From positions 1 to 42,446 of the forward strand of contig DATIYJ010000017.1 in the NCBI GenBank assembly GCA_035517655.1: a stretch of 42,446 bases of DNA, written 5' to 3'. How positions within the stretch are numbered: the stretch's first letter is position 1; every line of letters begins with the position of its first letter. This document shows, piece after piece, positions 1 to 42,446 of this stretch. This stretch comes from Nitrospiria bacterium. Lineage in GTDB: Bacteria; Nitrospirota; Nitrospiria; JACQBZ01. Position numbers and translations under genes: made by a program. The notes under the pieces were generated by a model. It was given only the letters and a program-made list of their open reading frames with translations, ran no database searches and was not told where the DNA came from.

Positions 1-609
1 GAGGTTGGCGAATTCCGACCTTTCTTCATTTCCCCAAGGCCATTTTCGCTGGTCCGTTCCTTTGGCGGCCTTCTCCCATTCCGCCTCGGTCGGAAGGCGC
101 TTCCCTTTCCATTGACAATACTCTACGGCGTCATCCCAGGACACTCCGACGACCGGGTTCGACGCCTTGATAAAAAGCGGTATGTCTTCCGTCACGCTGG
201 CCGAAAGATACCCGGCCAGCCGGGGTTTCCGGTGCCCGGTGAGTCCGATGAATTGGTAAAACTGCGCAAATGTGACTTCGAACTTGTCGATCGAATACCC
301 GTCTAAAAAAACCCTCCTAACAGGCTTTGCGTCATTGGATCCTTCGTTGCTTCCCATGAAAAATTCGCCCGCCGGAATGAAGACCATCGACTCCAGATCC
401 GGATCGATCTTGGCCTGTTTCACTTCCGCTTCGGCCTTCTGCGATTCTTCCGCCACCTTGGCCAATTTCTTCGCCAACGGAGTGTAGCCCTGATCGGCGC
501 CGGACACATCCGGCTCCGGCGGTCCCGTTTTCTCGCGGATGCCGATCTGGATAATCACCAGGATCGCGAAGACCACGGCCAAGTATAGGCCGATGAAGTA
601 TTTATTCAT
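1..609 (-). CDS. membrane-anchored FGE-sulfatase-fold protein, C-terminus cut by window edge
   Basis: The reading frame is open from an ATG at 609 to the window edge (203 residues seen, no stop). Residues 4-20 form one hydrophobic helix, then an Ala/Lys/Glu-rich linker (about 45-70), then the start of a formylglycine-generating-enzyme (SUMF1/FGE-sulfatase) domain: MVFIPAGEFFMGS at 75-87, VVGVSWDDAVEYC at 153-165, RLPTEAEWEKAA at 171-182, WPWGNE at 190-195. It is a paralogue of the gene at 1979-2884. The predicted topology puts the domain outside the cytoplasmic membrane. The ATG has no obvious Shine-Dalgarno, so it may be read as the last gene of the small-protein transcript from the promoter at 1637-1666. 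Family members without the catalytic cysteines are common as binding or scaffold proteins, and the part that would hold those cysteines is outside the window. Function is unknown. Confidence 0.88.
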   Translation of the reverse strand, partial: MNKYFIGLYLAVVFAILVIIQIGIREKTGPPEPDVSGADQGYTPLAKKLAKVAEESQKAEAEVKQAKIDPDLESMVFIPAGEFFMGSNEGSNDAKPVRRVFLDGYSIDKFEVTFAQFYQFIGLTGHRKPRLAGYLSASVTEDIPLFIKASNPVVGVSWDDAVEYCQWKGKRLPTEAEWEKAAKGTDQRKWPWGNEERSEFANL

Positions 610-731
610 GATAAAGCTCGAACTCGGCGGCGGTTAAAATATCGGCGATCGGGCCATCCCCGGATGGCGGATGGTCGATTCCTTTTTGCTCGGAGTTGAA
701 GCGGCGGAAAAAACGGAGATGATCTAAAACA

Positions 732-750
732 CATGTCCCAACGGGACATG
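732..750. repeat. perfect 8-bp inverted repeat (hairpin or operator)
   Basis: CATGTCCC and GGGACATG are separated by AAC. It lies between the small membrane protein ending at 817 and the FGE-like gene starting at 609. On the minus strand the hairpin is followed by TGTTTTAG, a poor U-tract, so it may be a weak terminator or an RNA hairpin between the two cistrons. The perfect symmetry would also suit a dimeric repressor site. Confidence 0.5.
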
Positions 751-816
751 GAAAGCGACACGAGCCTGAAATGACAAAGAAAGGGGGGTGGAGGCGAGTT
801 TAACAATTCGAATTTT

Positions 817-1023
817 TCATCGCCGACGAGCCGTTACGGCGGCCTTGGGATCCGGCATGCCCACTTCACCGTTTGAACCCTCACTCGATGGCCATGCCGT
901 GGATTCGGATCGCTTTTGGCGGCTGACCCTAGACCGGTACAGCATCTGTCCGACAAAGATTCCGGCCATAAACACGGCACCCGTGTAAAACAGGACATAG
1001 ACGGCATAGAAGAAATGCTTCAC
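817..1023 (-). CDS. small membrane protein, AVFMAG-repeat family, copy 1
   Basis: This is a 68-residue protein starting at GTG, with a strong Shine-Dalgarno (GGGGGAGGG) about 6-8 bases upstream. Residues 1-30 form one transmembrane helix carrying YTGAVFMAGIFVGQ, followed by a basic then polar tail (YRSRVSRQKR) that should be cytoplasmic by the positive-inside rule. The same helix motif recurs in the next two upstream genes, which makes the gene credible despite its size. I do not recognise a named family. It sits in a same-strand cluster with the two other copies and an FGE-like gene downstream, probably one transcript. Bitopic membrane peptides of this size often act as subunits or regulators of larger membrane complexes; that role is only a guess here. 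Confidence 0.72.
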   Translation of the reverse strand: MKHFFYAVYVLFYTGAVFMAGIFVGQMLYRSRVSRQKRSESTAWPSSEGSNGEVGMPDPKAAVTARRR

Positions 1024-1117
1024 TCCGCTCCCTCCCCCAACGCCCCCCGTTCGATTGTAACGGCCGATTTAAAACCGCAATTCACGATTCCGGCCATCCG
1101 GCACCCCGAAACCGGTC

Positions 1118-1369
1118 TCACCGTTTTAAGGTCAGTTCATTCGACTCGCTGACCTCCGCCGGGTCGGATTCGGATCCTCTCGCGGAAGCCGATGTCGCCT
1201 GCGCGGAATATCTCTGCTCCAGTCTTTCCCCGATGTACATGCCGATCATAAAAACGGCCCCCGTGTACACCAACACGTAAAGCGCATACAACTGTCCCAC
1301 CAGCATGCCCGCCATGAAAACAGCGGCCGTGTAGACTCCGATGGATATCAATGAAAATAGACGCCGCAT
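1118..1369 (-). CDS. small membrane protein, AVFMAG-repeat family, copy 2 (internal duplication)
   Basis: This 83-residue protein has two copies of the cluster's helix motif in tandem: VYTAAVFMAGMLVGQ at about 12-26 and VYTGAVFMIGMYIGERLEQR at about 34-53. It is therefore predicted to cross the membrane twice, forming a hairpin, and then has a Ser/Glu-rich tail of about 30 residues. It reads as a fusion of two single-helix units like its neighbours. The ATG lacks a clear Shine-Dalgarno, so an upstream start in the same frame cannot be excluded. It is 95 bases downstream of copy 3 and 94 bases upstream of copy 1 on the minus strand. No known family is recognised. Confidence 0.7.
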   Translation of the reverse strand: MRRLFSLISIGVYTAAVFMAGMLVGQLYALYVLVYTGAVFMIGMYIGERLEQRYSAQATSASARGSESDPAEVSESNELTLKR

Positions 1370-1464
1370 TGACAGAGGACTTTTTTCTAATATCCGAACG
1401 TCGTTTTTCTAGCCCGACGACGTGCGGAAGAACGGACCCAAAGGAATCACTCCGCCGGGGCTGT

Positions 1465-1584
1465 TTAAGCCCCCCGACGGCTTCTCCACGCGCGTTCCAG
1501 TTTTTCACCCATATACATCCCGGCCATGAAAACGGCGGCCGAGTACAGGGAAACAGAAAGGGCGTAAAAAAAGAAATGGACCAT
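1465..1584 (-). CDS. 39-residue membrane peptide, AVFMAG-repeat family, copy 3
   Basis: The ORF runs ATG to TAA for 39 residues, beginning MVHFFFYALSVSLYSAAVFM and ending in a basic tail (EKLERAWRSRRGA). It holds one transmembrane helix with YSAAVFMAGMYMGEKLE, closely matching copies 1 and 2. An AGGGAGAA Shine-Dalgarno lies about 7 bases before the ATG, and a consensus-like promoter (1637-1666) lies 50 to 80 bases upstream, so this is probably the first gene of the transcript. The basic tail suggests N-out, C-in topology. It is a genuine-looking small gene with unknown function. Confidence 0.75.
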   Translation of the reverse strand: MVHFFFYALSVSLYSAAVFMAGMYMGEKLERAWRSRRGA

Positions 1585-1636
1585 CTGAACTTTCTCCCTG
1601 ATCGCGTATCGCGCTGACCCTACCTTGAGATTTTTA

Positions 1637-1666
1637 ATTATAAAAGTTTTCCGGCCGTCGTGTCAA
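1637..1666 (-). promoter_or_regulatory. sigma70-type promoter of the small membrane protein cluster
   Basis: On the minus strand, TTGACA (1666-1661) and TATAAT (1642-1637) are separated by 18 bases, and both hexamers are perfect. It faces the 39-residue gene starting at 1584 and probably drives copies 3, 2, 1 and possibly the FGE-like gene. Confidence 0.8.
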
Positions 1667-1735
1667 GCCTAAGCCGGGAGCCCCTGTCCGTTCATTTGCT
1701 TCAGATTTGCGGATAGCATGAGCCTCAGAAATCGC

Positions 1736-1763
1736 TTGACTTTTAGCAGATCCTTGATAAAAT
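1736..1763 (+). promoter_or_regulatory. sigma70-type promoter of the 40-residue membrane peptide
   Basis: TTGACT (1736-1741) and TAAAAT (1758-1763) with a 16-base spacer; transcription would start near 1770, about 30 bases before the GTG at 1802. It is back to back with the minus-strand promoter at 1637-1666. Confidence 0.65.
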
Positions 1764-1801
1764 GGGTTCACTAATTTCAATGGGTCCTTTGGAATCGCGC
1801 C

Positions 1802-1924
1802 GTGGATACATCGGAACAGAAAAAAAGAAACACACCCACGTTTGACTTTATTGTCTTGCTGGGGATGGTGGCCAACCTTATCTTGGCCGTTTTCCTGATC
1901 CTTTACTACTTCGGTCTTCTCTAG
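1802..1924 (+). CDS. 40-residue single-helix membrane peptide
   Basis: A GTG-started ORF encodes a charged N-terminus (DTSEQKKRNTPTFD) and one strongly hydrophobic helix (FIVLLGMVANLILAVFLILY) ending GLL. The lysines and arginine at the N-terminus predict N-in, C-out topology. Support comes from a promoter 38 bases upstream, the clean amphipathic-to-hydrophobic layout and lack of any competing ORF. The Shine-Dalgarno is weak (GGAA about 9 bases upstream). It is not related in sequence to the AVFMAG peptides on the other strand, and its orientation opposite to the FGE-like gene at 1979-2884 makes the two convergent. Function is unknown. Confidence 0.58.
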   Translation: MDTSEQKKRNTPTFDFIVLLGMVANLILAVFLILYYFGLL

Positions 1925-1978
1925 TATATTTTCCGCTCATCATAATGCCGGGCGGGGCGGTGTCGGTCGTCCTGGATT

Positions 1979-2884
1979 TTACGGCCTTCCGGGAATGACA
2001 TCTTTGGCGCAACGAAATCCAATCACCGCACTGGTCTGGTGCGGGGCCGCCATGAACCGCTTCGCGACTCTCGCATTGCCCGAAGAATCATTCCAGGAAC
2101 CCCCGCGATACACCCTGAATTTTCCCGTCTCCGGTCCTTTTGGAGTTTTGAAAGGGGCGGTTTTATAATAGTCCGCATCATACCAATCGGCCACCCACTC
2201 TGCGGCATTGCCCGCCATATCGTATAAGCCATAGGGGCTCCGTCCCGCTTCAAACCGTCCCGGGGGGGCGAGGAATTTATAGCCGTCCTCTTCCCCCGTT
2301 AAATTGGCCGCCTTCTCGACGATATCATTTCCCCACGGCCATTGGAAACTTTCATCTCCCCCCGCCGCCTTCTCCCACTCGGCCTCGGTCGGCAACCGTT
2401 TCCCTGCCCATTGACAGTAATCTTTTGCGGCATTCCATGATATGCCCACCACGGGCAGCTCGGGCTTGGTGATTAAGGACAAATCGTCCTGAAAGACGGG
2501 AACCACGGGCTTGGGGTAATGGGTGTCCTCCGAGAATTTGGAGAATTGAGCTTGGGTAATCTCTTTCAGATCGATGTAAAAGGCCGGCAGGTAAACGGCA
2601 TGCTGCGGCATTTCGTCCAGATCCCCGGTTGAAGCTTTGCTGCCCATTTGGAATGGTCCATCCGGAATTAAAACCATGACGGACCCATCCTCATCGGCGA
2701 GCGTTTTAAAACGGCTGAAATCCCGCGGGACGATTTGTTCTTCACTTGTCTGCGCGACTTGCACGTTCTGAGACTTGGAATCCAAGCGGCTGGTTTCCCA
2801 TGCTTCATAGATGAAGACAACGATCATGAGAAAAAAAGCAGCGAAGGCGATAACCGTTCCGTAGTAAAACGCATCCTTCTTCAT
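1979..2884 (-). CDS. membrane-anchored FGE-sulfatase-fold (SUMF1-like) protein
   Basis: This 301-residue protein has one transmembrane helix at about 8-27, a linker (about 30-65) and a complete FGE-sulfatase domain: MVLIPDGPFQMGS from residue 69, VVGISWNAAKDYC, RLPTEAEWEKAA, YGLYDMAGNAAEWVADWY, RVYRGGSWNDS and the closing GFRCAK. In true formylglycine-generating enzymes the segment after GGSW carries the catalytic cysteines; here it reads NDSSGNARVAKRF and has none, so sulfatase activation is unlikely. It is a paralogue of the truncated protein at 1-609. An AAAGGAT Shine-Dalgarno precedes the ATG and a promoter lies at 2948-2976. It is probably a periplasm-facing structural or binding domain, of unknown partner. 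Confidence 0.93.
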   Translation of the reverse strand: MKKDAFYYGTVIAFAAFFLMIVVFIYEAWETSRLDSKSQNVQVAQTSEEQIVPRDFSRFKTLADEDGSVMVLIPDGPFQMGSKASTGDLDEMPQHAVYLPAFYIDLKEITQAQFSKFSEDTHYPKPVVPVFQDDLSLITKPELPVVGISWNAAKDYCQWAGKRLPTEAEWEKAAGGDESFQWPWGNDIVEKAANLTGEEDGYKFLAPPGRFEAGRSPYGLYDMAGNAAEWVADWYDADYYKTAPFKTPKGPETGKFRVYRGGSWNDSSGNARVAKRFMAAPHQTSAVIGFRCAKDVIPGRP

Positions 2885-2947
2885 GCCTTATCCTTTCTTA
2901 ATCCGACTATTCTCCACCCGTCGTTCGCCATGCTTTAAATCGTCAGC

Positions 2948-2976
2948 ACTATAACCGACCATCGCCCGAAATGCAA
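2948..2976 (-). promoter_or_regulatory. candidate sigma70 promoter of the FGE-fold gene at 1979-2884
   Basis: Minus strand TTGCAT (2976-2971), 17-base spacer, TATAGT (2953-2948), about 60 bases before the ATG at 2884. Confidence 0.55.
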
Positions 2977-2986
2977 GCCGGCCTGA

Positions 2987-3214
2987 TTGCGTATCGAAGC
3001 GACCGATGAAGATGACCTGGGCCATTGGCAATACCGGGACTGGTCCGACGACGCCCGGATCGAGATCATGTCTATTACAGACGCCCCCGGAACTTCTCAG
3101 GAGCTGAAGGGGATAAAGCAGGTCATCCGAGGCATTGCGTTCGCCGATTCGGGGATTCCCCACGGGATCACCGGCCTGCATGCGATCACGGTGAAAGTGG
3201 TCCAACGGCCGTAA
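2987..3214 (+). CDS. doubtful 75-codon ORF or gene remnant upstream of tRNA-Glu
   Basis: This frame starts at TTG after a stop codon. It has codon use like the real genes (third positions rich in G and C) and a protein-like sequence with a mixed acidic N-half and an aliphatic C-half (ending GITGLHAITVKVVQRP). No Shine-Dalgarno is visible. The frame overlaps nothing else convincing; the minus-strand ORF over the same bases looks like a shadow. It fills most of the 350-base gap between the FGE-fold gene and tRNA-Glu. It may be the 3' remnant of a larger gene whose N-terminus is lost. No family is recognised. Confidence 0.3.
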   Translation: MRIEATDEDDLGHWQYRDWSDDARIEIMSITDAPGTSQELKGIKQVIRGIAFADSGIPHGITGLHAITVKVVQRP

Positions 3215-3238
3215 GTCCCGTCGACGGAAATAGGAAGG

Positions 3239-3316
3239 TGGTGTCCCCAAGGGGATTCGAACCCCTGTTACCGCCGTGAAAGGGCGATGTCCTAGGCCGG
3301 GCTAGACGATGGGGAC
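3239..3316 (-). tRNA. tRNA-Glu (TTC)
   Basis: The minus strand folds into a cloverleaf: acceptor GTCCCCA pairs with TGGGGAC, the anticodon loop CTTTCAC reads TTC, and the T arm holds GGTTCGAATCC. The CCA end is encoded (3241-3239). Confidence 0.95.
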
Positions 3317-3449
3317 ACAAAATTAGATTGGGTTTCTAAATACTACGAGTCACCCGTTAAGCGAGGATCCGGCCTGGCCGGTCCAAGCGAGGGGCCTGGG
3401 GCACCGGACGACACTTCCTAACCTCTTTCGCACGGCCCCCCGGTTGTTA

Positions 3450-3525
3450 TGGTGAGCCGCCCGGGATTCGAACCCGGGACACCCGCCTTAAAAGGGCGGT
3501 GCTCTACCAACTGAGCTAGCGGCTC
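3450..3525 (-). tRNA. tRNA-Lys (TTT)
   Basis: The minus strand begins GAGCCGC, pairs with GCGGCTC, has D arm AGCTCAGTTGGTAGAGC, anticodon loop CTTTTAA (TTT), T arm GGTTCGAATCC and encoded CCA. It lies 48 bases downstream of purA on the same strand. Between it and tRNA-Glu (3317-3449) I see no gene. Confidence 0.96.
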
Positions 3526-3573
3526 TAATCGCATCAACAAAAAAGGAATACTAACAGACGCGTGGAAATCTTG

Positions 3574-5086
<1,513 letters not shown>

Positions 5087-5205
5087 ACATAACTTAAATA
5101 CGACCACGTCGATTTCCAACCGGCATAACCACCCGATCGCGCCCTCTTTTCCAGCCGGCTGAAAATTGCAATCCCAATTAACTCTATGACGATTGATTTA
5201 AAATT

Positions 5206-5234
5206 ATCGTATCATTGTCCCACCTGGCTGTCAA
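5206..5234 (-). promoter_or_regulatory. candidate promoter of tRNA-Ala
   Basis: Minus strand TTGACA (5234-5229), 17-base spacer, TACGAT (5211-5206), just after the terminator of the preceding gene. It has the same hexamers as the purA promoter. Confidence 0.55.
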
Positions 5235-5248
5235 GGCGGATGGAATCC

Positions 5249-5285
5249 AAAAAAACGGTCGCATCGCCCATGCGATGCGACCGTT
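5249..5285 (-). terminator. intrinsic terminator of the gene at 5319-6128
   Basis: A perfect 13-bp stem (AACGGTCGCATCG with CGATGCGACCGTT) with a 6-base loop, followed on the minus strand by seven T residues. It starts 34 bases after the stop codon. Confidence 0.93.
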
Positions 5286-5318
5286 GAATACTTCACCGTT
5301 TCAGAATTCAGACCCGCG

Positions 5319-6128
5319 TTATTTGGCGGCGAAGGCAAAATCGACCGTCGCTTTTCCCTTGGCCGGTACGGTTACCTTCATTTCCTGCCTCCCTAAGATC
5401 GGGTGGTAAGCATGAACTTCATAGGTGCCCGGCGGGATGTCATCAATGGTAAAGGTTCCATCCTCGTTGTCAATGGCATAATACGGGTTCGTCACGGGCT
5501 GGAAATAAACTTCCATGTAGTTGTGCTGGTCGCACTGTATCTTGACATCGCTCTCCTTCTTCCGAATGATCATCGGCTTCTTGATGACCTGTCCCTTCTC
5601 GGGAAGCGGAAGATTAAAGATGGTCGAGCTGCTGGCACCCACTATTTCGTAGGCATGGGGATTATGCAGCACGCCGGTGGCGGCCTTCGGATCTGTCGGG
5701 TCTGCATCTGTATTTAAGATCCGCATTTCAGCCTTTTTCACTACCACGCCCGTCAATGTGGAAGGGCCGCCTTGTACTTGAAACCGACAGATGTTTGTTT
5801 TTACATCGGTTCCATTAAATTTGAACGGTTTGCCTTTATCGATCTCTTCGATGTAGACCACAACGTCCCCCAAGGCCCCGTTCTTGACATTGACCTGCTG
5901 TACAAGGCGATGGCCTTTCCCGTCTGAATCGGCTTGTGCACAGAACTTGGGATTGGGGAATTTTGCAAAATCGAACTCCTTGGGTGCCGGAACGGCCCCC
6001 TTGAACGTCACCTTTCCGGTAATGGTTCCGCCATCGGGAACCGGAGCCTCGTCATAGGCCGAAACCATCGAGGTGCCGACCAAACCGACCGCACCCGCCG
6101 TCAGAATCGCAACGATAAACCCTTTCAT
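5319..6128 (-). CDS. secreted carboxypeptidase-regulatory-like / cupredoxin-like protein
   Basis: This 269-residue protein has a signal peptide (about 1-24, ending VSAYDEAP), then a beta-rich body. GTITGKVTFKGAVPAP (from about 34) opens a carboxypeptidase regulatory-like segment. A central region has HNPHAYEIVG and CDQHNYMEVYFQPVTNPYYAI, the latter resembling the copper-site loop of plastocyanin-like periplasmic proteins. The C-terminus, FTIDDIPPGTYEVHAYHP, is a typical transthyretin-like Ig strand pair. It is probably periplasmic; metal binding is possible through the His/Cys/Met residues but unproven. Tandem promoters (6377-6440), a roughly 250-base structured leader, an AAGGAG ribosome binding site and a strong terminator suggest an abundant, regulated transcript. 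Confidence 0.8.
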   Translation of the reverse strand: MKGFIVAILTAGAVGLVGTSMVSAYDEAPVPDGGTITGKVTFKGAVPAPKEFDFAKFPNPKFCAQADSDGKGHRLVQQVNVKNGALGDVVVYIEEIDKGKPFKFNGTDVKTNICRFQVQGGPSTLTGVVVKKAEMRILNTDADPTDPKAATGVLHNPHAYEIVGASSSTIFNLPLPEKGQVIKKPMIIRKKESDVKIQCDQHNYMEVYFQPVTNPYYAIDNEDGTFTIDDIPPGTYEVHAYHPILGRQEMKVTVPAKGKATVDFAFAAK

Positions 6129-6259
6129 CTTCTTATCTCCTTTCCTTTGTGTGAGCGGAGGGAAACTCCCCCTTCTCGTCCTGATTTAGAAAAGACCGAA
6201 CTTATTGCACTGCACCACTTGTCCTTCTGGAGACCCGCTTTTTAATTAATGGATTATGA

Positions 6260-6364
6260 TTACAGGGGGTTTCGACCCACGTTACGGTGGTCGTGCCTTT
6301 GAGAGGACTGACAGAACTCCAATGCGGAGGACCCTTTGATCGCTCTACCCTCGTGCCCCTGTAA
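6260..6364 (-). promoter_or_regulatory. candidate structured RNA leader of the gene at 5319-6128
   Basis: Within the leader, a 9-bp closing stem (TTACAGGGG at 6260-6268 with CCCCTGTAA at 6356-6364) encloses about 87 bases. That interval has an arm at 6273-6293 (CGACCCAC with GTGGTCG, one bulge) and a short hairpin at 6317-6329 (CTCC, AATGC, GGAG). The layout of a closing stem with internal arms resembles a cis-regulatory RNA. I could not match it to a known riboswitch class. It lies between the promoters and the ATG. Confidence 0.4.
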
Positions 6365-6376
6365 AAACGGTAACGA

Positions 6377-6405
6377 AGTCTACGCCACAACATAAATCCT
6401 GTCAA
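6377..6405 (-). promoter_or_regulatory. proximal promoter of the gene at 5319-6128
   Basis: Minus strand TTGACA (6405-6400), 17-base spacer, TAGACT (6382-6377). Confidence 0.5.
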
Positions 6406-6411
6406 GAAAAA

Positions 6412-6440
6412 ATTTTACGCCTTACTTCTTGGGGTGTCAA
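6412..6440 (-). promoter_or_regulatory. distal promoter of the gene at 5319-6128
   Basis: Minus strand TTGACA (6440-6435), 17-base spacer, TAAAAT (6417-6412). It is stronger than the proximal site and 35 bases upstream of it, so the two could give two transcript starts. Confidence 0.7.
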
Positions 6441-6471
6441 GTTTAAAAACGCTCCGTCCCTTCGGTCCGGC

Positions 6472-6500
6472 TTGCAATGCGGACCGGAATCGATTATAAG
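6472..6500 (+). promoter_or_regulatory. marC-like gene promoter
   Basis: TTGCAA (6472-6477), 17-base spacer, TATAAG (6495-6500), divergent from the two promoters at 6377-6440. The transcript would have a leader of about 25 bases. Confidence 0.6.
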
Positions 6501-6531
6501 AATGGACTAAACTTGAGAATCATTCCGAATC

Positions 6532-7167
6532 ATGTCATCCATTTCGTCTTTTTTTATTACAGCGTTCATATCCTTGTTCGCAATCATCGACGCGACCGGA
6601 AATGTGCCCATGTTCCTTTCGATCACTCCCCACAACACCCCTGTCGAACGCGTGAAAATGGCGGGAAAGGCCGCGGTTTCGGTGTTCATCATCCTGACGG
6701 TTTTCGCACTCCTGGGCAATCGGATTTTTCAATTCTTCGGCATCACCATCGACGCTTTCCGCATCGCCGGCGGACTCATCCTGCTGAAGATTTCGCTGGA
6801 CATGGTGGAGGCTAAAAGTCTCCGGACGCGCCACACACCCGAAGAAGATCAGGAAGGTCTGGCCAAAGAAGACGTCGCGATTATTCCGTTGGCCATGCCG
6901 ATGCTAAGCGGCCCGGGTGCGATTTCGACCGTCATCGTCCTCACGGCTCAAGCCACCTCCGTTCCTCTGATGGGCGTTCTGCTGGCGGCAGTCGGGTTGA
7001 ACGCCGGTTTCGTTTATTTGGTTCTGAGGAGCTCGACCCGTGTCGTTGCCCTTTTTAGAGAAACCGGCATGCGGATCTTGACACGGATCCTCGGCATCGT
7101 CTTAGCATCCATCGCCATCCAGTTTATCCTCACCGGACTCCGATCTTATATTTCGGCGGCTCGGTGA
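6532..7167 (+). CDS. MarC family (UPF0056) integral membrane protein
   Basis: This 211-residue polytopic protein has six predicted helices: about 6-26, 43-63, 70-90, 115-137, 142-164 and 186-206. Family signatures are FISLFAIIDATGNVPMFLSI at 11-30, FFGITIDAFRIAGGLILL, and PLAMPMLSGPGAISTVIVL in the second half, reflecting the internal repeat of the MarC fold. MarC proteins sit in the cytoplasmic membrane; the old link with multiple antibiotic resistance has not held up, and the transported substrate is not established. The ATG lacks a clear Shine-Dalgarno but matches the family N-terminus and lies 32 bases after a good -10 element. Confidence 0.92.
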   Translation: MSSISSFFITAFISLFAIIDATGNVPMFLSITPHNTPVERVKMAGKAAVSVFIILTVFALLGNRIFQFFGITIDAFRIAGGLILLKISLDMVEAKSLRTRHTPEEDQEGLAKEDVAIIPLAMPMLSGPGAISTVIVLTAQATSVPLMGVLLAAVGLNAGFVYLVLRSSTRVVALFRETGMRILTRILGIVLASIAIQFILTGLRSYISAAR

Positions 7168-7232
7168 GGACGAGCGGGTCATCCAATAAAATACGAGGGG
7201 CAGGTCACGCAGGCAGGAACGTACCGATTCCG

Positions 7233-7850
7233 TTACGCGTTGTCGTCATGATGCCATAGCAAGGAATTCCTTTGGATCGGGTTTCGCCTGATCAACTCTA
7301 AAAATTCCTCACGCGTTTCTCGACGCGTTCGGAATCCACCCAGCATCGCACTGGTAATCGCCGTGGCATTCTGTTTCTCCACCCCCCGCATCAACATGCA
7401 AAGGTGCTGAGCCTCCATTACGACCGCCACCCCCTTCGGTTTGATTTTCTCCTGGATGATTTCCGCGATCTGCTGCGTCAGCCGTTCTTGAACCTGCAAA
7501 CGTCGGCTAAAAACTTCCACGATCCTCGGCAGTTTGCTCAGACCGATCACCTTTTTATCCGGAAGGTAGGCGATATGGCACTTTCCAAAAAAAGGGACGA
7601 GATGATGTTCGCAAAGACTGAAGAAGTCGATGTCTTTGACGATCACCATCTCGTCGTACTTGATGGGGAAGAGCGCGCCGTTTAAGACCTCATCAATGTC
7701 CTGAGTGTAGCCCTTGGTTAAAAAATAAAACATCTTGGCCACCCGTTCCGGCGTCTTGATCAGCCCTTCGCGAACGGGATCTTCTCCAACCAGTATGAGT
7801 AATTGTTCTATGACATCCTGCAGGTGTTGCGTCTTTTCTTGGGCCTTCAT
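7233..7850 (-). CDS. folE: GTP cyclohydrolase I
   Basis: FolE converts GTP to 7,8-dihydroneopterin triphosphate, the entry step of tetrahydrofolate synthesis (and, in some bacteria, of queuosine). The type IA hallmarks are present: [17 protein letters not shown] at 24-40, [15 protein letters not shown] at 76-90 with zinc ligands C80 and H83, [20 protein letters not shown] at 103-122, and the third zinc ligand C151 in [12 protein letters not shown]. At 205 residues it has normal length. ATG 7850 is chosen because GGAAGAG lies about 8 bases before it; a TTG 12 codons upstream is open but has no ribosome binding site. It is downstream of the ferredoxin gene on the same strand, with an 84-base gap. 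Confidence 0.97.
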
Positions 7851-7934
7851 GGCAATCTCTTCCGATCTTTTAATGCCTAGCCTCAAAACAAAAGCGGTAA
7901 ATTTCAGTTCTCAGGCCAACGTACGGTCAACGTT

Positions 7935-8240
7935 TCACCGTTCACCTACTGGAGACTCCCCTGGAATTTGAACGGTGACGTCACCCAAGATCTTGGCCTG
8001 GCACGCCAATCGATGGGGAGGGAGCAACGCAGCCAAGTCCATCATGTCCTCTTCTTCAAATTCAATGCCGGTCAGGTTCTCGTGTCCTTCGACGACCACC
8101 ACGCGACAGGTGCTGCAAGAGGCAAATCCGCCGCATTCGTGAGCCAGCGGAACACCCAGGAACTGGGCCGCTTCAAGCACCGACTTCTTCTCGGGAACGT
8201 CTCCGCTTCTTCCCGAAGGATGAAATGTGACTTTGGGCAT
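7935..8240 (-). CDS. 2Fe-2S ferredoxin (adrenodoxin-type)
   Basis: A 101-residue plant/adrenodoxin-fold ferredoxin. The cluster ligands are C36, C42, C45 and C80 (C-x5-C-x2-C, then C in RLACQA), inside HECGGFASCSTCRVVV. It is a small soluble one-electron carrier. It begins 27 bases after the NuoF-like gene, so the pair is probably co-transcribed, and the ferredoxin may be the redox partner of that flavoprotein, replacing the usual NuoE subunit. The ATG at 8240 has GGAATGATCC upstream, a weak ribosome binding site. Confidence 0.95.
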   Translation of the reverse strand: MPKVTFHPSGRSGDVPEKKSVLEAAQFLGVPLAHECGGFASCSTCRVVVVEGHENLTGIEFEEEDMMDLAALLPPHRLACQAKILGDVTVQIPGESPVGER

Positions 8241-8267
8241 AGGATCATTCCAACAGCGGCCGATGTC

Positions 8268-9542
8268 TCAGGACGCGACCTTCATCGTGCAGCGATGCGC
8301 TTTGATATGGGATTCAAACTCTTCCGGAAAATGGCGCAGGCTGCATTCCACCGCCACCGCGGCCCCTGTGATGACCGTGCAATCACCGCGGCCTTTGACA
8401 AACCCGCTGAGCTGTTGGAGAGACCGGAGATCTTCCGGTTTTCCGTGTCCCGCTTCAATTTTTTCAAGGATTTGATGAAGGTAATGAGTACCCATCTTAC
8501 ACGGAGGGCACTGACCGCAGCTTTCATCTCTGAAAAAGTTACAAAACTTCATGGTTTGTTCGACCATGCATTGGGTGTCGTCCAGCACAATGACACCCGC
8601 AGACCCCAGACCGGATCCAATCGCCTTGAGCGAGTCAAAATCCATCGAGACATCGAGGTCCTTTGGCGTTAGAAAAGCATGCGACGGCCCGCCCGGATAA
8701 ACCGCCTTAAGCATCCTTCCGTCTTTTATTCCTCCGCCGAAGTCGTCGATGATTTTGCGGAGGGGAATACCAAGCGGAAGCTCGTATACACCGGGCCGGT
8801 TGACATCGCCGCTGATGGAGAACAGCATCGTTCCCGGACAGGTCTTGGTCCCGAACGACCGAAACCAGTCCGCGCCGTTGGAAACGATCGGCGGAACGTT
8901 CGAGAGTGTTTCGACATTGTTCACCACGGTCGGCTTACCGTATAATCCGTAGACGGTCGGATAAAAGGGAGGTTTGTGTTTGGGCTTTGCTTCGCGTCCC
9001 TGCATGCATTCCAGCATGGCGGTCTCTTCGCCGGCTACGTAGGTATCCGGCCCCAGAAAAATCTGGATGTCGCACGTAAATCCCTTTCCCAGGATGTTGC
9101 GTCCCAGCAATCCGTGCTTTTGCGCATCCAAGATCGCCTGTTTAACGAGCGCGATCTCTTCGGCGAAGGCCCCGTTCATAAACAGATGGGATTCCTTTGC
9201 CCCGACGGCGTAGGTCGCGATCGCGATGCCCTCTAGAAGTTGGTGGGGATTCAACCGAAGCAACAGACGATCTTTGTAGGTTCCGGGCTCATGTTCGCCC
9301 GCGTTGCAGGCCAGATAGCGTTCCAACCCCCGATGGGTCGCGACCATTTCCCATTTCTTCCCGGTTGGAAAACCGGCCCCTCCCCGTCCACGCAACCCCG
9401 AACGTTTGATCGTTTCAATGACATCGAGCGGCTGAGCCTGTCGGAGAACTTTCTCTAAAGCCTGGTACCCCCCCTTTTTTCGGTAAGTCTCCAGGTCGAT
9501 CGTTCCCTGCGTTGTCTCTTTCAACAGAATCTGCTGCGTCAC
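8268..9542 (-). CDS. NuoF-like NADH-binding flavoprotein (FMN, 4Fe-4S)
   Basis: This 424-residue protein is homologous to NADH-quinone oxidoreductase subunit F and to the diaphorase subunits of NAD-linked hydrogenases and formate dehydrogenases. Seen: GRGGAGFPTGKKW at 52-64 (NADH/FMN glycine loop), CNAGEHEPGTYKDR and VAGEETAMLECMQG (FMN region), and the 4Fe-4S ligands C342, C345, C348 (ESCGQCPPC) with C388 in GRGDC. It starts at GTG with GGGAG about 7 bases upstream. No NuoE, NuoG or other complex I gene is adjacent; the only redox neighbour is the 2Fe-2S ferredoxin. It is therefore probably a stand-alone NAD(P)H:ferredoxin or dehydrogenase-linked module rather than part of a nuo operon. Calling it nuoF would be premature. 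Confidence 0.93.
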   Translation of the reverse strand: MTQQILLKETTQGTIDLETYRKKGGYQALEKVLRQAQPLDVIETIKRSGLRGRGGAGFPTGKKWEMVATHRGLERYLACNAGEHEPGTYKDRLLLRLNPHQLLEGIAIATYAVGAKESHLFMNGAFAEEIALVKQAILDAQKHGLLGRNILGKGFTCDIQIFLGPDTYVAGEETAMLECMQGREAKPKHKPPFYPTVYGLYGKPTVVNNVETLSNVPPIVSNGADWFRSFGTKTCPGTMLFSISGDVNRPGVYELPLGIPLRKIIDDFGGGIKDGRMLKAVYPGGPSHAFLTPKDLDVSMDFDSLKAIGSGLGSAGVIVLDDTQCMVEQTMKFCNFFRDESCGQCPPCKMGTHYLHQILEKIEAGHGKPEDLRSLQQLSGFVKGRGDCTVITGAAVAVECSLRHFPEEFESHIKAHRCTMKVAS

Positions 9543-9640
9543 TTTTGTCTCCCGACCTCATCCGGACTGGCCTGAAATCACGCACCTGATGATCAAGGTT
9601 GTGGATCGAGGCCATATAGCGAGTTCATATTTGGTTTAGA

Positions 9641-10135
9641 TTAAAGGTAATGGCTTAACGCCATAAAAAAAAGCATCGGGATGGAAAGATAGAAGTTGGC
9701 GCGAGAGGCCAGATAAGCCTTCCGAGCCATGGCTGCCATCTCGGCCGGTGGCGATTGTTGCTTGGCCGCCGCGTCGGCCGTCATCTGAATGATTCGTTTT
9801 TGATTCGGCCAGATGATCGCCCAGACGTTAAAGAGCATGATAATTCCCAGTGCCGCACCAATGCTGATGGAAACCTCCCAGGCCCCGCTGCCGCCGCCCC
9901 ATTTCCTCATCAGGATTATAAGGCCGGCTAGAACCGTAACCGCCGCACTCCATCGAAACCACCATAAGGCGGGTGGCATCAACAGCGGCACAATCTTCCC
10001 CTTGGTCCCCGCATCGAGACTTTTCATGAAGTTGACATTCACCAGGTTGAAAAAATAAAGAAGACCAATCCATGTAATTCCGGCTAAAAAGTGAATCCAG
10101 CGGAACAGCAACTCGAACGGATCGACGCCCGGCAT
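9641..10135 (-). CDS. PuuD-like membrane domain protein (urate oxidase N-terminal family)
   Basis: This 164-residue protein has four transmembrane helices, at about 8-30, 55-75, 84-106 and 143-162. The opening FRWIHFLAGITWIGLLYFFN carries the conserved histidine of the N-terminal domain of PuuD-type urate hydroxylases, and a second conserved pattern is WWFRWSAAVTVLAG. Full-length PuuD has a C-terminal cytochrome c part, which is absent here. Stand-alone versions are known in environmental bacteria and probably hold haem b or form part of a membrane redox unit; a role in urate use is not supported by any neighbour. The start is fixed by AAGGAGG 5 bases before the ATG. Confidence 0.82.
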   Translation of the reverse strand: MPGVDPFELLFRWIHFLAGITWIGLLYFFNLVNVNFMKSLDAGTKGKIVPLLMPPALWWFRWSAAVTVLAGLIILMRKWGGGSGAWEVSISIGAALGIIMLFNVWAIIWPNQKRIIQMTADAAAKQQSPPAEMAAMARKAYLASRANFYLSIPMLFFMALSHYL

Positions 10136-10366
10136 AATGCCTCCTTGGTTATAATCGTTGTAAACACAAGAATTAAATTGACTTTTTGTACAAATACCTT
10201 GTCGGATTTACAAAGAGTCAAACGTATAATAAAATACACCTCCTCATTTTATATTGTCAACTCAATAATCAGCACACGGATCGACGTGGTTTGGCTGAAT
10301 TTTTTTCGGAAAGGTATGAGCTCGGGCGGCTCACAGGATTAGCAGAAGAAATATCCGGATGAGACG

Positions 10367-10564
10367 TCAGCGAAACACCAATCGCTTCCGCGTCTTGCTC
10401 CCGATCGGCGCAGGCCGATTTTTTCGATTGGCCAGGATCACAGGATCAATGATCTCACCGCAACCAAGGCACCGCCAGCCAAAAAAGAATAACGCCCCGG
10501 TATCATCCCGAAGGTCCTCAAAGGGTTCGCGAACCATGTAGCTTTCACAACGTGGACATTTCAT
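10367..10564 (-). CDS. small double-CxxC zinc ribbon protein, copy A
   Basis: This is a 65-residue protein with CPRC at 3-6 and CLGC at 32-35, the spacing of a zinc ribbon. A conserved DLRDDTGALFFFGWRC middle, then IIDPVILANRK and a basic tail, follow. It is clearly paralogous to the 68-residue protein at 23652-23858 (shared MVxxxFxDxRDDTG, CGEIIDPVIL). It has a perfect-hexamer promoter, and a palindrome sits over its transcription start, so expression is probably regulated. It lies beside, and is transcribed in the same direction as, the sigma54-type activator upstream. It could be a DNA- or protein-binding small regulator; no function is established. Confidence 0.85.
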   Translation of the reverse strand: MKCPRCESYMVREPFEDLRDDTGALFFFGWRCLGCGEIIDPVILANRKNRPAPIGSKTRKRLVFR

Positions 10565-10589
10565 GCCTTAAATCCCTCGCCTCCAATAT

Positions 10590-10606
10590 TGAAACATTGT
10601 GTTTCA
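10590..10606. promoter_or_regulatory. perfect palindrome over the transcription start of zinc ribbon copy A
   Basis: TGAAACA and TGTTTCA separated by TTG, immediately downstream of the -10 element. A bound dimer would block initiation or early elongation. The binding factor is not identified. Confidence 0.6.
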
Positions 10607-10613
10607 TATTTGA

Positions 10614-10643
10614 ATTATACAGATCAAGGGAAAGGGTTGTCAA
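10614..10643 (-). promoter_or_regulatory. promoter of zinc ribbon copy A
   Basis: Minus strand TTGACA (10643-10638), 18-base spacer, TATAAT (10619-10614); both hexamers perfect. Confidence 0.82.
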
Positions 10644-10785
10644 GGCAAAATCGATCATGTCTTTCAAAAGAGAATCATGATAGACAGATTGTGATTTACA
10701 CGGGCCCTTGCTTTACGATGTTATGAAAGGGCAGAAATAGGATGGTCAGCGGAACACTGCCTCAAGGTAATCTAATGAGGAGGGT

Positions 10786-12150
10786 TTATCCATTCGAGGA
10801 TTTATTCGCAGAACAGCTTATTCCAAACTCCTTGATTTTCCTCCACAAAGTTGTCCGACTAATCTTGAGCTTTTCGGCTGCGGCCTGATAGTTCCAGTCG
10901 GTCTGTGATAGGGCCTTCAACACCAGTTGCCTCTCCAAGATCTTAAGAGGGTCTTCTTGCTTAATAGCCTGATCAATAAAATCGTCCTTCACATAAAACA
11001 TGTCTCTAGGCAAATGAGACGGCAGGATTGTGCCGCCATGGCAAAGAACAACGGCATGCTCGATGATATTCTCGAGACCCTGTATGTTTTCAGGATAATC
11101 GTAATTAAGTAGTATTTCCATAGCAGCTGGGGCTACGGATTTGATTTTCTTTCCCAATAAAGTGTTAAACCGCTTTAGGAAATGTTCCACGAGAAGAGGG
11201 ATATCGTCACGCCGCTCACGAAGGGGCGGCAGCACAATCGGAACCGACCGAAGCTGATCATAAAGCTCGCCTAGAAACTCACCCTCTTCAACGGCCGTTT
11301 TGATATCCCGGTGAGTGGCTGCTATGACTCGAATGTTTGTGCGAATTTTCCTATTATCTCCCACCCGAACAAACTGTTTTTCCTTCAAGAATTTCAACAA
11401 TGCGACCTGCAATGTGGACCCGATGCACCCAATCTCATCAAGAAAAAGCGTGCCTCCGTCAGCCAGTTCCAGGCGGCCGGCTCGATTCGAAACCGCACCC
11501 GTAAAAGCGCCCTTGATATAACCGAATAACTCACACGCCAACATCGCATCGGTCAGACCATCGCAGTTGACTTTTACAAACGGCTTTTCACTGCGGGGAC
11601 CGTTTTCGTGGATGGCGTGAGCCAAAAGCTCTCGACCGGTACCCAGTTCGCCCTCGATCAGCACACTGGATTCGCTTCGAGACATTTCGGGCAAAAGGGC
11701 ACAGAGGCTCTGCATCCGGTGATTTTTGCCGATGATGTTTTCAAAGGAGTATTTCCCCCTCAAAGCTTCGTTTAAGGCTTCGATCTGTGATCGATCACGA
11801 ATGATCTCTACCCCTCCGATCACCCGACCGCTTCTGTTCCTTAAAAGCACCGTGTTCGTGCTAATCGTCACCAGTTTTCCGTTCTTATTCCTTAAAACCG
11901 TCTCGTAATCGTGAATGTTTCGGCTGGTTGACAAGGTTTGCTCAAGAAGGCACTCATGATCACAGGCCGCGCATCGAACCACCTGGGCACAGGACATCTC
12001 TTTGGCCTCTTCCTTCGAGTAGCCCAGCAAGCGCTCGGCGGCCTTATTCAGGTATTTGATCTTTTTATCTAACCCGATGGTGACAACGCTGTCGTTCAAT
12101 GAATCAAGAACCACCTCGGTGTCGATTCGTTTAGTATCCAGTGTTTTCAT
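10786..12150 (-). CDS. PAS-domain sigma54-dependent transcriptional activator
   Basis: This 454-residue protein has an N-terminal PAS domain (about 12-120), an AAA+ sigma54-interaction domain (about 137-365) and a C-terminal Fis-type helix-turn-helix (LKISRTTLWRKIKEFGI). The GAFTGA loop at 214-219 and Walker B GTLFLDEI at 233-240 are intact, as is LPPLRERRDDIP. Two oddities: Walker A reads GELGTGRE at 167-174, so the usual lysine is arginine, which may lower ATP binding; and the PAS domain carries a cysteine cluster, C54, C60, C63 and C67, suggesting metal, Fe-S or redox sensing. I found no sigma54 promoter in the window that identifies its target. Confidence 0.94.
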   Translation of the reverse strand: MKTLDTKRIDTEVVLDSLNDSVVTIGLDKKIKYLNKAAERLLGYSKEEAKEMSCAQVVRCAACDHECLLEQTLSTSRNIHDYETVLRNKNGKLVTISTNTVLLRNRSGRVIGGVEIIRDRSQIEALNEALRGKYSFENIIGKNHRMQSLCALLPEMSRSESSVLIEGELGTGRELLAHAIHENGPRSEKPFVKVNCDGLTDAMLACELFGYIKGAFTGAVSNRAGRLELADGGTLFLDEIGCIGSTLQVALLKFLKEKQFVRVGDNRKIRTNIRVIAATHRDIKTAVEEGEFLGELYDQLRSVPIVLPPLRERRDDIPLLVEHFLKRFNTLLGKKIKSVAPAAMEILLNYDYPENIQGLENIIEHAVVLCHGGTILPSHLPRDMFYVKDDFIDQAIKQEDPLKILERQLVLKALSQTDWNYQAAAEKLKISRTTLWRKIKEFGISCSANKSSNG

Positions 12151-12204
12151 AGCTAGAAATGATTCTAACCCTCTGTTTCTCCTTAGTCAACATCGATCTT
12201 TCGA

Positions 12205-13146
12205 TCAGCCGATCATACGGTCGACGTCCGCACAGAGTTCTTTTACGCCTTCGGACGACTTTCTTAATCCCGCGGTCTCTTCCGACGTAAGTTCAAACTC
12301 CACAATCGATTCGATACCCCCGTGGCCCAATTTGGCCGGTACTCCAACAAACAGGTTTTGAACACCGTATTCGCCTTTGCAGAGGGCCGCACAGGGAAGG
12401 ATTTTTTTCTTGTCTTTCACAATCGACTCGACCATCTCGACAATCGCGGCGGAGGGAGCATAGTAGGCGCTTCCAGTCTTCAGCAGTTTGACGATTTCGG
12501 CTCCGCCGTCACGGGTTCGCTGAACAATCACATCCAGCCGTTCCTTCGGGATCAACTTCGTGACGGACACTCCGCCCACCGTTGTGTAACGGGGAAGAGG
12601 AATCATGCTGTCTCCATGCCCGCCCATTACAATCGCCCGGACCGTCTCGGACGAAACACGAAGCTCTTGGGCGATGAAGGTCGCCATGCGAGCCGAGTCC
12701 AATACACCAGCCATGCCGATAACCCGTTCCCGGGGGAATTGTGTCGTTTTGTAGGTCACGTACGCCATGGCATCCAAGGGATTGGAAACAACAATAATGA
12801 CGGCCTCCGGCGAGTGAACGGCCACCTTCTGAGCAACGGTCTTGACGATCTTGGCATTGGTGGACAATAAATCGTCGCGACTCATCCCCGGCTTCCGGGG
12901 AACTCCGGAAGTGATGATGACCAGATCGGATCCTTCCAAATCGGCATAATTATCCGTTCCGCGAATTTGGGTGTCATAACCGTATATCGGTGCCGATTCG
13001 GCAAGATCCAAGGCCTTGCCTAAAGCCACATCTTTATTGATATCAACCAGAATCAATTCTTCAGCAAGCTCTTTCTCGATCAACCGCTGCGCCGTCGTTC
13101 CCCCAACATTACCCGCGCCAATGATTGTAATTTTTCTTCTCTTCAT
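12205..13146 (-). CDS. mdh: malate dehydrogenase
   Basis: An NAD-dependent malate dehydrogenase of the lactate-dehydrogenase-like group; it interconverts malate and oxaloacetate in the TCA cycle, either direction. Seen in its 313 residues: GAGNVGG at 10-16, acidic NAD-ribose residue in ILVDIN (D35), substrate-binding arginines in [14 protein letters not shown] (R84, R90), SNPLD at 121-125, catalytic D150 and H177 (GGHGDS). Methionine and arginine at the specificity loop (RKPGMSR) support malate rather than lactate. An AGGAG ribosome binding site and a promoter (13204-13232) precede it. Together with the citrate synthase at 25.5 kb it supplies two steps of the cycle. Confidence 0.96.
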
Positions 13147-13203
13147 ATCGGAGAGCTCCTCTGCATTTTTACCGACTTATTGTTACTTTGGGAATTTTGA
13201 AAT

Positions 13204-13232
13204 ACGATATCATACGGTGAAAGTGAGGTCAA
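13204..13232 (-). promoter_or_regulatory. candidate mdh promoter
   Basis: Minus strand TTGACC (13232-13227), 17-base spacer, TATCGT (13209-13204). Confidence 0.45.
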
Positions 13233-13362
13233 GGAAGGTGGAATAACAAACACAAGAGAATGTCATCTTAACTGGACGGCCAGCCGATGGGAACCATTTC
13301 GGGCATCGGTTTTGGTCTCGACGGTCCGCATGTAATGCAACCAGGAAAACGGTGAGCGGTGA

Positions 13363-15225
13363 TCACAGATGCCTTTCCTCGGCCAATAATCGAGTCGCCT
13401 GATCGGCCGGAAGTGGTTTACTAAACAGATACCCCTGTATTTCATGGCATCCCACGGAACGTAAAAATTTAAGTTGTTTCACCGTTTCCACACCTTCGGC
13501 AATCACCTTGAGGTTGAGGCTGTTGGCCAAGGTGATGATCGCTTTAACAATCGCCGCGTTATCTGGATCCGACGGTATATCGACAATAAAAGACCGGTCA
13601 ATCTTCAAACTGTTGATCGGGAAACGCTTCAGATAACTCAACGAGGAATAGCCAGTTCCAAAATCATCAACCGCAATTTGAATGCCCATTTTTTGCAGTT
13701 GACGGAGCATCTCGATGGTTGTCTCCGCGTTTTCCAGCAAAACACTCTCCGTCAATTCCAACTCAAGATGATGGGCTCGAGGCCTGTTTCCTTCAAGACC
13801 CGGTTCACCACCTCCACCAGGTCTTGATGACGCAGTTGACGAGGAGATAAATTCACGGCCATGGGTATGGGACGGAACCCGTCCCCCTTCCAAATTTTGG
13901 CCTGCACACACGCCGTGCGAAGCACCCATTCTCCAAGGGGGATTATGACCTCCGTCTCCTCAGCCAAAGGAACAAATTCCGCCGGTGGAACTAATCCTAA
14001 ATCGGGATGCTGCCACCGCACCAACGCTTCCATTCCGATGATTTGCCCAGTGGATAGGTTTACCATTGGCTGGTAGTGTAAAAGCATTTCCTGCTTTTCC
14101 AAAGCGCGCCGAAGGCTGCTCTCGAGCAGCAGGCGCTTTGTAGCCTTCGCGTTCATTTCAGGCGAAAAAAATTGGTAATTTTTACCCAATTCCTTAGCCC
14201 GGCTCATCGCCGTATCCGAATTCTTCAGCAAGGTCTCGACGTCTTCCCCGTCGTTCGGGTAAAAACTGATTCCGATGCTGGGATTTGCAAAGAGTTCGCG
14301 ATTCTCCAACAGGAACGGTTTCTTAAAAACCTCAAGGATCTTTTGGGTAATTAATAATGAGCACATCCTGTCCCGCCGCGATATCCTCGAGAATGACCGC
14401 AAACTCGTTCCCTCCCAAACGAGCTACCGTATCGCCGTCCCGCACAGCGGTCATGAACCGCTCTGAAACAGCCTTCAACAACTGGTCGCCCGCGTTATGC
14501 CCGAGGGTGTCATTGATCAATTTAAAACGGTTGAGATTTAGAAGCAAAACAGCCACCAAACGCTTGCGCCAAAAGGTTCTTGCGATGGCTTGGGCCAGAC
14601 GATCCAAGAAGAGGGTCCGATTGGGAAGACCCGTTAAGGCATCATAATTGACAGCCTGTTGAAGACGCGCCTCCGAACGCTTGTGCTCCGTAATATCCCG
14701 AACCAACGCAAATCCTCCGACGATGCCCCCCGCTTCGTTTAAAATGGGCCCAAAGTGAGCCTCCAAAAAACTAGGTTCCTCACCCATTCGGTGATACATC
14801 CTGTCTTTAACAACGCCGGCCTTCCCGAGGAGCGCCTCATAAATAAACCGGTCCTCACGGGTCTCTTTCAAGCCCGGAAACAGGTCCAAGGCATGTTTTC
14901 CCAAAACGTCCGTCTGCTTCAACCCGGTAATCCGTTCCAGAGCGGGGTTCCAAACGGTGAGGCACCCACCCCGATCGAAGGCAAGAATGCCATCCACGCT
15001 GCTGTTGATCAGCCTTTCAAACACCGTCCGCATTTCCGAATTGGCCTGCAGCAGTTCTTGTGAACTCAGATCCAAAGAGCGCTCCAACATCGCGCGATCG
15101 GCGTCAAATTGTTGATAGGCCTGATTGACGGCGCCAAGAAAATCTCGGCAGTTTTTCAACAAAGATTCGGAGTCGACGCGGTATTTTTTCAGTTGACGTT
15201 TCAGCAAGCTATGCAGCGGTTCCAA
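13363..15225 (-). pseudogene. PAS-GGDEF-EAL protein split by two frameshifts
   Basis: Three overlapping frames make one ancestral gene. 15225-14332 encodes an N-terminal helical region, a PAS domain (about 68-185) and a GGDEF domain up to RLGGNEFAVILEDI. 14402-13752 continues the GGDEF domain and most of an EAL domain (MEALVRWQHP). 13929-13363 finishes the EAL domain ([34 protein letters not shown]). The first shift is in a TA-rich run around 14346-14358, compatible with a 4-base insertion. The second is at the three G residues 13773-13775, where one extra base would restore ELELTES. Intact, it would make or break cyclic di-GMP. The signature GGNEF instead of GGDEF suggests a weak or lost cyclase, whereas the EAL motif is intact. 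Start is TTG with GGAGAGG upstream, 3 bases after the FIST gene. Sequencing error is the alternative explanation. Confidence 0.85.
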
Positions 15226-15228
15226 AAA

Positions 15229-16368
15229 CTACCTCTCCGAAAAGGTGGTGATCGTCATGGTTTGATTATGCAATTCGCATTTCGCGTCCCGAGAAAACGG
15301 CGAGATTTCTCCGTAAGAATAAAACCCGGTGAGCACGGTTCGATCTCCGAGAATCTCCTGAACGCCCTCCACCTCTTCTTCAATTCTCTGTTTGAGAACT
15401 AGCCTGCGGCCGACGCAACTGATCAGAATCGCCAGATCCGGTGCGGATGAGCCAATGGCTTCGTGACTGATTTTGGCCGCACCCACCGCACCATCGATCA
15501 AGCGATCAAAATTCGCCTTCATCAGGCGAGCATAGGCTCCCTCCGGAACGTCCCCGGCAAACGTCATGCTCCTCTCCCTCTCATCAATGGATAAAATTGT
15601 GCGGACCACACCGGCGGTCCCCTCCTGAATCCTAAGACTTAAAGGATAGAGCAAACCGGTCGCGGGAAGCCCCTTGGCATGTTCGCCCAAGTAATTTCTA
15701 TACAGGTCCAATGCCGATTTACCATCCAGCTCGTACAAAACATTGCCGCTGGAACGGGTGATCAATCGTTCAGGGCCAAAGGGGTCCCAACCTCCCATGG
15801 AACCGCAACCGACTTTCAATCGTTTTCCGTATAATCCGAGCACCCCGACAGTATTCGGCTTGGCCGGACTGTCGCAAAGGACAAGAGTTTCTTTGAATCG
15901 CTCCCCGTCTGCGGATAATCCCCCCGTGATCGAGACCCCTCACGGCAGATTTTTTGTCAGGCCTCTGACCAAATCACTTCCATTCACCGTCAGTCCATCG
16001 GATAGGACAAGGACGTGAACCAATTCGGCCGGATTCAGCGCTTGGCCTAGTCGTTCACCGGCTTCGAAACTGTTCTTTAATTTATTGATCGGGACGTGCG
16101 CTCCTTGGAGTCGGGAATAATCAAACTTCACAGCGGTGGCTACTACTGAATCATCGGAGACCTGGGTGCCGCAAATCTCACCGGCCGTTGAACAGCCGAA
16201 GACACGGGCATTGGGATAAGCCTTCTTGAACTCACCCAGCCAGTTTCTTTCTTTTAAAATGGACGTGCCCCCGAACAAGAGGACCAATTGGGCTGACGGA
16301 CCCAATCGCCCGATCGCTCCCGAGTCCCACCCGACGCTTCTTATCCAGCGATTCTGTTCAATCACCAT
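15229..16368 (-). pseudogene. FIST-domain sensor gene interrupted by an in-frame TGA
   Basis: One reading frame covers both a FIST N region (16368-15943: VLLFGGTSILKE, RVFGCSTAGEICG, VHVLVLSDGLTVNGSDLV) and its continuation with the FIST C domain (GVSITGGLSADGERF, VGCGSMGGWDPFGPERLI, GFYSYGEISPF), broken only by TGA at 15942-15940. Removing that codon gives a continuous protein of about 379 residues. FIST domains are ligand-binding sensory modules, often beside or fused to signalling domains. The stop of this gene lies 3 bases before the start of the broken PAS-GGDEF-EAL gene, so the two probably formed a sensor-effector operon. Readthrough or a sequencing error cannot be excluded. Confidence 0.85.
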
Positions 16369-16429
16369 CGCCTATCTGCCTATCTCCTTGCCGATTTTTC
16401 AAACGGCGGGCGAGGTCTTTAGTCCCCCC

Positions 16430-16472
16430 AAAAAACCCCGAGCCCCGATTCAGTTTCGAATCGGCGCTCGGG
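16430..16472 (-). terminator. intrinsic terminator after the TVP38/TMEM64 gene
   Basis: A 15-position stem with one C-C mismatch (CCCGAGC-C-CCGATTC with GAATCGG-C-GCTCGGG), 6-base loop, followed on the minus strand by a T run. It lies about 175 bases past the stop at 16647. The 16473-16646 stretch shows no convincing gene. Confidence 0.8.
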
Positions 16473-16646
16473 TTCATGCAAAAGCGTTCTTGGGCTGGTA
16501 TGCATGACTGTCCTTGTCATTGAAGAAAAGAACGGGCGGGTTGTGAAGCGTCAGCCTGGAAAATACTTGATTGATGTCATTCCTGTTGCGACAGCCCGTT
16601 AAATCAATGATACCATAAAAAAACAGGCCTGAAGGACAGTTAAGCC

Positions 16647-17324
16647 TTATGGGTTCGGCGAGTGGTCTTGCTTTTTCCACCGTTTATAGAGCATCGGAAT
16701 GAGGCTCAGCAGAATCAACAGTCCAACGGCCAAAGCGAATCTCCAGGAATAGATATGGGTGAGCGTACTGCCCAAATAGACATAGGCAAAAGTCCCCGGA
16801 ATAATGCCCAAGAAAGTTCCCAAGATGTAGTTCCGCGCACTGACCTTGGAAATGCCGGCAACGTAGTCCAGCGCATTGAACGGCACCAGCGGAATCAGCC
16901 GCAGGAAAAAGATCACCTGAAATCCGTGCGAGGCCGCCTGGGCATCCAGTGCTTCTATCGTTTTGAATTTTTCCTTAAGCATCCCCGATACAAAATCGCG
17001 GCCCAGAAAACGACCGACAAAGAAGGCAAGCGTCGCTCCGATCGTCGCCCCCAACACGGTCAGAATCGTACCCCACAACGGCCCAAAGGTCAATCCGCCC
17101 GAGATCGTGATGATCCATCCGGGAATGAAAAAGACCGGTGCAATGCTGTAAATTAAAACATACAGAATGGGGGCAAGATTTCCGACCGATTGGATCGTCT
17201 CACGGATTTGATCTGGGCTAAGATTCCGACCCACATCGGTCCATCGAAATAGCCCGATACAGACGATGATAAAAAATAAGAATCCAAAAAACTTCAGGGT
17301 CTGCCAGGAAAACCGCATGGGCAT
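16647..17324 (-). CDS. TVP38/TMEM64 family membrane protein
   Basis: This 225-residue polytopic protein has a first helix (about 9-27) and several later ones. Family signatures are the re-entrant SGGLTFGPLWGTILTVLGATIGATLAFFVGRFLGRD stretch (about 76-110) and FFLRLIPLVPFNALDYVAGISKVSARNYILGTFLGIIPGTFAYVYLG. It belongs to the DedA/VTT superfamily of membrane proteins, implicated in lipid scrambling and membrane homeostasis; the exact role in bacteria is uncertain. AAGAAGG lies about 8 bases before the ATG. It follows the cupredoxin gene by 36 bases, a probable two-gene unit. Confidence 0.93.
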   Translation of the reverse strand: MPMRFSWQTLKFFGFLFFIIVCIGLFRWTDVGRNLSPDQIRETIQSVGNLAPILYVLIYSIAPVFFIPGWIITISGGLTFGPLWGTILTVLGATIGATLAFFVGRFLGRDFVSGMLKEKFKTIEALDAQAASHGFQVIFFLRLIPLVPFNALDYVAGISKVSARNYILGTFLGIIPGTFAYVYLGSTLTHIYSWRFALAVGLLILLSLIPMLYKRWKKQDHSPNP

Positions 17325-17360
17325 TTCAACCTTCTTCGGTTGTCTGCTTTCCTCGCAGGA

Positions 17361-17789
17361 TTACGGCACCACGATGATTTCGCCCGACATGTGATGGAAA
17401 GGAAGGTGGCACATATACAGATATTCGCCAGGATTCGTAAAGGTTTTTCGGTATGTTTTCCGAGGAGGCAATTGCCCGACATCGATCACGCGCATTTCCG
17501 GTGAAAGCTCCTTGGGGTTGCAGGGATCACCTCCCCCGCTACTGACGAGAGTATGCGTTTCGTAATCCTGGTTGATCCACTCCACCGTTGTCCCGGATTT
17601 GACCGTCACAATCGGCGGATCATAGGCTTTGTCACACCGACTCTCTGCGTCCGTGACAATCCGAATCGTGACAACTTGAGGGTGGGCAGGCTGAACGGGT
17701 TCCGGCGGAGACTCGGCCGATCTTCCGATTTTCCATCCAACCAGAACGCCCAAGATTACAGCCCCTAGGACAAGAACATCTTTTTTCAT
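17361..17789 (-). CDS. membrane-anchored cupredoxin-domain protein
   Basis: This 142-residue protein has an N-terminal helix (DVLVLGAVILGVLVGWKIG) as signal anchor and a plastocyanin-like domain (about 45-142). The expected type 1 copper ligands are visible: histidine in DYETHTLVSS, cysteine and histidine in YMCHLPFHHMSG, with the methionine nearby. It should be periplasmic and carry electrons or bind copper. The chosen ATG (17789) gives a lysine-rich start, MKKDVLVLG; a TTG six codons upstream is the alternative. The terminator at 17821-17866 lies just upstream and no own promoter is seen, so expression may depend on readthrough from the small secreted protein gene. Confidence 0.87.
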   Translation of the reverse strand: MKKDVLVLGAVILGVLVGWKIGRSAESPPEPVQPAHPQVVTIRIVTDAESRCDKAYDPPIVTVKSGTTVEWINQDYETHTLVSSGGGDPCNPKELSPEMRVIDVGQLPPRKTYRKTFTNPGEYLYMCHLPFHHMSGEIIVVP

Positions 17790-17820
17790 CCAGACGATTC
17801 CCTGCAAATGTCCTGGCCAA

Positions 17821-17866
17821 ATAAAAACTCATGTAGGGGGCCCGGATCTCTGCCCCTACATGAGTT
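17821..17866 (-). terminator. intrinsic terminator between the small secreted protein and cupredoxin genes
   Basis: A perfect 14-bp stem (AACTCATGTAGGGG with CCCCTACATGAGTT), 13-base loop, minus-strand T run. It is 43 bases after the stop at 17910. Confidence 0.88.
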
Positions 17867-17909
17867 GATGAAACAACAATGCTTCTTGCTAAAGCTCTGA
17901 ACCGGAAGC

Positions 17910-18197
17910 TCAGGAGCGAACGTCAACCGCGACCATCCGCCCTTTCTCTTCTTTGTAACCGACCATCACACGGTCTTTGACCTTGAGGTTCTCGAGAATC
18001 GTGTCGGTCGCCGCAAAGGTCATCGGTTGATCCGTCTCGGCGTCTTCAATCGTAAAGGTCTTAGCCTTTGCATCAATCGCCGTGATGCTACCGACATGCC
18101 TGCCGGGTCCGGCCGATTTGCAAGCCCAACCGCTTGCTGCGGAACCCGCCAGAAACATGGTCAAGATCGCCATCATAAGAAAAGTTCGATTCTTCAT
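17910..18197 (-). CDS. small secreted beta-rich protein
   Basis: A 95-residue protein with a signal peptide (about 1-25, MKNRTFLMMAILTMFLAGSA then ASGWA). The mature part looks like a small beta-barrel: GSITAIDAKAKTFTIEDAET, ILENLKVKDRVMVGYKEEKGRMVAVDVR, a pattern shared by short periplasmic OB-like or DUF1344/DUF5666-like proteins. The start is fixed by AGGAGG about 9 bases upstream. It is probably periplasmic, and it forms its own transcription unit with promoter 18229-18258 and a strong terminator. Function is unknown. Confidence 0.82.
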   Translation of the reverse strand: MKNRTFLMMAILTMFLAGSAASGWACKSAGPGRHVGSITAIDAKAKTFTIEDAETDQPMTFAATDTILENLKVKDRVMVGYKEEKGRMVAVDVRS

Positions 18198-18228
18198 GAC
18201 ACACCCCTCCTTTTTCTATATTATGGAC

Positions 18229-18258
18229 ATTATGCCTTAAATCGTTTGGGTTTTGCAA
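18229..18258 (-). promoter_or_regulatory. promoter of the small secreted protein gene
   Basis: Minus strand TTGCAA (18258-18253), 18-base spacer, CATAAT (18234-18229). Confidence 0.55.
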
Positions 18259-18305
18259 CACCCCAAGCCCTGAAAACCTGATTGAGGATAGATTCATATT
18301 GAGAC

Positions 18306-18334
18306 TTGACGGGAATTGCTTAAACTGATATAGT
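18306..18334 (+). promoter_or_regulatory. desaturase promoter
   Basis: TTGACG (18306-18311), 17-base spacer, TATAGT (18329-18334). The start near 18341 gives a leader of about 80 bases. Confidence 0.72.
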
Positions 18335-18350
18335 TGATCTGCAAATAACG

Positions 18351-18392
18351 GAAACCGCCCTTCGTGATGTTTCGGTTATGGGGGGCGGTTTC
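18351..18392 (+). promoter_or_regulatory. hairpin in the desaturase leader
   Basis: A perfect 10-bp stem (GAAACCGCCC with GGGCGGTTTC) with a 22-base loop, about 10 bases after the predicted transcription start and 30 bases before the coding start. No T run follows, so it is not a terminator. It may stabilise the mRNA or act as a regulatory structure. Confidence 0.55.
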
Positions 18393-18422
18393 GTGTGTCT
18401 GGAATATATTGAGGAGACTGGA

Positions 18423-19280
18423 ATGAATCGATCGCTTGCCGCAACAGAAACACTTGCGAGACCGACAGACTATCTCGCGATCACATTGTTTTCAATCACC
18501 GTACTTGTCGCTTTGGTCGGGGTCCCTATTTTTGGTTTCATACATGGTTTTACGGGTCTGGATTGGACCATGTTCGGGATCCTGTATATCGTAACCGGCC
18601 TGGGCATCACGGTAGGATACCATCGCCTGATTTCTCATCGGAGCTTTAATTGTCCGGATCCCGTGAAAATCATTCTTCTCATCGCCGGGGGGTGGGCGTT
18701 TCAGAATTCGGCCTTGAAGTGGTCGGCCGACCATGTGCGACATCATGCCAAGGTGGATCAAGAAGAAGATCCCTACAACGCCACCAAGGGCTTCTGGCAC
18801 AGTCATGTCTTCTGGTTATTTATGAAAGACCCTTTTGCTGATGATAAATACACGACCCAATTCAAAAAAGATCGGTTGATCGTTTGGCAGGATGAATTCT
18901 ATATTCCCATTCTCATTTCCGGCTTCGCACTGCCTTTTTTGGCGGGATTTTTACATGGAGGATGGATGGGTGGCCTGGGTTGCTTCCTTCTGGCGGGTGT
19001 GGGCAGGGCCTTTCTGGTGCTCAACTCAACGTTCTGCATCAACTCGATCTGTCATATGTGGGGGGATCAGCCCAACGGAACAAACAACAGCAGCCGGGAT
19101 AGTTGGTGGATCTCTCTCATCACGTTTGGCGAAGGCTATCACAACTACCACCACACCTACCCCAAGGATTATCGCAACGGCCCCAAGTGGTATAATTTCG
19201 ATCCGTCGAAATGGTTGATTTTCAGCCTGCGTACAGTGGGGCTGGCGGGCGATCTTTATCGGGCCTGTCCCAAATCATAA
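18423..19280 (+). CDS. acyl-CoA/acyl-lipid desaturase (delta-9 type)
   Basis: This 285-residue membrane di-iron desaturase introduces a cis double bond into saturated acyl chains using oxygen and reductant, adjusting membrane fluidity. The three histidine boxes are HRLISH at 67-72, HVRHH at 104-108 and HNYHH at 240-244, with the extra family histidine in CHMWG (H211). Paired helices lie at about 18-40, 48-65, 82-97, 160-180 and 182-202. The start ATG 18423 has GAGGAG upstream; an upstream in-frame ATG would translate the leader hairpin. No desaturase reductase is adjacent. Own promoter and leader hairpin suggest individual regulation. Confidence 0.95.
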   Translation: MNRSLAATETLARPTDYLAITLFSITVLVALVGVPIFGFIHGFTGLDWTMFGILYIVTGLGITVGYHRLISHRSFNCPDPVKIILLIAGGWAFQNSALKWSADHVRHHAKVDQEEDPYNATKGFWHSHVFWLFMKDPFADDKYTTQFKKDRLIVWQDEFYIPILISGFALPFLAGFLHGGWMGGLGCFLLAGVGRAFLVLNSTFCINSICHMWGDQPNGTNNSSRDSWWISLITFGEGYHNYHHTYPKDYRNGPKWYNFDPSKWLIFSLRTVGLAGDLYRACPKS

Positions 19281-19367
19281 TTCACGCATCTGCAGGTAAA
19301 AGCGGTTCCCCGTTCACATAACAAGAGTCCCTCTTTTTCAGCGGGCCTCGCTCATTAATCTTATCGG

Positions 19368-20009
19368 TTATGTTTTCTTTGAAACCTCGATAAATTTCAA
19401 GCGAAGGCTGTAGAGGGTTTGTTGAAGTAATTCGGACTCGCTTTTTGTCAGATTGCCCTTGGTCTTTTCCTCGAGCATTCCAAGCAAGTCAATCAGTTCC
19501 CGGGCTTGTACAAGATCAACCGGCGGGGTCGAACCTGGAATCGCGGGTACACCGGGAACCCGGGCCTGTCCTATGGCCATCAATGCGGAAGCCCCAACCG
19601 AAAGAATAAAAGAAGAGAAATCCAACCGACCGCCGGTTGGAGATCCCCGGGGATCCCTCGAGGGCCCGGCTCCAGATCTTGAATTTGTCTCTGCTTGAGC
19701 CCCGGAGTTTTCAACCCGTTCCCGTCGATCCGACACCGAAATAGACGGGTCCATTCTACCTCTTTCTTTCAGCGGCTTAGGCGGTTCGAGATGTTGAACC
19801 TCTAGTTCAGGGAGGGTCAGATCCAGGTCATGCAGGGGACGCGGCCTGTGCTTCCCTTCTTTCGGCGGGCCCGGTGCCGGTTTGGCGGATTGTTTGGTTG
19901 GGGCGGGATTGGGCAGAACCGGTTTTTCTTCCGTGACCGACAACGGTGTGGCGCACTGCGAACAAACGTCGCCGCTTCTTTCTTCGTGCCCGCATGCCGG
20001 ACAGCGCAT
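19368..20009 (-). CDS. zinc-ribbon DUF1844 protein
   Basis: A 213-residue protein with a zinc ribbon at the N-terminus (CPAC at 3-6, CSQC at 16-19), a long Pro/Lys/Arg-rich and probably disordered linker (about 30-125), and a C-terminal DUF1844 domain (LDFSSFILSVGASALMAIGQ, then LVQARELIDLLGMLEEKTKG, LTKSESELLQQTLYSLRLKF). DUF1844 is a small helical domain of unknown role. The ATG has TGAGGAG upstream. It stands alone, convergent with the desaturase. The 88-base gap between them holds nothing I can identify. Confidence 0.88.
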   Translation of the reverse strand: MRCPACGHEERSGDVCSQCATPLSVTEEKPVLPNPAPTKQSAKPAPGPPKEGKHRPRPLHDLDLTLPELEVQHLEPPKPLKERGRMDPSISVSDRRERVENSGAQAETNSRSGAGPSRDPRGSPTGGRLDFSSFILSVGASALMAIGQARVPGVPAIPGSTPPVDLVQARELIDLLGMLEEKTKGNLTKSESELLQQTLYSLRLKFIEVSKKT

Positions 20010-20210
20010 AACTCCTCACATTATCAGGACCAAGAACGTATGGATATTGATTTAAGTATACCTCGTTCCTATTCCTAGCGCAATTGTCCTAAACCCGAAT
20101 GGGAAAACGTCCTTGACAGCCTGGAAGATGCCCGGTATCATGGGAATCCGAATTAACGGAAATTTCGATTCTTTAACCTCATCGATAAGAAACGGGGGGA
20201 TTCGCTCCGG

Positions 20211-20597
20211 ATGACTCGTTGGATAGCGGTATCCATCTTGGTCATCCTTTGGTTGCTGCCCGGTTGCAACACGGACGAACCAGGAAATCCCACGACCGTG
20301 ATTAACGCTAAGGCGCCGGAAGAACACACAAATGGTGAAGCCGCCTTCAATCGGTACTGCGCAATGTGCCATGGGAAGGGGGCGACCGGAACGGACCATG
20401 GTCCGAGCTTCCTCAGCCGAATCTATGCGCCGGATCATCATGGCGATTCAGCCTTTCTTCTCGCGCCACGGATAGGTGTCCGGGCCCACCACTGGAGCTT
20501 CGGCGACATGCCGAAGATCCAGGCGGTGTCGGAGGCGGAACTGAAAGAGATTGTCGGCTACATCCGCTGGCTGCAGCGAGAAGCCGGAATCAAGTAA
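20211..20597 (+). CDS. class I cytochrome c lipoprotein
   Basis: This 128-residue protein has a lipoprotein signal (hydrophobic 4-17, lipobox LPGC with C19), a haem c site CAMCH at 50-54, and a probable distal ligand M100 in SFGDMPKI. It should be a periplasmic monohaem electron carrier tethered to the membrane. The Shine-Dalgarno is weak (GGGGGA about 10 bases upstream). It is followed 14 bases later by the ThyX-like gene, although a functional tie is not obvious. Confidence 0.92.
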   Translation: MTRWIAVSILVILWLLPGCNTDEPGNPTTVINAKAPEEHTNGEAAFNRYCAMCHGKGATGTDHGPSFLSRIYAPDHHGDSAFLLAPRIGVRAHHWSFGDMPKIQAVSEAELKEIVGYIRWLQREAGIK

Positions 20598-20611
20598 GAA
20601 GGGCTTCTGCC

Positions 20612-22279
20612 ATGTCAAACGCATCCTTCTCATCCCAAGAACGCGAACGCCTCTTGCCATTTTTTACGAATCTCGATCGGGATACTTTTGGTCTTAAGCT
20701 CCCACAGGAAGTAGCCGGAGCGCTTTTTTCACGATACAGCCGGTCGTCCAAAGATCTCCGTCGGGTTTTCTTAGACGAATTTTTAGGCGAATTCGGAGCG
20801 TTCCATGCGCCGCCGGCACCTGACGATACTGACTCCCTGAAAAAAGCGCGCGCTTTTTACGATCGTGTCCTCGTCGGTTACGGAGACGATTCCGTCGCCC
20901 AATTGGGCGGAGCACACATCGCATGCGAAGGAATCTCCAACGTTGCGGCCAATCTGATCGAAGATGCACGGATCGGCCTCGCGCCACTGGAGAAGTCCAC
21001 GCGGTATGTTCGATTCGATAAAAAAGATTCCGAAAACGAATATCTGTTCTACAAAGAACCCCGTATCATGGCCTCAAGGCATGCCTCAAGTTACCTTGAA
21101 GTGATGAATCTGCTCTTTCAGACCTACGCCCGGCAGATGGATCCCATGATCGATTTTATTACCCGGCGTCTGCCTATCACTGAAATGCCTTTTAAACATC
21201 CTCAAACAGGCGAGACGTTGACCTATACGGATATCGAACGCGAAGCCGAACTGAAAAAATGGGCTCAAACCGCCTACCGAGGCACGATCCGCGCGCATGC
21301 CTGCGATATTCTCCGGGGTTACCTTCCCGCCTCGACAAAAACCAACGTCGGGTTCTTCGGCACCGGGCAGGCGTTTGAGTACTTATTGACCAAATTTTAT
21401 TCCCATCCCTTAACCGAGATGCGTCAGCTCGCCGAGCAGATGCACGCTGAATTAAATGGGATGATTCCTTCCTTTGTCAAACGGGCCCGCCCCAACAGCT
21501 ACCTCCGTGAGACGCACCAAAATACACGTGCATCCGCTCAACAACAGACGATCGGTCTAGACAAGGCTCCATCCGATGCGGTCGTACTGGTGGACTACGA
21601 TGCCGACGCAGAAGAAAAAATATTGTCGGCTATTCTTTACCCGCATGCCCGGCTTCCGATGACACAGCTCCGGGCCGAGATCAAGTCGTGGGACTTGGAT
21701 CGTCGCTCACGGCTGCTGAATGCATATCTCGATCGCCGAAAGCACCGGCGGGATAAACCGGGACGGGCGCTGGAGCAGGCTTATTACACCTTTGACCTGC
21801 TCGGTAACCTTGGCATGTATCGGGATCTTCATCGGCACCGGATCCTGTCGCAGGAGCGTCAGGATTTCAGCACAGAGCACGGGTACGATACACCCGATGA
21901 GCTGGCCCAAATCGGATTTAAAAAGGACTTCGACCGGTGCATGATTCAGGCAGCCGATCTCTACGACCGGATTTACGCGGATCTTCCGCAGGAAGCCCAG
22001 TACATCGTACCGTTCGCCTACCGGGTCCGATGGTATATGAAGATGAATCTCCGGGAGTTGGTTCATATCGCCGAACTTCGCACAATGCCGCAGGGACATC
22101 CCGATTACCGATCCATGGTTCAGGAGATCTGCCGCAAGGTCGAATCCCTCCATCCGACCCTGCTGCGATACGCCACGTTTATTGACCGGAAGGAATACCG
22201 CATGGGACGGCTCCAGTCCGAGATGCGTACGGAATACAAAAAATCCATCCTCACCACGGATCCTCAATCCCAGCCTTAA
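20612..22279 (+). CDS. tandem ThyX-like (flavin-dependent thymidylate synthase-like) protein
   Basis: This 555-residue protein contains two divergent ThyX-like halves. Half 1: VGYGDDSVAQLGGAHIACEG (88-107), EKSTRYVRF at 127-135, ILRGYLPASTKTNVGF at 233-248. Half 2: YRDLHRHRILSQERQDFS at 403-420, and MNLRELVHIAELRTMPQ at 478-494. Real ThyX enzymes are about 220-270 residues with one RHRxxSxxxxSxR motif. Here that motif survives only in half 2, as RHRILSQERQDFS, without the closing arginine, and is absent in half 1. It probably keeps the fold and flavin binding; thymidylate synthesis is uncertain. The true start is ATG 20612 (AAGAAGGGC upstream); a frame open further 5' overlaps the cytochrome gene and is spurious. 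The DUF1802 gene follows by 22 bases. Confidence 0.88.
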   Translation: MSNASFSSQERERLLPFFTNLDRDTFGLKLPQEVAGALFSRYSRSSKDLRRVFLDEFLGEFGAFHAPPAPDDTDSLKKARAFYDRVLVGYGDDSVAQLGGAHIACEGISNVAANLIEDARIGLAPLEKSTRYVRFDKKDSENEYLFYKEPRIMASRHASSYLEVMNLLFQTYARQMDPMIDFITRRLPITEMPFKHPQTGETLTYTDIEREAELKKWAQTAYRGTIRAHACDILRGYLPASTKTNVGFFGTGQAFEYLLTKFYSHPLTEMRQLAEQMHAELNGMIPSFVKRARPNSYLRETHQNTRASAQQQTIGLDKAPSDAVVLVDYDADAEEKILSAILYPHARLPMTQLRAEIKSWDLDRRSRLLNAYLDRRKHRRDKPGRALEQAYYTFDLLGNLGMYRDLHRHRILSQERQDFSTEHGYDTPDELAQIGFKKDFDRCMIQAADLYDRIYADLPQEAQYIVPFAYRVRWYMKMNLRELVHIAELRTMPQGHPDYRSMVQEICRKVESLHPTLLRYATFIDRKEYRMGRLQSEMRTEYKKSILTTDPQSQP

Positions 22280-22301
22280 CGCCCGATCGAAGAAAAATTT
22301 G

Positions 22302-22871
22302 ATGCAGGACACAAACCGCTTCGCGTTAAAAGAATGGGCCGTCGTTCTGAAGTCCTTATCGGAGGGACGACAAGTTCTGCTGCTGCGCAAGGGGGGTCTC
22401 ATCGAAAAGAACAGGCGCTTTACGGTTCAGCACACCGAATTCTTTCTCTATCCGACCTATCTTCATCAACAACGCAAGGGCATTGTTCCGGCTTGGACTG
22501 CGAAGCTGGAGCAGATACTGGAATCCATGCCCCCGGAAGGTCAGGTGCCCTTGTCCCATTACGCCGTCGTACATCGGGCTTTCTGGATCGCCGATCCGGA
22601 TCGGATTCAAACGCTGGCCGCTTTTCATATTCTGAACAACGAGGAAGTGCGGAAGCGTTTTTTCTACGGTCAGACCCCGGGACTCCATATGATTCTACTG
22701 CGCGTTTTTCAACTTCCCCAACCGTTCGGGTTGCCGATCCGCTCCCATTACGCCGGCTGCCGATCGTGGGTCGATCTCACACGGGAGCTGTCCACTTCCG
22801 GCTGCCGGCCCGTTCTTGACGACGAAGCCTTTGATCGAGAGGCCCGCCGCATCGCCGCCCTGGTTCAATAG
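22302..22871 (+). CDS. DUF1802 family protein
   Basis: A 189-residue soluble protein: ALKEWAVVLKSLSEGRQVLLLRKGG near the N-terminus, then FFLYPTYLHQQRKGI and LSHYAVVHRAFWIADPDRIQ, ending VDLTRELSTSGCRPVLDDEAF. This matches the DUF1802 family, found in cyanobacteria, archaea and various environmental bacteria, with no assigned reaction. The start is the first ATG after the ThyX-like stop; no strong Shine-Dalgarno. It is probably co-transcribed with the ThyX-like gene. Confidence 0.85.
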   Translation: MQDTNRFALKEWAVVLKSLSEGRQVLLLRKGGLIEKNRRFTVQHTEFFLYPTYLHQQRKGIVPAWTAKLEQILESMPPEGQVPLSHYAVVHRAFWIADPDRIQTLAAFHILNNEEVRKRFFYGQTPGLHMILLRVFQLPQPFGLPIRSHYAGCRSWVDLTRELSTSGCRPVLDDEAFDREARRIAALVQ

Positions 22872-22916
22872 CCCGTCAAGCCGGCAAACGCAACCTACTC
22901 AGTTATCAAAAAAGAC

Positions 22917-22945
22917 TTGACACGGCTTGAGGCCGGTGCTAAAAT
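22917..22945 (+). promoter_or_regulatory. TetR-family gene promoter
   Basis: TTGACA (22917-22922), 17-base spacer, TAAAAT (22940-22945). Confidence 0.78.
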
Positions 22946-22958
22946 TTGTCCAAAATAG

Positions 22959-22972
22959 ACTAACCGGTCAGT
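22959..22972. promoter_or_regulatory. operator-like palindrome, site 1 (TetR autoregulation)
   Basis: ACTAACCGGTCAGT is a 14-base palindrome with one mismatched pair. It covers about +7 to +20 of the transcript and lies 16 bases before the TetR coding start. Placement and symmetry fit autorepression by the adjacent TetR protein. Confidence 0.65.
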
Positions 22973-22987
22973 TTTTTCTGTGTGGTT

Positions 22988-23581
22988 ATGCCGAGCAAAG
23001 GCGAATTGACAAAACAAAAATTGCTTAGAACCGCGCGGGAGTTGTTTTATCTCAACGGATACACCAACACCAGCATCGATGAGATTTTGAAGTCCAGCAA
23101 GATCAAAAAAGGGAACCTGTATTTCCATTTCCGGAGCAAGGAAGAACTGGGATACGCGGTGATCGACAGCTACCTGGCAGAGGAGACCGAAGTGATCGAC
23201 CGGTTCTTGGCCGGACCGGGCCGCCCGATGGAGCGGATCTACCGGCTGCTCGACTCCTCCAGCAAGCATCTCCGCAAGCAGGGCTGCCGCGGCGGTTGCC
23301 CCATTGGAAATTTTGCGCTGGAGATGTCGGATATTCACAACGGATTCCGGAAGAAGATCAACAAAGTCTTTGACGCTTGGTGCAACCGCCTGGAAAAACT
23401 CCTATCGGAAGCAAAACGGAACGGCGAGCTCCCGCCTTCCATCGACCCGAAAGCCCTGGCTTGCTTCATGGTCGCGGTTTGGGAGGGCGGGGCGATGTTG
23501 GTCAAGACCCGCAAAGATCCGCGGATCCTAGGCGATTGCATCAAAAGCTTGAAAGGAATCGTCGAGGCCTGCCGGGTATAA
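22988..23581 (+). CDS. TetR/AcrR-family transcriptional repressor
   Basis: This 197-residue protein has an N-terminal helix-turn-helix (GELTKQKLLRTARELFYLNG, TNTSIDEILKSSKIKKGNLY, FHFRSKEELGYAVID) and a helical ligand-binding part. The latter includes GCRGGCPIGNFALEM, typical of the group with a conserved Cys-Pro pair (TetR C-terminal family of the YxaF/LmrA/NemR kind). Such proteins sense small, often reactive or aromatic molecules. GTG 22982 and ATG 22988 are both possible starts; neither has a good Shine-Dalgarno. Palindromes in front of it and in front of the next gene suggest that it controls both itself and the zinc ribbon/membrane pair downstream. Confidence 0.92.
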   Translation: MPSKGELTKQKLLRTARELFYLNGYTNTSIDEILKSSKIKKGNLYFHFRSKEELGYAVIDSYLAEETEVIDRFLAGPGRPMERIYRLLDSSSKHLRKQGCRGGCPIGNFALEMSDIHNGFRKKINKVFDAWCNRLEKLLSEAKRNGELPPSIDPKALACFMVAVWEGGAMLVKTRKDPRILGDCIKSLKGIVEACRV

Positions 23582-23602
23582 AATTTTTTACCGGTTTGAT
23601 CA

Positions 23603-23616
23603 ACCGACTGGTCGGT
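23603..23616. promoter_or_regulatory. operator-like palindrome, site 2, upstream of zinc ribbon copy B
   Basis: ACCGACTGGTCGGT is symmetrical except at its two central bases and resembles site 1 (shared ACCG/CGGT arms). It directly follows a possible -35 (TTGATC at 23596-23601) and precedes the AT-rich 23619-23630 stretch where a -10 would be. Confidence 0.6.
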
Positions 23617-23651
23617 CAATTTTATTAAAACTCGAAGAAAGGAGGTCTTCG

Positions 23652-23858
23652 ATGCGTTGCCCTCGTTGCAGTGGTTTGATGGTCGAGGATTGGTTTCAGG
23701 ATATTCGAGATGACACGGGGCGTCTGAATTTTGAAGGTCTGCGTTGTCTGATCTGCGGCGAAGTCGTCGATCCCGTCATTCTTCACAACCGCCGGATCGG
23801 ACCGGAAGGCACCCCGGCGCGACGGCGCAGGCGCTTGAACCCGGCGGGGGTTTCATAA
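23652..23858 (+). CDS. small double-CxxC zinc ribbon protein, copy B
   Basis: This 68-residue protein has CPRC at 3-6 and CLIC at 32-35, with MVEDWFQDIRDDTGRLNFEG and CGEVVDPVIL in common with copy A at 10367-10564, then a basic tail (ARRRRRLN). The AAGGAGG Shine-Dalgarno is 7 bases before the ATG. It lies after a TetR gene with an operator-like palindrome between, so it is probably the regulated target. Its stop overlaps the start of a membrane peptide. Basic tail and zinc ribbon suit nucleic acid or protein binding; no function is known. Confidence 0.86.
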   Translation: MRCPRCSGLMVEDWFQDIRDDTGRLNFEGLRCLICGEVVDPVILHNRRIGPEGTPARRRRRLNPAGVS

Positions 23859-24043
23859 TGCCCCATGGAAGGCCGGGAACCCGCCTGCAAACTCTTTATC
23901 CGATCGTTGTATTCGGCGTCGTCTTGTTTTATATCGGCACCGCGATACTGATCTTTTTGTACACCCTAATGATCCGGCTGGTTCCGGTCAAGATTCCGAC
24001 AAGCGACGTCTCACCGGATCGAATCAAGCACGGGCGGCCATAA
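23858..24043 (+). CDS. 61-residue single-helix membrane protein, coupled to zinc ribbon copy B
   Basis: The ATG overlaps the zinc ribbon stop in TAATG, so translation is probably coupled by re-initiation. The N-terminus is basic (MPHGRPGTRLQ), followed by one transmembrane helix (TLYPIVVFGVVLFYIGTAIL to about residue 38) and a short C-terminal tail. The overlap, the helix and the absence of any competing frame support it. No family is recognised. It may place the zinc ribbon function at the membrane, which is inference. Confidence 0.68.
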   Translation: MPHGRPGTRLQTLYPIVVFGVVLFYIGTAILIFLYTLMIRLVPVKIPTSDVSPDRIKHGRP

Positions 24044-24112
24044 AACACGGGCCAACCATCGGGACGGTTCGCAGACCATCCGGGCCGCCATCCACCGATT
24101 GGAACCCTGCGA

Positions 24113-24141
24113 TTGATTTTCGGAACCAAACCCATTATAGT
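24113..24141 (+). promoter_or_regulatory. promoter of the FAD monooxygenase gene
   Basis: TTGATT (24113-24118), 17-base spacer, TATAGT (24136-24141); a start near 24148 leaves a 60-base leader. Confidence 0.65.
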
Positions 24142-24207
24142 GTCGGACATCCGCGCCGTTTGGAGGCGATCCCCCTCAAACCACACCCCGAAGCTAGAAG
24201 CGGTTCC

Positions 24208-25461
24208 ATGAATCAAGGTCCCCGGATAATCGATTCAAGCGAAACAGCCGATGCGGTTATCGTGGGGGGGGGTATGGGCGGTCTGCTGTTGGCCCTGATT
24301 CTGGCCCGCGGCGGCCGGACCGTGATCATCGTCGAGCGCCAGCCCAAGCTCCTTCCTATTGCCCGCGGGGAACTTCTCCAGCCGAACGGTCTCCGGATCT
24401 TGGATCGGCTCGGATTGTTGGATAAGCTCAAGTCGCTTCCGGCCTATCCGGTCCACCGGTTTCATTTCCACCGCATCGGCGGCAGAAAGCTTTGCACTGT
24501 CGATTACCAGACGCTCCCTCCCCCTTGGAATTATGCACTGATCACGCGGCCGCATCATCTGCTGAACCTTCTTTTGGACCAACTTGAACAGGCCGGCCGC
24601 GCCCGCCTCCTGACCGAAACCGACTTCCAAGAACTGCTGTTCGAGCATGATACGGTCGTCGGCATCCGGGCCGAGCAGAACGGCCGAACCCTTGAACTCC
24701 GCACGCCGCTCGTGATCGGATCGGATGGGGCCTATTCCAAGGTCCGACGGGCGATGGGAATTCGATCCCATTTGCATGCGTATCGAGAAGGTTACCTTAC
24801 CATGGTTGTTCCGAGCCCGCCGGGGTTCTCCAACGATGCGCGGTACTACGTCGGACGCGGCCAGATCCTCGGACTGTTCCCCGTGTCGGGCAGCGAACTG
24901 TATCTTTTTTACATGATCGATGCCGCCGATCGTGAAGCGATCAAGCAGCGCCGTGTCGAAACGGTGACCGCGGCGATTGCCAAGATCGACTCCGCATTGA
25001 CCGAACCTCTGCGATCCGTCACCGCATGGGATCAGGTAGGATACATGCCCTGCGTACGGGTCCGGGCGAAGCGCTGGACGGCCGACGGCGTCGCGCTGAT
25101 CGGGGATGCCGCGCACGCCATGAATCCTCATGTTGCTCAAGGCCGCAATCAGGCCATGGAAGATGCGGCGGTCTTGGCCGAGGTGATCCAGGAAAGCTTC
25201 ACCCCGGGAGGGTTCCCCAAGGCGAGGCTGAACCGTTATGAGCTAGAACGGCGGCCGTCGGTGGAGCGTCTTCAACGAATGGGCGATGAACTCACCCTGT
25301 TATGGAACACAGCCTTGCCGCCCCTGACATGGCTTCGGGACCGGATTTTCGAGGGAATGGAGCGCCATCCCGATGTGCGGGATCGGGTCCTCAAGACGAT
25401 CTCCGGGCTGGAGATCCGGCCCATGGGGATGGTCAACCGTCTTCGCGTTTTCCTGCCCTAA
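24208..25461 (+). CDS. FAD-dependent monooxygenase (PHBH/UbiH superfamily)
   Basis: A 417-residue group A flavoprotein: dinucleotide loop AVIVGGGMGGLLLALILA at about 16-33, acidic ribose ligand in VIIVERQ, RGELLQPNGLRIL, the DG motif IGSDGAYSKVRRAMGI (about 170-185), and the second FAD motif ALIGDAAHAMNPHVAQGRNQ (about 297-316). Such enzymes hydroxylate aromatic or polyprenyl-quinone-type substrates, or act as halogenase/geranylgeranyl-reductase-like oxidoreductases; the substrate cannot be told from sequence. ATG 24208 is preferred over a TTG at 24160, which lacks a ribosome binding site and lies only about 12 bases after the predicted transcription start. Confidence 0.9.
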   Translation: MNQGPRIIDSSETADAVIVGGGMGGLLLALILARGGRTVIIVERQPKLLPIARGELLQPNGLRILDRLGLLDKLKSLPAYPVHRFHFHRIGGRKLCTVDYQTLPPPWNYALITRPHHLLNLLLDQLEQAGRARLLTETDFQELLFEHDTVVGIRAEQNGRTLELRTPLVIGSDGAYSKVRRAMGIRSHLHAYREGYLTMVVPSPPGFSNDARYYVGRGQILGLFPVSGSELYLFYMIDAADREAIKQRRVETVTAAIAKIDSALTEPLRSVTAWDQVGYMPCVRVRAKRWTADGVALIGDAAHAMNPHVAQGRNQAMEDAAVLAEVIQESFTPGGFPKARLNRYELERRPSVERLQRMGDELTLLWNTALPPLTWLRDRIFEGMERHPDVRDRVLKTISGLEIRPMGMVNRLRVFLP

Positions 25462-25476
25462 CGATCCCCATCGCGG

Positions 25477-25505
25477 TTGCTTTTATCGGCTCTTGCGGAT
25501 AGAAT
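25477..25505 (+). promoter_or_regulatory. candidate citrate synthase promoter
   Basis: TTGCTT (25477-25482), 17-base spacer, TAGAAT (25500-25505), within the 64-base gap before the gene. Co-transcription with the monooxygenase is also possible. Confidence 0.45.
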
Positions 25506-25525
25506 TATCCAAAAAGGAGATGCCG

Positions 25526-26674
25526 ATGCCCGATTATTCCCCCGGTTTAGCCGGGGTTCCCGCGGCGAAATCCAGGATCAGTTACCTTGACGGCCAAAAG
25601 GGGATTCTTGAATACCGGGGATTTCGGATCGAGGCCCTGGCCGAAAAGAGCCACTTTATCGAAACCGCCTATCTTCTTCTCTTCGGCCGCCTGCCCGCCC
25701 CGCCCGAACTGGATCGTTTCGGCACGGACCTCCGTTCCCACCGGCGGATCAAGTACCGGATCACGGACCTGATGAAATGCCTTCCGGAGCATGGACATCC
25801 CATGGACGCTCTGCAGGCCGCGGTGGCGGCGCTCGGAATGTTTTACCCGGCTAAAAATGTTCAGGACCCGCAGGTTCAATACGATTCGGCGGTGCGCCTG
25901 ATCTCAAAATTTCCAATTATCGTCGCGGCCCATGCCCGGATGCGCCACGGGGACGATCCGATTCCGCCCCGCGCGGATTTGAGCCACGCGGCTAATTTTT
26001 TATACATGCTGACCGGTAAAGAACCGGAACCCATGATGGCCGAAATTCTGGACACCTGTTTGATCCTGCATGCCGAGCACACCATGAACGCCTCGACCTT
26101 CAGCGGCCTTGTCGCGGCCTCCACATTGGCCGACGCTTACACCGTCGTTTCTTCCGCCATCGGGACCCTTTCCGGCCCGCTTCACGGGGGGGCCAACGAG
26201 CAGGTGCTGGACATGCTTCGCGAAATCGGGTCGGTGGCCAATGTCCGGCCGTACATCGAAAAGAAACTCGCGGCCAAACAGAAGATCATGGGCCTTGGAC
26301 ACCGGGAATACAAGGTGAAGGACCCCCGGGCTGTAATATTGCAAGCGCTGGTGCAGAAGATGTTCGCCCGCTACGGCCAATCGCCCCTTTACGAGATCGC
26401 ACAGGAGACCGAGCGGGTCGGAACGGAACTGCTCGCAAGCAAGGGCATTCACGCTAATGTTGACTTCTATTCCGGAATTGTGTATGAGAAGATGGGGATC
26501 GACAAAGACCTCTTCACGCCGGTCTTCGCCCTGGCGCGGGTCGTCGGTTGGCTGGCCCACTGGATCGAACAACTGAAGGACAACCATATTTTTCGTCCGA
26601 CCGAAATTTACGAAGGCGCGCATGAGCAGACGTATCTTCCATTGAATCAGCGATCTTCATCACCCCGACTCTGA
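25526..26674 (+). CDS. gltA: citrate synthase
   Basis: It condenses oxaloacetate with acetyl-CoA to citrate (or runs in reverse in some autotrophs). Its 382 residues are the short, Gram-positive/archaeal type. The catalytic triad is visible as H220 (SGPLHGGANE), H259 (MGLGHREYKVKDPRA) and D313 (NVDFYSG); HAEHTMNAS at 182-190 is also conserved. The start is decided by the ribosome binding site: AAAAAGGAG abuts the ATG at 25520 but lies 6 bases before the ATG at 25526, so the second is preferred. A 2-methylcitrate synthase role cannot be excluded from sequence, though no prp gene is nearby. Confidence 0.95.
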   Translation: MPDYSPGLAGVPAAKSRISYLDGQKGILEYRGFRIEALAEKSHFIETAYLLLFGRLPAPPELDRFGTDLRSHRRIKYRITDLMKCLPEHGHPMDALQAAVAALGMFYPAKNVQDPQVQYDSAVRLISKFPIIVAAHARMRHGDDPIPPRADLSHAANFLYMLTGKEPEPMMAEILDTCLILHAEHTMNASTFSGLVAASTLADAYTVVSSAIGTLSGPLHGGANEQVLDMLREIGSVANVRPYIEKKLAAKQKIMGLGHREYKVKDPRAVILQALVQKMFARYGQSPLYEIAQETERVGTELLASKGIHANVDFYSGIVYEKMGIDKDLFTPVFALARVVGWLAHWIEQLKDNHIFRPTEIYEGAHEQTYLPLNQRSSSPRL

Positions 26675-26687
26675 GAAAGGAGGCAGC

Positions 26688-27173
26688 ATGCCCAAGAAAA
26701 CCCGGAAATCCAAACCGAAAAAGATTAAAAAGATCGCCCGCAAACCGTCCAGGAAATCCGCAAAGAAATCGGTCAGGAAGAAGGTAACCCGGAAGCGCAC
26801 GACCCGAAGAAGCAGCAAATCGGCCCGCCGACCCGCCGCAGCCAAAGCGATTACACCCGTAAAAACCCCCCGGACACCGGTGAAGCGGAAAACCGCTCCG
26901 ACCGTTCCTCCGATGATCGCGGAAGAGCGTGTCGGCCTGGTGACGCATTACTACTCCCATTTGAGCGTCGCGGTCATCAAACTGGATCAAGGGGCTCTCC
27001 AGGTGGGCGACACCATTCACATCAAAGGCCACACGACCGATTTTCAACAGCGCGTGGAGTCGATGCAGGTCGAATACCAACCCATTCCGAGAGCCCAGGC
27101 GGGCGAAGAATTCGGACTGAAGGTCACGGACCATGTTCGTGAACATGACGCCGTCTATAAAATAAGAAGGTAA
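26688..27173 (+). CDS. Lys/Arg-tailed protein with translation-factor domain 2-like barrel
   Basis: This 161-residue protein has two very different halves. Residues 1-75 are almost only Lys, Arg, Ser, Thr, Ala and Pro (KKTRKSKPKKIKKIARKPSR and on), like histone H1 or AlgP tails. Residues 78-161 form a small beta-barrel resembling domain 2 of EF-Tu-type GTPases (VGLVTHYYSHLSVAVIKLDQ, GALQVGDTIHIKGHTTDFQQ, VESMQVEYQPI, AGEEFGLKV). No GTPase domain is present. The barrel is also known as a stand-alone or C-terminal module. The tail should bind nucleic acid electrostatically. An AAAGGAGG ribosome binding site lies 13 bases after the citrate synthase stop, and a terminator follows. Confidence 0.85.
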   Translation: MPKKTRKSKPKKIKKIARKPSRKSAKKSVRKKVTRKRTTRRSSKSARRPAAAKAITPVKTPRTPVKRKTAPTVPPMIAEERVGLVTHYYSHLSVAVIKLDQGALQVGDTIHIKGHTTDFQQRVESMQVEYQPIPRAQAGEEFGLKVTDHVREHDAVYKIRR

Positions 27174-27230
27174 GCCGCCCGGCATCATCAAAAACCCTTG
27201 ATCTACGATCCCCTGCGGCCGCTTGAAACA

Positions 27231-27266
27231 AAAGGCCCCCTGTCTCGTAAGACAGGGGGCTTTTTT
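27231..27266 (+). terminator. bidirectional intrinsic terminator
   Basis: A perfect 10-bp stem (GCCCCCTGTC with GACAGGGGGC), loop TCGTAA, six T residues on the plus strand and a shorter T run on the minus strand. It separates the convergent basic-tail gene and cold shock gene. Confidence 0.95.
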
Positions 27267-27277
27267 ACAGGCTTGCC

Positions 27278-27493
27278 TTATCTCGATTGGGCCGACAGCC
27301 GAACCACGTTCGATGCCTGCGGGCCTTTCGGACCCTGGGTCACTTCAAACTCGACCGCTTCACCTTCGTCAAGCGACTTGTATCCGTCGCCTTGGATCGC
27401 GGAGAAGTGCACAAACACATCTTTGCCGTCCTCCTGAGACAGGAATCCATAACCCTTGCTGGCGTTAAACCACTTCACAGTGCCTTTTGCCAT
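27278..27493 (-). CDS. cold shock domain protein (CspA family)
   Basis: This 71-residue single-domain OB-fold protein has RNP1 KGYGFLSQ at 13-20 and RNP2 DVFVHFSAI at 25-33. It binds single-stranded RNA or DNA and acts as an RNA chaperone. AAGGGGTG lies about 10 bases before the ATG, and GATAAT about 40 bases upstream is a possible -10. The gene's transcript should start after the terminator at 27597-27633. Confidence 0.96.
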
Positions 27494-27596
27494 TCTTTTT
27501 TCACCCCTTTCTTATGTATGAATGAGATTATCGTTTGAGGTTTCTCTGAAGGTATGGACAATCAGGAATCCCCGCTTGGAGCCGTCCGCGGGTCAC

Positions 27597-27633
27597 AAAA
27601 AAACCGCAGAGCCTTGCTTCAGCCTCTGCGGTT
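27597..27633 (-). terminator. intrinsic terminator of the YkgJ-DUF2156 gene
   Basis: A 10-bp stem (AACCGCAGAG with CTCTGCGGTT), 12-base loop and seven minus-strand T residues. It lies 65 bases after the stop at 27698 and about 100 bases before the cold shock start. Confidence 0.88.
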
Positions 27634-27697
27634 CGGTAAATCCCTACAAAAACTCGCTCACAAAGCGTCATAACATTACCATACCGGAAAACGCTTG

Positions 27698-29203
27698 TCA
27701 AGTTTTTTTAATGGACCGCGCCGGCCGCGTTGCGATATAAGAGGTCAGGACTTTCGAGGGATGGTAGGAAAGCTTGGCCGCACGGAGACGCTCGAGGCCG
27801 GAGTCGTCCATCGCATGGATCGTCGAAAAGCCCGACATCTCCCGGCAGAACTCGCGGAAGAGATAGGCCGACAGACCGGCGACCTCCCGATCGGCCACTT
27901 CGAGCAGCACGCAAAAGATATCCGGCCGGAATCGGAACCCAAACGTGTAGCCGACGATCCGCCCGCCCCGCCGCGCCACGCGCCCCGTAAGGCCCAAGCC
28001 CACGGATTCTTCCAACGCCCGTCGATGGGCCGACGCGGCGTCCTCCAGCATCATTCGGTCCTCCTCCTGATTTCCGGACGACCGGCCGGATTCGGCATGT
28101 TGTCTCTTCCATCGGGAAAACAGGTCCAGACAGTCGTCCCGATCGGATGATCGGTACGGCTCAATCCGGACGGGATCTTTGCGGTGCTCCCGCACGAAGC
28201 GGTTGCAGGCCCAGCGTTTGGTTTTGTAGCGATCGCCCGCCAGTCGGACCAGCGCCTCGCGGTCATACAGGTACTCCTGTTCCTTCGGCTTGACGACAAG
28301 GCCCATCGATTCGAACGCCGGAACCTGTCCCGCATCGAGATTTTCAATGCGGGATATCGCCGGATGGGAATTTATCGCGTCCATCCGGTCAAAACATTGT
28401 CGAACGGCTTCATGGGTCAGGGTCTCCCCGATCGGCGGCAGGGGCATGAAAAGACCGTCGACATACCGCGCGAAGAGGCAGAACTGCCGCCCGATGATCG
28501 CCCAGTAATACCGGAGATGGTCTTTCCAGACCGTCAGCGCGGGCCAGGAATAACTCGACAGCTCCGTCGGGGTCCATCTCATGGCCGACTCAAACAGCGG
28601 GCGGTCCGCGTCGGTCAACGGGGTCAACCCGACCGACTCGGGGTTAACCCGCGCGCCGTGTGCGGCCGGTCGACCCGTCAAGGCCTCGCTCAGACGGGCC
28701 AGCGGCGTCAGGATCATCACGTCCTCCTGGTAGGCCCCGATCAGTCCCGGGTGCGCCCGAAGCGTTTTGATCGTTTCGTCCGTCTCCAGTCGAACGGCCA
28801 TGGATCGGCCGTACTCAAACGGCCCCGCGGCAAAGAACGTCTCTACAATAAAAGGGCATTTGCGGTCGAACCCCAGGAGCACCGTCCGCTTGGAGGGATC
28901 CCACATCAAGGCCAGTGGAAAGAGTTGGCAGTCCAATGGACGGTCGTCGTAGATTCGGCACCCGTTTACGGCCGGATCAAAGGCGGGACAGATGTAGCCC
29001 TCGCCGCGCGGATGGGGAAGCAGCTCGATCCGGCCGCCTTTCGGATCGTCGAATCGTTCCGGCGGGATGCCTCGTTCGACGGCTCGGCGGATTTCCTCCG
29101 CGGTAAAATACGGCGCCAGCGGGCTGTCCTTCTCGGGAAAGCGGCAGCAGACATCACAGGCCAGGCAGCGGGAATTGGGAACCAGTTGGGGAAATGGATT
29201 CAT
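27698..29203 (-). CDS. YkgJ-type cysteine-cluster protein fused to a DUF2156 (GNAT-like) domain
   Basis: About 501 residues in two parts. The N-terminal YkgJ-like domain has SRCLACDVCCRFPEKDSPLA near residue 12, CPAFDPAVNGCRIYDDRPLD and CQLFPL, the CxxCxxxC-type cluster thought to bind zinc or iron-sulfur. The C-terminal half has a DUF2156-type fold (WPALTVWKDHLRYYWAI, KTKRWACNRFVREH, RIVGYTFGFRFRPDIFCVLL, YLFREFCREM), related to the acyltransferase domain of aminoacyl-phosphatidylglycerol synthases. The fusion suggests a metal-dependent acyl transfer. The start is uncertain: ATG at 29203 and 29221 and an open frame from 29248 are possible, with no good ribosome binding site. The final stop is followed by a terminator. 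Confidence 0.85.
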   Translation of the reverse strand: MNPFPQLVPNSRCLACDVCCRFPEKDSPLAPYFTAEEIRRAVERGIPPERFDDPKGGRIELLPHPRGEGYICPAFDPAVNGCRIYDDRPLDCQLFPLALMWDPSKRTVLLGFDRKCPFIVETFFAAGPFEYGRSMAVRLETDETIKTLRAHPGLIGAYQEDVMILTPLARLSEALTGRPAAHGARVNPESVGLTPLTDADRPLFESAMRWTPTELSSYSWPALTVWKDHLRYYWAIIGRQFCLFARYVDGLFMPLPPIGETLTHEAVRQCFDRMDAINSHPAISRIENLDAGQVPAFESMGLVVKPKEQEYLYDREALVRLAGDRYKTKRWACNRFVREHRKDPVRIEPYRSSDRDDCLDLFSRWKRQHAESGRSSGNQEEDRMMLEDAASAHRRALEESVGLGLTGRVARRGGRIVGYTFGFRFRPDIFCVLLEVADREVAGLSAYLFREFCREMSGFSTIHAMDDSGLERLRAAKLSYHPSKVLTSYIATRPARSIKKT

Positions 29204-29290
29204 GGAACGTCGGAGGTTCATCCTACGCGGTCGCGGCGACGGAGTCAAGCGCCGCCGACCGTCCGCCGGGCGGGGGCGACAGGAGGGCTT

Positions 29291-29318
29291 TTGGGAAAGG
29301 GCCGTCTTCGTGTATAAT
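29291..29318 (+). promoter_or_regulatory. promoter of the NTF2-like protein gene
   Basis: TTGGGA (29291-29296), 16-base spacer, TATAAT (29313-29318). Confidence 0.55.
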
Positions 29319-29391
29319 GAACCCGATTCCCAAAAGGTCCCGCAGGGTCGGATGAAAAAACCTTAAAGCCAACTTTAAAAAGGAGATACCG

Positions 29392-29871
29392 GTGCCGTAC
29401 TCAAACATTGGACGATGGATTGTATGCATAGCCCTCTGTATCCCGCTCGGCGAAAGTCCCCTGCGGGCCGCCGACCCGGACGCGTCCAAGGACGCGGCGT
29501 TTGTGAAGATTCTCGAGGGCGCCTACCAGGCTTCCTGCGACAACGTCGATCGCCTCCACGATTACTATCGGGCGGACGCGCAAATCATCCACGACGGCCG
29601 CCTCACGACGCTCGACGAAACGATCAAGGAAATTAAAGAGTCCATTCAACCGCTTCAGGATCTGCACTGCAGCTACCAACCCCGGGTGCGCGGGAGCCGG
29701 ATCAGCGGCGACATGGCCTATCTGGTCGTCCACGAATCGATCCGCCTTAAGGCCGGCTCGGTCGAGCCGGAGGAGATCGAACAAATCTGCAACTATGTCT
29801 TCCTCAAAGAGGGGTCGCAATGGAAGATCGCGGTGGACCATTGTTCCACCATCCCGGGAGAAGCCGTATGA
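29392..29871 (+). CDS. secreted NTF2-like (DUF4440/SnoaL-like) protein
   Basis: This 159-residue protein starts at GTG with AAGGAG 8 bases upstream. A signal peptide (about 1-26, IVCIALCIPLG then SPLRAADP) precedes an NTF2-like alpha+beta cone: FVKILEGAYQASCDNVDRLH, DYYRADAQIIHDGRLTTLDE, ISGDMAYLVVHESIRL, NYVFLKEGSQWKIAVDHCST. It should be periplasmic. NTF2-like folds bind small ligands or act as isomerases; the ligand is unknown. Its 3' end lies 10 bases from the convergent YqgE-like gene. Confidence 0.85.
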   Translation: MPYSNIGRWIVCIALCIPLGESPLRAADPDASKDAAFVKILEGAYQASCDNVDRLHDYYRADAQIIHDGRLTTLDETIKEIKESIQPLQDLHCSYQPRVRGSRISGDMAYLVVHESIRLKAGSVEPEEIEQICNYVFLKEGSQWKIAVDHCSTIPGEAV

Positions 29872-29881
29872 GCGGCCGGTA

Positions 29882-30610
29882 TTATTGTTGACCGCCCGGG
29901 GAAAGCGTCCGAACCGAACCGCGACGGCCTAACCCGCCGTCCGGATACGGATCCGGGAGGCGGATCTGGATTTTCTCCCGACCCTCAAAGAAGGCCGGCC
30001 AGATCTTCGACGGGTCCTCCGCAAAAACGGCTCCCGGATCCGCATCCATGATCACCCAGTCCCCGCGCACGAACTCGGCGTCCAACTGCATCGGCGCCCA
30101 CCCGGAGTAACCGGCATAGACCCGGACCGTTCTGTCCGGGTCCGGCTTTTCAAGCGCATCGGTCAGGAGCTTTCGGCTGGCCGTGAAGTAAATGTTGCCG
30201 AGGATTTTCTGCGCCCCCTCCAGCGGCGAGTCGGAACGGAGCAGCACCAGCACCATGTCCATGTTGACCGGCCCCCCGAAATAAATGGGCTTCGATAATT
30301 TCCGGATCCCTTTCATATCCGGAAGGGCCTTGTCGAGCGGGACGTCGGTGGGACGATTGATGATCACCCCCGAGGCCCCCTCGGGACCGTAGGTCGCCAG
30401 AAGAATCACGGAATGGAGAAAGTTCGGATCGTGCAGACGGGGAGACGAGAACAGGAAGATCCCCGGCCGCAGGGTCTCCGCGGTTCGAGCCGGTTCGAAT
30501 GCTTGGGCGGGAATCGCCGGCGCCGTCCCGACAAGGATCAGCAACGCGGCAAGGACGCATCGCGGATGAGCGTCGACGGACCGGAGACTGAAAAAGAAGG
30601 GGAAACTCAT
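29882..30610 (-). CDS. YqgE/AlgH family protein with signal peptide
   Basis: This 242-residue protein contains the AlgH/UPF0301 domain: LRPGIFLFSSPRLHDPNFLH, GASGVIINRPTDVPLDKALP, PIYFGGPVNMDMVLVLL, VRVYAGYSGWAPMQLDAEF, GDWVIMDADP. Most YqgE proteins are cytoplasmic; this one has an N-terminal hydrophobic signal (CVLAALLILVGTAPAIPAQA), suggesting export. The biochemical role of the family is unresolved. It lies 8 bases downstream of the esterase gene on the same strand and is probably co-transcribed with it. Confidence 0.92.
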   Translation of the reverse strand: MSFPFFFSLRSVDAHPRCVLAALLILVGTAPAIPAQAFEPARTAETLRPGIFLFSSPRLHDPNFLHSVILLATYGPEGASGVIINRPTDVPLDKALPDMKGIRKLSKPIYFGGPVNMDMVLVLLRSDSPLEGAQKILGNIYFTASRKLLTDALEKPDPDRTVRVYAGYSGWAPMQLDAEFVRGDWVIMDADPGAVFAEDPSKIWPAFFEGREKIQIRLPDPYPDGGLGRRGSVRTLSPGGQQ

Positions 30611-30618
30611 CGGGAACG

Positions 30619-31266
30619 TCAGGACCGGCCGTTTCGGGGTTCGGTCTCAAAAATCAGGTTTATAAATTTCCGGATCTCGGACAACGCCTCCGGAATCACC
30701 TCATGGCCCATGAGGTATTCCCGGAGCCGGACCGAGAAGCCTTCCGCGCGCAAGGCCGCCTCGGCCTCCCGCGCGCCCTCGACCGGCAGCACCTCGTCGT
30801 TCTTGCCGTGAGTCAGCAGGATCGGCAGACCGGACGCGGCCGGAGATTTCTCGGCCGTCAGCGTTTCGGGCCGGGCCAGGTATCCGCTCATCGCGACGAT
30901 CCCGGCGATCCGCCTCGGATAGCGGACGCCCACGTCGAGGCTCATCACCGCCCCCTGCGAAAACCCCGCCAGCGCGATGCGTCTCGACGGGATTTTCTGC
31001 CGCTCCAACCATTCGATCAGTTCAAATAGAAGTGTCCGGCTCTCAAGAAGGCCGCGCGGATGATGGGGCGGAATCTCATACCAGGCCCGTCCTCCCCAGA
31101 TGACCGGCAGCTCCATCGGCCCGTCCGGAAAGATCCACCGCATTCCGTCGAGCGCGATCGCATCGGCCAGGGGGGCCAGATCCTCGCCCCGGACACCCCG
31201 GCCGTGCAAGGCCACGATACAGCCGATGGGCATCCCGACCGGCCGGAGTTCGGTGAAATTTAACAT
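30619..31266 (-). CDS. alpha/beta-hydrolase, phospholipase/carboxylesterase family
   Basis: This 215-residue protein resembles the small esterase YpfH/carboxylesterase type: oxyanion region IVALHGRGVRGEDL, nucleophile in LAGFSQGAVMS (GFSQG), acid in LTHGKNDEVLPVE, and histidine in LMGHEVIPEAL, the full triad. A cytoplasmic serine hydrolase, substrate unknown. ATG 31266 (MLNFTEL) fits the family start; an open frame extends seven codons further upstream. It overlaps none of its neighbours, and the 31267-31461 gap shows no gene. Confidence 0.92.
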   Translation of the reverse strand: MLNFTELRPVGMPIGCIVALHGRGVRGEDLAPLADAIALDGMRWIFPDGPMELPVIWGGRAWYEIPPHHPRGLLESRTLLFELIEWLERQKIPSRRIALAGFSQGAVMSLDVGVRYPRRIAGIVAMSGYLARPETLTAEKSPAASGLPILLTHGKNDEVLPVEGAREAEAALRAEGFSVRLREYLMGHEVIPEALSEIRKFINLIFETEPRNGRS

Positions 31267-31461
31267 AGGGCCTTGGGCCGCTTGCACCGGACGAACCGAA
31301 GAACCGTTGGTCCTGGGATCGACGCGCCGATTTTTCGGTTCAGGGGGCCGGGACGAAAGGGATGGAGGATTCCGAAAACGAGGGACATTGAGGCGAGCCT
31401 GCCGGCCGAAGACGGAACAAGCCCGGAACGGATCGCCGGGCGGGACAATCCCGGAAGTGGA

Positions 31462-31782
31462 TCATCTCCCCCGGCCGCCGCGGCCGCCGCCGTATCCCCC
31501 ACCGCCATATCCCCCGCCTCTGGGTTCCCGTTTCTGCTGGGGACGGGCTTCGCTGACGATCAGGCTTCTATCCATAAAACTCTTCCCGTTAAGCATCTCG
31601 ATGGCTTTTTGAGCGTCTTCGGAAGAACCCATCTCCACAAACCCGAACCCGCGCGGACGCCCCGTCTGACCATCGGTGATGACCTTGACGGAAGCCACCG
31701 TTCCCGCGGTGGCGAACAAATCGCTGATCTCTTTTTCTGTCGCTTGATACGAAAGATTACCGACGTAAAGCTTCGCGCCCAT
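31462..31782 (-). CDS. RRM RNA-binding protein with Gly/Arg-rich tail
   Basis: This 106-residue protein has a single RNA-recognition motif with RNP2 KLYVGNLSY at 4-12 and RNP1 RGFGFVEM at 44-51, then a tail rich in Gly, Tyr and Arg (about 85-106). Small one-RRM proteins with RGG tails are common in cyanobacteria and proteobacteria, bind single-stranded RNA and often respond to cold. The ATG has AAAGGAG about 8 bases upstream. It has its own promoter at 31856-31884 and a 7-bp palindrome (CCGAAGG-T-CCTTCGG, 31814-31828) in its leader. Confidence 0.96.
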   Translation of the reverse strand: MGAKLYVGNLSYQATEKEISDLFATAGTVASVKVITDGQTGRPRGFGFVEMGSSEDAQKAIEMLNGKSFMDRSLIVSEARPQQKREPRGGGYGGGGYGGGRGGRGR

Positions 31783-31855
31783 CTGATTCTCCTTTGATCC
31801 CGCTGCGGATACTCCGAAGGTCCTTCGGCCATCGGACGTTTAACAACCGCCAGCT

Positions 31856-31884
31856 ACTATGATATATACGAAAGACATTGTCAA
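31856..31884 (-). promoter_or_regulatory. promoter of the RRM protein gene
   Basis: Minus strand TTGACA (31884-31879), 17-base spacer, CATAGT (31861-31856). Confidence 0.55.
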
Positions 31885-31898
31885 GTGGAAAACGGCGC

Positions 31899-32405
31899 TC
31901 ATTTCCGTCCGTCAGGACCGGTCGAAGGCGCCGCCGTTTCGGGGGAAGACATCGCCGTTCCCGCCGGCTTCCGGACCCCGGCGCCGTACCGATAAACCAG
32001 GTCGCCGCCGAAGTAACCGGTGGTCGCCAGCAGGAGAAGTCCCGCCACGGCCAAAGTGAGATAAATCGTTTGAACCCGAACAGACCAGCGATCCCGGACC
32101 CATCGGCGGAAGATCAGCAGGACCCCGAAGAGGATCAGCGTCGCCACGGCGAAGGACTCATGCCGGTCGATCGCGTCTTCCGGCACCCCGGCCGCCTTCA
32201 CCGAGTCTTCGGCCCACCACCCGAACCCGGAGGCCACGATGCCGCCGACGAAGCCGAAGATCAGCAACCATAAACCGAACTGGCGGTAGGATTCGCGCGG
32301 GAAAAGAAACCCCCAAAACTCGAAGAAGACGGCCGTAAAGAGGAGGGCGATCGGAAAATGAACGAGTATCGGATGAAGGGGGTGGTCGATCACGCGGATC
32401 TCCAT
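31899..32405 (-). CDS. DUF2231 membrane protein
   Basis: This 168-residue protein opens with HPLHPILVHFPIALLFTAVF, the histidine-containing signature of DUF2231, and has four helices at about 16-35, 44-66, 86-104 and 116-136. DUF2231 proteins are predicted haem- or metal-associated membrane proteins, of unknown function. ATG 32405 is chosen because the signature normally lies close to the N-terminus; ATG 32438 is also downstream of the predicted promoter (32497-32525) and possible. Neither has a clear ribosome binding site. The C-terminal 25 residues are Ser/Pro/Ala rich. Confidence 0.84.
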   Translation of the reverse strand: MEIRVIDHPLHPILVHFPIALLFTAVFFEFWGFLFPRESYRQFGLWLLIFGFVGGIVASGFGWWAEDSVKAAGVPEDAIDRHESFAVATLILFGVLLIFRRWVRDRWSVRVQTIYLTLAVAGLLLLATTGYFGGDLVYRYGAGVRKPAGTAMSSPETAAPSTGPDGRK

Positions 32406-32496
32406 CGGGGATTGATTGAATCGTATCTCGGAATTCATATCGATCGAAGCTTTCGCCGCGGTCGATCCGCCGATCAAAACATGCTTGGCGATTCTC

Positions 32497-32525
32497 ATCC
32501 TAAAACAAAACCGTCGCAAAGTCAA
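32497..32525 (-). promoter_or_regulatory. promoter of the DUF2231 gene
   Basis: Minus strand TTGACT (32525-32520), 17-base spacer, TAGGAT (32502-32497). Confidence 0.55.
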
Positions 32526-32575
32526 CCGTACCCGATCCGATCCCTTTGGAGAGCGGCCGGCGGCGCGCTTTCCGT

Positions 32576-32604
32576 TTGCTTTTTAAGCGGCCGCGCGTTA
32601 AAAT
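32576..32604 (+). promoter_or_regulatory. promoter of the DUF2007 zinc protein gene
   Basis: TTGCTT (32576-32581), 17-base spacer, TAAAAT (32599-32604). The start near 32611 leaves a leader of only about 10 bases, so the message may be nearly leaderless. Confidence 0.55.
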
Positions 32605-32621
32605 GGGCATCGAGTCCGTCC

Positions 32622-33269
32622 ATGTTGATCTGTCCGAACTGCAAAAAAAAATATCGCTCCAATATTTTGGTCTGTCCAAACTGCAAGTGGGAACTGTTGC
32701 CCCCCTCCGTGATCAAACTTCAGACCGACCATCCCGATTTGAAACCGGCCCCGGGTTCCAAGAAGCAGGCCCTGGCCAGGAAGCCGACGCGCCCGGTGCA
32801 AACCGAGGCCTACGTCGAGCTGATCCGTGGCAACCCGATCGAGGTGAAAGAGACCCGACGCCTCCTGGAAAAAGAAGGGGTGGCGTGCCGGATTGAAAGC
32901 GACGAGACGGCGCCGCTGCCCTACACCCTGGACGGAGAAAACCCGATGGGAAGCTCCCAGGCCATGGTGGTCCGGGTTCCCGTGTCCCAGATCGAAAAGG
33001 CCCGGGCGCTGTTGGACTGGGAAAACCAAAAAGAAGAGCCTCATCCCGCGATGGACAAGGCCCTTGCCGAAGATCAGGAAGACGTGCTGGTCTGTCCGGC
33101 CTGCGAGTCCGAGGTCATTCCGGAAGAAGGGACCTGTCCTGAATGCGGATGGGAGTTCGATCTGGGCGACGAAACGGATGAAGAGGAATATTTCTGTTCC
33201 TCCTGCGGCGAATCCTGCGATCCGGACGATCCCGTCTGCCCGAACTGCGGCGCCCACTTCGATCATTGA
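32622..33269 (+). CDS. DUF2007 protein with terminal zinc ribbons
   Basis: This 215-residue protein begins with a zinc ribbon (CPNC at 4-7, CPNC at 17-20), then a basic linker and a DUF2007 domain (VELIRGNPIEVKETRRLLEKE, GVACRIESDE, VVRVPVSQIEKARALLDW). The acidic C-terminus holds more CxxC pairs (CPAC, CPEC, CSSC, CPNC) as two ribbons. DUF2007 is a predicted signal-transducing ferredoxin-like fold of unknown ligand. The ATG is supported by a promoter just upstream and by starting right at the first ribbon. A longer in-frame reading upstream crosses that promoter and is rejected. Confidence 0.85.
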   Translation: MLICPNCKKKYRSNILVCPNCKWELLPPSVIKLQTDHPDLKPAPGSKKQALARKPTRPVQTEAYVELIRGNPIEVKETRRLLEKEGVACRIESDETAPLPYTLDGENPMGSSQAMVVRVPVSQIEKARALLDWENQKEEPHPAMDKALAEDQEDVLVCPACESEVIPEEGTCPECGWEFDLGDETDEEEYFCSSCGESCDPDDPVCPNCGAHFDH

Positions 33270-33363
33270 AGCGGTCGACGCGACGGGCCGACCCGGCGGG
33301 AAACCCGCCGTCCCCCACCGGCCCGTCCGCCCGGTTTGAGGGGAGTCGAAGACCGCAAAAGGA

Positions 33364-33549
33364 TTACGGCTCGAGGTCGCGCGACTTCACGGTTTTTCGC
33401 CCGTCCGCCTTGGCCTTCTCGATCGCGTCCAGGCAGAGTTTCTCAACCCGCTGGCTCAGCACCTCCAGAATTTCGGCCGACGTATTGAACCCGGACTTTT
33501 CCCGCACAAATTTCTTCACCTTCGATGCCACCACCAAAATATCCGCCAT
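33364..33549 (-). CDS. bacterial histone (single histone fold, Bd0055-like)
   Basis: This 61-residue protein forms one histone fold: a short first helix (DILVVASKVKKFVREKSG), a long central helix (TSAEILEVLSQRVEKLCLDA) and a C-terminal part with RKTVKSRDL. It is very like the one-domain histone of Bdellovibrio bacteriovorus (Bd0055), known to be an abundant chromatin protein that binds DNA as dimers. No eukaryote-like tail is present. ATG 33549 has AAAGGAG about 8 bases upstream and a good promoter (33629-33656); a longer open frame to 33660 would overlap that promoter. It is probably a nucleoid protein with possibly high expression. Confidence 0.9.
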   Translation of the reverse strand: MADILVVASKVKKFVREKSGFNTSAEILEVLSQRVEKLCLDAIEKAKADGRKTVKSRDLEP

Positions 33550-33628
33550 GCGTCTCTCCTTTCGGTATGAGTTTTTCGGATTGAATTTCTCCGACTGCGT
33601 TTCGGAGCGATGAAACAAAGCGGTCTTT

Positions 33629-33656
33629 ATTATAGCCATCCCTCTTTTCGCGTCAA
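33629..33656 (-). promoter_or_regulatory. histone gene promoter
   Basis: Minus strand TTGACG (33656-33651), 16-base spacer, perfect TATAAT (33634-33629). Confidence 0.72.
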
Positions 33657-33675
33657 GCATTATTATGACCGGGGC

Positions 33676-34161
33676 TTAAGAACGCCCGCCGAGCTGCCGC
33701 TCCAGCGCTTCGTAGAACGTGAGGATATGGACGCGGTTGGCCCCGAGATCCCCGACGCCGATTCGCGAAGCGGAGTAAACGTAGACCTCGACCTCGCCTT
33801 GCGGCGAGCCGGTCACCAGAACGGACAGATCGTCCCGGAACCGCCAGATCAAGCTCGACACCTCGGCCTGATAGGCGCCCACGTCCCCTTCCGCGCGGAT
33901 CATTTTCCACCGGGGGAGGGACCGGATCGTCCGCTCCACCGCCGTCTTCACCGTCTCCTCCGGCAGCCGGTAATGCCGGATGCGAAGCTCGGGGAGGAGC
34001 GGATCCGCGGTCGTTTCGGCCGTGTTGTAGCGCAAATAAATCGAGAGGCGCTTCATGAAACCCGGCGGATCCGACAGCATCGGTCGGTTCATGACGATCG
34101 CGACGACGGCCGCCGCCACGGGCAGAATCAGGACCAGCCCCACGAGAAGCTTGGACCGCAT
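33676..34161 (-). CDS. DUF1499 family protein
   Basis: This 161-residue protein has an N-terminal signal or anchor helix (LLVGLVLILPVAAAVVAIVM) and a DUF1499 domain: LPEETVKTAVERTIRSLPRW, AYQAEVSSLIWRFRDDLSVL, EVEVYVYSASRIGVGDLGANRVHILTFYEAL. The family is common in proteobacteria, cyanobacteria and chloroplasts, and its function is unknown. It lies 67 bases downstream of the second M16 gene on the same strand and may belong to that operon. Confidence 0.88.
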   Translation of the reverse strand: MRSKLLVGLVLILPVAAAVVAIVMNRPMLSDPPGFMKRLSIYLRYNTAETTADPLLPELRIRHYRLPEETVKTAVERTIRSLPRWKMIRAEGDVGAYQAEVSSLIWRFRDDLSVLVTGSPQGEVEVYVYSASRIGVGDLGANRVHILTFYEALERQLGGRS

Positions 34162-34228
34162 GCTATGCGCCCTCTTGGTTGGAGCCGCTTCGGCCGCGGC
34201 GGCACGAACCCGCCGCCGGGACCAGAGA

Positions 34229-35743
34229 TCAATGCGGCGGCGCGGCTCCCACCGGTTCCGGAGTCGACCCCCCGGACGGCTCCAAAGGAATCACGTTCAC
34301 GGCCCCGAGGCTTGAAAGCGGCCGATCGAAGCGGTCCGAGCGTCCGACCGCCAGAATGATCAAGGCGTCCGGCCGGAGATGCTTTTGGGCCACCTTCAAT
34401 ATCTCCTCGCGCGTCACCCGGACGACGCCGTCCCGAAATCGTTCCAAATAGTCCGCCGGCAGCCCGTAATATTCCAGCGAGGCCTGCCGGTTGGCGATCT
34501 CCGCGCTGTTCGAGAAAGAAAACACGAAGGAGTTCAGGAAGGCGTCCTTCGCGAGCCGGAGCTCTTCTTCGGTGACCGGCTCCGTCCGGATCCGTCGGAT
34601 CTGCTGCTCGACGGCCGAAATCGCCTGATACGTGGATTCCGCCTTGGTTTCCCCGTAGGCCACGAACAGGCCCCGTTCCAGATTTCCGGGCGTAAACGTA
34701 CTGCCGACCGAATACGCCAGGCCCTCCTGGGTGCGGACCTTCCGGAACAAGCGGCTTCGGAATCCTCCGCCGCCCAAAACATCGTCCAGCAACGACACCG
34801 CGATGTAATCCGGATCGTCCCGCCGGATGCCCAGATGCCCGATGCGAAGGTGCGTTTGGGAAAGATCCTTCTCGATCAAATTGACGGACGGCCTGAACGG
34901 GTCGCGGACGGGCGGCAGGGCGGGGCGGTCGGTCGGGCCCGTCGGCCAATCGGCGAACGCCTTTCGGATCTTTTCGATCATTTCTTTTTTATCAAAATCG
35001 CCCGACAGCGACAGGATGACCGCGTTGGGATGATAATCGCGCGCGTGAAACGCGACCAGGTCGTCCCGCGTGATCCGGCCGATCGTCTCGACCGTGCTTT
35101 CCCGCGCCAGGGGATGATCCGCCCCGTAAACCAGCTGGGTAAACCGCCGGCCGGCGATGCCGGCCGGGTTGTCGTTTCGACGGCGGATGGCCTCCAACGC
35201 CTGCCGTTTGGCCAGGTCCAGCTTGTCCTGCGGGAAGGCCGGATGCATCAACATATCGGCGAAGAGGGCCACGCCCCGGTCCAGGTCCTTCTTCAGGACG
35301 TCCAACGACGCAACGCCGGCGTCCGGGCCGATGGAGCTGCCCAGCGACGCCGCCATGAATTCGAGCTCCTCGTCCAGGGCGTCGCCCGAGATCGAGGCGG
35401 TGCCCCCGCTCCGCATCACGATCCCGGTCAGACCGGCCAGGCCGATCCTGTCCGAGGGTTCGTAAACGCCGCCGGTCCGGATCATCGCCTGGATCTGGAC
35501 CCGCGGAAGTTCGTGGTCCTCCAGAAGGTAGAGCACCATCCCGTTCTCCAGCGCGACCCGTTCGGCCTTGGGCGGATGAAAGGAGACCGGCGGAAAGACC
35601 ATCGTGCGGGGATCGGCGGCGAGGGCCGAGAAAACAGCCATGAAGAACAGAAGACCGGTGAGAAGGACCGCCATAGGGGCACGGCGCGCCGTGCCACTGC
35701 GATCCGATAAACATCCGGATCTTTTCAGCGGCCTCCTACTCAT
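34229..35743 (-). CDS. M16-family peptidase-like protein, no metal motif
   Basis: A 504-residue exported protein with the two M16 half-domains (FPPVSFHPPKAERVALENGM near 50, and SVNLIEKDLSQTHLRIGHLG around 285). The zinc motif HxxEH is missing: the equivalent stretch reads IGLAGLTGIVMRSGG. It is therefore probably the non-catalytic, substrate-binding partner of the upstream active M16 protein, as in two-subunit processing peptidases. A hydrophobic segment (MAVLLTGLLFFMAVFSALAA) beginning at residue 24 is the export signal; ATG 35743 overlaps the upstream stop (ATGAGTAG), whereas ATG 35674 would give a tighter signal peptide. Confidence 0.92.
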   Translation of the reverse strand: MSRRPLKRSGCLSDRSGTARRAPMAVLLTGLLFFMAVFSALAADPRTMVFPPVSFHPPKAERVALENGMVLYLLEDHELPRVQIQAMIRTGGVYEPSDRIGLAGLTGIVMRSGGTASISGDALDEELEFMAASLGSSIGPDAGVASLDVLKKDLDRGVALFADMLMHPAFPQDKLDLAKRQALEAIRRRNDNPAGIAGRRFTQLVYGADHPLARESTVETIGRITRDDLVAFHARDYHPNAVILSLSGDFDKKEMIEKIRKAFADWPTGPTDRPALPPVRDPFRPSVNLIEKDLSQTHLRIGHLGIRRDDPDYIAVSLLDDVLGGGGFRSRLFRKVRTQEGLAYSVGSTFTPGNLERGLFVAYGETKAESTYQAISAVEQQIRRIRTEPVTEEELRLAKDAFLNSFVFSFSNSAEIANRQASLEYYGLPADYLERFRDGVVRVTREEILKVAQKHLRPDALIILAVGRSDRFDRPLSSLGAVNVIPLEPSGGSTPEPVGAAPPH

Positions 35744-37289
35744 TGCCCTTTTTCACCAGCGTCGCCACGGTCCGATTGCTCTTGACAAAATACCGCCGCG
35801 CGACGCGCAACACGTCCTCGGCCGTCACCCGGGCGATCGCATCGCGGTTTTCCAGAAGATACCGCCACGTTCCGGCGATGGCCTGCGCCGCGCCGAGTTG
35901 CGAGGCCAGCCCGCTGTCCGAGTCGAGGGAGCGGATCAGATCGGCGTCGAGATTGTTTAAGACTTTTTGGAGTTCGCGGGGCTGCACGGGCTCCGTCTTC
36001 AGACGGCCAAGCTCGGCGTCGATCGCGGTTTCCAGTTCCCCGGTGGCGTGGGGCGCGCGGGGGACCGCCTGGATCATGAACAGGCTGGGATAGCGCGCGC
36101 CCGGCACATCGGCGCCCGTCGAGACGGAGACGGCGAGTTGTTTCTCCTTGACCAGCGTTTTATAAAGCCGGGAGGACCGGCCGCCCGACAACAATGAATC
36201 GATCACGTCGAACACGGGATCGTCGGGGTCGTCCAGGGCCGGCCGGTGGTATCCGATCAGAACGGACGGCTCGGCGTCGAACTCGACCTCCACCCTCCGC
36301 TCGCCGGCCTGCTTCGGCTCGACCGTGACGACGGACGGCGGCGGGGGCTGCGCCGGGATCGACCCGAAATAGGTCTGGACCAGACGGATCGTCGACGCGG
36401 GATCGATGTCGCCCACGATCGCGATCACGGCGGTCCCGGGCCCGTAGTAGGTCCGGAAGAAGGCCTCGGTCTGCGCGCGGCTGAGGGCCTGCACATCGGA
36501 GGTCCAGCCGATCACCGGCATGCCGTAGGGATGCGCGGTGAAGGCCGCCGCCAAAAAAGCCTCGTACAGGCGGCCGGCGGGCGAGTTGTCGTAGCGCAGC
36601 CTCCGCTCCTCGAGCACGACCTCCTTCTCCTTGTAAAACTCGCGCAGCACGGAGTGGGCCATCCGGTCGGACTCGATCGCGGCCCAGAGCTCCAGGCGGT
36701 TGGACGGCAGACTCACGACGTAGCGCGTCATGTCCTTCCCGGTCGTCGCGTTGAGGCCCACCGCGCCGTTTCGCTCATAGATCTCGCCGATCTCGTTCGG
36801 GATCACGTACAGCTCGCTCTCCCGCTCCAGGTCATGAAATCGCTTCTCGTCATCGGCCAGCCGGTCCGGGTCCGCCCGAAGCCCCTTCCCCCGTTCCGCG
36901 CGGAGATCGCTCCAGGCCCGGTCCAGCCGCTTCAAAACGACGGCCTCCTTCGCGTAGTTCTTCGTGCCCAGCGTTCGCGTCCCTTTGAAGGCCATGTGCT
37001 CGTACAGATGCGCCACGCCCGTGATCCCGGGCCGCTCGTTCACCCCGCCGACCTTGAAGGCAATCATGCAGGAAACGACCGGCGCCTCGTGCCGCTCGAC
37101 CATCACGAGCTCGAGGCCGTTCGAAAAGCGGTGCTCCACCACGCGCCCGGCCAGATCGACTTCGGCCGGCCGGACCGACGCCGCGGTAGGGATGTCCTCC
37201 GCGGAACGAACCGGCGCGAGGCTTCCCTGCGATAAGAACAGGGAAAGGACAAGAACAAGCGGCAGCGAGCGCCCGGGGACCTTACGCAT
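35736..37289 (-). CDS. M16-family zinc metallopeptidase, exported
   Basis: This 517-residue protein has a signal peptide (about 1-30), the inverted zinc motif H94-LY-E97-H98 (HLYEH within GVAHLYEHMAFKGT), and the downstream glutamate region LELWAAIESDRM that supplies the third ligand. It is a periplasmic peptidase, likely degrading or processing peptides. Its stop overlaps the start of the next, non-catalytic M16 gene by 8 bases, which supports an alpha-beta complex. It starts 1 base after the HAD phosphatase stop. Confidence 0.95.
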   Translation of the reverse strand: MRKVPGRSLPLVLVLSLFLSQGSLAPVRSAEDIPTAASVRPAEVDLAGRVVEHRFSNGLELVMVERHEAPVVSCMIAFKVGGVNERPGITGVAHLYEHMAFKGTRTLGTKNYAKEAVVLKRLDRAWSDLRAERGKGLRADPDRLADDEKRFHDLERESELYVIPNEIGEIYERNGAVGLNATTGKDMTRYVVSLPSNRLELWAAIESDRMAHSVLREFYKEKEVVLEERRLRYDNSPAGRLYEAFLAAAFTAHPYGMPVIGWTSDVQALSRAQTEAFFRTYYGPGTAVIAIVGDIDPASTIRLVQTYFGSIPAQPPPPSVVTVEPKQAGERRVEVEFDAEPSVLIGYHRPALDDPDDPVFDVIDSLLSGGRSSRLYKTLVKEKQLAVSVSTGADVPGARYPSLFMIQAVPRAPHATGELETAIDAELGRLKTEPVQPRELQKVLNNLDADLIRSLDSDSGLASQLGAAQAIAGTWRYLLENRDAIARVTAEDVLRVARRYFVKSNRTVATLVKKGNE

Positions 37290-37290
37290 C

Positions 37291-37938
37291 CTAGACCACC
37301 ACCCGCATCAGATCGTCCACCGTCTCGCAAAAAAAATCCGGCCCGGCCCGTCGGAGCTCGTCCGGATCGCCCAGCCCGTACCCGACCGCGCAGACCGCGA
37401 TCCCGGCCGCGCGCGAGGCGTGGATGTCGTGAAGCCCGTCGCCGATCATGACGGTCCGCTTCGGATCGGCCGACAATTTTTCCAGGACCGTCAGGAGCAT
37501 CTTCGGATCGGGCTTGAGCGGCAGGCCGTTGTCGCCGCCGAGGATCAGATCGAAGCGGTTCCGGATCTTCAGGCCGGCGGCGATCGGGTCGGCGTAGGCC
37601 TGCGGCTTGTTCGTGACGACCGCCATTTTCTTGGACCGGAAATGATCCAGCACGCCGTCGATGCCCGGGTAGAGCTTCGTGGTGTCGAGGAGGTGGGTCA
37701 TATAATGGCCGCGGAAGATCCGCATGGCCTCGCGGAACCGCTCGCCCTCCGCCTCGCCCACCGCCTGCTGGATCAAGCGGCGGACGCCGCTGCCGATGTA
37801 GGTATAGATCACGCCGGGCGCTTCCTCGGGCAGACCCAGTTCCTTGAGCGTCAGGTTCACGGAGGTCGCGATGTCGTCCTTCGTGTCGGCCAGCGTTCCG
37901 TCCAGGTCGAATATGAGCAGCTCGGCTTTAAACGTCAT
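37291..37938 (-). CDS. HAD-family hydrolase, phosphoglycolate phosphatase-like
   Basis: This 215-residue subfamily IA HAD enzyme has motif I LIFDLDGTLADTK at 8-20, motif II VVTNKP, motif III KPDPKM and motif IV MIGDGLHDIHASRAAG. A cap domain occupies about 20-85. The best match is to phosphoglycolate phosphatases (Gph), which recycle 2-phosphoglycolate, but related enzymes act on other sugar phosphates. The ATG overlaps the stop of the zinc protein (ATGA-type overlap at 37935-37938), and it continues the M16 operon downstream. Confidence 0.92.
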   Translation of the reverse strand: MTFKAELLIFDLDGTLADTKDDIATSVNLTLKELGLPEEAPGVIYTYIGSGVRRLIQQAVGEAEGERFREAMRIFRGHYMTHLLDTTKLYPGIDGVLDHFRSKKMAVVTNKPQAYADPIAAGLKIRNRFDLILGGDNGLPLKPDPKMLLTVLEKLSADPKRTVMIGDGLHDIHASRAAGIAVCAVGYGLGDPDELRRAGPDFFCETVDDLMRVVV

Positions 37939-38228
37939 CCCGTTTTCTTAAAGAGGTCGTCCAGCTTCTTCCGGACCGTCTCGGCGCCCCCGCCGGCGGC
38001 GGGCCGGCCGGTCGCCTCGGCGAAAACGAAATAGTCGCAGAAGTTGGCCTTCGCTTTATCGGCCACCCACTCGGCCTGGGTCTCGCGGCATTGGTTGTGA
38101 ACCGTCCGGTCGTGAAACCGGCAGTTCCTGCAACAATGAAGATCGACGCGACAGTTCGGGCAGACCGCCGTCCGTGAAAGCGGCTTCCCGACCGCAACCG
38201 GCCTCCGGCAGGCATGGCATACCGTCAT
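37935..38228 (-). CDS. small zinc-binding protein, first gene of the phosphatase-M16 operon
   Basis: This 97-residue protein opens MTVCHACRRPV, then CPNCRVDLHCCRNCRFHD and ETQAEWVADKAKANFCDYFV, with at least seven cysteines and several histidines, and ends in a charged helix (TVRKKLDDLFKKTG). The cysteine-rich N-half should hold zinc. ATG 38228 is preferred to an upstream frame that would begin at 38288 with a basic extension. The pattern occurs in small conserved proteins of Nitrospirota and Deltaproteobacteria-like genomes; no role is known. Overlap with the next gene implies coupled translation. Confidence 0.8.
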   Translation of the reverse strand: MTVCHACRRPVAVGKPLSRTAVCPNCRVDLHCCRNCRFHDRTVHNQCRETQAEWVADKAKANFCDYFVFAEATGRPAAGGGAETVRKKLDDLFKKTG

Positions 38229-38295
38229 GGAGAAAATGATACGGGAAAGGCCGAAAAACCGCAAGCGTTTTTTCGGTCCGCGGCGCATTCCTTCA

Positions 38296-38324
38296 TTGAT
38301 TTATCGAGCCAGAATTGGTATGAT
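38296..38324 (+). promoter_or_regulatory. promoter of the ParB-domain protein gene
   Basis: TTGATT (38296-38301), 17-base spacer, TATGAT (38319-38324). Confidence 0.65.
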
Positions 38325-38373
38325 CCGGCCATCGTTCTCCCCTTCCGCCGACTGAACCGAGACCGAGGTTCCC

Positions 38374-39369
38374 GTGGCCGAATCGAAAACCAAAACGACG
38401 CGCAAACCCGGCGCCGGAAGACGGCGCAAGAAACCGGGCGGCGTTTCGACGGGACTTTCCGCGCCCGACCTGCTGGCCGCCGCGCCGCCGGCGAACGTCG
38501 CCGAGCTGCACCGGCTTATCGAGGCCGACGGCGGGAAAACGCTCGCGACCTATCGCGAACCCTACGGCGGAAACTGGCTGGCGCTGGCCGCGCTGCCGAT
38601 CGAGAGCGTCGAGCCGACGCCCTACCAGCGGAACCTCTCCGAGACGCATGTCCGGAAACTGGAGAACGTCATCGGAAAGATCGGCCGCTTCCTCGACCCG
38701 ATCATCGCGGTCCGGAACGATGCCGGCGGGACGGTGAAGTACTGGACGCCGAACGGCCATCACCGGCTCTCGGCGATGCGGACGCTCGGCGCGAAGAGCA
38801 TCGTCGCGATCGTCGTGCCGGAGCCCAAGGCGGCCTACCAGATCCTCGCGCTCAACACCGAGAAGGCGCACAACCTTCGCGAGAAATCGCTGGAGGTCGT
38901 CCGGATGTACAAGGAACTGGCCCGATTCGACGACATTCACGAGGAGGCCTACGCGCTCGAATTCGAAGAGCCGGGCTTCATCACGCTGGGTTTCTGCTAC
39001 GAAGACCGGCCGCGCTTCTCGGGCGGCGCGTACAACCCGATCCTCCGGCGGGTGGAACAGTTCTTGACGAAACCGATCCGCGAGGCGATGGAGATTCGGA
39101 AGGACCGCGCGACGCGGTTGCTCGCGCTGGACGACGCGGTGACGAAGCAGGTCGAGGCCCTGAAATCCCGGGGCCTGGCCAGCCCGTATCTCAAAAGCTT
39201 CGTCGTCGCGCGGATCAACCCGATCCGCTTCCGGCCCAAGGACGCCGAGCCGCTCGGCTTCGATGAAGTGATCGACCGCATGACCAAGACCGTCGTCAAA
39301 TTCGAGCCCTCGAAGATCACCATGGACGACCTCGCCCGCTCCGGCAGCACGGGGGATGAATCCGAATGA
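38374..39369 (+). CDS. orphan ParB N-terminal domain protein
   Basis: This 331-residue protein starts at GTG after GAGG. A basic N-terminus (about 1-25) precedes a ParB/Srx N-terminal (ParBc) domain: ALPIESVEPTPYQRNLSETH, VRKLENVIGKIGRFLDPIIA, and WTPNGHHRLSAMRTLGAKSI, the helix-containing signature. The rest (about 155-331) is not a standard ParB C-terminal part. No ParA ATPase and no parS-like repeats are next to it, so a role in chromosome segregation is not supported. ParBc domains also act as CTP-binding switches and nuclease- or kinase-like enzymes. The C-terminal region (RPRFSGGAYNPILRRVEQFL) is well conserved-looking but unassigned. Confidence 0.87.
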   Translation: MAESKTKTTRKPGAGRRRKKPGGVSTGLSAPDLLAAAPPANVAELHRLIEADGGKTLATYREPYGGNWLALAALPIESVEPTPYQRNLSETHVRKLENVIGKIGRFLDPIIAVRNDAGGTVKYWTPNGHHRLSAMRTLGAKSIVAIVVPEPKAAYQILALNTEKAHNLREKSLEVVRMYKELARFDDIHEEAYALEFEEPGFITLGFCYEDRPRFSGGAYNPILRRVEQFLTKPIREAMEIRKDRATRLLALDDAVTKQVEALKSRGLASPYLKSFVVARINPIRFRPKDAEPLGFDEVIDRMTKTVVKFEPSKITMDDLARSGSTGDESE

Positions 39370-40474
39370 ACGAAATGAACGATACGATGCGATGAGCTCC
39401 CCGCCCCGCTTGAACCTGCCCCTATGGGCGGGCATGGTCGGCGCCGCCGGACTGGCCTGGCTGCTTTACGAAATCTTCCGGCCGCTCTTCGCGCCCGTGA
39501 TCTGGGCGATGATCATCACCCACCTCTTCTGGCCGGTCCATCGGCGCTTGATCCGTCGGATCCCCCGCTGGCCGAACTTCGAGGCCGGTCTGGTCTCCGT
39601 CATCGCGGTGTGCATCCTCGTTCTCCCGGGGCTCGTGCTGTCGTCGCTCGTGGTGAGCGACGCCGTGGCCGTCTACCGCCGCCTGGAGTCCGAGATTCAA
39701 AGCGGCCAGGCGACCTGGTTGACCGCGCTTCAGTCGCATCCGGCCGTCCTTTGGATGCTCGACTGGGTTCGCCGACAGCAGTCCGCCCCGGACCGGAACC
39801 TCCAAGCGACCCTTCTCAGCAACGCTAGGGAGGCCAGCCTCTTTCTCGCGTCGCAGCTCTCCAGCATTCTGGGGAACGTCGTCTCGTTTTTGCTCCACAC
39901 GGGCGTCAGCCTCTTTACGGCGTTCTTCCTGTTTCGAAACGGGGCCGGCTGGCTGGGCTGGGCGCGACAGATCACGCCGATCAAACACGAGATCCAGGAA
40001 TTGGTCCTGGGCCAGGTCGATCAGACCGTCAAGGCGATTCTGTACGGCAACATCATCGTGGCGATCGCCCAGGGTTTCCTCGGCGGCGTCGGGTTCTGGA
40101 TCGCCGGCATCCCCTCGGCCGTGATGTGGGCCGCCGTGATGGGCTTCCTTTCGCTGATTCCGATCGTGGGGTCGTTCCTGGTCTGGCTTCCGGCGGCGCT
40201 CATCCTCCTGCTCCAGGGGGATGCGCCCCATGGGATTTTTCTCGCGGTGTGGGGCGCGGTGATCGTCGGCCTGTCGGACCACCTGCTCCGTCCCCTGATC
40301 ATCGGATCCCGGACGCGTCTTTCGACCTTCATGATCTTCATCAGCCTGCTCGGCGGCGTGCAGGCCTTCGGAATGCTGGGAATCGTGCTCGGTCCCATGG
40401 TCGTCGTGATCACGCTCGCGCTGCTCGAAGCCTACGAGCAGTCTCTAAAAGTCGAACTCCCGACGGGATCGTAA
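39356..40474 (+). CDS. AI-2E family (PerM-like) transporter
   Basis: This 372-residue polytopic protein has about eight helices. Signatures are the N-terminal LFAPVIWAMIITHLFWPVHR, the central cytoplasmic or periplasmic segment (about 100-170), and the C-terminal GFLGGVGFWIAGIPSAVMWA, GFLSLIPIVGSFLVWLPAAL and LRPLIIGSRTRLSTF. Proteins of this family export AI-2, are Na+/H+ antiporters or are of unknown substrate. The start overlaps the ParB gene by 14 bases; a second in-frame ATG at 39392 is possible. Translational overlap suggests one operon. Confidence 0.92.
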   Translation: MNPNERNERYDAMSSPPRLNLPLWAGMVGAAGLAWLLYEIFRPLFAPVIWAMIITHLFWPVHRRLIRRIPRWPNFEAGLVSVIAVCILVLPGLVLSSLVVSDAVAVYRRLESEIQSGQATWLTALQSHPAVLWMLDWVRRQQSAPDRNLQATLLSNAREASLFLASQLSSILGNVVSFLLHTGVSLFTAFFLFRNGAGWLGWARQITPIKHEIQELVLGQVDQTVKAILYGNIIVAIAQGFLGGVGFWIAGIPSAVMWAAVMGFLSLIPIVGSFLVWLPAALILLLQGDAPHGIFLAVWGAVIVGLSDHLLRPLIIGSRTRLSTFMIFISLLGGVQAFGMLGIVLGPMVVVITLALLEAYEQSLKVELPTGS

Positions 40475-40517
40475 TCGTAAAGAGACGAATGATCTTCATG
40501 TTTACGGAGGCACGCGC

Positions 40518-41258
40518 ATGAATCGAAACCTGAGCCGACGGGAAGCGCTCGGCCTGATGGGCGCCGCGGCCGCGCTGCTGGCGGGTTGCGGACCCGGGTC
40601 GTCAAGTCCACGATGGCTGAGGAGGTTGTGGTCCCGAAACACGGCCGTGACGGCGAAACCGCCCTGTATCGTCAGGCCGGAGCAGACGGAGGGTCCTTAT
40701 TTCGTGGACGAGCGGATCAACCGTTCCGACATCCGGTCGGACCCCTCGGACGGTTCGGTGAAGGAAGGCCTTCCGCTCCGGCTGGCGCTTCGCGTCCATG
40801 AAATCCGCGGAGAGGACTGCGCGCCGATCCCCGGCGCCATGGTCGATGTCTGGCACTGCGACGCGCTCGGCGTTTATGGGGACGTTCGGGACCGGTCCTT
40901 CGACACGCGGGGGAAGAAGTTCCTGCGCGGCTATCAGATCACCGACGCCGACGGGACGGCCCGCTTTCTGACGATCTATCCCGGTTGGTATCCAGGCCGC
41001 GCCGTCCATATCCATTTCAAGATCCGCACGAAACCCGAGTCCCGGCGGGGCTACGCGTTTACGTCGCAGATCTATTTCGACGACGCGCTCACCGACCGGA
41101 TCCACTCGCAGGCTCCCTATGCCGCCAAGGGAGAAGGACGATTGAGGAATCAAGAAGACGGGATTTTTCAAGACGGGGGAGAGGAGCTGATCCTTCAGCC
41201 GGTCCAACAGCAGGAAGGCTACGCGGGAACCTTCGATATCGGGCTAGTACTGGGCTGA
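40518..41258 (+). CDS. Tat-exported intradiol ring-cleavage dioxygenase lipoprotein
   Basis: This 246-residue protein has a twin-arginine signal (NLSRREALGLMGAAAALLAGC) ending in a lipobox, LAGC, so it should be a folded lipoprotein outside the cytoplasm. The catalytic domain matches protocatechuate 3,4-dioxygenase-like proteins: QTEGPYFVDERINRSDIR, GAMVDVWHCDALGVYGDV, and iron-ligand segment YPGWYPGRAVHIHFKI with Tyr and two His. Exported intradiol-like proteins occur widely, and aromatic substrates are presumed but not shown. An ACGGAGG Shine-Dalgarno lies 8 bases before the ATG. The last five residues (LVLG) end just before a gap without a gene. Confidence 0.92.
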   Translation: MNRNLSRREALGLMGAAAALLAGCGPGSSSPRWLRRLWSRNTAVTAKPPCIVRPEQTEGPYFVDERINRSDIRSDPSDGSVKEGLPLRLALRVHEIRGEDCAPIPGAMVDVWHCDALGVYGDVRDRSFDTRGKKFLRGYQITDADGTARFLTIYPGWYPGRAVHIHFKIRTKPESRRGYAFTSQIYFDDALTDRIHSQAPYAAKGEGRLRNQEDGIFQDGGEELILQPVQQQEGYAGTFDIGLVLG

Positions 41259-41348
41259 ATCACCGGTGGCCAGGCCGCCTTATTTCTTACCAGTTGTCCA
41301 ATGATCTTGGACTAAGAACATGTTTGTTTAATTTGTAATACAGATTCA

Positions 41349-41375
41349 CCCCTCCCCCGCGCTGGCCGACGGATT
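41349..41375. repeat. 27-base imperfect direct repeat, left copy
   Basis: CCCCTCCCCCGCGCTGGCC then GACGGATT; 23 of 27 bases match the copy at 42322-42348. It lies 25 bases before the epimerase gene. Confidence 0.45.
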
Positions 41376-41399
41376 GGGGCTTAATGTTAAATTAAGGTA

Positions 41400-42320
41400 A
41401 TGCGTGAGTCGGAGATGAACGTCGTAACGGGCGGGCTTAGTTATATCGGCAAATACATCACGCGACGGCTTGTAGCAAATGAAAGGCAGGTCCGCATCTT
41501 AACGGGCCATTTAAACCGTCCAAATCCCTTTGGCAATCAAGTCTCGATTCTCCCCATCAACTTTGACAACGATCAGGAACTCATCAAAAATCTTCAAGGG
41601 GCCGAGACGCTTTATAACACCTACTGGGTGCGCTTTGATCATGGCAACGTCTCTTTTAATAAAGCGGTCGAGAATACGAAGCGTCTGATCAGGGCGGCCG
41701 AAGCCGCCGGCGTTCGGAAGCTCGTCCATCTGAGCGTCTCGAATCCATCTGAAGATTCGCCCTATCCCTATTTCCGAGGAAAAGCGATTCTGGAAAAGAT
41801 CATCGCACAGTCCAAGCTACCCTACGCGATCATCCGGCCGACCTTGGTCTACGGCGGAGAAGAAGAAATCTTGGTTAGCAATATCACGTGGCTCCTCCGG
41901 CGTTTTCCGATATTCGCCGTCCCGTCACGTGGCACCTATCGCGTTCAGCCGATCTTCGTGGATGACCTGGCCGAGATGGCCGTCAATGCTGTACAGAATG
42001 CGAACAACAAAATCATCGACGCGGCCGATCCGGAGACATTTACATTTGAGGAAATGATCCGGTTGATCAAAAATAAAATCAAGAGTAGATCTATTCTATT
42101 TCACGCGAGCCCCGGCCTCTCGCTTTTTCTCCTAAAGATTGTCGGGATCATGATGAACGATGTCGTTTTAACACCGGACGAACTGGGTGCTTTGATGGAC
42201 AATCTTCTCGTATCCAAGAACCCGCCGGCCGGGAAAACTCGATTGAGCGACTGGCTGGATCGCAACGGAGATAAATTAGACCGGCGATACGCCAATGAGA
42301 TGATCCGGCATTTTCGTTAA
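41400..42320 (+). CDS. atypical short-chain dehydrogenase / NAD(P)-binding epimerase
   Basis: This 306-residue Rossmann protein of the NAD(P)H-binding/NDUFA9-like atypical SDR group has VVTGGLSYIGKYITRRLVA near 8-26 (GxxxxGxxxx dinucleotide loop), LVHLSVSNPSEDSPYPYFRGK (active-site Ser, and the Tyr-xxx-Lys part as YPYFRGK), IIRPTLVYGGEE and VQPIFVDDLAEMAVNA. NAD(P)-dependent reductases or epimerases of this group act on sugars, isoflavones or steroids, or are stable assembly factors. The start is uncertain: ATG 41400 follows AAGG closely, whereas ATG 41415 directly follows GGAG. The AT-rich codons contrast with the neighbouring dioxygenase. Confidence 0.88.
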   Translation: MRESEMNVVTGGLSYIGKYITRRLVANERQVRILTGHLNRPNPFGNQVSILPINFDNDQELIKNLQGAETLYNTYWVRFDHGNVSFNKAVENTKRLIRAAEAAGVRKLVHLSVSNPSEDSPYPYFRGKAILEKIIAQSKLPYAIIRPTLVYGGEEEILVSNITWLLRRFPIFAVPSRGTYRVQPIFVDDLAEMAVNAVQNANNKIIDAADPETFTFEEMIRLIKNKIKSRSILFHASPGLSLFLLKIVGIMMNDVVLTPDELGALMDNLLVSKNPPAGKTRLSDWLDRNGDKLDRRYANEMIRHFR

Positions 42321-42321
42321 C

Positions 42322-42348
42322 CCCCTCCTCCGCGCCGGCCGAGGGATA
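42322..42348. repeat. 27-base imperfect direct repeat, right copy
   Basis: CCCCTCCTCCGCGCCGGCC then GAGGGATA. It begins two bases after the epimerase stop and matches the left copy at 41349-41375 in 23 of 27 positions. Confidence 0.45.
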
Positions 42349-42383
42349 GATGATATTGAAAAGAAGCCGAGGAAAGGAGTAGA

Positions 42384-42446
42384 TTGGAAACAAGAGGCCC
42401 GTATGGAACGATCCGCTCAATTGAACTTTATTCAACAACAGGGCTT
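42384..42446 (+). CDS. start of a gene cut by the window edge
   Basis: A TTG at 42384 is preceded by GGAAAGGAG with 5-6 bases spacing and opens a frame METRGPYGTIRSIELYSTTG to the window end. An ATG at 42403 in another frame (MERSAQLNFIQQ) is the alternative, without a comparable ribosome binding site. Too short to assign. Confidence 0.4.
   Translation, partial: METRGPYGTIRSIELYSTTGL

Follow-up and report, generated by a model that had tools for sequence, protein, structure and literature searches.

Small one-helix proteins as candidate subunits of a TO_1-type cytochrome bd-like oxidase in Nitrospiria

Several tiny helices surround a large cofactor-bearing membrane core in the complexes that contain CcoQ, PetG/L/M/N or PsbI. 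Similar to the locus presented here, CydX and CydH (CydY) are one-helix proteins of the 37-40 aa class encoded beside a CydA homologue, and PMC6005532 describes CydX as required for the function of cytochrome bd in E. coli. According to PMC3578206, the bd-like oxidases have 14 predicted helices and no quinol loop. It has previously been reported in PMC6606698 that Nitrospira possesses a region with a bd-like oxidase (bd-like_2) and an alternative NxrC, and PMC9040806 describes the TO_1 oxidase with a periplasmic cytochrome b. In the TO_1 / bd-like_2 cluster of these two papers, a CydA-like protein, c-type cytochromes and an EB_dh/alt-NxrC-type subunit were encoded together, as in the cluster analysed here. 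The bd-like oxidase has been proposed as the main terminal oxidase of the Nitrospira nitrite oxidisers and is a candidate in manganese lithotrophy. At the terms searched, PMC9040806, PMC6606698 and PMC3578206 made no mention of FGE-fold or tiny proteins. Our targeted full-text literature searches, with subscription papers outside their scope, also returned no report of the small proteins or FGE genes described below.

We analysed a stretch of 42,446 nucleotides from a Nitrospiria bacterium (contig DATIYJ010000017.1 of assembly GCA_035517655.1), hereafter the window. A sequence-only reading had pointed to three minus-strand ORFs of 68, 83 and 39 residues, all of which we found; we named them A, B and C in the order of transcription. 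Gene A (1465..1584, minus strand) was an ORF with orthologues in relatives and encoded 39 aa from an ATG start, with one transmembrane helix (MVHFFFYALSVSLYSAAVFMAGMYMGEKLERAW...). Gene B (1118..1369, minus strand), an ORF with a 13-member alignment, encoded 83 aa from an ATG start and contained two hydrophobic segments. The AF2 monomer of B was a single unbroken helix (2-66, pLDDT 81), and a membrane hairpin was not confirmed by this monomer model. Gene C (817..1023, minus strand) was an ORF of 68 aa with a GTG start, one transmembrane helix and a basic C-terminal tail. Its start position was supported since the start codons of relatives varied among GTG, ATG and TTG at one fixed place; the N-terminus MKH..Y..Y was invariant across families. 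Upstream of A, a sigma-70 promoter (TTGACA-N18-TATAAT, 1637..1666, minus strand) matched the consensus at 12/12 positions, and both hexamers were kept in 6/6 genomes of the family as islands in drifting flanking DNA. The Shine-Dalgarno sequence AGGGAG preceded A and GGGAGG preceded C, while B had no good one. Thus, the perfect-hexamer promoter and the good ribosome binding sites of two of the three genes were confirmed as they had been predicted, and the three paralogous genes looked expressed.

The helix unit Y-S/T-x-A-V-F-M-x-G was common to the three genes and occurred once in A, twice in B and once in C. Local pairwise scores of the four units were 56-87 compared to shuffle means of 21-25 for all six pairs, and none of the 2000 composition- and region-preserving shuffles of each pair reached the observed score. 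The similarity was far above chance and was no composition effect. The shared helix claimed from the sequence alone was therefore real, but its double occurrence in B held in the window's family only; elsewhere the motif was confined to the second B helix. Identity at third codon positions between the helix copies was only 33-52%, which ruled out a recent tandem DNA duplication as their source and indicated that the copies were old.

Searches of Pfam and NCBIfam with A, B and C, and with the further small proteins D, E and F described below, brought no family to its curated cut-off (best Pfam E-value 0.01), in agreement with the earlier statement that no named family has this motif. Matches under the cut-off to NuoJ-like Oxidored_q3 (0.01), XapX (0.013), DUF2208, Mntp, holin and SLATT were judged to be composition matches. 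There was no significant sequence match to CcoQ, PetG/L/M/N or PsbI (PsbI E 3.2 only). The CydX/YbgT profile PF08173 exceeded its cut-off in 0/21 genomes, the window genome included, with nothing at the cassette; it matched neither A, B, C, D, E and F nor the further relatives of C and B. To our knowledge, the shared motif AVFM.G..xGQ/E..ER does not occur in CydX. On the other hand, encoding in the operon of a CydA homologue, which is characteristic of CydX, was found here by synteny with a CydA-like gene in relatives. It appears that A, B and C may act like CydX while standing outside the CydX family by profile.

Position 1 of the window was a contig break inside the gene for an FGE-fold protein (FGE2), and the oxidase genes lay beyond the window. 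In relatives, the sequence beyond the break encoded a CydA-like protein (640 aa; PF01654, 1.6e-15), a pair of cytochromes c with 405 aa (c405) and 304 aa (c304), and a protein of 572 aa (c/EB_dh) that combined two cytochrome c motifs with an EB_dh (ethylbenzene-dehydrogenase-type) domain (2.4e-14); a CydB gene was absent beside the CydA-like gene. Five genomes of the family, and the loci of other families wherever complete, had the order FGE1 - [D on the opposite strand] - A - B - C - FGE2 - E - F - CydA-like - c405 - c304 - c/EB_dh. Loci cut by contig ends (L022, L024, L029) agreed with this order as far as their sequence went, and in locus L021 FGE1 was not found and D was placed elsewhere. 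A CydA-like core, c-type cytochromes and an EB_dh-type subunit were thus present together in relatives, and by gene content, rather than by accession, we identified the cluster as the TO_1 bd-like terminal oxidase of Nitrospirota, non-canonical in comparison to cytochrome bd. Within the genome that contains the window, another contig (C66) ended with the C-terminal 391 residues of the CydA-like protein. Synteny across the contig break suggested that C66 adjoins the window contig and that the gap between them contains the remainder of FGE2, both E and F, and the beginning of CydA. Sequence searches of the PDB with A and with the CydA-like protein gave no matches, and no solved structure corresponded to the oxidase core by sequence. 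The list of conserved small proteins and dead FGE-fold partners can guide structural and proteomic work. The same genome had two more bd-like CydA paralogues (L039 on contig C58, 3828-5210 and 8709-10337, plus strand), which were 38-45% identical to the TO_1 CydA, one of them with a stop inside the matched stretch.

The genes on both sides of the cassette had been read as membrane-anchored FGE-fold proteins, which our results supported. FGE1 (1979..2884, minus strand) matched PF03781 at 3e-58, and FGE2 (1..609, minus strand), cut by the contig end, at 1.1e-34; complete FGE2 orthologues were present in loci L016-L020. The single N-terminal hydrophobic segment suggested a periplasmic FGE domain on a membrane anchor. 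When FGE1 was aligned to human FGE, the segment of Cys336/Cys341 read NDSSGNAR and contained no Cys, and a Cys in the catalytic segment was found in 0/34 cluster FGEs with the RG[G/A]SW segment. Since the catalytic cysteines were missing, these proteins were not expected to make formylglycine. The FGE fold is shared with FGE/SUMF1 and with GldK/PorK, which are, by profile name, FGE-like lipoproteins of the type IX secretion ring. However, the score against GldK (108.5) was far under the GldK cut-off of 350, and the cluster FGEs differed from both groups in that they had no catalytic Cys pair, carried an N-terminal membrane anchor and lay in an oxidase cluster. By analogy with GldK/PorK, the role of FGE1 and FGE2 may be structural.

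The sequence-only reading had proposed that the tiny genes and the FGE genes formed one duplicated module and that the helices were membrane partners of the FGE-fold proteins. The first proposal did not hold: FGE2 stood beside the oxidase without A-B-C in most Nitrospiria examined, FGE1 did so too in Nitrospira and some others, and the two FGE genes abutted in Nitrospira with no cassette between them. The second was right that the tiny genes adjoined FGE genes in the complete cassette loci, but it missed the TO_1 oxidase. A pairing of A, B and C with the FGE-fold proteins alone, in a membrane or periplasmic complex apart from the oxidase, is quite improbable. In every complete cassette locus but L021, A-B-C was indeed flanked by FGE1 and FGE2, with C directly before FGE2, but FGE2 in most of the Nitrospiria examined and FGE1 in some occurred beside oxidase genes without the cassette, and FGE2 was directly ahead of E, F and CydA. 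Beside FGE1 in the Nitrospira TO_1 clusters, we also observed a membrane protein rich in glycine and about 130 aa long (L107:12456-12857(-), L117:6985-7386(+), L118:13659-14051(-)), whose L107 copy had no Pfam match.

D, E and F were one-helix proteins of about 27-60 aa. Gene D (1802..1924, plus strand), which the sequence-only reading had not included with A-B-C, was divergent from them and encoded 40 aa from a GTG start; a promoter-like site before it (TTGACT-N16-TAAAAT, 1736..1763, plus strand) matched the consensus at 10/12 positions and was partly conserved in relatives. Its dN/dS among five relatives was 0.01-0.13. F and E were directly upstream of the bd-like oxidase gene in Nitrospira and relatives, for example at L018:8264-8389(-) and 8435-8554(-), respectively, and at L107:10065-10187(-) and 10247-10450(-). 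Both lay immediately upstream of the TO_1 CydA in 29/30 loci, the exception being cut by a contig end. The D profile matched in 23 loci, and D occurred with TO_1 both across Nitrospiria and in a second class of Nitrospirota; in the latter, most of the loci found had D-E-F ahead of CydA, with all of these genes on one strand. In Nitrospira and relatives, A-B-C was absent and FGE2 (plus FGE1 in several) ran straight into D, E, F and CydA. Among 396 genomes of the phylum, D was present in 163 and the TO_1 CydA, called at E up to 1e-200, in 164; both were present in 159, one alone in 9 and neither in 228. These co-occurrence counts were made by hand from match lists, and no probability follows from them because related genomes are not independent. 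Among the exceptions, the TO_1-positive genome G118 had the gene at a contig start, and of four D-positive genomes without TO_1 at the cut-off three had weak D scores.

In contrast to TO_1 at large, A-B-C was confined to a single monophyletic group within Nitrospiria, whose members are known from metagenomes of groundwater and similar sources. Homologues beyond the window's genome, whose absence would have counted against the earlier reading, did exist: orthologues of A were present in 5 genomes of the family and at the same position in the other cassette-bearing families. Gene C was credible in 11 of the 396 phylum genomes, all from families f1, f3, f5, f6 and f7; a twelfth was marginal (9.4e-4), and additional members were found beyond this sample. 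A scan of genome contigs gave seven relatives, all of them Nitrospirae/Nitrospiria records from groundwater or similar metagenomes. In the tree of CydA-like proteins, the cassette-bearing loci made up exactly one clade (13/13 leaves, support 0.948), which pointed to a single gain of A-B-C or a single loss in the sister line. Identity of the TO_1 CydA to the query was about 70% or higher where the cassette was present and 68% or lower where it was absent. C-like one-helix genes also occurred outside TO_1 loci, in three genomes (G003, G004, G008). Among such genes, those at L032:1154-1408(+) and L033:237-482(+) were ahead of an outer-membrane-like exported protein, and that at L023:5293-5538(-) was ahead of a radical-SAM/PCP_red gene.

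Among six genomes of the family, dN/dS was 0.06-0.28 for A, 0.07-0.21 for B and 0.07-0.27 for C, values that are approximate since several synonymous distances were high. A, B and C were under purifying selection, and a random codon pattern, which would have counted against the earlier reading, was not seen. Moreover, the order and position of A-B-C were invariant across five families. Regulators, stress peptides or toxin-like hydrophobic peptides present in the cluster by chance would share size and hydrophobicity with A, B and C. No toxin or holin family reached its cut-off, however, and the fixed order and position in five families, the purifying selection and the steady link to one enzyme made this explanation very improbable.

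In the somewhat favoured reading, A, B and C serve the TO_1-type cytochrome bd-like oxidase of Nitrospiria as small membrane subunits specific to their lineage and are transcribed together with FGE2 and probably also with the oxidase genes. The C-like genes outside TO_1 loci speak against this reading. A, B and C may instead be assembly or maturation factors, acting in heme or copper insertion or in cytochrome docking and absent from the finished oxidase complex, a serious rival that we nevertheless regard as unlikely. One-helix assembly proteins exist for several oxidases, the operon and synteny would fit them equally well, genes for an ABC exporter and a protoporphyrinogen oxidase-like protein lay close to the cluster in some families, and radical-SAM genes, one of them encoding a PCP_red domain, neighboured the C-like genes away from TO_1. 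On the other hand, A, B and C had no metal-binding Cys and only a single conserved His, in A and C, and the restriction to one clade suited add-on subunits at least as well.

As subunits, the one-helix proteins would pack against the CydA-like core as CydX does against CydA, with the C-termini of A and C in the cytoplasm because of their basic tails. D, E and F, joined by A, B and C in the cassette lineage, may lie along the core and give stability to it or to its interface with the cytochrome subunits, while FGE1 and FGE2 would act in the periplasm, structurally, as a dock or scaffold for the EB_dh and cytochrome c subunits. D, E and F could be the older small subunits of TO_1 and A-B-C later additions. 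Since the oxidase works without A-B-C in most Nitrospiria, the cassette was not essential to its chemistry. At roughly even chances, TO_1 in general may be a large multi-subunit enzyme whose core carries D, E and F together with catalytically dead FGE-fold periplasmic proteins, including that of the nitrite-oxidising Nitrospira and probably of the manganese-oxidiser relatives, with A, B and C contributing four more helices in a single groundwater lineage. Small helix subunits of oxidases are already known as such; what would be new is a larger set of them on a poorly known oxidase. With D, E and F, cultured Nitrospira offer a direct way to test the subunit question.

Two other features were observed in the window. 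An exported beta-sandwich protein (5319..6128, minus strand; CarboxypepD_reg-like, with weak Pfam matches) recurred beside FGE1 in relatives. At 2987-3202 (plus strand), there was a decayed SorA/YedY-like molybdopterin oxidoreductase gene, of which two matching pieces remained and the middle was missing; L018, L019 and L020 had a full-length copy of this gene, and L016 a broken one.

Follow-up and report, generated by a model that had tools for sequence, protein, structure and literature searches.

Histones are rare in bacteria, where they occur in <2 percent of genomes (PMC10627809, PMC12701072), and PMC12701072 describes HBb and HLp as the only two bacterial histones that have been studied experimentally. 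HBb (Bd0055) of Bdellovibrio bacteriovorus (PDB 8CMP, 8FVX, 9EZZ, 9F0E) ranks 12 of 2,125 proteins by abundance in Bdellovibrio (PMC10627809), and its important DNA contacts are given as N22, R57, S9, T53, T8, S24, K10, K12, K52 and K16 (PMC11317129). HLp of Leptospira perolatii (PDB 9QT0-9QT2) is a face-to-face histone. In this type, an Arg/Asn pair joins dimers into tetramers (PMC11390915, PMC12701072), the residues concerned in HLp being R49 and N53 (PMC12701072). The archaeal nucleosomal histones of HMfB type have longer helices 2 and 3 and tetramer contacts (PMC11317129). The category of bacterial dimer histones was defined by sequence clustering, and its main homes are the Bdellovibrionota, Elusimicrobiota, Spirochaetota, Planctomycetota, Myxococcota_A and Chlamydiota (PMC11390915).

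We analysed a stretch of 42,446 nucleotides (hereafter the window) that carries a genuine short bacterial histone gene of the class Nitrospiria (Nitrospirota), from groundwater bacteria (Table 1). The open reading frame starts with ATG and encodes 61 amino acids. A longer alternative frame of 98 amino acids starts at position 33660; the shorter product was retained because conservation among its relatives begins with the ATG at 33549 and the longer start lies upstream of the promoter-like site. This histone represents a new branch of a published subfamily and not a new kind of protein.

Table 1. Histone gene, upstream signals and nearby genes in the window
Feature	Position	Strand	Evidence or conservation
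61-residue bacterial histone (HBb/Bd0055 type)	33364..33549 (incl. stop codon)	-	E 3e-19 to HBb; model and fold search
Ribosome-binding site AAAGGAG	33556..33562	-	present in 6/7 family members aligned
-10 box TATAAT	33629..33634	-	identical in 7/7 family members aligned
-35 box TTGACG	33651..33656	-	TTGAC(G/C) in 5/7 family members aligned
RRM gene	31462-31782	-	PF00076, E 7e-24
Cold-shock gene	27278-27496		PF00313, E 7e-31
Lys/Arg-rich protein, 161 aa	26688-27173	+	
331-aa protein with basic N-terminus	38374-39369	+	

Using phmmer against PDB sequences, the best matches were the Bd0055/HBb entries 8FVX (E 3.3e-19) and 8CMP (E 3.7e-19), aligned over residues 1-59 with 36/59 residues identical. 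HLp of Leptospira (2.5e-6), 9F2C (2.4e-5) and HmvA (1.2e-4) gave weaker matches. Among the characterised bacterial histones HBb is therefore the closest, and the window protein clusters with it on the basis of phmmer E values rather than of CLANS. With the HMfB-type histones it has in common the histone fold and the K52/T53 motif, at about 20 percent identity.

We then predicted the structure of the protein. AlphaFold2 gave a pLDDT of 85.2 from the single sequence, and the monomer model built with 18 aligned sequences reached a mean pLDDT of 89.3, with helices at residues 8-19 and 25-48 and a third helix of 3 residues. As expected of bacterial dimer histones, the model comprises one histone fold, about 60 residues long, in which helices 2 and 3 are shortened. 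In structure searches (Foldseek, VIA-align), the four HBb entries rank first (Z 9.4-9.5, rmsd 1.1-1.6 A), followed by HLp and HTkC at Z 8.0-8.2, all remaining histone folds being at 6.7 or below. The initial annotation, made from the letters alone, had read the gene as a 61-residue single histone fold near Bd0055; the sequence comparison bears this out, and so does the predicted structure, which has the fold and matches the HBb crystals.

The resemblance to HBb extends to individual residues. The two proteins share their length, the single fold, the short helix 2, a one-turn helix 3, the RKT loop and the RD clamp, and eight of the ten HBb DNA-contact residues are identical in the window protein, which differs by T8A and K16R and comes from a different phylum. 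The clamp residues R51 and D58 are retained together with D49, and the RKTxxxD motif characteristic of the class is present as RKTVKSRD (R51, K52, T53, D58). Likewise, the helix-1 lysines K10 and K12 (HBb numbering) are kept, while K16 is replaced by Arg. Seven positions (V7, S9, K10, L31, K52, T53 and D58) are invariant across 22 aligned sequences. Lys 45 and Asp 49 occupy the tetramer positions of the window protein, so that the Arg/Asn pair is absent, as the dimer class requires. HLp, with which it shares the alpha3 histone fold and the RD clamp, is a tetramer through Arg and Asn at these places. One HBb-like histone of another Nitrospiria genome (L029:1501-1680, G257) carries Arg 45 and Asn 49 at the tetramer-contact positions of face-to-face histones.

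The host of the window histone is not known to be a predator, as Bdellovibrio is. Literature searches found nothing on histones in Nitrospirota or Manganitrophaceae, an entry in supplementary tables being possible, and the string 'Nitrospir' is absent from the main text, supplements aside, of PMC11390915, PMC10627809 and PMC12701072. The survey of PMC10627809 combined Pfam models at their curated cut-off with Jackhmmer searches from eight seeds. The window protein scores 20.1 bits with PF00808 (CBFD_NFYB_HMF), i.e. 1.3 bits under the curated cut-off of 21.4, and 19.4 bits with PF09123 (DUF1931), for which the cut-off is 21.8. A PF00808 search of the whole genome that contains the window therefore reported no histone. 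Among 20 Nitrospiria proteins, 9 lie above the PF00808 cut-off, one is tied with it (21.4 as printed) and 10 are below; all 20 stay under the DUF1931 cut-off. The scarce notice given to Nitrospirota histones may thus stem from the Pfam cut-off that surveys use, behind which close relatives of HBb are hidden.

Then, we investigated the signals upstream of the gene. The AAAGGAG and TTGACG-16-TATAAT of the initial annotation were both recovered, the former six bases ahead of the ATG and the latter spanning 33656 to 33629 with a score of 11/12 against the consensus. Over the whole window, six sites including that of the histone reach 11 or 12 of 12 (mean of 60 shuffles, 0.13) and 26 sites reach 10/12 (3.1 expected from 60 shuffles). 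The promoter-like site of the histone therefore exceeds chance, and it is equalled by five further sites in the window. Of the 'own strong promoter' that had been proposed, what stands is a site above chance and conserved in the family; 'strong' describes the match to the consensus only. The sequences ahead of 30 other loci, of which the window's family contributes six, were also searched for a promoter of like form. Outside this family, a similar site (at least 10/12, spacing of 16-18 bases, near the start) was found only at two loci (L010 and L026), with a weaker one at a third (L035). As the like form was not seen in most other families of the class, the promoter claim is restricted to the window's family.

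The gene order is largely kept within the family: HAD phosphatase, M16 peptidases, DUF1499, histone, then a convergent zinc-ribbon gene, RRM and AlgH-like. Among five family loci (L005-L009), one (L009) has no M16 gene here and three of the five have a DUF2231 gene. In the loci examined outside the family, most of which span just 1.5 kb on each side, the search recovered none of these neighbours. The histone gene, with a convergent gene downstream and its own promoter-like site upstream, is a stand-alone unit conserved in the family; this site and this neighbourhood distinguish it from the HBb gene. The surroundings had also been described as rich in nucleic-acid binders. The genes are real, and they form a loose cluster without an operon link, with the RRM gene about 1.6 kb and the cold-shock and Lys/Arg-rich genes about 6 kb from the histone. 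We found no functional link between the histone and these three genes, and the gene order shows no shared unit. The protein called Lys/Arg-tailed does exist as a Lys/Arg-rich protein, but its basic stretch is N-terminal: behind a first half that is very rich in Lys/Arg, the protein weakly matches domain 2 of elongation factor Tu (20.6 bits, under the cut-off). The RRM protein has a Gly/Arg-rich tail and passes the cut-off of the NCBIfam model of a bacterial RNA-binding regulator.

We next searched whole genomes for the gene. It is present in 7/7 genomes of the window's family, which makes up the whole order in our collection, in 3/3 genomes of a second order and in 14/18 of a third, which includes Candidatus Manganitrophaceae. 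Within the third order, 5/6 genomes carry it in the family of the Manganitrophaceae record, a record assigned to this family on the ground that its upstream sequence is the same as in genome G496 (L011, L044). In the class Nitrospiria as a whole, 26/269 genomes (19/176 of those of good quality) have the gene, i.e. 24 in the three orders and one in each of two further families (G163 and G362). Searches of the other 243 of the 269 genomes did not recover it, so Nitrospiria in general can do without the histone. From a phylum sample, 18/395 genomes gave a match, reduced to 17 after the one in G389 was discarded, and all 17 belong to the class Nitrospiria. The G389 match (L036) was counted as chance: it shows 37 percent identity over 43 residues, contains one stop and overlaps the start of a gene that looks like a transketolase. 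A second copy in G496 (L056) was left out for its internal TAG. Named relatives on GTDB genome contigs include eight Nitrospirae/Nitrospiria records at 80-100 percent identity, one of them Candidatus Manganitrophaceae, and, more distantly, two Elusimicrobia (48-55 percent) and three Nanohaloarchaea (42-45 percent). In addition, histones that share 45-51 percent identity with the window protein are encoded on six viral contigs (L057-L062), three of which measure 179-190 kb.

Members of the window's family share 90-100 percent identity. In five within-family comparisons with the window, the histone dN was 0.018, 0.026, 0.056, 0.052 and 0.068, each time below that of whichever of the zinc-ribbon, DUF1499, M16, HAD and AlgH genes were included in that comparison, the RRM gene being about equally slow. 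The histone changes more slowly than six of the seven neighbour genes tested and is under purifying selection. A tree of origin was built from 36 rows and 59 columns, and 6 of its 32 inner branches are starred. It sorts the Nitrospiria proteins roughly by family and groups HBb with two viral proteins and a zinc-finger histone (L037). As this grouping lacks starred support, we claim neither an origin nor a transfer. The zinc-finger histone (G294, contig 84) is a second histone in its genome, encoded in a frame of 188 amino acids, in which an HBb-like histone fold comes after an N-terminal stretch rich in Cys and His; it resembles by eye the published ZZ-type zinc-finger histones, and Pfam assigns it no family.

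The window gene very probably encodes a nucleoid-associated histone of the published bacterial dimer subfamily (alpha3), i.e. a dimeric, sequence-independent DNA bender that would act beside HU/IHF from its own transcription unit. By analogy with HBb, two 61-residue chains would pair through their central helices, the L1-L2 loops (N22, S24, K52, T53, R57) would grip the DNA backbone at the minor grooves and the start of helix 1 (S9, K10, K12) would hold it as well. The DNA would then be bent without sequence preference, as with the experimentally studied HBb, by a histone presumably expressed from a single-gene unit. A DNA-wrapping tetramer of the face-to-face (HLp) type, in which two dimers would meet at helix 3, loop 2 and the end of helix 2, is an improbable alternative: HLp and HTkC come next in the structure ranking and the class relative L029 has the Arg/Asn pair, but these positions are Lys and Asp in the window protein, which is clearly nearer to HBb in sequence.

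Eukaryotes use the histone fold in TAF and NF-Y subunits, and TAF chains are among the weaker structure matches (1taf_B, Z 6.7), so that the protein might instead be a local regulator or the partner of another protein. We regard this as hardly probable, since the backbone-contact residues of HBb are retained, no partner gene stays adjacent outside the family and there is no extra domain. The viral relatives would fit a recently acquired phage gene or a contaminant, and the resolution of the tree is too poor to argue against an ancient transfer. Against a gene that is not native stand its presence in every genome of the order, the 90-100 percent identity to family members and the phage records, which gave no match; the order-wide neighbourhood already largely refutes this reading, for which the chances are very slim.

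We also compared the HU/IHF complement of 18 histone carriers (of 26) with that of 18 non-carriers (of 243). HU/IHF matches, fragments counted too, number 2-9 per genome with the histone and 2-5 without. A replacement of HU by the histone was rejected, all 36 chosen genomes having HU/IHF matches; the histone adds to HU/IHF. The window's genome has three HU/IHF genes, and the histone would act alongside these three proteins, not instead of them. Codon adaptation was tried as a proxy for abundance and dropped. The histone scores 0.816 (ribosomal median 0.739), but this shows nothing: values of 0.80-0.85 are reached by the M16, zinc-ribbon, ParB-like and HAD genes nearby, and of 511 background windows of 61 codons, 103 equal the histone. 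Since HBb is one of the most abundant proteins of Bdellovibrio, a similar abundance role is likely in the window's organism.

More broadly, and with some doubt, it is possible that in a Nitrospirota branch of several orders (including Ca. Manganitrophaceae) an HBb-like histone has been a major and perhaps essential nucleoid protein since the common ancestor, with Pfam-based surveys seeing about half of its members. If so, the switch between bending dimer and wrapping tetramer could be studied inside one clade, L029 being the one member with the Arg/Asn pair. The Nitrospirota copy also offers a setting apart from Bdellovibrio predation and raises the question of why a histone is kept beside HU and IHF. 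Elsewhere in the window, the 331-aa protein has no Pfam match at E <=1 and contains a GHHRLSAMR stretch reminiscent of ParB-like domains.
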